Origin: Nitrospirae bacterium GWF2_44_13
GTDB lineage: Bacteria; Nitrospirota; Thermodesulfovibrionia; Thermodesulfovibrionales; UBA1546
DNA length: 43,314 nt
Assembly (NCBI GenBank): GCA_001805105.1
Contig: MHEE01000001.1
Coordinates: 12,231 to 55,544, forward strand
Direction of reading: 5' to 3'
The notes under the pieces: generated by a model
The model's database searches: none
Seen by the model: the letters and a program-made list of their open reading frames with translations, nothing else
Told to the model about the DNA's origin: nothing
Part shown: in pieces, positions 1-43,314 of the stretch
How the letters are laid out: the number at the start of each line of letters is the position of its first letter
Numbering within the stretch: position 1 is the stretch's first letter
Translations under genes and position numbers: made by a program

Positions 1-2
1 CG

Positions 3-1241
3 CAGATATACGACTTCGGGAAAGAAGAACAGAATTATTTTATTTCAATGGAATATATAAGGGGCAAAGACCTTAAGGCAATACTCAAAAAAGTAAGATT
101 GGAAAGGAGAAAGCTGCCTGTTGCTATTGCAGTGTTCATAGCAAAAGAAGTCGCCACAGCCCTTGGTTATGCGCACAAACAGAAAGACAATACAGGCAAT
201 GACCTTAATATCATACACAGGGATATAAGCCCCCAGAATATTCTTGTTTCTTACGAGGGTGAGGTTAAAATTGTAGATTTCGGTATTGCAAAGGCAAGCA
301 CCCATTCAAAAACAACAACTGGGATGCTTAAGGGAAAACTCTCTTACATGTCTCCTGAACAGGCGTGGGGAAAGCCTGTGGACCACAGGTCAGACATATT
401 TTCGCTCGGTGTTGTGCTTTATGAAATGCTTACAGGCAGAAAGCTCTTTCAGGAAGATTCGGAGGTAGGCACGCTTGAAATGATCAGAAAGGCAAGAATT
501 GAGCCGCTGCCTTCCGCTGTTAATATGGACCTGCCTTCGGGCCTTGAAGCTAAAGTTTTAAAAGCGCTGGCAAGGGAGGCGTCAGAGCGTTATCAAAATG
601 CCTCTGATATGGAACTAGACCTCTGGGGTGCGTCGGTTAATGTCCTTGATGGCAACCCTGTATTGGCCCTAAAACAATATATGAATGATTTGTTTAGAAG
701 CGAAATGGAATCTGAGCGCATGGCGGAAAAAATTGTTTCTTTAAAACTTGAAAAGGAACTGACCGCGGGAAAAGAGGAACCCGCAGGAGAAAATAAGTCT
801 TATATAGCCTATGGGACATCTTCAGAAAGTTATAAACCTGAAAAGCCAAAGAAGAAGGAAAAGCCTGTTAAACCTGTCAGGGCCTCAATGCCCAGAAGAC
901 GCGGCTGCTGCAGCTGCATAATTTTTTTGGCGCTTGCTGTTTCTATAATAGCCGGAGTATTTTTGTTCCCGTCTTATAAAGACAAGATTATCCCTTCATT
1001 TTCTCAGGAGTGGTTTAAAAAGATTCCTTCTATAAATTTGAAAACCTTGAAGTCATGGATAGGGAAAACCGATACTCCATCCGAATCACTTGACATTGCC
1101 ATCACGCTGAAAAGCGGCAGAAAACTTTTCTGGAGTAATTATTTTGAAGAGGCAGACAGCTATTGCACGCAGAAGGACGAGGGCAAAGTTTGCATCCCTA
1201 AAGATGATGTCGCTGCAATTTATTCCGTTAGAAAGCCTTAG
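3..1241 (+). CDS. Ser/Thr protein kinase, membrane-anchored, 5' end cut off
   Basis: Eukaryotic-type (Hanks) protein kinase that would phosphorylate Ser/Thr on partner proteins. The reading frame is open from base 3, so the ATP-binding glycine loop lies outside the window. Visible motifs are the catalytic loop HRDISPQNILV (around base 220), the DFG motif in DFGIAKA (around 280), and an SPEQ variant of the APE motif (around 355), all with catalytic residues intact. After about 280 kinase residues comes a Lys/Pro-rich linker, then a basic Cys-rich stretch (RRRGCCSC) and one hydrophobic segment (bases 905-970) that should be the membrane anchor, leaving a short extracytoplasmic C-terminus of about 90 residues. 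That tail has no sensor domain I recognise. The kinase call is firm; substrate and signal are unknown. Confidence 0.93.
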   Translation, partial: QIYDFGKEEQNYFISMEYIRGKDLKAILKKVRLERRKLPVAIAVFIAKEVATALGYAHKQKDNTGNDLNIIHRDISPQNILVSYEGEVKIVDFGIAKASTHSKTTTGMLKGKLSYMSPEQAWGKPVDHRSDIFSLGVVLYEMLTGRKLFQEDSEVGTLEMIRKARIEPLPSAVNMDLPSGLEAKVLKALAREASERYQNASDMELDLWGASVNVLDGNPVLALKQYMNDLFRSEMESERMAEKIVSLKLEKELTAGKEEPAGENKSYIAYGTSSESYKPEKPKKKEKPVKPVRASMPRRRGCCSCIIFLALAVSIIAGVFLFPSYKDKIIPSFSQEWFKKIPSINLKTLKSWIGKTDTPSESLDIAITLKSGRKLFWSNYFEEADSYCTQKDEGKVCIPKDDVAAIYSVRKP

Positions 1242-1305
1242 CCTTTCTAACAGGGTTGGGGTGCTTGGCAAAAATAGGCGTGAAGATGTTAGAATCCTCA
1301 ATCTT

Positions 1306-2010
1306 ATGTCATATAAAAGCATAAAGGACTGGCCCGAAGAAGAAAGACCGAGAGAAAGGCTTCTCAGTATGGGGGCATCTAACATGTCAGCCGCACAGCT
1401 TCTCGCTATTATACTGAGGACAGGCGGCGGCGGAAAGAGCGCAATAGATCTCGCGATGGAGATGCTGGACTCTTTAAAGAATCTGAAAAATATGGAAAGC
1501 GCATCAATAAAAGAGCTCGCTTCCTTTAAAGGCATCGGTAATGCAAAAGCAGCACAGATTAAGGCCGCATTTGAATTAGGGAGGAGACTCTTTATGGAAC
1601 GCGACGTTAAAGGCCCTGTGTTCTCTTCAAGTAATGATGTGTATTCTTATTATTATCCGCTTGTAAGAGACTTTAAAAAAGAAATTCTTTTTTGCGCGAT
1701 GCTGGATGCAAAAAACAGGATATTCAGGGATTGCAGGATTTCCGAGGGGACGCTTACAAATTCTCTCATTCATCCGAGGGAGGCGTTTAAGAACGCAATA
1801 AAGGAGTCGGCGGCATCAGTTATCTTTATACATAACCATCCAAGCGGAGACCCTGCGCCAAGCCGCGAGGACATAGCAATAACCGAGAGGCTTGTGCAGA
1901 CAGGCGAGATTGTAGGCATAAAGGTTCTGGACCATGTGATAATAGGGGACGGCAGGCACACAAGTCTTATGGATGACGGATATATCAGGAGAATTCAAAA
2001 TGCAAAATGA
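1306..2010 (+). CDS. radC: RadC-like JAB/MPN metalloprotease-fold protein
   Basis: RadC family protein (234 residues, normal length). The N-terminal part has helix-hairpin-helix character (FKGIGNAKAAQI, about residues 74-85). The C-terminal MPN/JAMM domain carries the zinc motif HNHPSGDP (His176, His178, Asp182). The true cellular role of RadC is unsettled; the historical DNA-repair label is weak. I start at the ATG giving MSYKSIKDWP, where family similarity begins. An in-frame GTG at 1261 would add 15 unrelated residues, and neither start has a strong ribosome site. The open frame overlaps the end of the kinase gene only if longer starts are used. The last residues (RIQNAK) come from a short repeat tract. 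Confidence 0.93.
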   Translation: MSYKSIKDWPEEERPRERLLSMGASNMSAAQLLAIILRTGGGGKSAIDLAMEMLDSLKNLKNMESASIKELASFKGIGNAKAAQIKAAFELGRRLFMERDVKGPVFSSSNDVYSYYYPLVRDFKKEILFCAMLDAKNRIFRDCRISEGTLTNSLIHPREAFKNAIKESAASVIFIHNHPSGDPAPSREDIAITERLVQTGEIVGIKVLDHVIIGDGRHTSLMDDGYIRRIQNAK

Positions 2011-2030
2011 AAAATTCAAAAAATTTGATT
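1991..2030 (+). repeat. Degenerate heptamer tract at radC 3' end
   Basis: A/T-rich near-tandem units of about 7 bp of the type ATTCAAA/ATGCAAA/ATGAAAA. The tract spans the radC stop codon and supplies its last residues. It resembles the ATTCAAA-type arrays at 37437, 42368 and 35325 but is more degenerate. Confidence 0.5.
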
Positions 2031-2049
2031 TTAAAGCTGGAGGGGTTTA

Positions 2050-2655
2050 ATGCCGAAGATAAAGAGGGCAATTTTAAGCGTGTCAAACAAAAAGGGGCTG
2101 GCTGAGTTCGCAAAGGCGCTTCATTCATTAGGTGTTGAGATACTGTCAACGGGAGGCACTGCAAAGGCGCTGCGGGATGCAGGTGTTCCGGTGAAAGACG
2201 TCTCTGATTACACAGGATTCCCGGAGATGCTTGACGGCAGGCTGAAAACACTGCATCCGAAAGTTCACGGTGGCCTTCTTTCAAGGAGGGACAACCCGAA
2301 AGATATGGAGGATATAAAAGAATACGGCATAGAGTTGATAGACATGGTTGTTGTAAATCTTTATCCCTTTGAGGAGACTGTGGCAAAACCTGGCGTTGCA
2401 TTTGCAGAGGCGATAGAAAATATAGATATAGGCGGGCCCACAATGCTTCGTTCTGCCTCAAAAAATTTTAAGGACGTTGCGGTAGTGACAGACTTTAACG
2501 ACTATGGCAGTATTATTAAGGAGATGAAAGAGCTTGAAGGAGACCTCAGTTACAAGAGACGGCTTGAACTTGCGAAAAAGGTCTTCAGGCTTACATCAAG
2601 GTATGACAATGCAATAGCCGATTACCTAACGAAAGCAGAGGAAGAGAATAAATGA
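2050..2655 (+). CDS. purH: Stand-alone IMP cyclohydrolase (N-terminal PurH domain only)
   Basis: Converts FAICAR to IMP, the last step of purine synthesis. The protein (201 residues) matches the MGS-like N-terminal domain of PurH from start to end: STGGT near residue 36, the [10 protein letters not shown] segment near 62, and [11 protein letters not shown] near 127. It stops right after the domain ([11 protein letters not shown]). Bifunctional PurH is usually above 500 residues, so the AICAR transformylase half is absent here. The stop is followed by a repeat and purD, with no remnant of the second domain, so this looks like a naturally split enzyme and not a frameshift. A good ribosome site (GGAGGGG) precedes the ATG. 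It lies with purD and purE. Confidence 0.9.
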
Positions 2656-2714
2656 TACAGGATTCAAGATACAAGATTCAGGATAAAAAATCATGCATCA
2701 TGTATCGTGCATCT
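2654..2714 (+). repeat. Composite heptamer repeat between purH and purD
   Basis: Four GATACAG/GATTCAA-type 7-bp units, then the A-rich core GGATAAAAAATCA, then three TGCATCA/TGTATCG-type 7-bp units. The same plan and nearly the same sequence occur, in opposite orientation, inside queC (12218) and inside the BPL_N-like gene (25134). Confidence 0.85.
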
Positions 2715-2734
2715 AATTTTTGGGGGGATTGGGA

Positions 2735-4036
2735 ATGAAGGTTCTTGTTATCGGCGCCGGCGGGAGAGAGCATGCTATTGTCTGGAAGCTTGCTCAGAGC
2801 AGACATGCAGAAAAAATATTCTGCTGTCCGGGGAACGCGGGCATTTCGGAGCTGGCGGAATGCATAAGCTTTGATGACAACAACTTTGATTCGCTTGTTG
2901 ATTTTGCCAGATACGAGGGAATTGACCTGACGATTGTAGGGCCTGAGGCGCCGTTATCAAGAGGCATTGTTGATGTGTTTGAGAAAAACGGCAGGAAGAT
3001 AGTCGGGCCTAACATGAAGGCAGCACAGCTTGAGGGCAGCAAGGTGTTTGCAAAAGACCTTATGAGACGGTACGGGATACCAACCGCAGAGTATAAGGCA
3101 TTTACTTCCTATCTTCATGCGGAAGATTATGTGCGCATGAAAGGCGCTCCCATTGTCATAAAGGCAGACGGGCTTGCAGCGGGGAAAGGCGTGATAGTAG
3201 CAGAAACAGTTGATGAGGCAATAGCAGGGCTTAAACTTATAATGAAAGACCGGGCATTCGGGGATGCAGGCAATAAAGTATTGGTTGAAGAATGTATCCG
3301 TGGCGAAGAGGCGTCCTTCATGGCGTTCACTGACGGGAAAACAATACTTCCGATGGTAAGCGCTCAGGACCACAAGCGGATTTTTGACGGGGATAAGGGG
3401 CCCAATACCGGCGGTATGGGAGCATACAGCCCTGCCCCTGTGATTACGCCGGAGATTGAATCAATTGTGATGGAAAAGATAATGCGCCCGGTAATAAAGG
3501 GATTGCAGTCAGAGGGGATAAAATACAAAGGGATACTCTACGCAGGCCTTATGATAAAAGAAAATAAACCATACGCTCTGGAGTTTAACTGCAGGCTTGG
3601 AGATCCCGAGGCCCAGCCTGTTCTCACAAGGCTTAAAACAGACTTGGTGGATGTTGCCCTTGCCATAGCCGATGAAAAATTATCAGGTGTCAATCTTGAA
3701 TGGAAACCGGAGCATTCAGTATGTATTGTAATAGCGTCAAAGGGCTATCCGGGCGCATATGAAAAAGGCAGGGCCATAGAAGGGCTCCATGATGTCAAAA
3801 AAATGGATGATGTCTTTGTTTTTCATTCAGGCACATCATTTAATGACAATAAAGTTATCACATCAGGCGGAAGGGTGCTCGGGGTAACAGCGCTTGGCAG
3901 GGACATAAGGGATGCAAAAAGTAAAGCGTATAATGCCACAGAAAAGATTCATTTTAAGGGAATGCATTACCGGAGGGATATTGCCGACAGGGCAATAAAC
4001 AATAGTTTTGACAGTGCCAGTGAACAGTGTCAGTAA
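2735..4036 (+). CDS. purD: Phosphoribosylamine-glycine ligase (GAR synthetase)
   Basis: ATP-dependent ligation of glycine to phosphoribosylamine, the second step of purine synthesis. The protein is 433 residues, typical for PurD. It shows the N-terminal GAGGREHA motif, the ATP-grasp segment IKADGLAAGKGV, GPNTGGMGAYSPAP, and the metal-binding EFNCRLGDPEAQP. I use the ATG at 2735, preceded by GGGGGGATTGGGA; an in-frame TTG at 2720 falls in the upstream repeat and would weaken the ribosome site. The last dozen residues (ending FDSASEQCQ) are encoded by a repeat tract and are unlikely to be functional. Confidence 0.96.
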   Translation: MKVLVIGAGGREHAIVWKLAQSRHAEKIFCCPGNAGISELAECISFDDNNFDSLVDFARYEGIDLTIVGPEAPLSRGIVDVFEKNGRKIVGPNMKAAQLEGSKVFAKDLMRRYGIPTAEYKAFTSYLHAEDYVRMKGAPIVIKADGLAAGKGVIVAETVDEAIAGLKLIMKDRAFGDAGNKVLVEECIRGEEASFMAFTDGKTILPMVSAQDHKRIFDGDKGPNTGGMGAYSPAPVITPEIESIVMEKIMRPVIKGLQSEGIKYKGILYAGLMIKENKPYALEFNCRLGDPEAQPVLTRLKTDLVDVALAIADEKLSGVNLEWKPEHSVCIVIASKGYPGAYEKGRAIEGLHDVKKMDDVFVFHSGTSFNDNKVITSGGRVLGVTALGRDIRDAKSKAYNATEKIHFKGMHYRRDIADRAINNSFDSASEQCQ

Positions 4037-4095
4037 AAATTGTCAACTGACACAGACACTGTTCACTGACACTGTAAGGCACTGACCACTGACTC
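4010..4095 (+). repeat. Heptamer repeat spanning the purD stop codon
   Basis: Units of the type CAGTGAA/CAGTGTC, then AAAAATTGTCA, then units of the opposite sense (ACTGACA, CTGTTCACTG). The two arms are largely inverted to one another, so the transcript could fold into a long imperfect hairpin between purD and purE. No T-run follows, so it is not a classical terminator. A related tract is at 21178. Confidence 0.75.
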
Positions 4096-4109
4096 AATGG
4101 AGGTTATTT

Positions 4110-4604
4110 ATGAAACCAAAGGTTCTGATAATAATGGGAAGCGATTCGGATTTGCCGGTTATGGAGGAAACAGAAAAGATATTGAAAGCATTCGGAATCT
4201 CCTCTGAAACTACAATAGCGTCAGCGCATCGTTCACCTGAGAGGGCGGTAAAGCTTGCAAAGGGCGCAGAGAAAAAGGGGGTTGAAGTAATTATTGCAGG
4301 CGCAGGCGCGGCAGCGCACCTTGCCGGAGTTATTGCAGCGCACACAATACTTCCTGTGATAGGCGTCCCCATTAATTCGTCTCCTCTTCAGGGCTTTGAT
4401 GCCCTCTTTTCCACAGTGCAGATGCCTCCCGGAATTCCTGTCGCAACGATGGCTGTTGGGACGGCAGGCGCAAAGAATGCGGCAATCTTTGCCGCAGAGA
4501 TTATTGGAAGGAAGGATGCAAAGATTGTAAGGCAATTGAAAGAGCATAAAAAAAGGCTTGAAGAGGAAGTTGAGAGGAAGGCAAAGACGCTTAGGAGAAA
4601 GTAA
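4110..4604 (+). CDS. purE: N5-carboxyaminoimidazole ribonucleotide mutase
   Basis: Class I PurE, which converts N5-CAIR to CAIR in purine synthesis. At 164 residues it is the normal small-subunit length. The family signature is clear: MGSDSDLPVM at the N-terminus (GSDSD phosphate loop), SAHRSPER around residue 40, the glycine-rich AGAGAAAHLAGV, and GVPINSSPLQGFDAL. A strong ribosome site (GGAGG) lies upstream. The stop overlaps the next start codon by one base, so the DUF89 gene is very probably co-translated. A partner purK is not in the window. Confidence 0.96.
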   Translation: MKPKVLIIMGSDSDLPVMEETEKILKAFGISSETTIASAHRSPERAVKLAKGAEKKGVEVIIAGAGAAAHLAGVIAAHTILPVIGVPINSSPLQGFDALFSTVQMPPGIPVATMAVGTAGAKNAAIFAAEIIGRKDAKIVRQLKEHKKRLEEEVERKAKTLRRK

Positions 4605-5479
4605 TGCGGGTTCATCTGGACTGTTATCCCTGTTTTCTCAGGCAGGCTATTATTGCGGCAAGGCTCGGGACAAAAGACAATGAAAAAAGAGAATATGTTC
4701 TCAAAAAAATAGCGGCTGCTATCGGAGAAGTTGATACTTCAAAGACCCCTGCCCATGCAACTACCTTTCTCCACAGAGAGATACGGAATCTTATGGGCGG
4801 AGATCCGTTTAAAGACATAAAAGCAGAATACAATCAGATTGCTTTAACCCTCTACCCCTTATTAAAAAGGCGTGTTGAGGAGAGCCCTGATCCGCTGTGG
4901 ACTGCATCGCGCCTTGCAATCGCCGGCAATGTTATTGACTTTGGCATATTCACTTCCGTGGACATTGAAGGAACAGTAGAGAGGGCATTAAGAGGCCCTA
5001 TAATAGTTGATGATTATCCGGCGTTTAAGGATGAAGTTAAGCTGCATGATAAAATCCTTTACCTGCTTGACAATGCCGGCGAGATAGTCTTTGACAGAAT
5101 TCTTATAGAGGCCCTTGTTTCTCACGGCAAAAAAGTAACCGCAGTTGTAAAAGGGTCGGATGTTATAAACGATTCAACAATGCAGGACGCACGTGAAACG
5201 CATCTGACAAAAACCTGCCATGTCATAGACAATGGTTCTGACGCCGTAGGAACCATACTGGAATGGACGTCAGAAAAATTCCAGAGCGATTTCGCAAACG
5301 CCTCCCTTATTATCAGCAAAGGACAGGGTAATTTTGAGACGTTAATGGGGTCTCAAAAAAGAATATTCTTCCTCTTTCAGTCCAAATGCGACGCAGTTTC
5401 AAAAGAACTGGGACTTTCTAAGGGGTCTATGCTTTTAAGAAAATCCTGGCCTGCCTGTATAGCTGGAAAAGTTAGATAG
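4604..5479 (+). CDS. DUF89 / ARMT1-like damage-control phosphatase family protein
   Basis: DUF89-family protein, 291 residues. It begins with the characteristic CYPCFLRQA motif (Cys7, Cys10). The C-terminal part holds the metal and phosphate site motifs DNAGEIVFD (about residue 155) and the SKGQGNFETL segment (about 242). Family members are metal-dependent phosphatases thought to remove damaged or over-phosphorylated metabolites such as sugar phosphates. A link to phosphoribosyl intermediates is suggested only by its one-base overlap (TAATG) with purE. The exact substrate is unknown. Confidence 0.87.
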   Translation: MRVHLDCYPCFLRQAIIAARLGTKDNEKREYVLKKIAAAIGEVDTSKTPAHATTFLHREIRNLMGGDPFKDIKAEYNQIALTLYPLLKRRVEESPDPLWTASRLAIAGNVIDFGIFTSVDIEGTVERALRGPIIVDDYPAFKDEVKLHDKILYLLDNAGEIVFDRILIEALVSHGKKVTAVVKGSDVINDSTMQDARETHLTKTCHVIDNGSDAVGTILEWTSEKFQSDFANASLIISKGQGNFETLMGSQKRIFFLFQSKCDAVSKELGLSKGSMLLRKSWPACIAGKVR

Positions 5480-5481
5480 GT

Positions 5482-5814
5482 CTATCTTCTTCCGCCGGGC
5501 CTTCTTTCCCTGCTGAATCCACCTCTTTCTCTTGATGGGCCGCCACGGCTGCCGCGATCCCTTTCGCCCTGCGGCTTTGCTTCGTTGACCACAATGTTCC
5601 TATCCATGAAACTGCTGTTGTTCAGCAGTTCTATTGCCTTCTGTGCCTCTTCGTCTGAGTTCATCTCAACGAAGCCAAAACCTCTTGGTCTGCCTGTAGC
5701 GGCATCCGTTATCAGTTTTGTGGACGCTACTGTTCCTGCCTTTGAAAACAGTTCTTTCAGGTCCTCTTCCGATGCCTGAAACGAGATATTCCCTACATAA
5801 AGTCTATTACCCAT
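5482..5814 (-). CDS. RRM-type RNA-binding protein
   Basis: Small RNA-binding protein (110 residues) with one RRM: RNP2 LYVGNI at residues 4-9 and RNP1 RGFGFVEM around residue 46. A C-terminal Arg/Gly/Ser-rich tail follows (repeated RERGG-like motifs). Such glycine-rich RRM proteins in bacteria are often linked to cold or stress responses; that role is inferred here. The start is the ATG at 5814, giving MGNRLYVGN, preceded by GGGAGGAAGC; the longer frame only adds GTG-type codons inside the ribosome site. The gene is convergent with the DUF89 gene, two bases apart. Its leader contains a terminator-like hairpin just before the ribosome site. Confidence 0.95.
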   Translation of the reverse strand: MGNRLYVGNISFQASEEDLKELFSKAGTVASTKLITDAATGRPRGFGFVEMNSDEEAQKAIELLNNSSFMDRNIVVNEAKPQGERDRGSRGGPSRERGGFSRERRPGGRR

Positions 5815-5823
5815 GCTTCCTCC

Positions 5824-5855
5824 CAAAAATAAAATCCCAGAGCTGATGCCCTGGG
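5824..5855 (-). terminator. Attenuator-like hairpin in the leader of the RRM gene
   Basis: Read on the minus strand: an 8-bp stem CCCAGGGC / GCTCTGGG (one G-T wobble) with loop ATCA, followed at once by ATTTTATTTTT and then the ribosome site GGGAGG. This has the form of an intrinsic terminator but lies in the 5' leader of the gene it precedes, with no upstream gene on that strand. It is best read as a transcription attenuator. Confidence 0.7.
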
Positions 5856-5911
5856 TGATGCTTGTATATTACCTGGCTCAATATCATAAATAATACAATG
5901 CGGCTAAACTA

Positions 5912-5940
5912 AATATGCCAGTAATTGCAATCTTTGTCAA
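5912..5940 (-). promoter_or_regulatory. Putative sigma70 promoter of the RRM gene
   Basis: Minus-strand TTGACA (5940-5935), 17-bp spacer, then CATATT (5917-5912, four of six consensus bases). It predicts a leader of about 90 nt that would contain the attenuator-like hairpin. Confidence 0.5.
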
Positions 5941-6138
5941 GAGAAAATTATAATGATGACCCTTATAGTGTATTTGCCCCTTGGAGTTCCCCCGGCTTAG
6001 TAGACACGTTTAAAGGTAAAATTATAAGCAAAGGAGGAAGTGTCTATGTCGAACCGGAGGTTTACAGACAGTTTAGCATCTCTTGAGAATAGGACATTAT
6101 CATGTTGGCGTTACAGTGCGAATTGTCACAGGTTTTGT
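5941..6138. other. Gene-free stretch; possible IS-end remnant with a 43-codon ORF
   Basis: No conserved gene is seen. The segment from about 5966 has TAGACAC and GTGTCTA about 34 bp apart, and a strong ribosome site (AAGGAGGAAG) before ATG at 6046. That ATG opens a 43-codon frame (to 6177) beginning MSNRRFT and then losing any family resemblance. The arrangement recalls the left end and first codons of an IS3-type orfA, but the match is only impressionistic. It could equally be a random short ORF. Confidence 0.25.
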
Positions 6139-6168
6139 TTGACATCACGCTTTTGTTTCTTATATGCT
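6139..6168 (+). promoter_or_regulatory. Putative sigma70 promoter for the DUF47-pit operon
   Basis: TTGACA at 6139, 18-bp spacer, TATGCT at 6163. Transcription would start near 6175, which places the ATG at 6164 inside the promoter and favours translation from the ATG at 6188 with a leader of only about a dozen bases. Confidence 0.55.
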
Positions 6169-6187
6169 ATTAAATAACAAAACAGAT

Positions 6188-6805
6188 ATGAAATTCTTTC
6201 CTAAAGAAATAGACTTTTTCGAGATATTTGACCGGGCGGCATTAAATGTCACAAAGGCAGCCACTCTCCTTGTTTCTCTAATGGAAAACTTTGACAATGT
6301 CGATGCGAGGGCCAAGGAGATATATGAGGTTGAGCAGGACGGCGATATGCTGACCCACGATATAATGAAAAAGCTCAACAAGACCTTTATCACCCCCATA
6401 GACAGAGAAGATTTACATGCCCTTGCCTCAAGCCTTGATGACGTCCTTGATCTGATATGGGCTTCTGTTGACAGGCTGTCTGTTTTTAAGATAACCGAAC
6501 CGACAAAAGAGGCCCTTGCAATGTCCAAGGACCTTCTTGCAACCGCCGAGGTAATTCATAAGGCAATACATAAATTAAAGGAAAAAAATTATTCTTATGT
6601 TCAGGAGTACTGCATTGAGATAAACAGGCTGGAAAACAGGATAGACAGAGCATTCAGGGATGCGCTCGGAGCGCTTTTTGACGATATGAAAGACCCTATC
6701 CTTATAATAAAGTGGAAAGAGATATACGAACATCTTGAGGATGCGTCCGACAAGTGCGAAGATGTAGCCAATGTCCTTGAAGCCATAGTCCTGAAGCATG
6801 CTTGA
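6188..6805 (+). CDS. DUF47 (PhoU-like) protein, partner of phosphate transporter
   Basis: DUF47/PhoU-related helical protein (205 residues) of the kind encoded next to Pit transporters and thought to modulate phosphate uptake. The N-terminus MKFFPKEIDFFEIFDRAA is the family's usual beginning. Acidic helices with metal-binding type motifs follow (EVEQDGDMLTHDI around residue 45; EDASDKCEDVANVLE near the C-terminus). I choose the start at 6188 because of this match and because a promoter overlaps the earlier ATG at 6164. The end overlaps pit by 8 bases, indicating one operon. Confidence 0.9.
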   Translation: MKFFPKEIDFFEIFDRAALNVTKAATLLVSLMENFDNVDARAKEIYEVEQDGDMLTHDIMKKLNKTFITPIDREDLHALASSLDDVLDLIWASVDRLSVFKITEPTKEALAMSKDLLATAEVIHKAIHKLKEKNYSYVQEYCIEINRLENRIDRAFRDALGALFDDMKDPILIIKWKEIYEHLEDASDKCEDVANVLEAIVLKHA

Positions 6806-7781
6806 AGTAATAATCCTCATTGTAATACTTGCCATTCTTTTCGATGTAAGCAACGGGTGGAACGATTCTGCAAATGCGATTGCAACCGTAGTTTCAACGA
6901 GAGTATTGAGTCCCACAAAGGCAGTCCTGCTTGCGGGAGGGATGAATATCCTCGGAGCTTTTTTTACAACAGCAGTTGCAAAGACAATAGGCAAGGACGT
7001 GGTGGATCCAAAGGCTGTGACAGAGGTCGTTGTGGCAGCAGCGCTTTTTTCAGGATTTGCATGGAATACAGCAATGACAAAATTTGGCCTTCCGGTAAGC
7101 GCATCGCACGCACTTATCGGGGGTCTTATTGGCGCGTCCGTATCATACGGTGGCGTTGGCATTCTCAATGCATCAGGTCTCGTTAAGATATTCTCTTCAT
7201 TGCTCTTGTCCCCGGTCTTAGGAATAATCTTAGGATTTTTTATAATGAAGATGATATTAAAGTTTTTCGGGACTCTGCCATCAGGCACTGTTAATAAGCA
7301 TTTTGGACGATTGCAACTGCTTTCATCGGCCTTTATGGCATTCAGCCATGGCTCTAACGATGCGCAGAAGGTTATGGGGATAATTACTCTTTCACTTGTG
7401 AGCGGAGGCATTCTGAATTCTGTGGAGGTTCCATTCTGGGTCATATTGATATGCGCCGTTGCTATGGGTCTTGGCACAGCTTTTGGCGGCTGGAAGGTTA
7501 TTAAAACAATTGGCGTTAATATGTTAAAACTGGAACCGGTCCATGGTTTTGCAGCCGAGACATCAGCCACCGCTATTATTCTTGGCGCAAGTCAATTTGG
7601 CCTTCCTGTAAGCACAACGCATGTGATTGCTACGGCGATAATGGGTGTCGGGGCAACGAAAAGGCTGTCTGCAATAAGATGGGGAATTGCAGGCAAGATT
7701 GTCCTTGCATGGGTTTTTACTTTACCTGCATGTTCTTTATTAGCATGGCTTATATGTAAAATAGCTATCGCATTGAAGTAA
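6798..7781 (+). CDS. pit: PiT-family inorganic phosphate transporter
   Basis: Integral-membrane phosphate permease (327 residues, about nine to ten hydrophobic segments). It contains both copies of the PiT signature: GWNDSANAIATVVSTR near residue 20 and SHGSNDAQKVMGI near residue 184. The paired SASHALIGGLIGA and STTHVIATAIMGVGA motifs are the family's inverted repeats. It overlaps the DUF47 gene by 8 bases and the following exported protein by one base. Low-affinity phosphate (possibly metal-phosphate) uptake at the inner membrane is expected. A 331-codon frame on the opposite strand is a shadow. Confidence 0.95.
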   Translation: MLEVIILIVILAILFDVSNGWNDSANAIATVVSTRVLSPTKAVLLAGGMNILGAFFTTAVAKTIGKDVVDPKAVTEVVVAAALFSGFAWNTAMTKFGLPVSASHALIGGLIGASVSYGGVGILNASGLVKIFSSLLLSPVLGIILGFFIMKMILKFFGTLPSGTVNKHFGRLQLLSSAFMAFSHGSNDAQKVMGIITLSLVSGGILNSVEVPFWVILICAVAMGLGTAFGGWKVIKTIGVNMLKLEPVHGFAAETSATAIILGASQFGLPVSTTHVIATAIMGVGATKRLSAIRWGIAGKIVLAWVFTLPACSLLAWLICKIAIALK

Positions 7782-8500
7782 TGAAAATCATCAGCATGTT
7801 TCTTGCAGCCCTCGTATTCATTCTCTTGCCATACGTAGAATGCCAAGCGGTGGTAGTATTTTATGATTCAGTCTGCCTGAAAGATAAAAAAATAATGTTG
7901 AAGGCTGTGACAAAAGGAAAGGTCTTCACCAAAGGTGGGCAGATGGTTGAATTTTTTGTTGACGGAAAATCAATAGGCAGGTCGCTTTCAGGCGGTGACG
8001 GCGCTGCTTTCAAGGAATTCAGAGCGGAAAAAACAGGACTGCATAAAGTCTCCGTAGTATCCGGCAAAGATAAAGACAGCGGCTTCAGGCTCTCCCTTAA
8101 AAAAGGCGCAGAGATTGTTTTTATTGATGTTGAGGGAAGCATGTTTGCGCCCATGTCAGGCAAACCAAGGAAAGACAGCCTGAAAATAATTAAGGCAATA
8201 GCAAAAAGATTCCCTGTTGTGTATCTTCAGGCAGGGATTCTCGATATCAGGACCTTAAAAAAACTGCTGAAGGAGAATGAATTCACAGAGGCGCCCTTGC
8301 TTCCATGGACAGGGGGGAATGTGTTTGAAGAAGCGGATAAAAAAGGGTTGAAGATTAAGTTTATAGTTGGCGGTAAAACAGTTATAGAATCAGCAAAAGA
8401 ATTCAAACCGAAAGCGTTCAGTTTTAATGAAGTGGAAGGAGCAGAGGAGGTTAAAGACTGGGAGGAGATAGGGAAGAAGCTTCGGCTTGTGATAAAATAA
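7781..8500 (+). CDS. Exported protein, Ig-like N-domain plus HAD-like domain, unknown function
   Basis: 239 residues beginning with a typical signal peptide (cleavage plausible after VECQA, about residue 24). Residues 25-105 look beta-rich and Ig-like (VEFFVDGKSIGRS). Residues 110-239 begin IVFIDVEGSMFAPMSGKPR, which resembles the first motif of HAD-like proteins (DxxG), followed by IIKAIAKRFPVVYLQAG and LPWTGG. The second catalytic Asp is a Glu here (DVEGS), so phosphatase activity is doubtful. The start overlaps the pit stop by one base, which ties it to phosphate transport by context only. I do not recognise a named family. Confidence 0.7.
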   Translation: MKIISMFLAALVFILLPYVECQAVVVFYDSVCLKDKKIMLKAVTKGKVFTKGGQMVEFFVDGKSIGRSLSGGDGAAFKEFRAEKTGLHKVSVVSGKDKDSGFRLSLKKGAEIVFIDVEGSMFAPMSGKPRKDSLKIIKAIAKRFPVVYLQAGILDIRTLKKLLKENEFTEAPLLPWTGGNVFEEADKKGLKIKFIVGGKTVIESAKEFKPKAFSFNEVEGAEEVKDWEEIGKKLRLVIK

Positions 8501-8525
8501 AAGCGCACGAATTAACAGCATTAAT

Positions 8526-9026
8526 ATGAAAACAAAAAAGTCAGGCAGTGAACTTTTCTTTGATATCTTTGAAAGCCCTGTTGGAAGGCTGTTCCTTTTA
8601 TTTTCAGGGAAAAATCTTGCAGGAGTAACTTTTGAAAAGCCGGATTGCAGAAGAGGAGAGGCGCCGGAATCATTTAAGAAAGAGCTGAACAGTTATTTTG
8701 AAGGCAAGAGTAAAGATTTTAAGCAAGGCACTGTATTTTTGGAAGGCACGGATTTTGAGAGAAAAGTCTGGCTTGCATTAAAAGAAATCCCGTACGGAGA
8801 GACGCGCACTTATAAATGGCTTTCTGAAAAAATAGGGAGTCCGAAGGCAAGCAGGGCAGTAGGACAGGCGCTTGGCAGGAACCTGATTCCGATAGTCCTG
8901 CCATGCCACAGGATAATTGAGTCTGACGGCTCAATAGGCGGCTACTCATCGGGCGTTGATATAAAGAGAAGGCTGCTTGAAATGGAATACTATAACGCCC
9001 TTTCAAAGAAACAAAAAGGAGAATAA
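8526..9026 (+). CDS. ogt: Methylated-DNA-protein-cysteine methyltransferase
   Basis: Suicide DNA-repair protein that takes the alkyl group from O6-alkylguanine onto its own cysteine. The active-site motif PCHRII is intact in IVLPCHRIIESDGSIGGYSSG (split here: IVLPCHRII then ESDGSIGGYSSG). The helix-turn-helix region PYGETRTYKWLSEKIGSPKA precedes it, with the arginine finger in ASRAVGQALGRN. At 166 residues it lacks the Ada regulatory domain, hence Ogt/AGT type. The upstream ribosome site is weak. It ends 2 bases before the rubrerythrin gene. Confidence 0.95.
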   Translation: MKTKKSGSELFFDIFESPVGRLFLLFSGKNLAGVTFEKPDCRRGEAPESFKKELNSYFEGKSKDFKQGTVFLEGTDFERKVWLALKEIPYGETRTYKWLSEKIGSPKASRAVGQALGRNLIPIVLPCHRIIESDGSIGGYSSGVDIKRRLLEMEYYNALSKKQKGE

Positions 9027-9028
9027 AA

Positions 9029-9562
9029 ATGAACTTCTACAGGTGTCTGATATGCGGGGATGTTTATATGGGAAAAGAGAAACCTTCAAACTGCCCATTC
9101 TGCGGTGCAAAGGATAAATATCTCGCGGATGCGGCTGAATGGGCCGATGAGAATCTCAGCATTGATATGCTTTCTGAAATCTCAAAGAGGAATCTTGAAA
9201 AGGCGCTCCAGCTTGAGGTCAACAATGCCCCTTTTTACCGCGATGCAATGTCGAGGACTAAGGATACAGCGCTTCAGGGTATTTTTAAGTATCTCTCCAA
9301 GATTGAGGCTGAACATGCGGCAACAGTTAAAAAGATTCTGAAGTGTGAACTGCCGCAGCCTGAGAAAGGCAAAGAGGCCGCCACAGATGACGACATGGAG
9401 AATCTTAAGGCAGCGCATGAAAGGGAAAAGGCAGCGACTGCTTTTTACATGAAGGCAGCTCAAGAGGCAGCGGAGCCGAGGGTAAAAAAAGTATTTACAG
9501 CCCTTTCAGAAATAGAAACAGATCATATAGCGCTGGAGGAGAGACTTTTAAAAGGAAGATAA
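9029..9562 (+). CDS. Rubrerythrin-like diiron protein with N-terminal Cys4 site
   Basis: Likely peroxide-reducing stress protein (177 residues). Residues 1-30 form a rubredoxin-like or zinc-ribbon site with Cys6, Cys9, Cys22 and Cys25. Residues about 50-177 form a ferritin-like four-helix domain with diiron ligands in LEVNNAPFYRDA, KIEAEHA, HEREKAATAFY and EIETDHIALEERL. The order (Cys4 first, diiron second) is the reverse of classical rubrerythrin. It sits tightly behind ogt (2 bases) and before an FKBP isomerase with a good ribosome site, suggesting a stress-related operon. Confidence 0.88.
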   Translation: MNFYRCLICGDVYMGKEKPSNCPFCGAKDKYLADAAEWADENLSIDMLSEISKRNLEKALQLEVNNAPFYRDAMSRTKDTALQGIFKYLSKIEAEHAATVKKILKCELPQPEKGKEAATDDDMENLKAAHEREKAATAFYMKAAQEAAEPRVKKVFTALSEIETDHIALEERLLKGR

Positions 9563-9579
9563 CAAATAAAGGAGAGAGG

Positions 9580-10008
9580 ATGGTAAAGGTAAAAGAAGGA
9601 GATACAATAAGCATCCATTACACAGGCAAACTTGAAGACGGGACGATTTTTGATTCTTCCGAGGGTGGCGCTCCTCTGGAATTCAAGGCAGGCGGAGGAG
9701 AATTTCTGAGAGGGCTTGAAGACGGCGTCATAGGAATGGAAGCCGGAGATGAAAAGACAATCAGAATACCCGCAGAAGAAGGATATGGCATTTGCACGAA
9801 AGAAAAGGTTTTTGAATTTGGCAGAGACAAGGCGCCTGAAAACTTTGACCCTGAAATCGGGCAGCAGCTTCAGATGTACAGGGCTGACGGCATGCCTATA
9901 ACAGTTAAAGTTACCGGCAAAACAGAGAAGGCATTTATTATGGACTGCAACCATCCGTTGGCGGGAAAGAATCTGGTATTTGAGATAAAGCTTGTGGAGA
10001 TTTTGTAG
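9580..10008 (+). CDS. FKBP-type peptidyl-prolyl isomerase, SlyD-like
   Basis: Prolyl isomerase and probable chaperone (142 residues). The FKBP core is visible at the N-terminus (ISIHYTGKLEDGTIFDSS) and near the C-terminus (NHPLAGKNLVFEIKLVEI). The insert-in-flap domain between them (about residues 70-120) marks the SlyD subgroup. Unlike E. coli SlyD there is no His-rich metal-binding tail. The ribosome site GGAGAGAGG is good. It is convergent with glgP, with 10 bases between stops and no obvious terminator. Confidence 0.93.
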   Translation: MVKVKEGDTISIHYTGKLEDGTIFDSSEGGAPLEFKAGGGEFLRGLEDGVIGMEAGDEKTIRIPAEEGYGICTKEKVFEFGRDKAPENFDPEIGQQLQMYRADGMPITVKVTGKTEKAFIMDCNHPLAGKNLVFEIKLVEIL

Positions 10009-10018
10009 GTAGTGTTAT

Positions 10019-11752
10019 CTATCTGATATACGCCTCGGTGACGTATCTTCTCATCATCCTGTGGCTGTTGAAGTAGTAGGCATTTTTGCCTATGGCATTC
10101 TGCATCATTCGAATCCATGTATGTTTGTCGGTGTAAAACATAGGGATTATGATGGCTTCAAGCTTGTTGTATAAATCATCAGCGTCTCTTTTATCCATTG
10201 CGTCAACATCTTCAGCAAGTATTGTTTCTGTAGGGCTTTGGCCAATAGCCCATCCTGTAAAACCTTCAATATGCCCCTCTATCCACCAGCCGTCAAGCAC
10301 GCTGAAGTTTATTACGCCGTTATGCGCTGCCTTCATGCCGCTTGTGCCTGATGCCTCATGCGGCCTGAGAGGCGTGTTAAGCCATATATCAACACCAGAG
10401 ACGAGCTTAAGGGCTTTCTCCATATCATAGTTTTTAAGGTAGGCTATTTTAATCTTTCCTTTTAACTTTTCTTTTATGACATGGATTTTTTCGATAAGCC
10501 ATTTGCCGTGGTCGTCTTTCGGATGCGCCTTGCCTGAATAAACAAGCTGTATCTTTCCTGAGGCAATTTTTTCTAATCTTTCAATATCGCTGAAAATAAG
10601 GTCGGCGCGTTTGTATGCGGTGGCCCTGCGCGCAAAGCCTATTGTAAGCGTGTCGTAATCCATGCCCGCCTTAGTCTCTGAATTTACAAAGTCAATAAGA
10701 ACCCTTTTTGCTTCAATATGGGCTGTCCATAATTCATCTTCGGGAATTCTGCCTACTCTCACAAACAGCTCAGGTTCATTAGCCCAGCCCGGCAGGTATT
10801 TGTCATAAAGCCTTTTCAGGCTGTCGCAGGTCCATGTATAGCTGTGCACGCCGTTTGTTATTGCGGATATTTCATAACCCGGGAACATGTTTTTTGAAAT
10901 ATCTCTGTGCTTTTTAGCAACTCCGTTAACGAACTCGCTCAGGTGTAAAGCAAGCATAGTCATGTTTAGATTGTCTTTACCGCCAAGCTCCTTCATTACA
11001 TTCAGAGGTATTAATTCTCCCATGACTCGCAGGATTAAATCATACGAGAATTTGTCATGGCCGGCTTCAACAGGAGTGTGGGTTGTAAACACGCAGATAT
11101 TTTTTACCCTGTCAATATCCCACACAAGCCGCTCGTCCCATACGTCTTCTATCGGCCGTTTATATCTGAGCAGCAATTCCAGCGTAAGAAAACTGGCATG
11201 TCCCTCATTCATGTGGTATTTTTTTATCTCAAATCCGAGCTCATAGAGCATTCTCACCCCTGCTATGCCGAGGACGATTTCCTGCTTGAGCCTGTATACA
11301 TGGTCGCCTCCGTAGAGGCAGGAGGTAATTTCCCTGTCGTCTGGAGAGTTCTCTGTGATATCAGTATCAAGGAAAAACACAGGGATGCTTCCGCCTGTCA
11401 GACTTTTAACAATGTAAAGCCACGCCTGAACCGCAACGTCTCTTCCCTCTATCTGAACATATACTTTTGCCGGAAGAAGGGCCATCTGTTTTGACGGCTC
11501 CCATAGTGTCGGCATCTCCGTCTGTCTTCCCCTTTCGTCTATCTCCTGTGTGAAATATCCTTTTTTGCTGAGAAGGGTTACAGCAGCCATAGGGAGTTTA
11601 AGGTCAGCGCCTGATTTAATCGTATCTCCTGCGAGCACTCCAAGGCCGCCGCTGTAAGACGGGATATCGTTGGTAATGCCTATTTCCATTGAGAAATAGG
11701 CAATCTTAGGCTCTTTTGTGAATTCCTGCAGCTCAGGTAAAAACTGGTTCAT
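10019..11752 (-). CDS. glgP: Alpha-glucan (glycogen/maltodextrin) phosphorylase, short form
   Basis: Phosphorolysis of alpha-1,4-glucans to glucose 1-phosphate. The protein (577 residues) belongs to the short phosphorylase subgroup, which lacks the long N-terminal region of the 800-residue enzymes. Key features are [10 protein letters not shown] at the N-terminus, [29 protein letters not shown], and the C-terminal phosphate/PLP segment [17 protein letters not shown], whose Lys should bind PLP. The start ATG overlaps the queC stop by 4 bases, so the two genes are co-transcribed. No other glycogen genes are in the window. Confidence 0.94.
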
Positions 11753-12534
11753 CTATCTTTTACCCCTGCCTCTCTGAATCCTTTTGCCCTGAAGAGGCAG
11801 CTGTCACACCTGCCGCAGGGGGAAAATCGGTGAATGGGTGAAACTCCGCGTCGCTGTCTCCCTGTTCCTTTGTGTTGCTTTACCTCTTGCGGATCATAAC
11901 AGCTCCATGTCAGGGAATATTCCAGCCCTAATGCTGTGCCCTTCTTAATTATCTCTGCTTTTGTAAGACGGAGAAGAGGGGCTTTAATGCTGAATCTGAT
12001 TTTTCCTTCCACCGATGCCTTTGTTGCAAGGTTTGCCATTTTTTCAAATGCCTTCAAATATTCGGGACGGCAGTCAGGATAGCCGCTGTAATCCACCGCA
12101 TTTGCGCCGATGAATAAATCTTCAGCCTTAAGCGCCTCTGCCCATGCAAGCGCAAACGAAAGAAAGATTGTGTTGCGTGCAGGGACATAAGTAACAGGGA
12201 TAGCAGAAGAGATACTGGATGCATGATGCACGATGCATGATGCACGACTTTTTTTATCCTGTATCTTGTATCCTGTATCCTGCATCCTGTCTTTTGGCAC
12301 TTCCATCTCTGATGTCAGAGCCGAGCCTCCTATTGCTCTCAAATCAAATTTTATTACGAGATGTTTTTTTACTTTTAATGATAAGGCTACTTTTTCTGCA
12401 GCCTCAAGCTCTACCCGATGTCTCTGATTGTAATCAAAACTCAGGGCATAAACTTCATAACCCTCGTGTTTTGCTATGGCCGCTGTTGTGGAAGAATCTA
12501 TTCCGCCGCTGAGAAGGACAACCGCTCGTTTCAT
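11749..12534 (-). CDS. queC: 7-cyano-7-deazaguanine synthase with two repeat-derived insertions
   Basis: QueC makes preQ0 for queuosine synthesis. The PP-loop SGGIDSST (residues 9-16), [13 protein letters not shown], and the zinc ligands Cys212, Cys240, Cys243 and Cys246 (CGRCDSC) are all present. The protein is 261 residues, about 30-40 longer than usual. The excess is explained by two in-frame inserts: residues about 84-110 between VPKDR and IPVTYV, encoded by the composite repeat at 12218-12291, and residues about 217-238 between CYDPQ and the CGRC motif, encoded by the tract at 11826. Both avoid catalytic residues, so the enzyme may still work. Confidence 0.94.
11826..11885 (-). repeat. 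Heptamer/octamer repeat inserted in queC near the zinc site
   Basis: On the minus strand, purine-rich 7-bp units (AACAGGG, AGACAGC, GACGCGG) run into CCCATTCACC-type units. The encoded SPIHRFS is almost the same peptide as SPIHPFT in CbiG (27182) and SPIHSPQ in the BPL_N-like protein (25511). Confidence 0.65.
12218..12291 (-). repeat. Composite heptamer repeat inserted in queC
   Basis: On the minus strand: five AGGATAC/AGGATGC-type units, core GGATAAAAAAAGTC, then four TGCATCA/TGCATCG-type units. It encodes residues about 84-110 of QueC ([12 protein letters not shown] and following HHASS). It has the same plan as the elements at 2654 and 25134. Confidence 0.9.
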
Positions 12535-12544
12535 AAAGATAGAT

Positions 12545-12583
12545 TATGATGCATGATACACGATGCACGATACATGATAAAAG
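12545..12583 (-). repeat. Heptamer repeat upstream of queC
   Basis: Five to six GATGCAT/GATACAC/GATGCAC units ending in GATAAAAG, lying in the 87-bp gap between the DUF4388 gene and queC. It represents one arm plus core of the composite type. It occupies the region where a queC promoter or leader would lie. Confidence 0.8.
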
Positions 12584-12621
12584 TAGACCTTGCGTATAAG
12601 TGCTTAAAATCCTGCATCTTT

Positions 12622-13677
12622 TTAGTAAATATCATCCTCTGTGCCTTCTTTTCCGTCAGGCCCTGCGCTGAAGAGGACAAAATCACCGGCCGCTGGTTTA
12701 TAGATATACTGCCTGCCCCACGAATCAGCCGTTTTTGTTATCTGAGCGATTGATTGCGGATAAGAGCTGTTCTCATATTTGTATGCCTCAATAATAAATC
12801 TTATGTTATCTATGTCCGCTGATGTTTTAATTCTGTCAGCGTGGCCAGACCGCTGTGAAGGGAATGAGATTACCGCAATAAAAAGGCTGACCAGAAATAT
12901 AACCGGAGTAATAAATGGGGGATAGGGGATACCTTTTTTATCAGGCCGCGCTGTCCCGCGCAAAGCAGGGGCTACAGGAGCAGCCTCTTTAGGTTCTATA
13001 AGGCCCTTTTCCATAAGGGACACGAGAGACTTGGACGCCTGAAAACTGTCCATATGACTGGATTCGATTATTGTGCTGACATCTCTTTCACCATCCACAA
13101 GCCCGAGGATATCTTCCTCGTCAGGGGTAAGCACGGCCCCTGATTTTCCTGTTTTTTCAAACATGGTGCCGGGGCTTAACTTGCCTTCTATCAGCGACCA
13201 TTCATCCACAATGCGAAGGCCTTCCATCAGGACCTGCTGGGTATCGAGCGATACAGGCATCTCCTTGTCAACAGGCACTCCTTGCGGAGAAAACTCATAG
13301 TCGCCATCTTTCCAGCTGAAGAGTTGAATAACGATTTCAGTTATCTGCGTTGTAAGAATTTCCTGTATCTGTTCTTTTCCGATAAGGCCCTTTTTTATAA
13401 GGATGCTGCCAAGCTTTTCTCCTGTTGACTGCTGTTCCTCAAGGGCTTTCTGAAGATCTTCTTCTTTGATAAGGCCCTTCTTTAAGAGCAGTTTTCCAAA
13501 ACGGTTTGCCTCAACCTTTCTCCTGGTCTCTGCTGATATAATACTGCCCTCATAGAACAGCAGCCGAACCCTGTCCATCCTGCCTTCAAGCGTGAGGACG
13601 CCTGTTTTACGCTGGAAATATATAAGCTGCAGTATATCTGCCAGCCCGAATTCTTTTAAGGAACCCTCTAAAGACAT
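12622..13677 (-). CDS. DUF4388 protein with membrane anchor and pseudopilin-like C-terminus
   Basis: 351 residues. Residues 1-60 match the DUF4388/PATAN start (GSLKEFGLADILQLI, typical of two-component and gliding-related proteins). Residues about 62-120 contain two LLKKGLIKEEDLQKAL / LIKKGLIGKEQIQEIL repeats that resemble the MshE/GspE N-terminal domain, a site that binds c-di-GMP in some homologues. A single hydrophobic segment lies at about 253-274. Residues about 285-351 look like a GspG major-pseudopilin globular domain, ending in a calcium-loop-like SAGPDGKEGTEDDI. The combination suggests an envelope regulator or a secretion/pilus-linked protein; function is inferred. It follows the TPR membrane gene by 3 bases. 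Confidence 0.82.
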   Translation of the reverse strand: MSLEGSLKEFGLADILQLIYFQRKTGVLTLEGRMDRVRLLFYEGSIISAETRRKVEANRFGKLLLKKGLIKEEDLQKALEEQQSTGEKLGSILIKKGLIGKEQIQEILTTQITEIVIQLFSWKDGDYEFSPQGVPVDKEMPVSLDTQQVLMEGLRIVDEWSLIEGKLSPGTMFEKTGKSGAVLTPDEEDILGLVDGERDVSTIIESSHMDSFQASKSLVSLMEKGLIEPKEAAPVAPALRGTARPDKKGIPYPPFITPVIFLVSLFIAVISFPSQRSGHADRIKTSADIDNIRFIIEAYKYENSSYPQSIAQITKTADSWGRQYIYKPAAGDFVLFSAGPDGKEGTEDDIY

Positions 13678-13680
13678 ATT

Positions 13681-15372
13681 CTACTTCAGCCTCCTTCGCG
13701 CATCTATAGCCGAGATAAGGTATAAAAAAGCCATAATTATTGCCGACGGCATTGTAATCCAGCCATGCGAAAAGAGCGAAAGCCCGGTAGAAAATAACGG
13801 TTTAAGCAATATCAAAAGCAGCAGGAAAACAAATAACCACAGGAATAATGTTCCTGAGAGGATTCTCCCCCAATAAATATGGGCTATTCCGGGTGGGGCA
13901 AAAGAAAGGAAACTGATTATACGCCTTTTTTTCTTCTGGAGTTCCTGCACCTCAAGCTGTTTTGCCACCCTTATCCTTGAATCAAGGGCATCAAGTTTAA
14001 TAAGAGACTTATAACATAAAGAGCACATCTCCCCCCAGAGCTTTCCTTTCCCGCACTTTCCGCAGAGTATTACACCGCACCGCTGACACCTGTAGGCCCT
14101 CTGCTTGAAGGCAGGGTCCATTACGCAAAACAGCGCCAGCAGGGCAATAGAGACTATGGCAGAAGATGCAGAATTCAGAGGAGATATTTTTATCAGTCTC
14201 TGTGCGCCGGTTTCCGCATATTCCCACATAGTTGACATTGGAAGGGTTTCATCGATGACAAATCTGTTTGGATTCCGGCTCGCGGCTGACGAGAATTGGG
14301 ATACGGTTTCACTGTTGAGTTTTACGGCTTCATTGAAATACTCCTCTCCCTTTGTAAAGTCAAGCATTTCCCGTGATAGTTGGCTGAGATTGTAATAAGC
14401 CGATGCAAGCGGTTTCAATTCTACGGATTTTTTATATGACTCTCTTGCAGCAGCCAGATCATTGACGCCGGCATAGGAATTCCCGAGATTGACGTAAGCC
14501 CGTGGATCAGGATGAGAAGCCAAAAGTTTCTTATAGGCAGATATTGCCTCTTCATAGCGTCCCTCCCGCTTGAGCGCAAGCCCGTAGGAAAAAAGGGATA
14601 TAAAATCATCTTTATTTTTAAGAACGGAGGCGGCATATTTATTGCCCCTGCTTTCATTGACAGCCACAATAGCCCTGAGTTCAGAAGAGGGAACGGAGAG
14701 AAACATGTTTATAATGTTCAGACAGAGAGGAGACACAAGGAGAAACAGAACAGAGGCATAAACAACAGCCTTATTCATTCCTCTGAAATATAGCCCCAGC
14801 AGAAGCAGGGAGCCTGCCATGAAGAATAAAGGGCCGAGAAAAGAGAGTGGGACAAGCAGCATGGCAATTAAAATCTTTTTCCTGGTTTCCTTAATATCAT
14901 GAGATAAAAGAGGGATATCTATAAAAAGCCTTACAGCTAAAACCAAAGCAAGCACAACAACAAAAGAAAGCATCAGGCTTGCGGTAAAAAGCCCGGATAT
15001 ACTCATCAGCCACCAGAAATTTTCTTTGTAAGCCTTAAAGCCTTTGATAGCATAGTCGAGGCTTTCAAATATGCCTTTTGCCGAAGGCGAAAAACTTATC
15101 TTTGCCATTTCAAAATATGCCGGCGGTAGATCAGGAGAATGCCTTAACGCTTCCGTTAAAAGGCTCTTGGCTTTTGACGGGTCAGCGTTGGCTTTTTTTA
15201 TCAAGACATACGAATAAGGCTCATTGTTTTTAAGCCCCCTGTCAAGGTGTGATTCATAGGTATCTTCAGCAGAATGAGAGAGCGGAGCAAATGTGGAAAG
15301 CGTGAAAATTAAAAGTAAGAATGCAAATATAAGAGGGGATGTAAGTTTTGATTTCACGTTGTAGCCTTTCAT
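13681..15372 (-). CDS. TPR-containing multi-pass membrane protein with zinc ribbon
   Basis: 563 residues, no named family recognised. It has a signal peptide (cleavage near LSHSA), one N-terminal helical repeat, about four membrane segments (residues about 115-230), then at least three TPR-like repeats (EGRYEEAISAYKKLLASHP and PRAYVNLGNSYAGVNDLA). A further membrane helix and a cytoplasmic Cys4 zinc ribbon follow (CQRCGVILCGKCGKG plus MCSLCYK), and then two C-terminal membrane helices. This layout fits a membrane scaffold for protein-protein assembly. It lies directly before the DUF4388/pseudopilin-like gene, and the two are probably one functional pair. Confidence 0.82.
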   Translation of the reverse strand: MKGYNVKSKLTSPLIFAFLLLIFTLSTFAPLSHSAEDTYESHLDRGLKNNEPYSYVLIKKANADPSKAKSLLTEALRHSPDLPPAYFEMAKISFSPSAKGIFESLDYAIKGFKAYKENFWWLMSISGLFTASLMLSFVVVLALVLAVRLFIDIPLLSHDIKETRKKILIAMLLVPLSFLGPLFFMAGSLLLLGLYFRGMNKAVVYASVLFLLVSPLCLNIINMFLSVPSSELRAIVAVNESRGNKYAASVLKNKDDFISLFSYGLALKREGRYEEAISAYKKLLASHPDPRAYVNLGNSYAGVNDLAAARESYKKSVELKPLASAYYNLSQLSREMLDFTKGEEYFNEAVKLNSETVSQFSSAASRNPNRFVIDETLPMSTMWEYAETGAQRLIKISPLNSASSAIVSIALLALFCVMDPAFKQRAYRCQRCGVILCGKCGKGKLWGEMCSLCYKSLIKLDALDSRIRVAKQLEVQELQKKKRRIISFLSFAPPGIAHIYWGRILSGTLFLWLFVFLLLLILLKPLFSTGLSLFSHGWITMPSAIIMAFLYLISAIDARRRLK

Positions 15373-15394
15373 CTTGCCCCTTGAATTTTAATTT

Positions 15395-16060
15395 TTACGA
15401 CAAAGGCCTTGCGCCAATTTTTCTTTCAGTCCCTTTTATAAGCCTCTCTATATTCCCAATGTGTTTCACTAAAATCAAAAGCGTAATCATGGCCGAGATT
15501 AGCACTTTTATCCCCACAGGGTCAAACAGAAATACATTTACAGGAAGAAGCCCGAATGATACAATCGCGCCGAGAGAAGAATATTTTGTTATAAACGCCA
15601 CTGCAAGCCATATTATAAGTGTAAGTATAGCAACTTGAGGAGAATAAATCACTAAAACACCGAGGCTTGTGGCAACGCCCTTGCCCCCTCTGAATCTGAG
15701 AAACAGCGAGAAATTGTGGCCGAGTATTGCGGCAAGCCCCGCCAGCCCTTCAATCGCGGCCTGAGGGTTTGATGTTATGGATTGCAAGATTCCTGCTCCT
15801 CCGCCTGAGGCGGAGGAGGCGTAGAATCCGGGGTCGGTAACGAAAGCCCTTGCTATGGCCACGGCTGCTGTGCCTTTCAGCATATCTCCCAAAAGCGTAA
15901 CCAAAGCAGCCCCTTTTCCTAAAGACCGAAGCACATTTGTTGCGCCTATGTTGCCGCTGCCAATTTTTTTCAGGTCAACGCCTTTTACCTTTGCTATTAT
16001 GACGCCGCACGGAATTGAACCGAGGATAAATGCCAAGACTATCAGCAGAGCAGGCTTCAT
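15395..16060 (-). CDS. plsY: Glycerol-3-phosphate acyltransferase PlsY
   Basis: Membrane acyltransferase that moves acyl from acyl-phosphate to glycerol 3-phosphate, the first step of phospholipid synthesis. Motifs are SGNIGATNVLR (residues 36-46), GHNFSLFLRFRGGKGVATSLG, and a hydrophobic multi-pass layout. The start MKPALLIVLAF overlaps the pgsA stop by 4 bases; upstream codons of the longer frame lie inside pgsA. The protein (221 residues) carries an extra loop, ASSASGGGAGILQSITSN, where other PlsY proteins are shorter. This loop is encoded by a perfect palindrome and is likely a repeat insertion. Confidence 0.95.
   Translation of the reverse strand: MKPALLIVLAFILGSIPCGVIIAKVKGVDLKKIGSGNIGATNVLRSLGKGAALVTLLGDMLKGTAAVAIARAFVTDPGFYASSASGGGAGILQSITSNPQAAIEGLAGLAAILGHNFSLFLRFRGGKGVATSLGVLVIYSPQVAILTLIIWLAVAFITKYSSLGAIVSFGLLPVNVFLFDPVGIKVLISAMITLLILVKHIGNIERLIKGTERKIGARPLS
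15789..15829 (-). repeat. Palindromic hairpin insert inside plsY
   Basis: Perfect 10-bp inverted repeat CTCCTCCGCC / GGCGGAGGAG with a 3-bp loop (15796-15818), flanked by shorter complementary GATTC/GAATC bases. It encodes the Ser/Gly-rich loop SSASGGGAG in frame. The G+C content is much higher than that of the surrounding gene. Confidence 0.75.
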
Positions 16061-16593
16061 TTTATCTTTTTCCAGAAAGAGATAGTATACTGAATTCCCG
16101 AGGTTACAGATAGGACGAGCGCTGCCCATATGAAAATCATGCCGACGTCATAAAGGTCTATATCAAATATGCTTCCCCCGAGAATCAGGCAGAGGATTGC
16201 CGTTATCTGAGCTGTTGTCTTGAGTTTTCCTCCCATTTCAGCCGGGATAATAATGTTTTTTGAAAGAGCAACAACGCGCAGTCCTGTTACAAAGAATTCC
16301 CTGACAATTATAACTATTGCCATCCATGCGGAAAGCCGCGCCATATCCACCAAGACCACAAGAGCCGAAATAACAAGAAACTTATCCGCAAGGGGATCAA
16401 GGATGATGCCGAACTTTGTTATCTGCCCGGAACGCCTGGCAAGATAGCCGTCAAAAAAATCTGTTAATGCAGCGACGCCGAATACTGCCGCGCCCCAGAA
16501 TGGATGCTGATAAGCTGTGATTACGAAAACCGGGATAAGGATAATCCTGCTTAAGGTAAGGACTGTCGGGATGTTAAGTTTTAAGATACCCAT
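16057..16593 (-). CDS. pgsA: CDP-diacylglycerol-glycerol-3-phosphate 3-phosphatidyltransferase
   Basis: Makes phosphatidylglycerol phosphate in the inner membrane. The CDP-alcohol phosphotransferase motif is complete: DFFDGYLARRSGQITKFG followed by ILDPLADK, giving the D-x2-DG-x2-AR-x8-G-x3-D-x3-D pattern. At 178 residues with four to six hydrophobic stretches it has normal length. It overlaps kdsC upstream by 20 bases and plsY downstream by 4 bases, forming an envelope lipid operon. Confidence 0.95.
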   Translation of the reverse strand: MGILKLNIPTVLTLSRIILIPVFVITAYQHPFWGAAVFGVAALTDFFDGYLARRSGQITKFGIILDPLADKFLVISALVVLVDMARLSAWMAIVIIVREFFVTGLRVVALSKNIIIPAEMGGKLKTTAQITAILCLILGGSIFDIDLYDVGMIFIWAALVLSVTSGIQYTISFWKKIK

Positions 16594-17113
16594 CTATAAC
16601 TTTATTCCATAACCCCTTGGCCTTAAGTATAAGGTCCGTGACTTCTCTTGCAGCGGCCCTGCCGCCTCTGTTTTTTGTGACGGCCGAGGTTAGAGATTTG
16701 ACTTCATCAGGCGCATCAGCAACAGCAAAAGAAAGCCCGGCCTTCTTTAGCAGAGGCAGGTCCACTATATCATCGCCTATATATGCTATCTCATTATCCC
16801 GGAGAGAAAACTTGCCTTTAATACGATTGTAGGCTTCTATCTTGTTGTAGCATTTCTGGTAGACCTCGGCAATGCCAAGCTCTTTGGCCCTTCTCTCCAC
16901 GACCTTTGAGCGCCGTCCTGTAATTATGGCAACGTGAATGCCTGCCCTGATGAGCATTTTTATCCCGTGCCCGTCGCGCACATGGAAGGCCTTGAACTCA
17001 TTGCCTTTATTGTCAAGAATAATGCTTCCGTCTGTAAGAACTCCGTCAACATCAAGAATCAGAAGCTTTATGTTTTTAGCAATCTCTGTGATTTGTTTTT
17101 TAGTCTTTTTCAT
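16574..17113 (-). CDS. kdsC: 3-deoxy-D-manno-octulosonate 8-phosphate phosphatase
   Basis: HAD-superfamily (C0 type) phosphatase that releases Kdo for LPS synthesis, about 179 residues. HAD motif I is LDVDGVLTDG (residues 19-28), motif II TGR near 65, and motifs III/IV lie in KIEAYNRIKGKF and YIGDDIVDLPLL. Its presence is direct evidence for an LPS-type outer membrane. The gene begins 13 bases downstream of the 3' end of tRNA-Ala and shows no clear ribosome site. It may be co-transcribed with the tRNA. Confidence 0.94.
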   Translation of the reverse strand: MKKTKKQITEIAKNIKLLILDVDGVLTDGSIILDNKGNEFKAFHVRDGHGIKMLIRAGIHVAIITGRRSKVVERRAKELGIAEVYQKCYNKIEAYNRIKGKFSLRDNEIAYIGDDIVDLPLLKKAGLSFAVADAPDEVKSLTSAVTKNRGGRAAAREVTDLILKAKGLWNKVIDGYLKT

Positions 17114-17126
17114 GTTGATTTTTTCA

Positions 17127-17202
<76 letters not shown>

Positions 17203-17206
17203 TCGT

Positions 17207-17238
17207 TAAAAAGTTTTAAGTTAAAAGTGAAAAGTTCT
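17207..17238 (-). repeat. Heptamer repeat in the tRNA-Ala leader
   Basis: About four A/T-rich 7-bp units of the AAAAGTT/TTAAGTT/AAAAGTG type, placed between a promoter and the tRNA 5' end. It would be transcribed as the tRNA 5' leader and removed by processing. Confidence 0.6.
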
Positions 17239-17249
17239 TTTAGTATTAA

Positions 17250-17279
17250 ATTCTAAATTTTAAGCTGCGCTTTAGTCAA
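17250..17279 (-). promoter_or_regulatory. Putative promoter of tRNA-Ala (and kdsC-pgsA-plsY)
   Basis: Minus-strand TTGACT (17279-17274), 18-bp spacer, TAGAAT (17255-17250). The -35 box overlaps the stop codon of the upstream TPR gene. Transcription would start about 40 bases before the tRNA. Confidence 0.55.
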
Positions 17280-17877
17280 GGCGCGATTCCCTGTGCCTTG
17301 GAGCAGCGGCATGGGAATCATGTTTTGATAATATTTCTACAAAGCAAGGAGAATTGCGGATGTTGTCATAAGTCTTTGATGTCTTTATATAACCCCAGTT
17401 GTTATAGCCTTTCTCTAATGCTTTTTTTAACCACCTGCATGCTTCTACGGAATCATTTTTTGCTGCATAGAGTTCAGCCAGGCTGTTTAATGTGTAGATA
17501 TTATTCGGGCTGTGATCAAGCGATTTTTTTATATCCCTTTCAGCCTCCTCGTATTTACCCATCAGAATAAATGTAAATCCCCTGTTGTTATATGCCATGC
17601 CGTTTTGAGGGCTTAGCTCAATAGCCCTGTTAAAATCAGCTATAGAAAGGTCGTATTGCCCTATTTCCTGATAGGCGTTTCCCCTGTTGATGTATGCCAT
17701 GTCAAAATCAGAGTTTAGTTCAATGGCCTTGGTGAAGTCAGCGATGGAAAGGCCGTATTGCCCCTTTTTCTGATAGGCAATGCCCCTGTTGCTGTAAGCG
17801 CCGTAGTTGTCGGGATTTAATTCTATTGCTTTTGTGTACTTAGCAATATCAAAATCATATTTCCATAACTTTGTCAT
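17272..17877 (-). CDS. TPR-repeat protein
   Basis: 201 residues made almost entirely of tetratricopeptide repeats: KYTKAIELNPDNYGAYSNRG, IADFTKAIELNSDFDMAYIN and IADFNRAIELSPQNGMAYNN are consecutive 34-residue units, followed by two more divergent ones. Such proteins act as adaptors; the partner is unknown. I use the ATG at 17877 (MTKLWKYDF). The longer frame would start upstream of the -10 box of a strong-looking promoter and could not be transcribed from it. The -10 to ATG distance of 9 bases implies a leaderless mRNA. Confidence 0.85.
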   Translation of the reverse strand: MTKLWKYDFDIAKYTKAIELNPDNYGAYSNRGIAYQKKGQYGLSIADFTKAIELNSDFDMAYINRGNAYQEIGQYDLSIADFNRAIELSPQNGMAYNNRGFTFILMGKYEEAERDIKKSLDHSPNNIYTLNSLAELYAAKNDSVEACRWLKKALEKGYNNWGYIKTSKTYDNIRNSPCFVEILSKHDSHAAAPRHRESRLD

Positions 17878-17886
17878 TACGTAAAA

Positions 17887-17915
17887 AATATAATGGGATA
17901 GCAAATAAAAGTCAA
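17887..17915 (-). promoter_or_regulatory. Sigma70-type promoter of the TPR gene, leaderless
   Basis: Minus-strand TTGACT (17915-17910), exactly 17-bp spacer, TATATT (17892-17887). The start codon lies 9 bases past the -10 box, so transcription should begin at or next to the ATG. Confidence 0.65.
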
Positions 17916-18136
17916 GAAAAACAACAAGTGTCCCTATGATTCACACCGTGTTGCAGAGAAGATACAGGGGCTATGACATCTTTTTATAGAAAACCTTTAT
18001 TTTTCAATCAGGCATAACGGGCATACTTATTGCTTTCTATATCTCCAGAGTATAGCACATTGTTATTTGACAGTATGTTTTTAGCTTGACAAAAGGTGTG
18101 GGGAACGATTAAAGTTAGCATATTTTATAAAATTCA
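17916..18136. other. Gene-free stretch upstream of the porin
   Basis: No coding frame with family resemblance is seen on either strand. It contains TTGACA hexamers at 18067 and 18086, either of which could be the porin -35 box, but no convincing -10 partner follows at 16-18 bp (TTAAAG is the best after 18086). The porin promoter is therefore unresolved. Confidence 0.35.
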
Positions 18137-18299
18137 GTCCCGAGCAGTTCGGGACGAATCTCCATTTTATGGAGGTGATTTCAGGAAAAAGGAGGTGACG
18201 GCAGAGCAAGAACTGAAGTAGAAGTAAAGCAGTACAACGGTAAAAGGGCAAATCCCGTTTTTAACGGGACCAATACTGAACTCCCGATATTATCGGGAG
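18137..18299 (+). promoter_or_regulatory. Palindrome-rich leader of the porin gene
   Basis: Four perfect inverted repeats in a row: GTCCCGA/TCGGGAC (18137-18155), CTCCAT/ATGGAG (18160-18174), TCCCGTT/AACGGGA (18253-18269) and CTCCCGAT/ATCGGGAG (18281-18299). The last ends 8 bases before the ribosome site GAAGGAGAG. None has a following T-run. They could stabilise or gate the porin mRNA, or be dispersed palindromic repeats; similar CCCGAT/ATCGGG arms recur in the terminator at 19732. Confidence 0.6.
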
Positions 18300-18316
18300 G
18301 AAGTGAAGGAGAGCAA

Positions 18317-19708
18317 ATGAAAAAGTATTTGGCATTAGTATTAGGCGTAATATTTACGCTCGGTTTTGCAGTTAGCGCCTTTGCCATCCATGCCGAGATC
18401 CCGGCAGAGACTCAGGCAGCAGTTGCAAAAGGTTCAACCCAGATAACAATAGGCGGAAACTTAAGGTTCAGGGGTGAGTTTAAGCATTCGCTTGACCTTA
18501 ACCAGAGCACAATATTAGAAAATGCGGATGACAACGACGCTAGGTATGACGGCAGGGTCAGGATTCGCATTCAGGCAGATGTTTCAAAGAATACACAGGG
18601 AGTTATTCACCTTGAATCAGGAAGTGTCACTGAGAATAAATATTATTGGGGCACATCCGGTACGGCAGGCGGTGTATACCGCAGCATAGGCAACGGTAAA
18701 AAGGGCACCCTTGATATTCTTGAAGCCTGGATTCAGCACAAATTCAATATCGGCGTTCCGGCAGGAATAAAGATCGGTCATATGCCGGTAAAACTCGGCA
18801 ATGGCATCTTCTTTAACCACACGAAGTTCGGCGATGATGTTATAGTGTTCTTTATAGACCCTACAAAGGAATTGCACATAGGGTTATTGAATTTAAAGTT
18901 AATAGAGAACACATCCAACATTACTGACGACTCAGATGCATACATAGCCCTTTTAGCCTATAAAGGCAAAGGCTTTAACCTGAGCGCTGATTACACTCGT
19001 ATTGAAGACCAGAGGGGTCGCATTACTACTGATGGCGTTTATACTGCCAGCGCCCTTGCTGCCAGTGACAACGGGACCACGCTCAACAACGTTGGCCTTC
19101 GCGCTGACGCAACCTTTGGAAACTTGAATATTGAAGCTGATGTGGAATTACAGTCTGGAAAAACCGATTATGCCGGCAGCGCTTCAGATATTAAGCACAA
19201 AGGCAGAGCCTATGCGCTAAACGCCAAATATAAGATTGCTCCTGCAACTCTTTCTCTCGGCTATGGTAGCGGCAGTGGTGACAATGACTCCGCTGACCTC
19301 GACAACGATGTTTTTGTAACAGCGGTACAAAACACACAGCTCATGACTTTTGTGTATGACTACCGCGTTGTGGGAGCAACGGGCCTTACAAACACAGGCA
19401 TAGCCAACACCACCTATTTTAAGGCTGGCGTGGCGGCAAATTTAACAAAGGATCTGAGCGCAAATGTTAACTACTATGTGCTTAGAGCCACCAAGGCCAA
19501 TAGCGGCACGGCAATAAACGGCTTAACAACTCACACATCCAAGAAAATCGGATCAGAGCTTGATGCAAAGATAACCTACAAGCTTGACAAGAACCTCGTT
19601 TATTATGTAGAGGGCGGTTATCTCTGGACAGGCACATTCTATGATTCAGCCACTGTAGTTGCTGACGATGCATATGCAGTAAGACACGGACTGGAACTCA
19701 GCTTCTAA
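18317..19708 (+). CDS. Outer-membrane beta-barrel porin
   Basis: 463 residues with a clean signal peptide (MKKYLALVLGVIFTLGF, cleavage after SAFA, residue 23). The mature part has the alternating pattern of a 16-strand-type barrel: ITIGGNLRFRGEFKH at the start, many aromatic-girdle strands, and a C-terminal strand ending RHGLELSF with terminal Phe, the usual signal for outer-membrane insertion. Solute specificity cannot be told. It has its own structured leader and a strong terminator, so it is a single-gene unit and probably abundant. Confidence 0.9.
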   Translation: MKKYLALVLGVIFTLGFAVSAFAIHAEIPAETQAAVAKGSTQITIGGNLRFRGEFKHSLDLNQSTILENADDNDARYDGRVRIRIQADVSKNTQGVIHLESGSVTENKYYWGTSGTAGGVYRSIGNGKKGTLDILEAWIQHKFNIGVPAGIKIGHMPVKLGNGIFFNHTKFGDDVIVFFIDPTKELHIGLLNLKLIENTSNITDDSDAYIALLAYKGKGFNLSADYTRIEDQRGRITTDGVYTASALAASDNGTTLNNVGLRADATFGNLNIEADVELQSGKTDYAGSASDIKHKGRAYALNAKYKIAPATLSLGYGSGSGDNDSADLDNDVFVTAVQNTQLMTFVYDYRVVGATGLTNTGIANTTYFKAGVAANLTKDLSANVNYYVLRATKANSGTAINGLTTHTSKKIGSELDAKITYKLDKNLVYYVEGGYLWTGTFYDSATVVADDAYAVRHGLELSF

Positions 19709-19731
19709 TTGTAGAAAAGTTGAATCTCAAA

Positions 19732-19763
19732 GGCGTCCCGATTTTATCGGGGCGCCTTTTTTA
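19732..19763 (+). terminator. Intrinsic terminator after the porin gene
   Basis: Stem GGCGTCCCGAT / ATCGGGGCGCC (11 pairs, one T-G) with loop TTT, followed by seven T residues. It lies 23 bases past the porin stop. Confidence 0.9.
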
Positions 19764-19784
19764 TTTGTATATGGCTGGCAAATA

Positions 19785-19815
19785 TTCAGAGATAAACAAA
19801 AAACTGTTGTATAAT
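19785..19815 (+). promoter_or_regulatory. Possible promoter of the nucleoside phosphorylase gene
   Basis: Perfect TATAAT at 19810-19815 within a small inverted repeat (GTTGT/ACAAC), with a weak TTCAGA 19 bp upstream. The ATG at 19830 lies 14 bases past the -10 box and no ribosome site is visible, so the leader would be only a few bases long. Confidence 0.45.
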
Positions 19816-19829
19816 AAACAACGATTTTT

Positions 19830-21167
19830 ATGCGCGCATACGACATCATAAAGAAAAAGCGTGACGGAGCAGAGCTTTCAAAGGAAGAACTTTCATTCCT
19901 CATCACAGAATACCTCTCCAATAAAATCCCTGACTATCAGATGTCCGCCTTTCTAATGGCTGTTTATTTCAGCGGAATGACAGACGCCGAGACAATCACC
20001 TTGACTGAATTGATGCTCTCATCAGGCAACAGGCTGGATTTTTCCGATATCTCAATCCCCAAGGTTGACAAGCATTCAACAGGAGGAGTTGGCGATAAAA
20101 CAAGTATAATACTTGCGCCGCTTATGGCTGCGATGAACGTAAAAGTCCCGATGATAGCAGGCAGAGGGCTTGGCCATACAGGAGGTACCATTGACAAGCT
20201 CGAATCAATTCCCGGCTTCAGTACAGACCTCTCACTAAAAGAATTTAAAAATAATGTTAAGGACATTGGTTTTTCCATAATAAGCCAGACAGATGAGATT
20301 GCGCCTGCTGATAAAAAACTTTACAGCCTCAGAGATGTTACTGCGACGGTGGAGTCAATCCCACTGATTGCGGCAAGCATCATGTCAAAGAAGCTTGCAG
20401 AAGGCATTGGCGGGCTTGTGCTTGATGTGAAGGTTGGCAAGGGTGCATTTATGAAAAATATCAGTGATGCAGGAAAACTTGCAAGGACCATGGTCAACAT
20501 AGGCAATGCGATGGGTGTAAAGACAATTGCGGTTCTTACGGACATGAATCAGCCCCTTGGAAAGGCCATCGGAAACGGGCTTGAGATTAAGGAATGCATC
20601 TCCGCGTTAAGAGGAAAGATGCCGGATGATTTAAAAGAGGTGGTTCTTACGCTCGGCTCATGGATGGTTTATGCGGCTGCTTGCGTTACAGAAGAGGCGG
20701 CAATATCAAGGCTTTCAGAGCATGTGCTGATAAAATACAAATCAGAGCTTATGGATTTCATAGAGAAGGGAGATGCATTTAAAAAATTTGTTGAATTTGT
20801 TGACGCCCAGTACGGCGACCCTGAAATAGCTTTTAAACCCGATATGATTCCGGCCGCATCAAGAGTAAAAGAGATAAGGCTTCCCTGTAAGGGCTATATA
20901 CAGGAGATGGACGCTGAAAAAGTCGGCACAGCGTCCATGCTTCTGGGCGCAGGAAGGCAGCAGACCGAAGACAGGATTGACCATTCCGCAGGCATGGTCT
21001 TAAATAAGAAAACAGGTGATTACATAACTCCTGATGAGCCTGTTGCAATGTTTCATTACAATGACGAGACACATATAAAGGAAGCAGAGGAAATTTTTAT
21101 TTCAGGGATCCAGACAGGCGAAATCCCTCCGGACAAAAGGCCGGTAATAATTGATGTGGTTATATAA
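19830..21167 (+). CDS. deoA: Pyrimidine-nucleoside (thymidine) phosphorylase
   Basis: Splits pyrimidine nucleosides with phosphate to base plus (deoxy)ribose 1-phosphate, a salvage reaction. The protein is 445 residues, normal length. It has the family signature KHSTGGVGDKTSIILAP (residues about 79-95) and GRGLGHTGGTIDKLESIPG, where phosphate and base are bound. The C-terminal alpha/beta domain contains GAGRQQTEDRIDHSAG. Whether it is strict thymidine phosphorylase (deoA) or the broader pdp type cannot be settled by eye. Confidence 0.94.
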   Translation: MRAYDIIKKKRDGAELSKEELSFLITEYLSNKIPDYQMSAFLMAVYFSGMTDAETITLTELMLSSGNRLDFSDISIPKVDKHSTGGVGDKTSIILAPLMAAMNVKVPMIAGRGLGHTGGTIDKLESIPGFSTDLSLKEFKNNVKDIGFSIISQTDEIAPADKKLYSLRDVTATVESIPLIAASIMSKKLAEGIGGLVLDVKVGKGAFMKNISDAGKLARTMVNIGNAMGVKTIAVLTDMNQPLGKAIGNGLEIKECISALRGKMPDDLKEVVLTLGSWMVYAAACVTEEAAISRLSEHVLIKYKSELMDFIEKGDAFKKFVEFVDAQYGDPEIAFKPDMIPAASRVKEIRLPCKGYIQEMDAEKVGTASMLLGAGRQQTEDRIDHSAGMVLNKKTGDYITPDEPVAMFHYNDETHIKEAEEIFISGIQTGEIPPDKRPVIIDVVI

Positions 21168-21177
21168 AAAGTCAATA

Positions 21178-21271
21178 AAGTGAATAGTGCCAGTCTCTTG
21201 CAGTGTCAGTTGCCAGTGTCAGTACCTGTCACTAATCACTGACACTGAATACTGATTTGCTGATACTGAAT
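21178..21271 (+). repeat. Heptamer repeat tract between deoA and the TPR gene
   Basis: Roughly twelve degenerate 7-bp units of the CAGTGTC/CAGTTGC/CACTGAA/ACTGATT type in both senses. It abuts the -35 box of the next promoter, so the -35 may have been supplied by, or squeezed beside, the repeat. It is related to the tract at 4010. Confidence 0.75.
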
Positions 21272-21272
21272 G

Positions 21273-21301
21273 TTGACAAAGGCTCTTTGAATCCATATAT
21301 T
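21273..21301 (+). promoter_or_regulatory. Sigma70-type promoter of the TPR-opp operon, leaderless
   Basis: Perfect TTGACA at 21273, 17-bp spacer, TATATT at 21296. The ATG at 21310 lies 8 bases past the -10 box with no ribosome site, as expected for a leaderless mRNA. Confidence 0.7.
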
Positions 21302-21309
21302 AAATAAGC

Positions 21310-22017
21310 ATGGATTCCCGTCTGAATGAACTGCATGACCTTGGCACAAAGTTATTTGAAGAGGGCAAATACTCAGAGGCAGAGCCTGTCTTAAAAGATA
21401 TTATCGCCATCAATCCTAAGTATGCAGACGTATGGAACAAACTCGGCATTATTAACCATCTGAAAGGCAACACCAAAGAAGCTGCTGAATATTTTGAAAG
21501 GGCGCTTGAGATTAATCCAAGATACACACAGGCCTCGCTTAATCTCGCTATTGCATATAATGACATGGGCGAATTTAAACAGGCGCAGGAGGTATTTTCA
21601 AAGGCAGCGCAGATAGCTCATCCCACTCCCACTTCTATTGACCCCTTCGCGGCAGGCAAGCTGGCAAACGAACATTATAAACTCGGCAGTCTTTATTTTG
21701 ACCTCGGGCTCTTTGATGACGCCATAGAGGAATACAGCAAAGCGCTTAAGCTTCATCCCAGACTGGCTGACGGGCACACTAAAATCGGCATGGCTTTGAG
21801 GAGCAAAGGCAGGCACGAAGAGGCAATAACCCATTTTAAAACAGCAAAGGAAATAAATCCTGCTTATGGACAGGCATGGGTTCAACTCGGGCTGACATAT
21901 TACACTAAGGGGCTCACAGCGCTTGCATTTGAAGAATGGGAAGCCGCGCTGAAACAAGACCCTGACCTTAAAGAAGCAAAGACATACATTCAACTCCTAA
22001 AGAAAAAGGAACAGTAA
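21310..22017 (+). CDS. TPR-repeat protein
   Basis: 235 residues with five to six tetratricopeptide repeats (GKYSEAEPVLKDIIAINPKY, GNTKEAAEYFERALEINPRY, GLFDDAIEEYSKALKLHPRL, GRHEEAITHFKTAKEINPAY). No signal peptide or membrane segment, so probably cytoplasmic. It stands directly behind a good promoter and 6 bases before oppD, which suggests co-expression but no known functional link. Confidence 0.88.
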   Translation: MDSRLNELHDLGTKLFEEGKYSEAEPVLKDIIAINPKYADVWNKLGIINHLKGNTKEAAEYFERALEINPRYTQASLNLAIAYNDMGEFKQAQEVFSKAAQIAHPTPTSIDPFAAGKLANEHYKLGSLYFDLGLFDDAIEEYSKALKLHPRLADGHTKIGMALRSKGRHEEAITHFKTAKEINPAYGQAWVQLGLTYYTKGLTALAFEEWEAALKQDPDLKEAKTYIQLLKKKEQ

Positions 22018-22023
22018 GAAGCA

Positions 22024-23004
22024 GTGCCACTGCTCGGAATAAACTCCCTTGATATTTTATTCAGGACTTCAGCAAAGCCGGTAAAAGTAGTCAGCGGCCT
22101 GTCTTTTAATATCGATGAATCAGAGGTATTCGGGCTTGTCGGCGAGAGCGGCTGCGGCAAAAGCCTTACGGCTCTTGCGTTGATGGGCATACTTCCTCCG
22201 AATGCGTACGCTGAAGGCTCAATAAACTTCAGAGGCACAGACCTCCTCAAACTTGACAGGGAACCCATGCGCCGCCTGCGCGGGAAAGAACTGGCAATGA
22301 TATTTCAGGAACCCATGACGTCGCTTAATCCGGTTCTGACTATCGGGTATCAGATATCCGAGGTTATGACAACGCATCTTGGCATGTCAAAAAAAGAGGC
22401 TTTCGACAGGGCAGTAGAACTTCTGCGCGATGTGAAAATACCGTCGCCTGAGATACGGATAAAAGAATATCCGCACCAGATGTCGGGAGGCATGAGGCAG
22501 AGAGTGATGATAGCAATGGCAATAGCATGCAATCCTGCCCTGCTTATAGCCGATGAATCTACAACCGCGCTTGATGTGACCATACAGGCGCAGATACTTG
22601 AACTCCTTCAGGGGCTTCGGCAGGAAAGAAAGATGTCAGTCCTTCTGATAACGCATGACCTCGGCATTATCTCAGAGAACGCAGGGAGGGTTGCGATAAT
22701 GTATGCGGGAAGGATTGTGGAGCTCACAGATGTAAATGAGTTGTTCAGTAATCCGAGGCATCCATATACAATGGGGCTTCTTGATTCACTGCCAAAGGAG
22801 AAAGGTAAGCCCCTCAACCCCATACCCGGAACTGTTCCGCGTCCTGACAGGCTTCCTGACGGCTGCAAGTTCTCTGACAGGTGCAGGTTTGTTATTCCTG
22901 CATGTAAGGAAAAAGAGCCTGTTCTCAGGCAGGTATCACCGGAAAAAGAAATAACGCACCTTGCAAGGTGCATAAGGGCAGAAGAGATAAAATGGAACTA
23001 CTGA
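22024..23004 (+). CDS. oppD: Oligopeptide/dipeptide ABC transporter ATP-binding subunit (OppD/DppD type)
   Basis: ATPase of a peptide-type importer, 326 residues. The Walker A motif is GESGCGKS, the signature MSGGMRQR, and the Walker B segment [14 protein letters not shown], with Ser where most relatives have Pro after the catalytic Glu. The C-terminal oligo_HPY region with Cys residues ([17 protein letters not shown]) is typical. I take the GTG at 22024 as start. It overlaps oppF by 13 bases. No permease or binding-protein gene is in the window, so substrate is unassigned. Confidence 0.92.
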
Positions 23005-23960
23005 AGGTAAAAGCATTAAAGAAATATTTCCCGGTAAAAAAGAAGCTGACGGGCGAACCGCTCTGGCTTAAGGCTGTGGACGGCATTGATTTTTCAATAG
23101 AGAAGGATAAGGTTTTTGCGCTTGTCGGCGAAAGCGGCTGCGGCAAGTCAACAGTTGCGCGCCTTGTTCTGAGACTTATGAAGCCTACCTCCGGAGAGAT
23201 ACTTTTCGAGGGTAGGGATATATCTGCGCTTAAAGGCGATTCCCTGAAGGCATTTAGGAAGTCTGTGCAGATAATATTTCAAGACCCCTTTGCATCTCTT
23301 AATCCAAGGAGGACTGTTTTTGATACGATTTCAGAGCCTCTGAAGATACACAGGATTGTTGACAAAAAATACTTCAAAGATGCAAGCGCAGAGCTACTGA
23401 AAAAAGTCGGCCTCGGAGCAGATGTGATGAACCGCTATCCCCATGAGTTCAGCGGCGGCCAGAGGCAGAGGATATGCATTGCAAGGGCGCTCGCAGTGAA
23501 TCCTAAGCTTATAGTTGCGGATGAACCGCTCTCAGCGCTTGATGTTTCTATACAGGCGCAGATACTCAACCTGCTTCAGAAACTAAGGGAAGAAACAAAG
23601 ATAACGTTTCTTTTTATAAGCCATGACCTTAAGATTGTCAATTATTTCAGCGATACAGTAGCTGTGATGTATCTTGGCAAGATAGTTGAATATGCAAAAA
23701 CAGAAGAGCTGTTCAAAAATCCAATGCATCCTTATACAGTGCTGCTTCTCTCATCAGCTCCGAAAATCAGGGTTCAGCCTTCAGGTGTCCGCCATCAGCC
23801 TGATACAGGTGAAGTCCCGAGTCCGATACATGTCCCTCAGGGCTGTCCGTTTCATCCAAGATGCCCTAAGAGATTCAAGCCCTGTGACAATATAGTGCCA
23901 GAGCTGAAAGAAGCAAAGGGCAGGCTTGTTTCATGCCATCTCTGGAATTCCTATGAATGA
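22992..23960 (+). CDS. oppF: Oligopeptide/dipeptide ABC transporter ATP-binding subunit (OppF/DppF type)
   Basis: Second ATPase of the same importer, 322 residues. Walker [10 protein letters not shown], signature FSGGQRQRICIARAL, Walker B LIVADEPLSALDVS, and the C-terminal CPFHPRCPKRFKPC oligo_HPY motif are all intact. The start [13 protein letters not shown] (ATG at 22992) lies within the 3' end of oppD. Its own stop overlaps the following methyltransferase start by 8 bases. Confidence 0.93.
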   Translation: MELLKVKALKKYFPVKKKLTGEPLWLKAVDGIDFSIEKDKVFALVGESGCGKSTVARLVLRLMKPTSGEILFEGRDISALKGDSLKAFRKSVQIIFQDPFASLNPRRTVFDTISEPLKIHRIVDKKYFKDASAELLKKVGLGADVMNRYPHEFSGGQRQRICIARALAVNPKLIVADEPLSALDVSIQAQILNLLQKLREETKITFLFISHDLKIVNYFSDTVAVMYLGKIVEYAKTEELFKNPMHPYTVLLLSSAPKIRVQPSGVRHQPDTGEVPSPIHVPQGCPFHPRCPKRFKPCDNIVPELKEAKGRLVSCHLWNSYE

Positions 23961-24669
23961 CTGGAAGGACAATGTTTTCTTTGTCCTCGTAGAACCGAAA
24001 GAAGCAGGCAATATCGGCGCCTCTGCAAGGGCTATGAAAAATATGGGGTTTAAAAATCTTGAGGTTGTAACCCGCAGGAATTTTCTTACAGATGAAAGCA
24101 GACGGATGGCATGCAATGCTGCTGATGTGCTTGAAAGCGCGGTTGTCCATGCAAGCTTTAAAGGTGCAATAAGAGGCAAAAATATAATTATCGGCACAAC
24201 GAGAAGGACAGGGAAACGCCGCGGGCTCATACTTCCGCTGAAAGAGGGGATAAAGAAAGCTGTTTCTGCTTCAAAGAAAAATAAAATCGCAATAGTTTTT
24301 GGCAGGGAGGATAAGGGCTTAAACAACAGGGAGGTTGAGGAATGCGGGTTCCTTATAACAATACCTGCGAACTCCCTATCAGCCTCTTTAAACCTCAGCC
24401 AGAGTGTTTTGCTTGTTGCCTATGAACTCAGCCAAAAGACATACAAAGCAGAATTTCCTGAATTGGCCAGACAGAAAGAGATTGACAGCCTTTACAGGCG
24501 AATCCGCTCCACTCTCAGGCTTCTTGAATATATACCGAGAGGAAGCAATGACCTTGAAATGAAGATAATGAGAAACCTTAAGCGTCTTATCGGCAGGGCA
24601 GGGCTTACGGAGTGGGAATTAAAGATGTTTTACGGCATGTGTTCACAGGTAGAGAAAAAGGTTAGATAA
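23953..24669 (+). CDS. trmJ: TrmJ-like SPOUT RNA 2'-O-methyltransferase
   Basis: SpoU-family methyltransferase (238 residues) that probably methylates the ribose at position 32 of tRNA. Motifs are VEPKEAGNIGASARAMKNMG (motif 1), VFGREDKGLNNREVEEC (motif 2) and IPANSLSASLNLSQSVLLVA (motif 3, forming the SAM knot). The C-terminal helical extension LYRRIRSTLRLLEYI is typical of TrmJ. The start ATG at 23953 overlaps the oppF stop. It is convergent with the BPL_N-like gene. Confidence 0.88.
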   Translation: MNDWKDNVFFVLVEPKEAGNIGASARAMKNMGFKNLEVVTRRNFLTDESRRMACNAADVLESAVVHASFKGAIRGKNIIIGTTRRTGKRRGLILPLKEGIKKAVSASKKNKIAIVFGREDKGLNNREVEECGFLITIPANSLSASLNLSQSVLLVAYELSQKTYKAEFPELARQKEIDSLYRRIRSTLRLLEYIPRGSNDLEMKIMRNLKRLIGRAGLTEWELKMFYGMCSQVEKKVR

Positions 24670-24670
24670 A

Positions 24671-25978
24671 TCAGATTGCTTGCATTTTTATCAAGGCGTA
24701 TAAAAGCTTATCTGTTTCATCTATCAGTTTCTTGAACAGCCCACCGTGGCTTTTTGAAGAAGAAAAAAGTTCTGTTCTTAATTTCTGAATTTCAGGGTTG
24801 TCACATCTTTTGTATGTGATATGCCCGTTCTGAATGGCATGCCTTTCTAAAATCAAAAGCTGTTTTGCCTTTTCTGTAAAAGGGAGGAGCATCCCCTTGA
24901 TTTTTTTCAGGTCTTTTTCTATATCCTGAATCCTGTGTCCTGCATCGTGCATTTTCAGTATTTCCGCAATCTCTTTCACCATCACATACAGCGTGCAGTA
25001 TTCAAGCCCTCTCACTCCCCTGCGCCACTGCAATAGCATTGGATTCCTCCAGAACCAGAGAAAGTTGCGAATGCCGAGGCTAATCAGGTCATTGACTGCT
25101 GTTTCAAGTTCTATTATGAGTTTAGAGTCCTCAGATGCATGATGCATGATGCACGATGCATGATTTTTTTTATTCTGAATCCTGAATCCTGTGTTAAGGT
25201 ATCTCCATAAATTTCTTAAAACCTTTGCTCCGTTTTCATCATCCGTCGCGTCAAAGTGGATAAGTGACAATATTACCCTGCCTTTACCGAAAGCCCCCTC
25301 TATAACAGCAGGCTCATTCTTCAATCTTTTAGGGTTGAGATTAATCCCATAAATCTCTTCAAGCTCTGTCCAGTTGCCGTTAATTTCTGCATCCCCTATA
25401 TTCAAATCAGAGCTGAAAGCATCAGGAAGCGCATCTCCATAAGCAGCGAGTGTCTTTATTTTTTTATCATTAATCAGAAACTGTGAGGGCCACCAGGCAT
25501 GAAAGACAGGTGAATGGCTGAATCGGTCGCCTCGGGCGACTCGCTGAGGAGAGTGAATGGGTGAATTGGCGAACATTGGATGGGCATTTATATTCAGATG
25601 AATCCTGCCGCTGAAGCTTGGAACTCTTTCTTTCGTCGGCTTTCTTTTTATATCCAAAAGCCCTATGCCGTCGAGCGTTGCAAGCCCTGCGCCTCCGCAA
25701 AATCCGAGATAATTTCCGCCGTTATTCATGAATTTCTTTATTTCATTAATGCCTTTACTACCAAGGGTTTTAAGTTTATTAGATGCCCAGCCTCCGGGGA
25801 CAAAGAGCATCGCATAATTTTTCAGGCATCCTTTCTTTATGTCCTCCGCGCGGATGAGTTCAAAAAACAGGCCATCTGCTTTCAGGGCTTTATAAGCCAT
25901 CAGCCCCCACAAAAATGATTCATCCCAGAGAAAGGCGGCTTTATTTTTAAGCAACTTGTTACTGTCTTTTATTTTCAT
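24671..25978 (-). CDS. BPL_N / class I glutamine amidotransferase-like protein, last gene of the cobalamin run
   Basis: 435 residues of unassigned function. The N-terminal half resembles the BPL_N domain (glutamine-amidotransferase-like N-domain of biotin ligases): LFVPGGWASNKLK, then YLGFCGGAGLA with Cys in the nucleophile position, and FGKGRVILSLIHFDATDDENG. The C-terminal half is helical and unrecognised. It carries three repeat-encoded segments: SPIHSPQRVARGDRFSHSP, FRIQNKKNHASCIMHHASED and MHDAGHRIQDIEKD. The start overlaps the cbiG-cbiH stop by 20 bases, so it belongs to the cobalamin operon. A role in corrinoid chemistry is possible but not shown. Confidence 0.75.
   Translation of the reverse strand: MKIKDSNKLLKNKAAFLWDESFLWGLMAYKALKADGLFFELIRAEDIKKGCLKNYAMLFVPGGWASNKLKTLGSKGINEIKKFMNNGGNYLGFCGGAGLATLDGIGLLDIKRKPTKERVPSFSGRIHLNINAHPMFANSPIHSPQRVARGDRFSHSPVFHAWWPSQFLINDKKIKTLAAYGDALPDAFSSDLNIGDAEINGNWTELEEIYGINLNPKRLKNEPAVIEGAFGKGRVILSLIHFDATDDENGAKVLRNLWRYLNTGFRIQNKKNHASCIMHHASEDSKLIIELETAVNDLISLGIRNFLWFWRNPMLLQWRRGVRGLEYCTLYVMVKEIAEILKMHDAGHRIQDIEKDLKKIKGMLLPFTEKAKQLLILERHAIQNGHITYKRCDNPEIQKLRTELFSSSKSHGGLFKKLIDETDKLLYALIKMQAI
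24922..24953 (-). repeat. Heptamer repeat in the BPL_N-like gene (C-terminal half)
   Basis: Units TCCTGAA/TCCTGTG/TCCTGCA running directly into TCGTGCA. It encodes MHDAGHRIQDIE. It contains the same two unit types as the composites at 2654, 12218 and 25134, but without the A-rich core. Confidence 0.75.
25134..25194 (-). repeat. Composite heptamer repeat in the BPL_N-like gene
   Basis: On the minus strand: three ACAGGAT/TCAGGAT units, core AGAATAAAAAAAATCA, then four TGCATCG/TGCATCA units. It encodes FRIQNKKNHASCIMHHAS in frame. The plan is identical to that at 2654 and 12218. Confidence 0.9.
25511..25569 (-). repeat. Octamer repeat with palindromic core in the BPL_N-like gene
   Basis: Two blocks of GGTGAATG-type units flank a perfect GTCGCC-TCG-GGCGAC palindrome (25526-25540). 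It encodes SPIHSPQRVARGDRFSHSP in frame. It combines the SPIH-type repeat with a short hairpin. Confidence 0.7.
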
Positions 25979-27779
25979 AGCCTCTTGGCGTTATCATTCT
26001 GTTATCCCACACGAATGTCTGAGAATTGCCTATTATCACGGTTGTCTGCATATCAATATCATGTTCCAGCATGTTTTTTAAATCAGTGATGATTACCCTT
26101 TCATTCTCTCTCATTGCGCCTTTTACTATACCGACGGGTGTTTCAGGTTTCCGGCATTTCAAAATAATTTCCCGCGCCCTGTCTATATGCTCGGCCCTTC
26201 CTTTACTTTTGGGATTGTAGAGGATGATGACAAAATCAGCTTTGGCTGCTGCATCAAGCCTTTTCTCTATTAACCTCCATGGTGTAAGCCTGTCCGATAA
26301 ACTGATTGAGGCAAAATCATGCATCAGAGGCGCGCCAAGCCTTGCAGCACATGCATTCAAGGCAGAGACGCCGGGGATAACCTCAACAGATAGCTGATGG
26401 CTGATAGCTGATGGCTGATGGCTTTTTAATACTTCAAACACCAGCCCTGCCATTGCGTATATTCCGGGGTCGCCTCCGCTGATTACGGAAACGGTTCTGC
26501 CTGATATCGCAAGCTCAACAGCCTTTTTGCATCTATCTATCTCATGCGTCATTCCTGTAGAAACAATTTCCTTGTCCTTTATTAATTCCTTTATCAACTC
26601 AATGTATGTGCCGTATCCGACTATTACATCGGAGTTTCTTATTGCCTTCTGTGCGTACGGAGTGATATGTTCAACACTTCCGGGGCCAGTTCCAACAATA
26701 TAAAGCTTGCCTATACCCCGTAATCCGTAATCCGTAATGAGTGATGGGTTTTTATCTTTTAACTTGTTACGCATAACGCATAACGCGTAACGGCTTTTTA
26801 TTTCTGACACTGCCACTGTTACATTCCCCATCTTTTGCTTTTTCAGGAGCAATTTATCTGCTCCGGATGCAAGCAATGCCGCGGGCTCTGCAACTGCATA
26901 AGCGCCTGTTGCCTTAAAGACTAACGCTGATTTTTGAATGCCCCTTAAGCTGTTCAACTCATTGGCGGTAAATGTCTTTATGGGGAAGCCATATGCCCGG
27001 ACAAATTCATTAAGGCCTTTCTCACCTGCCTTGATATCAATTGTTGCGACACTGTGAATTGAGAGGAAAGACAATTTTTTTTCAGCCAGCGCTTTTTTGA
27101 CAGCATCTTCAATCTCATTTGCTGATGTCCCTCTGTTACAGCCGATGCCGATAATGAGATTCTTGGGGCGGAGATAAAGCTGGGTGAATGGGTGAATGGG
27201 TGAATGGGTGAATAGATCTTTTTTGTTTGTAATCAGCACATCAGCGGAACTTGGCTTATCTGTTCTCAAAAACCCCTCAGGCATTTTTATCTCAACTTCC
27301 GAATAAACTTTCAATTTGCCTTTATTTATAAATCTTGTTGCCACTTGAGGAACGAGATTACAGTTATCAATAATCAGGCCATTTTCTTTAGCCCATAAGT
27401 CGATTGATGTCATATTGTTTACGTCTGAAGCAGTCGTAATAACAGCTTGCCCTCCGAGGAATTCAGCGATTTCTTTTGCAAGTTTATTTGCTCCGCCGAG
27501 ATGACCGCTCAAAAGGCTGATTGCATGTTTTTCCTTTTCATCCAGCACAATGACAGCAGGGTCTGTCGTTTTGTCCTTAATCAAAGGCGCAATCGTCCGT
27601 ACAACAATCCCTGTTGCCATGATGAAGATGAAACTCTTGTGCTTGCCCCAGAATTTGGAGAGAGTATCAGGTTTAAACTTAAAGGCCTTTGCATCAGGAT
27701 AAAGGCTGTTTAGTTTTTTGGCAAGGGCAAAGCTGTTGGCTGTGATGTAGAAAATGGCTGTATTATTTTCTATGGCCAT
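25959..27779 (-). CDS. cbiGH: CbiG-CbiH fusion: cobalt-precorrin-5A hydrolase / precorrin-3B C17-methyltransferase
   Basis: 606 residues joining two corrin-pathway enzymes. Residues 1-about 328 are CbiG (opens the lactone ring and releases acetaldehyde): MATGIVVRTIAPLIKDK, SLLSGHLGGANKLA and GIGCNRGTSANEIEDAV. Residues about 356-606 are CbiH, a tetrapyrrole methylase that contracts the ring: LYIVGTGPGS, ISGGDPGIYAMAG, VIPGVSALNA. The linker (residues about 329-355) is encoded by the repeat at 26716. Two more repeats encode SPIHPFT within CbiG and the SHQPSAISHQLS loop within CbiH. CbiG marks the oxygen-independent route. It overlaps cbiF by 17 bases. Confidence 0.93.
   Translation of the reverse strand: MAIENNTAIFYITANSFALAKKLNSLYPDAKAFKFKPDTLSKFWGKHKSFIFIMATGIVVRTIAPLIKDKTTDPAVIVLDEKEKHAISLLSGHLGGANKLAKEIAEFLGGQAVITTASDVNNMTSIDLWAKENGLIIDNCNLVPQVATRFINKGKLKVYSEVEIKMPEGFLRTDKPSSADVLITNKKDLFTHSPIHPFTQLYLRPKNLIIGIGCNRGTSANEIEDAVKKALAEKKLSFLSIHSVATIDIKAGEKGLNEFVRAYGFPIKTFTANELNSLRGIQKSALVFKATGAYAVAEPAALLASGADKLLLKKQKMGNVTVAVSEIKSRYALCVMRNKLKDKNPSLITDYGLRGIGKLYIVGTGPGSVEHITPYAQKAIRNSDVIVGYGTYIELIKELIKDKEIVSTGMTHEIDRCKKAVELAISGRTVSVISGGDPGIYAMAGLVFEVLKSHQPSAISHQLSVEVIPGVSALNACAARLGAPLMHDFASISLSDRLTPWRLIEKRLDAAAKADFVIILYNPKSKGRAEHIDRAREIILKCRKPETPVGIVKGAMRENERVIITDLKNMLEHDIDMQTTVIIGNSQTFVWDNRMITPRGYENKRQ
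26390..26424 (-). repeat. Heptamer repeat in the CbiH domain
   Basis: Five GCTGATG/GCTGATA units in tandem. It encodes the extra loop SHQPSAISHQLS just before the conserved EVIPGVSA motif. Confidence 0.85.
26716..26793 (-). repeat. Composite heptamer repeat at the CbiG-CbiH junction
   Basis: On the minus strand: four GTTACGC/GTTATGC units, spacer AAGTTAAAAGATAAAAACC, then CATCACTC and three ATTACGG units. It encodes the linker between the two fused enzyme domains. Confidence 0.88.
27182..27213 (-). repeat. Octamer repeat in the CbiG domain
   Basis: Four perfect tandem copies of GGGTGAAT (8-bp period). It encodes THSPIHPFT between the CbiG N-terminal and middle regions. Confidence 0.9.
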
Positions 27780-28518
27780 GCTTGAAGTCCCTGTGATACA
27801 GCTTTGATTCTTTGCCTAAAGATTTTTCGGATGCCCTTAATGATTCGCCGACATAAATAAGCGCAGTCTTTTTAATGCCCGCGCCTTCGACCAAACTAAC
27901 AATATCTTTTAATTTCCCTTTTACAATTTTCTGCTCAGGCCATGATGCCTTTTCAATAATTACAACAGGTGTGTCTTCGGAATAACCCTGCAAAAGTTCA
28001 GCCTTAACTTCTTCGATCATTCCAACGCTTAAAAAAATGACCATTGTCGCTCTGTGTTTTGCGAGCTCGCTCAATTTTTCGCTCTCAGGAACAGGCGTCT
28101 TCCCTTCAAGGCGTGTGAATATTACGGTCTGGCTTATTTCGGGTATTGTAAGTTCCTGTCCGAGTATTGCAGCGCCTGCCATTGCGGATGAAACGCCCGG
28201 GACAACTTCGTATTCAATGTTTAACTCCCGGAGCTTTTCTATCTGCTCTGATATTGCGCTGTAAAATGCTGTGTCTCCTGTGTGGAGCCTTATAACGTTC
28301 TTGCCCATGCTGACAGACTTCGTTATGACCTCAGTAGTTTCATCGAGATTCATTGAAGCGGAATTATGTATCTCTGCCTTTAAGCCTTTCAATAATTCGG
28401 GGTTAACAAGGCTTCCTGCGTAAATGACGACATCAGCGCTGTCGAGCAAATTTCTGCCTTTAACTGTTAGCAGTTCAGGGTCTCCGGGACCGGCGCCTAT
28501 AAAATAAACCTTGCTCAT
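27763..28518 (-). CDS. cbiF: Cobalt-precorrin-4 C11-methyltransferase
   Basis: SAM-dependent methylase of the corrin ring (251 residues, normal). Tetrapyrrole-methylase motifs are VYFIGAGPGDPELLTVKG at the N-terminus, RLHTGDTAFYSAI, and VVPGVSSAMAGAAILG. The SLVNPELL segment is typical of CbiF/CobM. It shares one base (TAATG) with the cbiL stop and overlaps cbiGH by 17 bases. No repeat insertion is seen. Confidence 0.95.
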   Translation of the reverse strand: MSKVYFIGAGPGDPELLTVKGRNLLDSADVVIYAGSLVNPELLKGLKAEIHNSASMNLDETTEVITKSVSMGKNVIRLHTGDTAFYSAISEQIEKLRELNIEYEVVPGVSSAMAGAAILGQELTIPEISQTVIFTRLEGKTPVPESEKLSELAKHRATMVIFLSVGMIEEVKAELLQGYSEDTPVVIIEKASWPEQKIVKGKLKDIVSLVEGAGIKKTALIYVGESLRASEKSLGKESKLYHRDFKHGHRK

Positions 28519-29264
28519 TACCTCCCCTTTTTAACTATTATCATAGAGAAATAATTAAGGTCTTCTTCTTTGACACTGTTGATATTTTTGAATACCTTTT
28601 CATCTTCCATGCCTGCCCTTGATATATATATTGCATTGTTCAGAAAATTCATTTCAGTAAGGGTCTGCCTTATGCCTTCAAATACTTTATGGACTTTCAT
28701 CAACACTACAGTATCAAATTTCCCCAGCATTTCTTTTAAATTGTCAATATAATTTGCAGGCAGGATTGCTATCCTTTCATCAGCAAGCCCTAATGACAGC
28801 CCTGCCAGTGCTGCGGAAGCATTTATGGAAGAGACCCCGGGTATTATTTCAATCTTAAGATTAGGATTAAGCTCAAGCAGCCTGTCATATAAATAAAAAA
28901 AAGTGCTGTAGACAGCAGGGTCTCCTAAGGTGATAAATGCTACATCAATCCCTTTATTAAGCCTGCCCAGGATATTTTTTACAGTCTCAGCCCATTTATT
29001 GTCAAGTCTGGAGTTTTCTAACCCCTGACCCCTAATTCCTAACCCCTGTTGTTTTGTTTTTGTCATCGGAAAGTGCGCTTCTATAATCTCTTTTCCCTCA
29101 AGGCTCAATGCCTTTTGTACGATAGACAAGGCAAGGCTGTTTCCTTCTTCCCTTCCTTTCGGGACGCAGATGCATTTTACCTCCTTAAGAATTCTCACTG
29201 CCTTGAGCGTAAGCAATTCAGGGTCTCCGGGACCAACTCCTATTACATAGAGCTTGCCTGTCAT
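28518..29264 (-). CDS. cbiL: Precorrin-2 / cobalt-factor II C20-methyltransferase
   Basis: SAM-dependent C-20 methylase, the entry to corrin synthesis (248 residues). Motifs are LYVIGVGPGDPELLTLKA, AFITLGDPAVYSTFFYLYD (GDP loop and YST typical of CbiL), and IIPGVSSINASAALAG. A short extra segment KQQGLGIRGQGLENSR (residues about 73-88) is encoded by a heptamer repeat. It overlaps cobL upstream by 4 bases (ATGA). Confidence 0.95.
   Translation of the reverse strand: MTGKLYVIGVGPGDPELLTLKAVRILKEVKCICVPKGREEGNSLALSIVQKALSLEGKEIIEAHFPMTKTKQQGLGIRGQGLENSRLDNKWAETVKNILGRLNKGIDVAFITLGDPAVYSTFFYLYDRLLELNPNLKIEIIPGVSSINASAALAGLSLGLADERIAILPANYIDNLKEMLGKFDTVVLMKVHKVFEGIRQTLTEMNFLNNAIYISRAGMEDEKVFKNINSVKEEDLNYFSMIIVKKGR
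29018..29048 (-). repeat. Heptamer repeat in cbiL
   Basis: Four units of the TAACCCC/TGACCCC/TAATTCC type. It encodes QQGLGIRGQGLEN in frame. Confidence 0.85.
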
Positions 29265-30583
29265 ATCTGTTTTTCTCCTATGATTATAAACACCGGATTC
29301 AAAGCGCTCATGTGTTTTTTACCGGCAATGCTCTTGGACCTTGATACAGAGAGTTCTGAAACCTCAACTTCAAATCCATTATTTTCAAGATTCTGGACCG
29401 CTTCGTTTAATGTTTCTATTGTAGCGGCATTTATTACGATAATTGCAGTTTGCATTTTGGCGATTAAATCTATTATTTCTTTGAGCTTTCCGCCGCTGCC
29501 TCCGATAAACACCCTGTCAGGCCGAGGAAGATTTAGCAAGGCATCAGGGGCGCCGCCTATTATTATTTCAATATTGACTGCGTCAAATTTAATCCTGTTC
29601 TCTCTGATGTTTTTAATCTGCTCCTTGTCTTTTTCAACGGCAAAAACCTTTATTTCAGGATACAGCCTTGCTGTTTCCACCGATACTGAACCTGATCCCG
29701 CGCCTATGTCCCATAGCACGCCTCTTTGAGGAAGTCTCAGCTTGTGAATGGTTACTGCTCTCACTTCATCTTTAGTTATGAGCCCTCGCGAATGCATAAT
29801 ATCATCCTCTGTTAGTCCAAATCTGACTTCATCTGTCATTGCGGCTTGTCCGCAATCTTTCTTTACGCTTTCGGACAGCTCAGTAGGATCCCCGACAAGC
29901 GGGCATGACATTGATGATGGCTTCTCATTTTTCAGAATAACTACATTCGGTGCTTCAAACGCCATCCTCGCAATCTCTTCAGGAGAAGCTTTTGTAATTT
30001 TTTCATCAGGGTAGCCGAGTTTTTCGCAGACAAACATAATGAGTTGAGAGTTAAGAGGAATTTTTGCAATCTCCGATGGATTATTTTCCTTGTCAGTGAG
30101 GATTGCGATTTTATTATACTGCTGGAGCAAGGCCGGAATATCAGTTATCTTATACGGCAGCCTTCTTCTTTTTTCAGGGTCAGGCCCGCCGTGAAGGCTC
30201 ATTAAAAATGCGTCATCCCATGATTCTTTTATGCGTGAAAATGCTATCTGGATGCTTGATAAATCAGGGATGATATCAACCGCGTCTTTTCCAAATTCCC
30301 TGACTGCCCTTCTGCCGATTCCAAAAAATACGGGATCGCCTGAGGCAAGAAGGGTAATGAATGACGAGGGACGAGTAACGAGTGACGCGTGAATGAATTT
30401 TATTGTTTCATCCACATTATTAATTATTTTTACTTTATCTTTTACTGTCTCATATTCTTCGTATCCCCTAAAGACCTCCGAGAGCCTTTTGGATGCAAGG
30501 ATGATTTCGGAATTCAAAATAATCTCCCGCGCCCTTTTATCAAGTGGCTTATAGCCGATTCCTATGACGTATATTTTACTCAC
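29261..30583 (-). CDS. cobL: CobL: CbiE-CbiT fused precorrin-6Y/7 C5,15-methyltransferase (decarboxylating)
   Basis: 440 residues. Residues 1-about 210 are the CbiE C5-methylase (YVIGIGYKPL, LASGDPVFFGIGRR, DIIPDLSSIQIAF). Residues about 245-440 are the CbiT C15-methylase and decarboxylase, with the SAM-binding motif LWDIGAGSGSVSVE and the FIGGSGGKLKEII segment. Between the domains lies a 77-bp palindromic insert encoding SMSCPLVGDPTELSESVKKD and following residues. Another heptamer repeat encodes HASLVTRPSSF in CbiE. The start overlaps the cobF end by 8 bases. Confidence 0.95.
   Translation of the reverse strand: MSKIYVIGIGYKPLDKRAREIILNSEIILASKRLSEVFRGYEEYETVKDKVKIINNVDETIKFIHASLVTRPSSFITLLASGDPVFFGIGRRAVREFGKDAVDIIPDLSSIQIAFSRIKESWDDAFLMSLHGGPDPEKRRRLPYKITDIPALLQQYNKIAILTDKENNPSEIAKIPLNSQLIMFVCEKLGYPDEKITKASPEEIARMAFEAPNVVILKNEKPSSMSCPLVGDPTELSESVKKDCGQAAMTDEVRFGLTEDDIMHSRGLITKDEVRAVTIHKLRLPQRGVLWDIGAGSGSVSVETARLYPEIKVFAVEKDKEQIKNIRENRIKFDAVNIEIIIGGAPDALLNLPRPDRVFIGGSGGKLKEIIDLIAKMQTAIIVINAATIETLNEAVQNLENNGFEVEVSELSVSRSKSIAGKKHMSALNPVFIIIGEKQI
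29835..29911 (-). repeat. 77-bp palindromic insertion inside cobL
   Basis: Bounded by the inverted ends TGTCAT and ATGACA. It has two internal hairpins: TGCGG/CCGCA near one end and CCCC/CGGG-type pairing around GACAAG at the other. It is read through in frame between the CbiE and CbiT domains. It resembles small non-autonomous palindromic repeats with TGTCAT-type ends found in many bacterial genomes, but I cannot name the family. Confidence 0.7.
30356..30398 (-). repeat. Heptamer repeat in the CbiE domain of cobL
   Basis: Five GACGAGG/GACGAGT/AACGAGT/GACGCGT units. It encodes HASLVTRPSSF just before the conserved LASGDPVF motif. The same unit type occurs at 37284 and 38238. Confidence 0.85.
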
Positions 30584-31337
30584 TCATTTTCCGCCTAAGA
30601 ATATAAGTATCCATTATCCAGCCCTTTTTCCTTTTTGCCTCAATTATGGTCTTTTTGATTTCTTCCTTTGTATCCTTTAATCTGCCTGAAATTAAGATCT
30701 CATCATTGCTGCCAAGATAACCACCCCAATAAATATCAAGATCTTCATCGTCAATAGATTTAAAGCTTACATGCGAATCCAGAACAACTATCATATTTTT
30801 AATCTCTGCTGGATTGTATTCTTTTAGGTGTCTCGCTGTTGTAATTAAGATTGGTTCACTAATGCGATTTAGGGGTATCTTATGTCTTGCCGCTAAGACC
30901 TGAATACTGCTTATCCCCGGAATCACCGTGTAACTGAATTCTACCTTCTTTGATAGCGCTCGCAGCATTTCTAAATGGCCGTCATATAATGCAGGGTCTC
31001 CCCAGACGAGAATGCCACCGCTCTGGTCATCCTTTAGTTCATTTTCTATGAATTCTTCGATAGTGTTGGCCACTTCACCACGCCACTTAGCAACCTCTTC
31101 ATGGTATGCCATACGGCTCCTTTTGCGCACCGGCATCTTCTTTATTACAACTCTATAGCTTCCATGCTTTAGATGTCTTTCTAATATCTCTTTTCTAAGG
31201 CCTAATAGATCCCTGTCCTTCCTTTCGCTCTTTTCAAGAAGCAGAAAAACATCAACCTTTTTTAGTGTCGCAATCGCCTGAATAGTTAGATAATCCTTGC
31301 TGCCAGGACCAATCCCGATAAGGTATATTTTTTTCAT
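30576..31337 (-). CDS. cobF: Precorrin-6A synthase (deacetylating), CobF type
   Basis: Tetrapyrrole methylase (253 residues) with features of CobF, the C-1 methylase of the oxygen-dependent route. It shows IYLIGIGPGSKDYLTIQA, a DLLGLRKEI segment, ILVWGDPALYDGHLEML, VIPGISSIQVLAARHKIPLN, IYWGGYLGSNDEILI, and the C-terminal KKGWIMDTYILRR that is characteristic of CobF. Finding it among CbiG/CbiH/CobL genes is unusual. It may take the place of CbiD, which is not in the window. It has no repeat insertion and overlaps cobL by 8 bases. Confidence 0.9.
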   Translation of the reverse strand: MKKIYLIGIGPGSKDYLTIQAIATLKKVDVFLLLEKSERKDRDLLGLRKEILERHLKHGSYRVVIKKMPVRKRSRMAYHEEVAKWRGEVANTIEEFIENELKDDQSGGILVWGDPALYDGHLEMLRALSKKVEFSYTVIPGISSIQVLAARHKIPLNRISEPILITTARHLKEYNPAEIKNMIVVLDSHVSFKSIDDEDLDIYWGGYLGSNDEILISGRLKDTKEEIKKTIIEAKRKKGWIMDTYILRRKMSE

Positions 31338-31346
31338 TCTTTCACC

Positions 31347-31865
31347 TCAATATTCAATCCCTTTCCTTGCCTTGACGCCTTGCTTAAAGTAATGTTTAAT
31401 CTCCCGCATCTCTGTTACGAGATCCGCCTTTTCTATAAGTTTTTCATCCGCATATCTGCCCGTTATAATGACCTCTGTTTCTAGTGGTTTTTTATCAAGC
31501 AGTTCCAGCACATCGTCAGCGCTAATAACTCCGTAGTGAATAGCAATATTTACCTCATCCAGTATCACCATGTCATACTGCCCGGACAAGAGCGCTTTTT
31601 TTGCATCTTTAAGCCCCTTTTTTGCGGATGCCTTTTCGGATGGAGTAAGGGCTTTTCCCCTCAAAAAACCGGTGCCGTATTGTTTTATGGTTACAAGGTC
31701 TTTAAATCTTTCCAGTGCCTTATGTTCGCTGCATATTCTTCTTTTTACGAACTGCCCAACGAATACCTTAAGACCTGCGCCCATTGCCCTTAGCGCAAGC
31801 CCTAACGCGGCAGTGGTTTTGCCTTTGCTGTTTCCCGTGTAAATATGAATATAACCTTTACGCAT
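31347..31865 (-). CDS. cobO: Cob(I)yrinic acid a,c-diamide adenosyltransferase
   Basis: BtuR/CobO/CobA-type corrinoid adenosyltransferase that makes the Co-adenosyl bond (172 residues). The P-loop GNSKGKTTAALGLALRA follows a YIHIYT strand. VILDEVNIAIHYG is the Walker-B-like segment, and the C-terminus KHYFKQGVKARKGIEY is typical. I use the ATG at 31865 (MRKGYIH), which overlaps the cbpB stop by 8 bases as ATGCGTAA; an in-frame ATG at 31877 would add four residues. No clear ribosome site is seen for either, so translation is probably coupled to cbpB. Confidence 0.94.
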   Translation of the reverse strand: MRKGYIHIYTGNSKGKTTAALGLALRAMGAGLKVFVGQFVKRRICSEHKALERFKDLVTIKQYGTGFLRGKALTPSEKASAKKGLKDAKKALLSGQYDMVILDEVNIAIHYGVISADDVLELLDKKPLETEVIITGRYADEKLIEKADLVTEMREIKHYFKQGVKARKGIEY

Positions 31866-33195
31866 AGCGGTATTCATATTGCATCTGCTGCAGAGAGCCT
31901 TCTCTGAGAAGATATGGCACCTTATCTTCAGATATCAATTTAAAAGCATATCTTATCATCTCCTTGTAAAACTCGCAAAACTCAGCCTTTCTGTACATAT
32001 TACCTCTGGCATACATCTCGGCAGGGCATGGCGAGCCGCATATATGCCTGAAGTCGCAGGCGCTGCATTCATCAATCTTCTCCACAGTCCTTGCCCTGAT
32101 TGTTTTAAACGGCTTGGAGTTCATCGCTTTTTCAATTGATGTCTTGAAGATATTTCCTCCTGAAAATTCCTTGAAGCTGATAAATTCGCCGCAAGGAACC
32201 ATATCGCCGTTTGCAGTGATTGTAAGAAATGTCCTGCCTCCGCCGCAAGGGGAGATGTCACACATCATGCGCCTGGCAGAAGGCGATATTATTGCAAGAA
32301 TAACATTTGCAAAGTTGCCCACAACGATCTGCCTGCCGGATTTTTTTGTCAGATCAATCGCTGTCTCAACGGCCTTTATTAATTCTTTTGCAAACTCCTT
32401 TTCATCCGGCTTCTGTTTCAATGCCTGTTTCTGTGTTACCCGGACAGGGTTTAAGAGTATGCACGGCACTCTTTTCTTATGGAGAAATCTAACATGCTCT
32501 GAAAGCTTTTTGACATTGAATTTTGTGACGGTTGAGATTACATTCAACCCTTCATACCCTTTAAACCAGTCTAAGGCCTGAACAGCTTTCTCAAAATTCC
32601 CCCCGCCTTTTGCAGTTACCCTCGAGAGATTGTTTGTACGGGCATCCGGCGCGTCAAGCGATATGCCTACGCCTATCCTGTATTTTTTCATAAACTCCGC
32701 GTCTCTTTTTTCAAGCAGAAGTGTATTTGTCTGAATGCCGAAAACAAATCTATTGCTGAACTTTTTTATGGCGTCAAACAGTATGTCTTTCACCAACAGC
32801 GGTTCAGCGGCATGAAAGACGATTACGGGTTTTTTTCTTGAATCTTTGAAATGTACTGCAATCTTTTCCAATGCAGTGTTGAGTTCCTTCCCTGTCATCT
32901 GTGTGCCCTGTTTTCTTATTTTGGCAGGGATATAACAGTATGTGCAGTTTGCATTACATCTGTCAGTAGGGTCTATGTATACGCAGTTTAAATCCGCATT
33001 GAACCTGAAATCGTGAAGCTCTTTATCGAGATGAGCCTTTTTATTTTTGTACAGCGTTATCAGGTCTTCCGGCAGCAGGAAATCCCCATTGTCATTTTTT
33101 GGCGCAAGCCCCCAGAATACATTGTCGGCATCGAGGACAAGCTTCCAGTCAGTGTTAATATCAGAAAAAGAAAGGCCCCTTTGATTTTCCTTCAT
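31858..33195 (-). CDS. cbpB: Radical SAM/SPASM peptide-modifying enzyme, CbpB-like
   Basis: 445-residue radical SAM protein. The 4Fe-4S/SAM motif CxxxCxxC is DRCNANCTYC (Cys80, Cys84, Cys87). Further radical SAM core segments are VIFHAAEPLL and FGIQTNTLLL. The C-terminal SPASM-type region has clustered cysteines (CDISPCGGG, MVPCGEF, CSACDFRHICGSPCPAEM, FCEF), consistent with auxiliary clusters as in anSME and peptide maturases. A partner peptide gene lies 96 bases upstream. This matches my recollection of the CbpA/CbpB pair near cobalt/cobalamin genes (family label by memory). The ribosome site AAGGAGAT is strong. The chemistry is unknown. Confidence 0.88.
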   Translation of the reverse strand: MKENQRGLSFSDINTDWKLVLDADNVFWGLAPKNDNGDFLLPEDLITLYKNKKAHLDKELHDFRFNADLNCVYIDPTDRCNANCTYCYIPAKIRKQGTQMTGKELNTALEKIAVHFKDSRKKPVIVFHAAEPLLVKDILFDAIKKFSNRFVFGIQTNTLLLEKRDAEFMKKYRIGVGISLDAPDARTNNLSRVTAKGGGNFEKAVQALDWFKGYEGLNVISTVTKFNVKKLSEHVRFLHKKRVPCILLNPVRVTQKQALKQKPDEKEFAKELIKAVETAIDLTKKSGRQIVVGNFANVILAIISPSARRMMCDISPCGGGRTFLTITANGDMVPCGEFISFKEFSGGNIFKTSIEKAMNSKPFKTIRARTVEKIDECSACDFRHICGSPCPAEMYARGNMYRKAEFCEFYKEMIRYAFKLISEDKVPYLLREGSLQQMQYEYRYA

Positions 33196-33223
33196 ATGTA
33201 TATATCTCCTTTTAATTTTTTAG

Positions 33224-33277
33224 AGAGGCAAAACAGCCCCCGCAATAACTAATTATTGCGGAAGTTGTTCTGCCTCT
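33224..33277 (-). other. Long hairpin between cbpA and cbpB
   Basis: Imperfect stem: AGAGGCA pairs TGCCTCT at the base, AACA pairs TGTT, and a perfect CCGCAATAA / TTATTGCGG upper stem encloses loop TTAG. No T-run follows on the minus strand, so it is probably an mRNA stabiliser, a processing site or a partial terminator. It would let the peptide gene be expressed above its enzyme. Confidence 0.75.
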
Positions 33278-33291
33278 GAGGCAGCATCATT

Positions 33292-33432
33292 TTATAACGG
33301 CATTTTCTTGTTCGGAACATCTCCATACATCACAAAGTGGGTCAAACCGTTAGCTGTCTTTGCGCATTTGAGATGGTACGATATGACGCTGGCCCTTGCC
33401 TTCTTTTTAGCCCTGTTTTTGGGACTATTCAA
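33292..33432 (-). CDS. cbpA: Small precursor peptide, CbpA-like, substrate of the radical SAM enzyme
   Basis: 46-codon gene, TTG start at 33432, preceded by AGGAGGTGAAGAAAT, a near-perfect ribosome site with proper spacing. The peptide begins LNSPKNRAKKKARAS (read as Met-start), with a strongly basic first third. The second part is VISYHLKCAKTANGLTHFVM followed by YGDVPNKKMPL. There is a single Cys (residue 23), His20, His32 and a central Gly29-Leu-Thr. It lies between cbiO (20 bases) and cbpB, in the position of a precursor peptide. The resemblance to CbpA is from memory and needs a profile search. No signal peptide or leader cleavage motif is evident. Confidence 0.78.
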   Translation of the reverse strand: MNSPKNRAKKKARASVISYHLKCAKTANGLTHFVMYGDVPNKKMPL

Positions 33433-33452
33433 ATTTCTTCACCTCCTTTCAT

Positions 33453-34298
33453 TCACGATCTGAGAGTTTTCAGTATTTCTCTTCTTGCCTCACCGATGGT
33501 GAGAGGGATTTTTCCAAACGGCATATTGTCTTCATGCCTTAGTTTGTATATTAATTCCGCGATCTGGGGAAGCCGCAACTTCACATTCGCCATCTCATCA
33601 GGCGCTGTAAACACCTCCTCGGGGATACCGCTTCTAACAATATGGCCCTTGCTTAATATATAAAGCCTGTCAAGAAACAAGGGTACAAGGTCCACGCTAT
33701 GCGTGGCCATAACAACAGTTACGCGCTTCTCCTTATTGAGCTTTGTCAGCAGATTCATCATTTTATATTCTCCCATGGGATCTAATCCGGCTGTAGGCTC
33801 ATCAAGCAGCAGTATCTCATGCCCCATTGCCAGCAGGCCTGCAATGCAAATCCTCTTTTTCTGCCCGAAACTGAGATGATGGATAGACTTCTTTGCGTAT
33901 CCTTGCATATCAACATCCTTAAGGGCGTTGTTTATACGGGTGACGACCTCATCTTCCCTGAATCCCATGTTTATCGGGCCGAATGCCACATCCTCAAATA
34001 CAGTAGGAGCGAAAAGCTGGTCATCCGGATTTTGAAAGACGAGGCCAACCTTACTGTAAATCTCTTTTGGGGAAAGTTTTTTTATGTCAGCCCCGTCGAG
34101 ATAAGCGCTGCCTTCAAAATCTTTCACTAAGCCGTCCATTATTTTAAGCAATGTTGTTTTCCCCGAGCCGTTTGAGCCAAGTATGCCGATAAATTCTCCA
34201 TGCGAGATATTAACCGCGATATCAGACAATGCCTGTGTTCCGTCCGGATATTTAAATGAATTTATTTGAACAGACAATCTTATCTTCAAATCTGCCAT
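33453..34298 (-). CDS. cbiO: Cobalt ECF transporter ATPase
   Basis: Energy-coupling ATPase of the CbiMNQO cobalt importer (281 residues). Walker A GSNGSGKTT, Q-loop FQNPDDQLFAPTVFEDVAFG (the NPDDQ form typical of ECF ATPases), signature LSFGQKKR, and Walker B ILLLDEPTAGLDP are present. The start overlaps the cbiQ stop by 13 bases. It ends 20 bases before the cbpA start. Confidence 0.96.
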   Translation of the reverse strand: MADLKIRLSVQINSFKYPDGTQALSDIAVNISHGEFIGILGSNGSGKTTLLKIMDGLVKDFEGSAYLDGADIKKLSPKEIYSKVGLVFQNPDDQLFAPTVFEDVAFGPINMGFREDEVVTRINNALKDVDMQGYAKKSIHHLSFGQKKRICIAGLLAMGHEILLLDEPTAGLDPMGEYKMMNLLTKLNKEKRVTVVMATHSVDLVPLFLDRLYILSKGHIVRSGIPEEVFTAPDEMANVKLRLPQIAELIYKLRHEDNMPFGKIPLTIGEARREILKTLRS

Positions 34299-35038
34299 AC
34301 AAGCCCCATTGCAAATACTAATAAAATTGAGACTGCTACTTCCAAAAACCTGAACGGTTTGTGTTTCAACATCGGGATGTTGCCGTCATATCCGCGTTGA
34401 AGCATTGCAGTTGTTGTGTTCTGGCTGTGCTCAAACGCCTTGAGTGTCAGTGAGCCTGTCAAGGTTCCGAAGGAGCTTAATCCCCGCTTCATATTGGAAT
34501 AACCAAGACGGTTTTTCTGTGCGTTATAGATGACCATCGCATCTTCAAAAAGCACAAAGATATATCTGTAGGCAAACAGCGATATTTCTATAAGGCCCTT
34601 TGGAATTTTAAGCCATGACAACCCTGCCATTATCTCTGTAAATGGGGTAGAAAAACCCAATAAAGCGACAATAGAGACAGCCCCTAAAATCCTGCTGCCG
34701 ATTCTCAGTCCGTCCATAAGCCCGTCTTTGTGTCCTGTTATGGTGATGCCCCACATCTTTATTGAGAACATAGTCTCCTGTCCTGAAAACAGGAGTTTAA
34801 GCAATATCACAACAGATGCGATAAACACAGGCTCTGAAAATCTCAGAAGAAATACCTTAAAAGGTATCTCCATCCTTATACAAAGGCAAAGGCTTATGCC
34901 TAATATGAGCAGAGGGAACACAAGCCCTTTATAGCTCAATACCATTGCTAAAACAAAGAGGCTGACGCCGAGTTTTAGCCTTGCGTCAACCTGCGAAAGC
35001 AAGTGGTCTTTTTTGAAATATTCGCTAAATATTTCCAT
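34286..35038 (-). CDS. cbiQ: Cobalt ECF transporter T component
   Basis: Transmembrane coupling subunit (250 residues, about five to six hydrophobic helices). It has the N-terminal amphipathic start and DARLKLGVSLFVL typical of CbiQ. Coupling-helix motifs of the Ala-Arg-Gly type are represented by NAQKNRLGYSNM and MLQRGYDGNIP (QRG instead of ARG). It overlaps cbiN (13 bases) and cbiO (13 bases). Confidence 0.94.
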   Translation of the reverse strand: MEIFSEYFKKDHLLSQVDARLKLGVSLFVLAMVLSYKGLVFPLLILGISLCLCIRMEIPFKVFLLRFSEPVFIASVVILLKLLFSGQETMFSIKMWGITITGHKDGLMDGLRIGSRILGAVSIVALLGFSTPFTEIMAGLSWLKIPKGLIEISLFAYRYIFVLFEDAMVIYNAQKNRLGYSNMKRGLSSFGTLTGSLTLKAFEHSQNTTTAMLQRGYDGNIPMLKHKPFRFLEVAVSILLVFAMGLVWQI

Positions 35039-35360
35039 ATTCTTTATTCTTTACTTTTTGTCTTTTATTTCCTATCAGTTCCTTCCAGTAATATCCTGCT
35101 ACAAAACCCCCAACCGAGCCTGCAAGCAGAAAGACAAAAAGAAGCAAGTCGCCCTGGTCTGTGTTTATGAACGGCTCCCTTGCCTCCCTGCCGTGCTCCT
35201 TTGCGAATTTTTCTATAACTGATTCGTCCACGCCGGTCCATTTGCCTTCTTCAGCAAATACGGCTGTGAAAGGCAACAGAAGGTAGCAAATCAGCACAAA
35301 AAATAATAAAAAAATCACTCCAAAACTTTGAACTTTGAACTTTGAACTTTGAATTTTCAT
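35025..35360 (-). CDS. cbiN: CbiN-like small component of the cobalt transporter
   Basis: 111-residue protein with two membrane helices around a short extracytoplasmic loop. The loop and second helix, GVDESVIEKFAKEHG then DQGDLLLFVFLLAGSVGGFVAGYYWKEL (written in two parts here), follow the CbiN pattern of an acidic loop and a SLLFALQAA-like helix. Sequence match is weak, so position between cbiM and cbiQ carries much of the call. The N-terminus MKIQSSKFKVQS is encoded by a heptamer repeat and is identical for ten residues to that of CbiM. The start overlaps the cbiM stop (ATGA). Confidence 0.75.
   Translation of the reverse strand: MKIQSSKFKVQSFGVIFLLFFVLICYLLLPFTAVFAEEGKWTGVDESVIEKFAKEHGREAREPFINTDQGDLLLFVFLLAGSVGGFVAGYYWKELIGNKRQKVKNKEYGNI
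35325..35360 (-). repeat. Heptamer repeat forming the cbiN start
   Basis: On the minus strand, four AAAGTTC/AAAATTC units. The array includes the bases at and directly after the ATG, so the first dozen codons of cbiN are repeat sequence. Confidence 0.88.
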
Positions 35361-36121
35361 ATAGCCTCCCCGGGTTTTAAAACACGCATTTTCACAAGAA
35401 GGTCGGGGCGCTTTTTATAAAGCAGAACAACCATGCCTGCTGTCATTGCACCTTCAAGGATTCCCAGCGGAAGCTGAGTCGGAATAAATGCGATAAGTAT
35501 CTTTGTGAATAGAGGCATGAATGCTGAATCACCTTTTATGCCTGATGCAAGCTCGACAGATGTTGTCAAATATGTTGCCCAGTCTGCAAAGAGACCTGCC
35601 ATGAATCCTGAAACTGCAATATTCACCTTTATCGAGCGTAACGCCCTAAAAGTCAAGAACCCTGCAAATGAGCCCATAACGCCCATAGAAACTATGTCTG
35701 CGCCCCATGTGCTTAAGCCTCCGTGCGCAAGGAAGAGTGCCTGAATCAACAGAGCAACTGCTGTAATCAATATGCTAATAGCAGGACCAAGGAGTATGCC
35801 TGATATGCCTGTCCCGCATGGATGTGAGCAGGTGCCTGCAGTCGGTACCGGTATCGGCATGCACGAGATTATAAATACAACAGCAGCCATTAATCCGACG
35901 AGGGGCTTAAATGAAAGATCAACCGAAGAGAGCTTCTTCAGCTTATATAATCCCCATGCCACAAATGGAACCGCGATAGCAGACCAGAGCAAGGCCCAGT
36001 TAAAAGGCAGTATGCCCTCAGAGATATGCATTGCATGAGCATTAGAAGCAGTGAATAGCGAATAGTGAACAGTGAACAGTGAAAGAATAAAAACCTTGAA
36101 TTTTGAACTTTGAATTTTCAT
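35357..36121 (-). CDS. cbiM: Cobalt ECF transporter substrate-binding membrane component
   Basis: S-component that binds Co(II) (254 residues, multi-pass). The mature N-terminus MHISEGILP contains the metal-binding Met-His motif that is essential in CbiM. Other signatures are PVPTAGTCSHPCGTGISGILLGP, HGGLSTWGADIVSMGV and THL-like substitutions downstream. Before MHISEG stands a signal-peptide-like region of about 30 residues ending SNAHA, mostly encoded by a composite repeat (MKIQSSKFKV and LFTVHYSLFT). The ATG at 36121 has a strong ribosome site, AGGAGGAATT. Confidence 0.95.
   Translation of the reverse strand: MKIQSSKFKVFILSLFTVHYSLFTASNAHAMHISEGILPFNWALLWSAIAVPFVAWGLYKLKKLSSVDLSFKPLVGLMAAVVFIISCMPIPVPTAGTCSHPCGTGISGILLGPAISILITAVALLIQALFLAHGGLSTWGADIVSMGVMGSFAGFLTFRALRSIKVNIAVSGFMAGLFADWATYLTTSVELASGIKGDSAFMPLFTKILIAFIPTQLPLGILEGAMTAGMVVLLYKKRPDLLVKMRVLKPGEAI
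36049..36121 (-). repeat. Composite heptamer repeat forming the CbiM signal region
   Basis: On the minus strand: AAAATTC/AAAGTTC units, core GGTTTTTATTCTTT, then five TCACTGT/TCACTAT/TCGCTAT-type units. It begins at the start codon of cbiM and encodes most of the N-terminal extension. Its first arm is the same as the array at the start of cbiN. Confidence 0.9.
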
Positions 36122-36129
36122 AATTCCTC

Positions 36130-36906
36130 CTAAAATCTCCATGCAATGCCTGCAAGGATTGCATAATCTGTTTCTGGTTTATTAAGGCCTCCCCTGATAC
36201 CAAAATCTATATCAAAGTTCTTAGATATGGAATAAATCAAACCGCCCAAAATAAATGCAGGGTCTATGTTTGATGTCTTATCAGGATTCCTTTCTGTGCC
36301 TATATTCGCAACTGCCTTGAGGTTTTTAACAACCTCAACCTCTGATGCAAGGGATATATGCCATATCTCTATCCTCTCGTTGTTTCTGTTTTCATTTCTC
36401 TTGTATCCCAAGTTGAAATGAAATGCCCACGGCTCTGCTTCCTTTGTTGTAATAAAAAAGAGGCTGTATGCTGTTCTGCCTGTGCCCAATCCCCTCTTCC
36501 TGTTTCCTGTTGGAAGAGTGATTCCAGGTTTTAAGGCAAGGCTTAAGCCGTCTTTTTCAAAAAATTTCCACTTTGACTCTATGGATATATCAGAGATTCC
36601 GTCCTCTGCTTTTGTTGACTCCGGTTCGGTGTCTGTGGCAGGGGTCTTTGTCCGTATATACTGATACGGGATGTCAAGAATAATGTCCATATTCTCTGAT
36701 GCTCCGTATGTTAGTGTTGTTGCCATCTTGGTAGTATTTTTTTCATCGTCAACACCATATTTCTCATTTCCATGCTCTCCATTAACCTCAAGCTGATATT
36801 TCCCCTTCCCCTGTGTGCCTGTGTCGTCTGTTATTAAGGGGTGTGCAGCAAATGCAACTTCACACCACAATATCACAATAACTGCTGTAAAGTTTTTTTT
36901 AAACAT
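36130..36906 (-). CDS. Outer-membrane transporter-like protein under B12 riboswitch control
   Basis: 258 residues with a signal peptide (cleavage near EVAFA) and a beta-barrel pattern. The mature start AHPLITDDTGTQGKGKYQLEV and the strands SENMDIILDIPYQYI and LKPGITLPTGNRKRGLG resemble the MetA-pathway/DUF3187-like outer-membrane transporter family; the C-terminal strand ends GIAWRF with terminal Phe. The ATG at 36906 is preceded by AAAGGAGAAAAA, better than the ATG 15 bases upstream. It lies between a cobalamin riboswitch and cbiM. A role in cobalt or corrinoid passage through the outer membrane is inferred from context; no TonB box is seen. Confidence 0.82.
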   Translation of the reverse strand: MFKKNFTAVIVILWCEVAFAAHPLITDDTGTQGKGKYQLEVNGEHGNEKYGVDDEKNTTKMATTLTYGASENMDIILDIPYQYIRTKTPATDTEPESTKAEDGISDISIESKWKFFEKDGLSLALKPGITLPTGNRKRGLGTGRTAYSLFFITTKEAEPWAFHFNLGYKRNENRNNERIEIWHISLASEVEVVKNLKAVANIGTERNPDKTSNIDPAFILGGLIYSISKNFDIDFGIRGGLNKPETDYAILAGIAWRF

Positions 36907-36931
36907 TTTTTCTCCTTTCATCGAGGTTTTT

Positions 36932-37074
36932 GGAATGAGAGGTCTCCTGACTTAGGGCTGCCTACTTGCTAACCTTCCCATCTCGATTTATCGGGACAGT
37001 GGCTTAATAGCGTTCGTTCCCATCACAGTTGCGGAACAGCAGAGGATTTTCACCCCTTTCCGATTCATCATTCC
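36932..37074 (-). ncRNA. Cobalamin riboswitch
   Basis: Minus-strand leader with the canonical B12 box AAGTCAGGAGACC (36953-36941), core elements GGGGTGAAAATCC, GCCACTG (37003-36997) and GGGAAGG (36979-36973), and a closing P1 stem GGAATGA/TCATTCC. The start codon of the OM protein lies only 26 bases past P1 and there is no terminator, so control is most likely at translation initiation. Target: the OM protein and probably cbiMNQO and genes behind them. Confidence 0.96.
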
Positions 37075-37119
37075 ATGTTTTTACGATTTGTCCTCTCTTG
37101 TTCTAAAACAGCGCTTATC

Positions 37120-38121
37120 TCACATATCACCTCCTTCCGCTATTTTTAACAATGCATTAACTATAGCTGCAGCTATAGGGCTGCCGCCTTTTCTGCTTAA
37201 GTTAGTGATAAACGGGAACTTTTGCGCTGATAGCAGTGCCTTTGATTCAAGCGCCTTAACAAAACCGACAGGAACACCGATAACCAGTGACGAGCGATGA
37301 GGGACCAGCGACGAGTTAGTGAAAATATCAATCACTTTTAATAATGCGGTTGGTGCGTTTCCTATGGCAATAATGCCGATGTTATTGTTTTCTTTTAACG
37401 CTGACTCAATTCCCATCTCTGCTTTTGTTTTATTTTCTGAATTTTGAGTTTTGAATTTTGAGTTTTGAATTTTACAAATGACTTCTCCGCCCCATTTTTT
37501 TAGCAGTTTTTTATTTATTCCTGCTTTCACCATTTCAACGTCAGTAAGAATGTTTTTGCCTGCCCTTATCGCATTGATTCCTGTAGTTATGGCATCAGGA
37601 TGAAAGACAAGGGTCTTCTTAAATTCGAAGTCAGCAGTTGTATGAATCACCCGTTTTATAATCGGTAATTGCTCCTGCGGCATATCGCTTAAATCTGTTT
37701 CACCAGAAAGGATTTCAAAACTCTTCTCTTCAATCTCCGCTGGCAGAAGAGCTCCGGCTGTCTTAATCCTTTCAGCTATTACCTGAACCAGTTTTTCGTG
37801 AATACCGAGAGGCTCTGTATAAATAAATTCAACATCAGGATACATTTTTTCAGCTTCCTTTATCATTTCAGGGATGTCTTTTGTCACATGCATTCCACTG
37901 ATAAGGAAATAGGGATGGATTATTATTTTTTTAGCTCCATTGCGAACACTCTCCTTAATCGTATCCGATAACTCAGGCTTTGCAAACTGCAGATATGCAA
38001 CCTTTACACATCCTTTGCTGCAATCAGGGTGAATCATGCTGTGTAAAAACCTTCCTATTGTTTCTATATTGTTCGCATCTTTCTTGGGGCTGCCGTGCCC
38101 TATGAGTATTATGCTTTCCAT
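37120..38121 (-). CDS. cbiXC: CbiX-CbiC fusion: sirohydrochlorin cobaltochelatase / precorrin-8X methylmutase
   Basis: 333 residues. Residues 1-about 125 are the small CbiX chelatase that inserts cobalt: ILIGHGSPKKDAN with the catalytic His, and IIHPYFLISGMHVTKDIPE with the second His. Residues about 135-333 are CbiC, which moves the C-11 methyl to C-12: KRVIHTTADFEF (catalytic His), NILTDVEMVKAGI, IGVPVGFVKALESK and GGSPIAAAIVNALL. Two repeats sit in CbiC, encoding KIQNSKFKTQNSENK and NSSLVPHRSSL. The ATG at 38121 has the site GGAGCAAAA; the longer frame lies inside cbiA. Stop precedes the riboswitch by 45 bases. Confidence 0.94.
   Translation of the reverse strand: MESIILIGHGSPKKDANNIETIGRFLHSMIHPDCSKGCVKVAYLQFAKPELSDTIKESVRNGAKKIIIHPYFLISGMHVTKDIPEMIKEAEKMYPDVEFIYTEPLGIHEKLVQVIAERIKTAGALLPAEIEEKSFEILSGETDLSDMPQEQLPIIKRVIHTTADFEFKKTLVFHPDAITTGINAIRAGKNILTDVEMVKAGINKKLLKKWGGEVICKIQNSKFKTQNSENKTKAEMGIESALKENNNIGIIAIGNAPTALLKVIDIFTNSSLVPHRSSLVIGVPVGFVKALESKALLSAQKFPFITNLSRKGGSPIAAAIVNALLKIAEGGDM
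37284..37319 (-). repeat. Heptamer repeat in the CbiC domain (first)
   Basis: Five units of the CAGTGAC/GAGCGAT/GAGGGAC/CAGCGAC type. It encodes NSSLVPHRSSL just before the conserved IGVPVGF motif. Confidence 0.82.
37437..37474 (-). repeat. Heptamer repeat in the CbiC domain (second)
   Basis: Five alternating TGAATTT/TGAGTTT units, followed on the minus strand by GAAAATAAAAC. It encodes KIQNSKFKTQNSENK. Confidence 0.88.
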
Positions 38122-39539
38122 TTTTGCTCCATTATGTGATTTAGGAAATTCCATGCAATTTCAGAGTTGCTTCCAAAGTGTATGTGAATATAATTTGCAA
38201 GGGTATTTTTAAATGTATAGCCTTCATCCCGATTATTGTTAAGTAACGAGTAACAAGTGACGAGTGACAAGTTTTTGGAGTCCTTTTTATTCTTTAACTC
38301 GTAACTCATAACTCCTAACTCATAACTGTTGTTAACTATCTCCGAATAATGAAACTCGTGCCCTTTCAATTTATCTCCTTCTTTGCCGAGAATACAGTCT
38401 TCTTTTAATAGAATCTCTCTATAGCCAAGATGCGATCTCCCCTTTTTCATCTCTGTCTCAAAAGGAAAGACCCCGGCCATTTCAAAGAACTTTCCGTTAA
38501 AATCATAAATGCCTTTTGACAGATACATCAGCCCGCCGCATTCAGCATATATCGGCTTGCCGGAATTTGCCCAGCCATTAATTGATTTCATCATCGATGT
38601 GTTTTTAGATAGTTCCTCTGCATAAAGCTCAGGATAGCCTCCGCCGATGTATATAGCATCTGCTTTATCAGGGATTGCCGAATCAGATAAGGGGCTGAAT
38701 GCAATTATCTCTGCCCCGGCATTTTTCAATAAATCCAGATTATCTTCATAATAAAAACAGAAAGCCTTGTCATAGGCAACTGCGATTTTTATTGCCGATG
38801 TCGGGGACTGTTCCGATTCTACGGTTGCACCCGTAAATCTGGGATAGTCCCCGACATGTCCATTCTTCCGAGAATGAAGCGGAGGGTAATCATCCATGAC
38901 AAGAATCGCTTCCATATCTATATGCTCCAAAACCGTATCCGCAAGTTTAGCAATATTCTCTTTAGCAATAGGTGTTTCCTCTGCGACTGTCAGCCCAAGA
39001 TGCCTGTGTGGTATCTCAAAATCCAAATCTCTCGGCAGGTACCCTAATACTGTTACATCCTCCTGCACACTGTCTTTCAGTCTCTTGAAATGATTATCTG
39101 ATGCCACACGGTTAAAAATGACGCCAGCTATCCGAATCGGTGAATAAGAAACAAACCCTCTCACAATCGCTCCTGCACTCTCGGCCATTCCATAGGCGTC
39201 AACAACTAAAATTACAGGCAGTTTAAGCAGTCCTACCAGCTTTGCCGTGCTGTGTTCACCGTCATACATTCCCATAACGCCTTCGATGATTGATATGTCC
39301 GCATCAGCCGCGTATTTATAGAAACACTCTTTGACATATTCCTGTCCGCACATCCATATATCAAGGTTTCTTGAATGTCTGCCTGTAACAAGCCTGTGAA
39401 GTCCTGTGTCAATGAAATCAGGGCCGGCCTTGAACGGCTGGACTTTCAACCCCCTTTTTTTCAAGGCAGCCATAAGTCCAAGCGTTATAGTCGTTTTTCC
39501 GCACCCGCTGTGAGTGCCTGCTATCACTAAACCCCGCAT
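38109..39539 (-). CDS. cbiA: Cobyrinic acid a,c-diamide synthase
   Basis: ATP- and glutamine-dependent amidation of the a and c side chains (476 residues). The N-terminal dethiobiotin-synthetase-like domain has GTHSGCGKTTITLGL and FKAGPDFIDTGLH. The C-terminal class I amidotransferase domain has GGYPELYAEELS and YAECGGLMYL with the nucleophile Cys, and HEFHYSEI. A composite repeat encodes NSYELGVMSYELKNKKDS and CYSLLNNN near the C-terminus, between HEFHYSEI and GYTFKN. It overlaps cobD and cbiX-cbiC at its two ends. Confidence 0.96.
   Translation of the reverse strand: MRGLVIAGTHSGCGKTTITLGLMAALKKRGLKVQPFKAGPDFIDTGLHRLVTGRHSRNLDIWMCGQEYVKECFYKYAADADISIIEGVMGMYDGEHSTAKLVGLLKLPVILVVDAYGMAESAGAIVRGFVSYSPIRIAGVIFNRVASDNHFKRLKDSVQEDVTVLGYLPRDLDFEIPHRHLGLTVAEETPIAKENIAKLADTVLEHIDMEAILVMDDYPPLHSRKNGHVGDYPRFTGATVESEQSPTSAIKIAVAYDKAFCFYYEDNLDLLKNAGAEIIAFSPLSDSAIPDKADAIYIGGGYPELYAEELSKNTSMMKSINGWANSGKPIYAECGGLMYLSKGIYDFNGKFFEMAGVFPFETEMKKGRSHLGYREILLKEDCILGKEGDKLKGHEFHYSEIVNNSYELGVMSYELKNKKDSKNLSLVTCYSLLNNNRDEGYTFKNTLANYIHIHFGSNSEIAWNFLNHIMEQKWKA
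38238..38335 (-). repeat. Composite heptamer repeat in cbiA
   Basis: On the minus strand: five AGTTATG/AGTTAGG/AGTTACG units, spacer AAAGAATAAAAAGGACTCC, then five TCACTCG/TTACTCG-type units. At nearly 100 bp it is the longest copy of the composite plan in the window. Confidence 0.9.
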
Positions 39540-40588
39540 AGTTCCCCAAGCTCCCCTATTAACCGCATATTGTTTTTTCTTGATTTAACCGCAATTCTGA
39601 TGTATTTCCCGTCCAGTCCTTTGAAATTGGAACAGTCCCTTACGAGAATGCCTTTATCCCCCAATGCCGATATTATTTCTTTTGCATGGTTTATCCTTAA
39701 TAAATAATAATTTGCTTGTGACGGGACGTAGCTAATCTCCAGTCTTTTGAATTCCTTTTCCAGAAAATCTTTTTCCTGCTTGATTACCCTGAAAGTCTTT
39801 TTTTTGAATGCAGTATCATTGAAAGCTGCAATCCCTGCTGTTTGTGCAAGGGTATTCACTGTCCACGGCTCTTTATGTTTTTTTATGGTTTCGGTAATAT
39901 TTAATGGAAATACTCCGTATCCAATTCTTAAGCCTGACAACGCATAAAATTTTGTCAGTGATCTTAAGACTATCAGATACGGATTTTTCCCAACCTCTTT
40001 GATTACGCTTTCTTCCGGCACAAAATCTATAAACGCCTCGTCAATAATGAGATAACATTTAAGCTTTCTTGAAGCATCAGCGATTTTTATTGCATCAGCT
40101 TTTTTAAGCGCCCTGCCTGTAGGGTTGTTGGGATTGCAGAGAAAAGCCGCATCGCAGCCTTTCATTGAGTTAATAAAGTTTTCTGTTTCTATGTCGAAAT
40201 TATTTTCGCATTTTAACTTTAAACTTTTAACTTTAAACTTTGAACTTATTTTGCACGCCCTCTCATATTCAGAGAATGTCGGCGCAGGGATAAGAACCCT
40301 TTCAGGCCTTAATGCGCGGGCGACAAGGTAAATCAGTTCTGTGCTGCCGTTTCCGCATATGATGGATTCAGGATTTATCTTATGGTGTTTTGCGAGTTGC
40401 GACCTTAATCTTTTAGCATCAGGGTCAGGATAATTATACAGATATTTTATATTGTCTTTTATCGCTGAATTTACACTTTCAGGAATGCCGAGAGGATTAA
40501 TAGAAGCGCTGAAATCTATTATGTTCTTTTCATTCAGACGGAGTTTTTCTGAAAGGGCATAGATGTTCCCTCCGTGAGTTTCCTGCAT
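39527..40588 (-). CDS. cobD: L-threonine-O-3-phosphate decarboxylase
   Basis: PLP-dependent aminotransferase-fold enzyme that makes aminopropanol phosphate for the nucleotide loop (353 residues). It shows HGGNIYALSEKL, IIDFSASINPLG, ICGNGSTELIYL, CNPNNPTGRAL, YLIIDEAFIDF, and the PLP lysine in RSLTKFYALSGLRIGY. I start at ATG 40588 with the site GGAGGGGCG. The preceding GTG is inside that site. A heptamer repeat encodes SSKFKVKSLKLKCENN near residue 115. It is adjacent to cbiB, whose product uses the aminopropanol. Confidence 0.95.
   Translation of the reverse strand: MQETHGGNIYALSEKLRLNEKNIIDFSASINPLGIPESVNSAIKDNIKYLYNYPDPDAKRLRSQLAKHHKINPESIICGNGSTELIYLVARALRPERVLIPAPTFSEYERACKISSKFKVKSLKLKCENNFDIETENFINSMKGCDAAFLCNPNNPTGRALKKADAIKIADASRKLKCYLIIDEAFIDFVPEESVIKEVGKNPYLIVLRSLTKFYALSGLRIGYGVFPLNITETIKKHKEPWTVNTLAQTAGIAAFNDTAFKKKTFRVIKQEKDFLEKEFKRLEISYVPSQANYYLLRINHAKEIISALGDKGILVRDCSNFKGLDGKYIRIAVKSRKNNMRLIGELGELCGV
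40210..40248 (-). repeat. Heptamer repeat in cobD
   Basis: Five TTAACTT/TAAACTT/TGAACTT units. It encodes SSKFKVKSLKLK in frame. Confidence 0.85.
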
Positions 40589-41616
40589 CACGCCCCTCCT
40601 TTTAAGAATAGGATTGCTATAGCTGTCGCGATGCCCAAAACAGAGGATGCCTTTACAATAGTTATAGCCTGCGTGGATGCCCTGCCGTAGTCCTCTGTTC
40701 TTAGATTGCCGATGTATGGCTTTTCAATAACAATGCCTCCGTATGCGGAGGGCCCTCCCATTCTGATTCCGAGCGCGCCTGCCATCGCAGCCTCGGGCAT
40801 TCCGCTGTTCGGGCTCAAGTGTTTCCTGCCGTCACGAAGCATAGTTTTTAGTGAACAGTGAACAGTGAACAGTGAACGGGAAACGAAGAAAGAGACTATA
40901 ACAATTAATAGGCCTGTTATCCTTGCGGGTATATAATTGGCAATATCATCCAGTCGGGCTGCAGCCCATCCAAAATGAATATATCTGTCATTCCTGTATC
41001 CGACCATCGAATCAAGAGTATTTATCGCCTTATATGCCATGGCAAGCGGAAGCCCTCCGACAACGAGATAAAATACAGGAGCTATAACGCCGTCCGAGAG
41101 GTTTTCAGCGAGGCTCTCCATTGTTGCCTTAAGTATCTCTTTTTCTGTGAGGGCATGGGTGTCACGCCCAACAATCATTGAGAGCCTTTCCCTTGCAAAT
41201 TCAATATTGCTGCTTGTTACAGCTTCAATCACTGCTCTTGCAGAGTTAATTAATTCACGGACAGCGATTGTGGTTGAAGTAAGATAAATAAGCAACAAGT
41301 AAGCAGTGAGAAGCAGGGAGTGAGAAGTCAAAGACATCCGCAATAAAATGTGAACTGTAAACCATGTAATAATAAAGGCCATTCCAACAATTGTGGTTAC
41401 TAAAAGAATGCCTTTAAGTTTTTCACTCACTTTTAGTTTTCTCAAATATATTTCTGTTCTTCTTATCGTCCCTCCCATCATTCTTACAGGATGCGGCAGC
41501 CGGCGCGGGTCGCCAATGACAAGGTCAAGCAGAAAAGCCAGCATCAGAAGAACAGGCGGAAGGCTAAATGCTGAATCCTGAATGCCAAACCTTAAATGTT
41601 GAAGAAAATCTGTCAT
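40588..41616 (-). CDS. cbiB: Adenosylcobinamide-phosphate synthase
   Basis: Membrane enzyme that attaches aminopropanol (phosphate) to adenosylcobyric acid (342 residues, several membrane helices). Motifs are DLVIGDPRRLPHPVRMMG at the N-terminus, ESLAENLSDGVIAPVFY, KAINTLDSMVGYRNDRY, and NSGMPEAAMAGALGIRMGG. Three repeat tracts lie in it: at the N-terminus (LQHLRFGIQDSAF), in an early loop (SLTSHSLLLTAYLLLIYLTS), and in the middle (SRSLFTVHCSLKTML). It overlaps cobQ by 4 bases. Confidence 0.95.
   Translation of the reverse strand: MTDFLQHLRFGIQDSAFSLPPVLLMLAFLLDLVIGDPRRLPHPVRMMGGTIRRTEIYLRKLKVSEKLKGILLVTTIVGMAFIITWFTVHILLRMSLTSHSLLLTAYLLLIYLTSTTIAVRELINSARAVIEAVTSSNIEFARERLSMIVGRDTHALTEKEILKATMESLAENLSDGVIAPVFYLVVGGLPLAMAYKAINTLDSMVGYRNDRYIHFGWAAARLDDIANYIPARITGLLIVIVSFFVSRSLFTVHCSLKTMLRDGRKHLSPNSGMPEAAMAGALGIRMGGPSAYGGIVIEKPYIGNLRTEDYGRASTQAITIVKASSVLGIATAIAILFLKGGA
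40849..40879 (-). repeat. Heptamer repeat in cbiB (middle)
   Basis: Four perfect tandem AGTGAAC units. It encodes LFTVHCSL; the same unit builds the CbiM signal region (LFTVHYSLFT). Confidence 0.92.
41278..41330 (-). repeat. Heptamer repeat in cbiB (early loop)
   Basis: Degenerate units AGCAACA/AGTAAGC/AGTGAGA/AGCAGGG, next to GATAAATA. It encodes SLTSHSLLLTAYLLLIYL in a hydrophobic stretch. Confidence 0.75.
41564..41601 (-). repeat. Heptamer repeat at the cbiB N-terminus
   Basis: Degenerate units AAATGCT/GAATCCT/GAATGCC/AAACCTT/AAATGTT. It encodes LQHLRFGIQDSAF ahead of the point where CbiB similarity begins. Confidence 0.65.
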
Positions 41617-43130
41617 AGCCCGATGATCCTGTTTATAAAATCCATATCTAAATTCTGTTTCACAATATCAGCTAAAGCATCAATTGCCTTTTCCTTCATT
41701 TCAGAATATTTTATAGCTGAATCAATGGGAGGAAGCTTCCTTTGCTCTCTAAGAAAATTTATTATTCCCCTTCTGAATGAATCGTTCTCAAAGATTCCAT
41801 GGATATATGTTCCCCAGCAGTTGCCGTTTATAGAACCATCAAGAATGAGTGACGAGTTTGAGGAAAGCCTTCTGAGTTTAAATAATCCAATATCTCCGCT
41901 GCTTGTTCCCATATGAATCTCATAGCCCCTCAATAATCCGTTATTCCCGACGCCGAACTCCGAACTCCGAACTAATTCTCCCTCTATCTGGCAGGTCGTC
42001 TTTTCTTTTTCAAATGTTGTCTCTATATTCAGAAACCCTAAGCCGGCCACTTCTTTATGAGAACTCTCAATGCCGTGAGGGTCGTATATCTTTTTCCCGA
42101 GCATCTGGTATCCGCCGCACATGCCCATAATCTGTATGCCTTTTGAAAAAGCCCGCTTAATGCTTTCATCAAGACGGGCCTCTTTCAGGAACATAAGGTC
42201 TTTTACAGTATTTTTTGAACCGGGGATGATTACCATGTCAGCGTTCTCTATCTCTGACGAATTTCTGGAATAAACAATCTCAACATCAGGCTCATGCATG
42301 AAAGGATCGAAATCAGTGAAATTGGAGATATATTGAAGGTGCAATATAACTATTTTGATTTTTATCTTTTCTAATTTTGAATTTCTAATTTTGAATTTTG
42401 AATTGCTGCCTTGCAGCGATAATCCGTCCTCTTCAGGCAAGTCTATATTGTTAATGTAAGGCAGTACGCCTATCATAGGTATTCCGGTCTTTTCGCTAAT
42501 CATATCGAGTCCCGGTCTGAGTATCTCCATATCTCCGCGGAATTTATTTATCACATATGCCTTGATGTGCCTGCTGTCTTTACCAAGGAGTTTAACGGTT
42601 CCATAAAGCGCTGCAAAAACACCGCCTTTATCTATATCGCCGACTAAAATCACAGGCGCTTTTGCGTGCTTCGCAATGGACATATTCACAATGTCAACAT
42701 CCATAAGATTTATTTCAGCAGGGCTTCCGGCGCCTTCCATTATTATCAGTTCATGTTTTTTGGAAAGCCTGTCAAACGATTCTTTTGCGGCAGCCCATGC
42801 TGTTTTTTTGAAGGCATAGTATTCCCTCACCTTCATCGTGCTGTGAACCTTGCCGTGAATAATAACCTGCGAGCCCGCCTCACCAGATGCCTTGAGCAAT
42901 ATCGGGTTCATATCCACTGTAGGCTCAATCCTTGCTGCCTCTGCCTGAAGCGCCTGCGCCTTGCCTATCTCTCCGCCCTCAAATGTTATATAAGAATTCA
43001 AAGCCATGTTCTGAGCTTTAAACGGCGCCGCATTTACCCCGCTGTCCTTAAAAATTCTGCATAGGGCGGCAACGAGCAGGCTTTTTCCTGCTCCGGAGCC
43101 TGTACCCTGAATCATCAATGCCTTAGCCAC
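41613..43130 (-). CDS. cobQ: Cobyric acid synthase (CobQ/CbiP)
   Basis: Amidates side chains b, d, e and g using glutamine and ATP (505 residues). The N-terminal domain has IQGTGSGAGKSLLVAALCR and PFKAQNMALNSY. The C-terminal amidotransferase domain has VIIPGSKNTVKDL, MGMCGGYQMLGKKIYDP with the nucleophile Cys, and the downstream His in TYIHGIFEND. GTG start at 43130, overlapping the cobC stop. Two repeat tracts encode NSKFKIRNSKLEKIK and RSSEFGVGNNG. Confidence 0.96.
   Translation of the reverse strand: MAKALMIQGTGSGAGKSLLVAALCRIFKDSGVNAAPFKAQNMALNSYITFEGGEIGKAQALQAEAARIEPTVDMNPILLKASGEAGSQVIIHGKVHSTMKVREYYAFKKTAWAAAKESFDRLSKKHELIIMEGAGSPAEINLMDVDIVNMSIAKHAKAPVILVGDIDKGGVFAALYGTVKLLGKDSRHIKAYVINKFRGDMEILRPGLDMISEKTGIPMIGVLPYINNIDLPEEDGLSLQGSNSKFKIRNSKLEKIKIKIVILHLQYISNFTDFDPFMHEPDVEIVYSRNSSEIENADMVIIPGSKNTVKDLMFLKEARLDESIKRAFSKGIQIMGMCGGYQMLGKKIYDPHGIESSHKEVAGLGFLNIETTFEKEKTTCQIEGELVRSSEFGVGNNGLLRGYEIHMGTSSGDIGLFKLRRLSSNSSLILDGSINGNCWGTYIHGIFENDSFRRGIINFLREQRKLPPIDSAIKYSEMKEKAIDALADIVKQNLDMDFINRIIGL
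41950..41974 (-). repeat. Heptamer repeat in cobQ (amidotransferase domain)
   Basis: Three CTCCGAA/GCCGAA-type units. It encodes RSSEFGVGN. Confidence 0.75.
42368..42405 (-). repeat. Heptamer repeat in cobQ (between domains)
   Basis: Five TAATTTT/GAATTTC/GAATTTT units, preceded on the plus strand by TTTATCTTTT. It encodes NSKFKIRNSKLEKIKIKI, between the two enzyme domains. Confidence 0.88.
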
Positions 43131-43314
43131 AAGCGGCTCCGTTTAAAAGTTTTACAACCGGATACTTTTCCCAGAACTCTATGATGTTCACTGCTGCAAA
43201 ATCCTGTTCAATCCTGAATATGTTTTCCAGAGGGATTCCCATTATATGGCAGAGGATTATCCTGTTCACGCCGCCATGTGCGACAACTGCTATGCTTGAA
43301 GAAGATGCAAGCTT
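43123..43314 (-). CDS. cobC: Histidine phosphatase, probable alpha-ribazole phosphatase, 5' end cut off
   Basis: Only the last 63 residues are in the window. They contain VVAHGGVNRIIL, the second catalytic histidine motif of the phosphoglycerate-mutase-like phosphatases, followed by CHIMGIPLENIFRIEQDFAA and VNIIEFWEKYPVVKLLNG. This matches the C-terminus of CobC, which removes the phosphate from alpha-ribazole 5'-phosphate. The stop overlaps the cobQ GTG start region (TAA lies within the first codons of cobQ), so it heads the operon part seen here. Other histidine phosphatases cannot be excluded. Confidence 0.85.
   Translation of the reverse strand, partial: KLASSSSIAVVAHGGVNRIILCHIMGIPLENIFRIEQDFAAVNIIEFWEKYPVVKLLNGAACG

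Follow-up and report, generated by a model that had tools for sequence, protein, structure and literature searches.

A long-form CbpA-like peptide paired with the radical SAM/SPASM enzyme CbpB in a cobalamin operon of Nitrospirota, and its probable service in corrinoid metabolism

Enzymes carrying a SPASM domain are known to make peptide-derived redox factors, as in the conversion of PqqA to PQQ and of MftA to mycofactocin, while the substrate of the thioether SCIFF maturase CteB has six cysteines, as the name of its family says. The ranthipeptide maturase PapB employs a cysteine thiol in a radical cross-link, joining Cys to Asp/Glu within CX3D/E (PMC9413430). The pair CbpA/CbpB, covered by the models TIGR04164 (cobo_pep) and TIGR04163 (rSAM_cobopep), represents a kind already known but uncharacterised: no paper naming TIGR04163, TIGR04164 or CbpB was found in the searched literature (subscription journals lying mostly outside the search), in line with the first-pass annotation of this DNA, which had taken the pair as uncharacterised. 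What is new here is a long, so far unrecognised form of CbpA. We consider it rather probable that the CbpA precursor is matured by CbpB into a modified peptide which is produced under B12 shortage and works in corrinoid (vitamin B12) metabolism.

The window, i.e., the whole analysed stretch of 43,314 nucleotides, carries the pair in an operon with the order riboswitch, outer-membrane barrel gene, cbiM-N-Q-O, cbpA, cbpB, cobO, cobF and more cob genes, so that its initial placement inside a cobalt/cobalamin operon holds, the whole cbiMNQO-cbpAB-cobO-cobF array standing behind a cobalamin riboswitch. Features are given below in the direction of transcription.

36942..37061, minus strand: cobalamin riboswitch (RF00174, 66.5 bits), ahead of cbiMNQO-cbpAB-cobO
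36130..36921, minus strand: outer-membrane barrel-like protein (PF13557), operon head after the riboswitch
35357..36142, minus strand: cbiM
35025..35360, minus strand: cbiN-like small membrane protein, named by position (no NCBIfam match at E <= 1e-30, no Pfam match)
34286..35038, minus strand: cbiQ
33453..34298, minus strand: cbiO-type ECF ATPase
33440..33447, minus strand: Shine-Dalgarno AGGAGGTG, read directly, just ahead of the cbpA start
33292..33432, minus strand: cbpA-like gene, long form, candidate for a precursor peptide (46 aa, TTG start)
33295..33384, minus strand: conserved 30-codon core I17-L46 of cbpA, with C23, G29, L30 and H32 invariant in all forms
33224..33277, minus strand: strong RNA hairpin in the cbpA-cbpB gap (z -6.4)
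31858..33195, minus strand: cbpB, radical SAM/SPASM enzyme of 445 aa (TIGR04163)
31347..31877, minus strand: cobO/cobA corrinoid adenosyltransferase, with a 20-base overlap with the cbpB end
30576..31337, minus strand: cobF, precorrin-6A synthase (TIGR02434, 295.6 bits)

The TTG-started frame of 46 residues with one cysteine, two histidines and a ribosome site, separated by 20 bases from cbiO and by 96 bases from the radical SAM gene, is exactly as it had been described at first reading. Its translation is MNSPKNRAKKKARASVISYHLKCAKTANGLTHFVMYGDVPNKKMPL, where the single cysteine is C23 and the histidines are H20 and H32, and GAAAGGAGGTG stands upstream of cbpA again in many relatives. Residues 1-16 form a Lys/Arg-rich leader, which among relatives is basic, variable and tolerant of insertions; the near relatives L041, L043 and L102 have in-frame insertions here (..SETRLYEK.. 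and similar) with the core unchanged. The first-pass annotation had made its reading dependent on a conserved peptide at this position in relatives and on protein-level constraint in the 46-codon frame, and both were found. Relatives of the peptide lie directly ahead of the same enzyme at 85 loci with 65 distinct cores, and for the 56 cores having the 30-codon form pS is 0.82 and pN 0.09 (ratio 0.11), base entropy at codon positions 1, 2 and 3 is 0.35, 0.18 and 1.29, and none of these cores has a stop in frame 0, as compared to 56 and 34 of the 56 cores with a stop in the sense frames shifted by 1 and 2. Thus the frame is a genuine gene, and its product is under strong purifying selection. That it could be a chance reading frame or the leader peptide of an RNA regulator might be proposed from its shortness and from the strong hairpin following it, but conserved is the peptide sequence rather than the hairpin sequence, and this, along with the pN/pS value over 56 distinct cores and the near-perfect pairing with CbpB, leaves such an origin a negligible probability; a chance frame as such is ruled out by the pN/pS value and the stop-free frame 0.

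The first-pass annotation makes no mention of the hairpin in the 96-base gap of the window. Strong hairpins (z < -3 versus shuffles, median -5.95) were revealed in 53 of the 58 distinct long-form cbpA-cbpB gaps, and they are unrelated in sequence between genomes, looking as if position and not sequence had been selected. The element may act by attenuation or stabilisation, holding the peptide above the enzyme.

Attribution of the peptide to a described family depends on the profile used. The first-pass annotation had pointed to a CbpA/CbpB family pair and suggested comparison with both models: the enzyme matched as expected and the peptide proved to be its conserved partner, but the peptide itself gave no match to TIGR04164 (cut-off 35 bits) at E up to 10, and the genome search with this model returned nothing at the window cbpA, its best hit being 11 bits at an unrelated place. 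With CbpA profiles free of long-form bacterial sequences, the window frame nevertheless ranks first among 1216 window frames, with E of 0.0018 for the short-form profile only, 3e-6 when Bathyarchaeota are added and 1.8e-10 with Hydrothermarchaeum as well. Peptides of short-form genomes reach 46-54 bits on TIGR04164, their CbpB being 41-44% identical to the window enzyme, and the archaeal ones (Hydrothermarchaeum, Bathyarchaeota) 19.9-31.3 bits. The window peptide shares with the short form its place directly before cbpB and the motif common to all CbpA forms, C-x5-G-L-[STA]-H-[FY], with C23, G29, L30 and H32 invariant across Nitrospirota, Planctomycetota and archaea; it differs in the longer C-terminus (YGDVPNKKMPL; YGDVPKKKMPL as the long-form extension beyond the common core) and in its belonging to a Nitrospirota/Omnitrophota set, which is bridged to the short form by the Hydrothermarchaeum and Bathyarchaeota sequences. 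As the TIGR04164 cut-off is missed, the peptide is named from profile comparison a divergent long-form CbpA homologue overlooked by the current model, and not a member by that model. A long-form profile widens the reach of CbpA annotation.

Assignment of the enzyme is more direct, since it scores 505.9 bits on TIGR04163 against the curated equivalog cut-off of 375, which identifies it by sequence as CbpB. When 31 sequences sharing 39-95% identity with the window enzyme are aligned, the cysteines of the radical SAM motif CX3CX2C (C80, C84 and C87) are invariant together with eight more in the C-terminal part (312, 317, 335, 377, 380, 386, 390 and 407). Seven of the latter compose the SPASM pattern C317-x12-G330-x4-C335, C377-x2-C380-x5-C386-x3-C390, C407, to which C312 is added, and Pfam SPASM gives 42 bits; such a pattern is consistent with a SPASM domain bearing two fully ligated auxiliary clusters. 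The AlphaFold2 model (pLDDT 89.9), in which the N-terminal 66 residues fold into three strands and one long helix, has its best fold matches in CteB, anSME, ChlB with leader, TigE and SuiB, all of which modify peptides or proteins. CteB (PDB 5wgg/5why), acting on a peptide substrate, is both the top fold match (E 8.6e-21) and the top sequence match among solved structures, with likeness in the radical SAM core and SPASM domain, but its identity to CbpB is 18%, and in place of six cysteines in its substrate CbpA has one invariant cysteine. PapB is the second-best NCBIfam match (E 2.8e-38), though CbpB, whose 132 bits stay below the cut-off of 340, is no member of this family; besides, the invariant cysteine of CbpA lacks the Cys-X3-Asp/Glu spacing, as C23 in the window peptide is followed by AKTANGLTHFVMYG and the first acidic residue is D38. 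The small number of residues invariant in all forms, just four, would also suit a CbpA acting as small activator, scaffold or sensor of CbpB, with the enzyme modifying some other molecule, possibly a corrin intermediate. We regard such a role as very improbable given that the nearest enzymes by model and by fold modify peptides or proteins, that a variable basic leader and a conserved C-terminus make a precursor-like architecture, and that the structure model of isolated CbpA is unstructured and of low confidence (pLDDT 58).

Peptide and enzyme co-occur almost perfectly. Among 80 genomes, CbpA profile matches were detected in 45 of 46 CbpB-positive and in 1 of 34 CbpB-negative ones (Fisher p about 4e-20, phylogeny uncorrected), a count which tests absence elsewhere more than presence, since the profile was trained on members. 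The only CbpB-positive genome having no CbpA match, G296, has an N-terminally incomplete CbpB lying in a stretch with assembly gaps (200 N). The sole candidate for an orphan peptide, in the CbpB-negative genome G130, is explained by the contig, whose final base is also the last one of the cbpA match. Most cases of CbpB with no adjoining CbpA are explained likewise: in genome G316, to which locus L023 belongs, cbpA sits on a different contig (G316:C86), L073 appears to be locus L023 again, and L042, L064, L087, L097 and L098 are cut by contig ends, leaving unexplained only L084 and a partial second copy, L100. The family ranges over Nitrospirota, Omnitrophota, Planctomycetota and some archaea; in the phylum of genome G407 no CbpB match was found among 199 genomes, a negative that carries no information.

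Bacterial cbpAB units lie within B12 biosynthesis or salvage operons or stand alone behind a cobalamin riboswitch, and their immediate neighbours vary, including CbiO, CbiD, CbiGH, CobB, cobD, CobT/CobS and CbiZ-BtuFCD. Short-form cbpA follows the riboswitch directly in four genomes (G021, G172, G522 and, alone at the contig end, G130), which suggests riboswitch control of cbpA; in G209 no riboswitch, not even a weak one, precedes it. CbiM-family proteins are present in 39 of 46 CbpB-positive and 31 of 34 CbpB-negative genomes (p = 0.5), CbiC in 39 and 19 (p = 0.006) and CbiD in 35 and 13 (p = 0.001), respectively, these p values being only indicative for related genomes and a CbpB-negative set hand-picked for completeness. 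Carriers of the pair or its peptide lacking both CbiC and CbiD, as judged on draft genomes, are G209 (96% complete), G244 (100%), G328 and G160 (97-98%) and G130 (98%). Where their surroundings were examined, the pair belongs to operons of salvage type, with the gene order cobT-cbpA-cbpB-cobS-cobC in G244, cobT-cobS-cobQ-cbiB-cobD-CbiX-like-cbpAB-CbiE-like in G328 and cbpAB-Dph6-like-CbiZ-BtuF-BtuC-BtuD-cobA-cobU in G209. The last operon (L110, 1304-9439) runs in one direction through short-form cbpAB, a Dph6-like ATP pyrophosphatase, CbiZ, BtuFCD, CobA and CobU, and contains two more radical SAM proteins. In genomes lacking CbiC and CbiD, cbpAB is flanked or followed by CbiX-like and CbiE-like genes and by one for an HD-domain protein (L125, 7763-11297; L124, 8064-9990), and in L124 the first two genes are fused, i.e., ring-synthesis enzymes occur in apparent salvagers.

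This distribution bears on the role between CbiMNQO and cobO/cobF which had been supposed at first reading, and as a general one it is not sustained: CbiM is unassociated with the pair, neighbours vary and the pair persists where CbiC and CbiD are lacking. A dedicated link to CbiMNQO was likewise rejected as a general rule by the CbiM counts. An alternative would be a modified peptide working as cobalt-ion chaperone or metallophore, which takes up the Co2+ brought in by CbiMNQO and transfers it to the chelatase CbiX. It would agree with cbpAB directly after cbiMNQO in the window and in most long-form loci, with the short form between CbiC and CbiM in G469, and with conserved Cys, His and Asp in the long-form core. 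We nevertheless hold it unlikely, as CbiM shows no association, seven CbpB genomes have no CbiM-family match, the pair is kept in salvage-type genomes devoid of CbiC and CbiD and in stand-alone riboswitch units, and a cysteine consumed by a cross-link could not bind metal as thiolate. Neither cobalt import nor corrin ring synthesis, taken as the sole function, accounts for the salvage operons, while corrinoid handling does; persistence of the pair in these operons and the lack of association with CbiM thus favour corrinoid metabolism over cobalt-ion transport as its general function, and the specific role indicated by the riboswitches and the salvage operons is that of a modified peptide in corrinoid handling. 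Against corrinoid service it may be said that many B12-making relatives do without the pair, CbiC being present in 19 of 34 CbpB-negative genomes, so that the pathway does not depend on it, and that at the archaeal loci L090-L092 neither B12 genes among the neighbours examined nor a riboswitch were found. In Hydrothermarchaeum profundi (L090, 5831-10512), cbpAB adjoins dsrC and lies near dsrK, not B12 genes.

The modification of the peptide and its molecular role we infer as follows. CbpA (33292-33432) would be a ribosomally made precursor and CbpB its radical SAM/SPASM maturase, which by means of the 5'-deoxyadenosyl radical and two auxiliary FeS clusters may introduce an intramolecular cross-link into the C-terminal core, most probably one that ties the C23 sulfur to a residue close by. 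The Lys-rich N-terminus and the hairpin could provide for enzyme binding and for dosage of peptide over enzyme. The mature peptide presumably stays in the cell, because no exporter or dedicated protease recurs beside cbpAB. In the most speculative step, it would hold or hand over a corrinoid, with H32 as candidate axial ligand, or aid reduction or adenosylation. Tentatively, it is possible that the pair yields a cross-linked ribosomal peptide dedicated to B12 metabolism, made upon B12 scarcity by bacterial makers and mere salvagers alike and acting as a reducing aid or as a small carrier of corrinoids, in which His32 would be the axial ligand. Little is understood of corrinoid traffic inside cells or of the physiological reductant used in adenosylation, so a peptide factor at this point would be of wide interest. 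The proposal that the product is a peptide-derived redox factor, supplying the electrons with which Co(II) is reduced to Co(I) ahead of adenosylation, accords with the capacity of SPASM enzymes to produce such factors, with the overlap in the window between cbpB and cobO, which encodes the adenosyltransferase, with the presence of cobA in the G209 operon, and with the need for this reduction step in B12-making and B12-salvaging cells; however, neither protease nor oxidoreductase recurs beside cbpAB and adjacency to cobO is limited to part of Nitrospirota, making it improbable.

Two more traits of the operon deserve mention. CobF of the window sits in an otherwise CbiX/CbiM-type B12 operon, and the CobF-positive genomes (8 among 80) are all lacking CbiD, so that one C1-methylating enzyme apparently replaces the other. 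For the PF13557 barrel-like gene between the cobalamin riboswitch and cbiM, about a dozen relatives have a related gene in this position, and its product may possibly serve as an outer-membrane route for cobalt or corrinoid.
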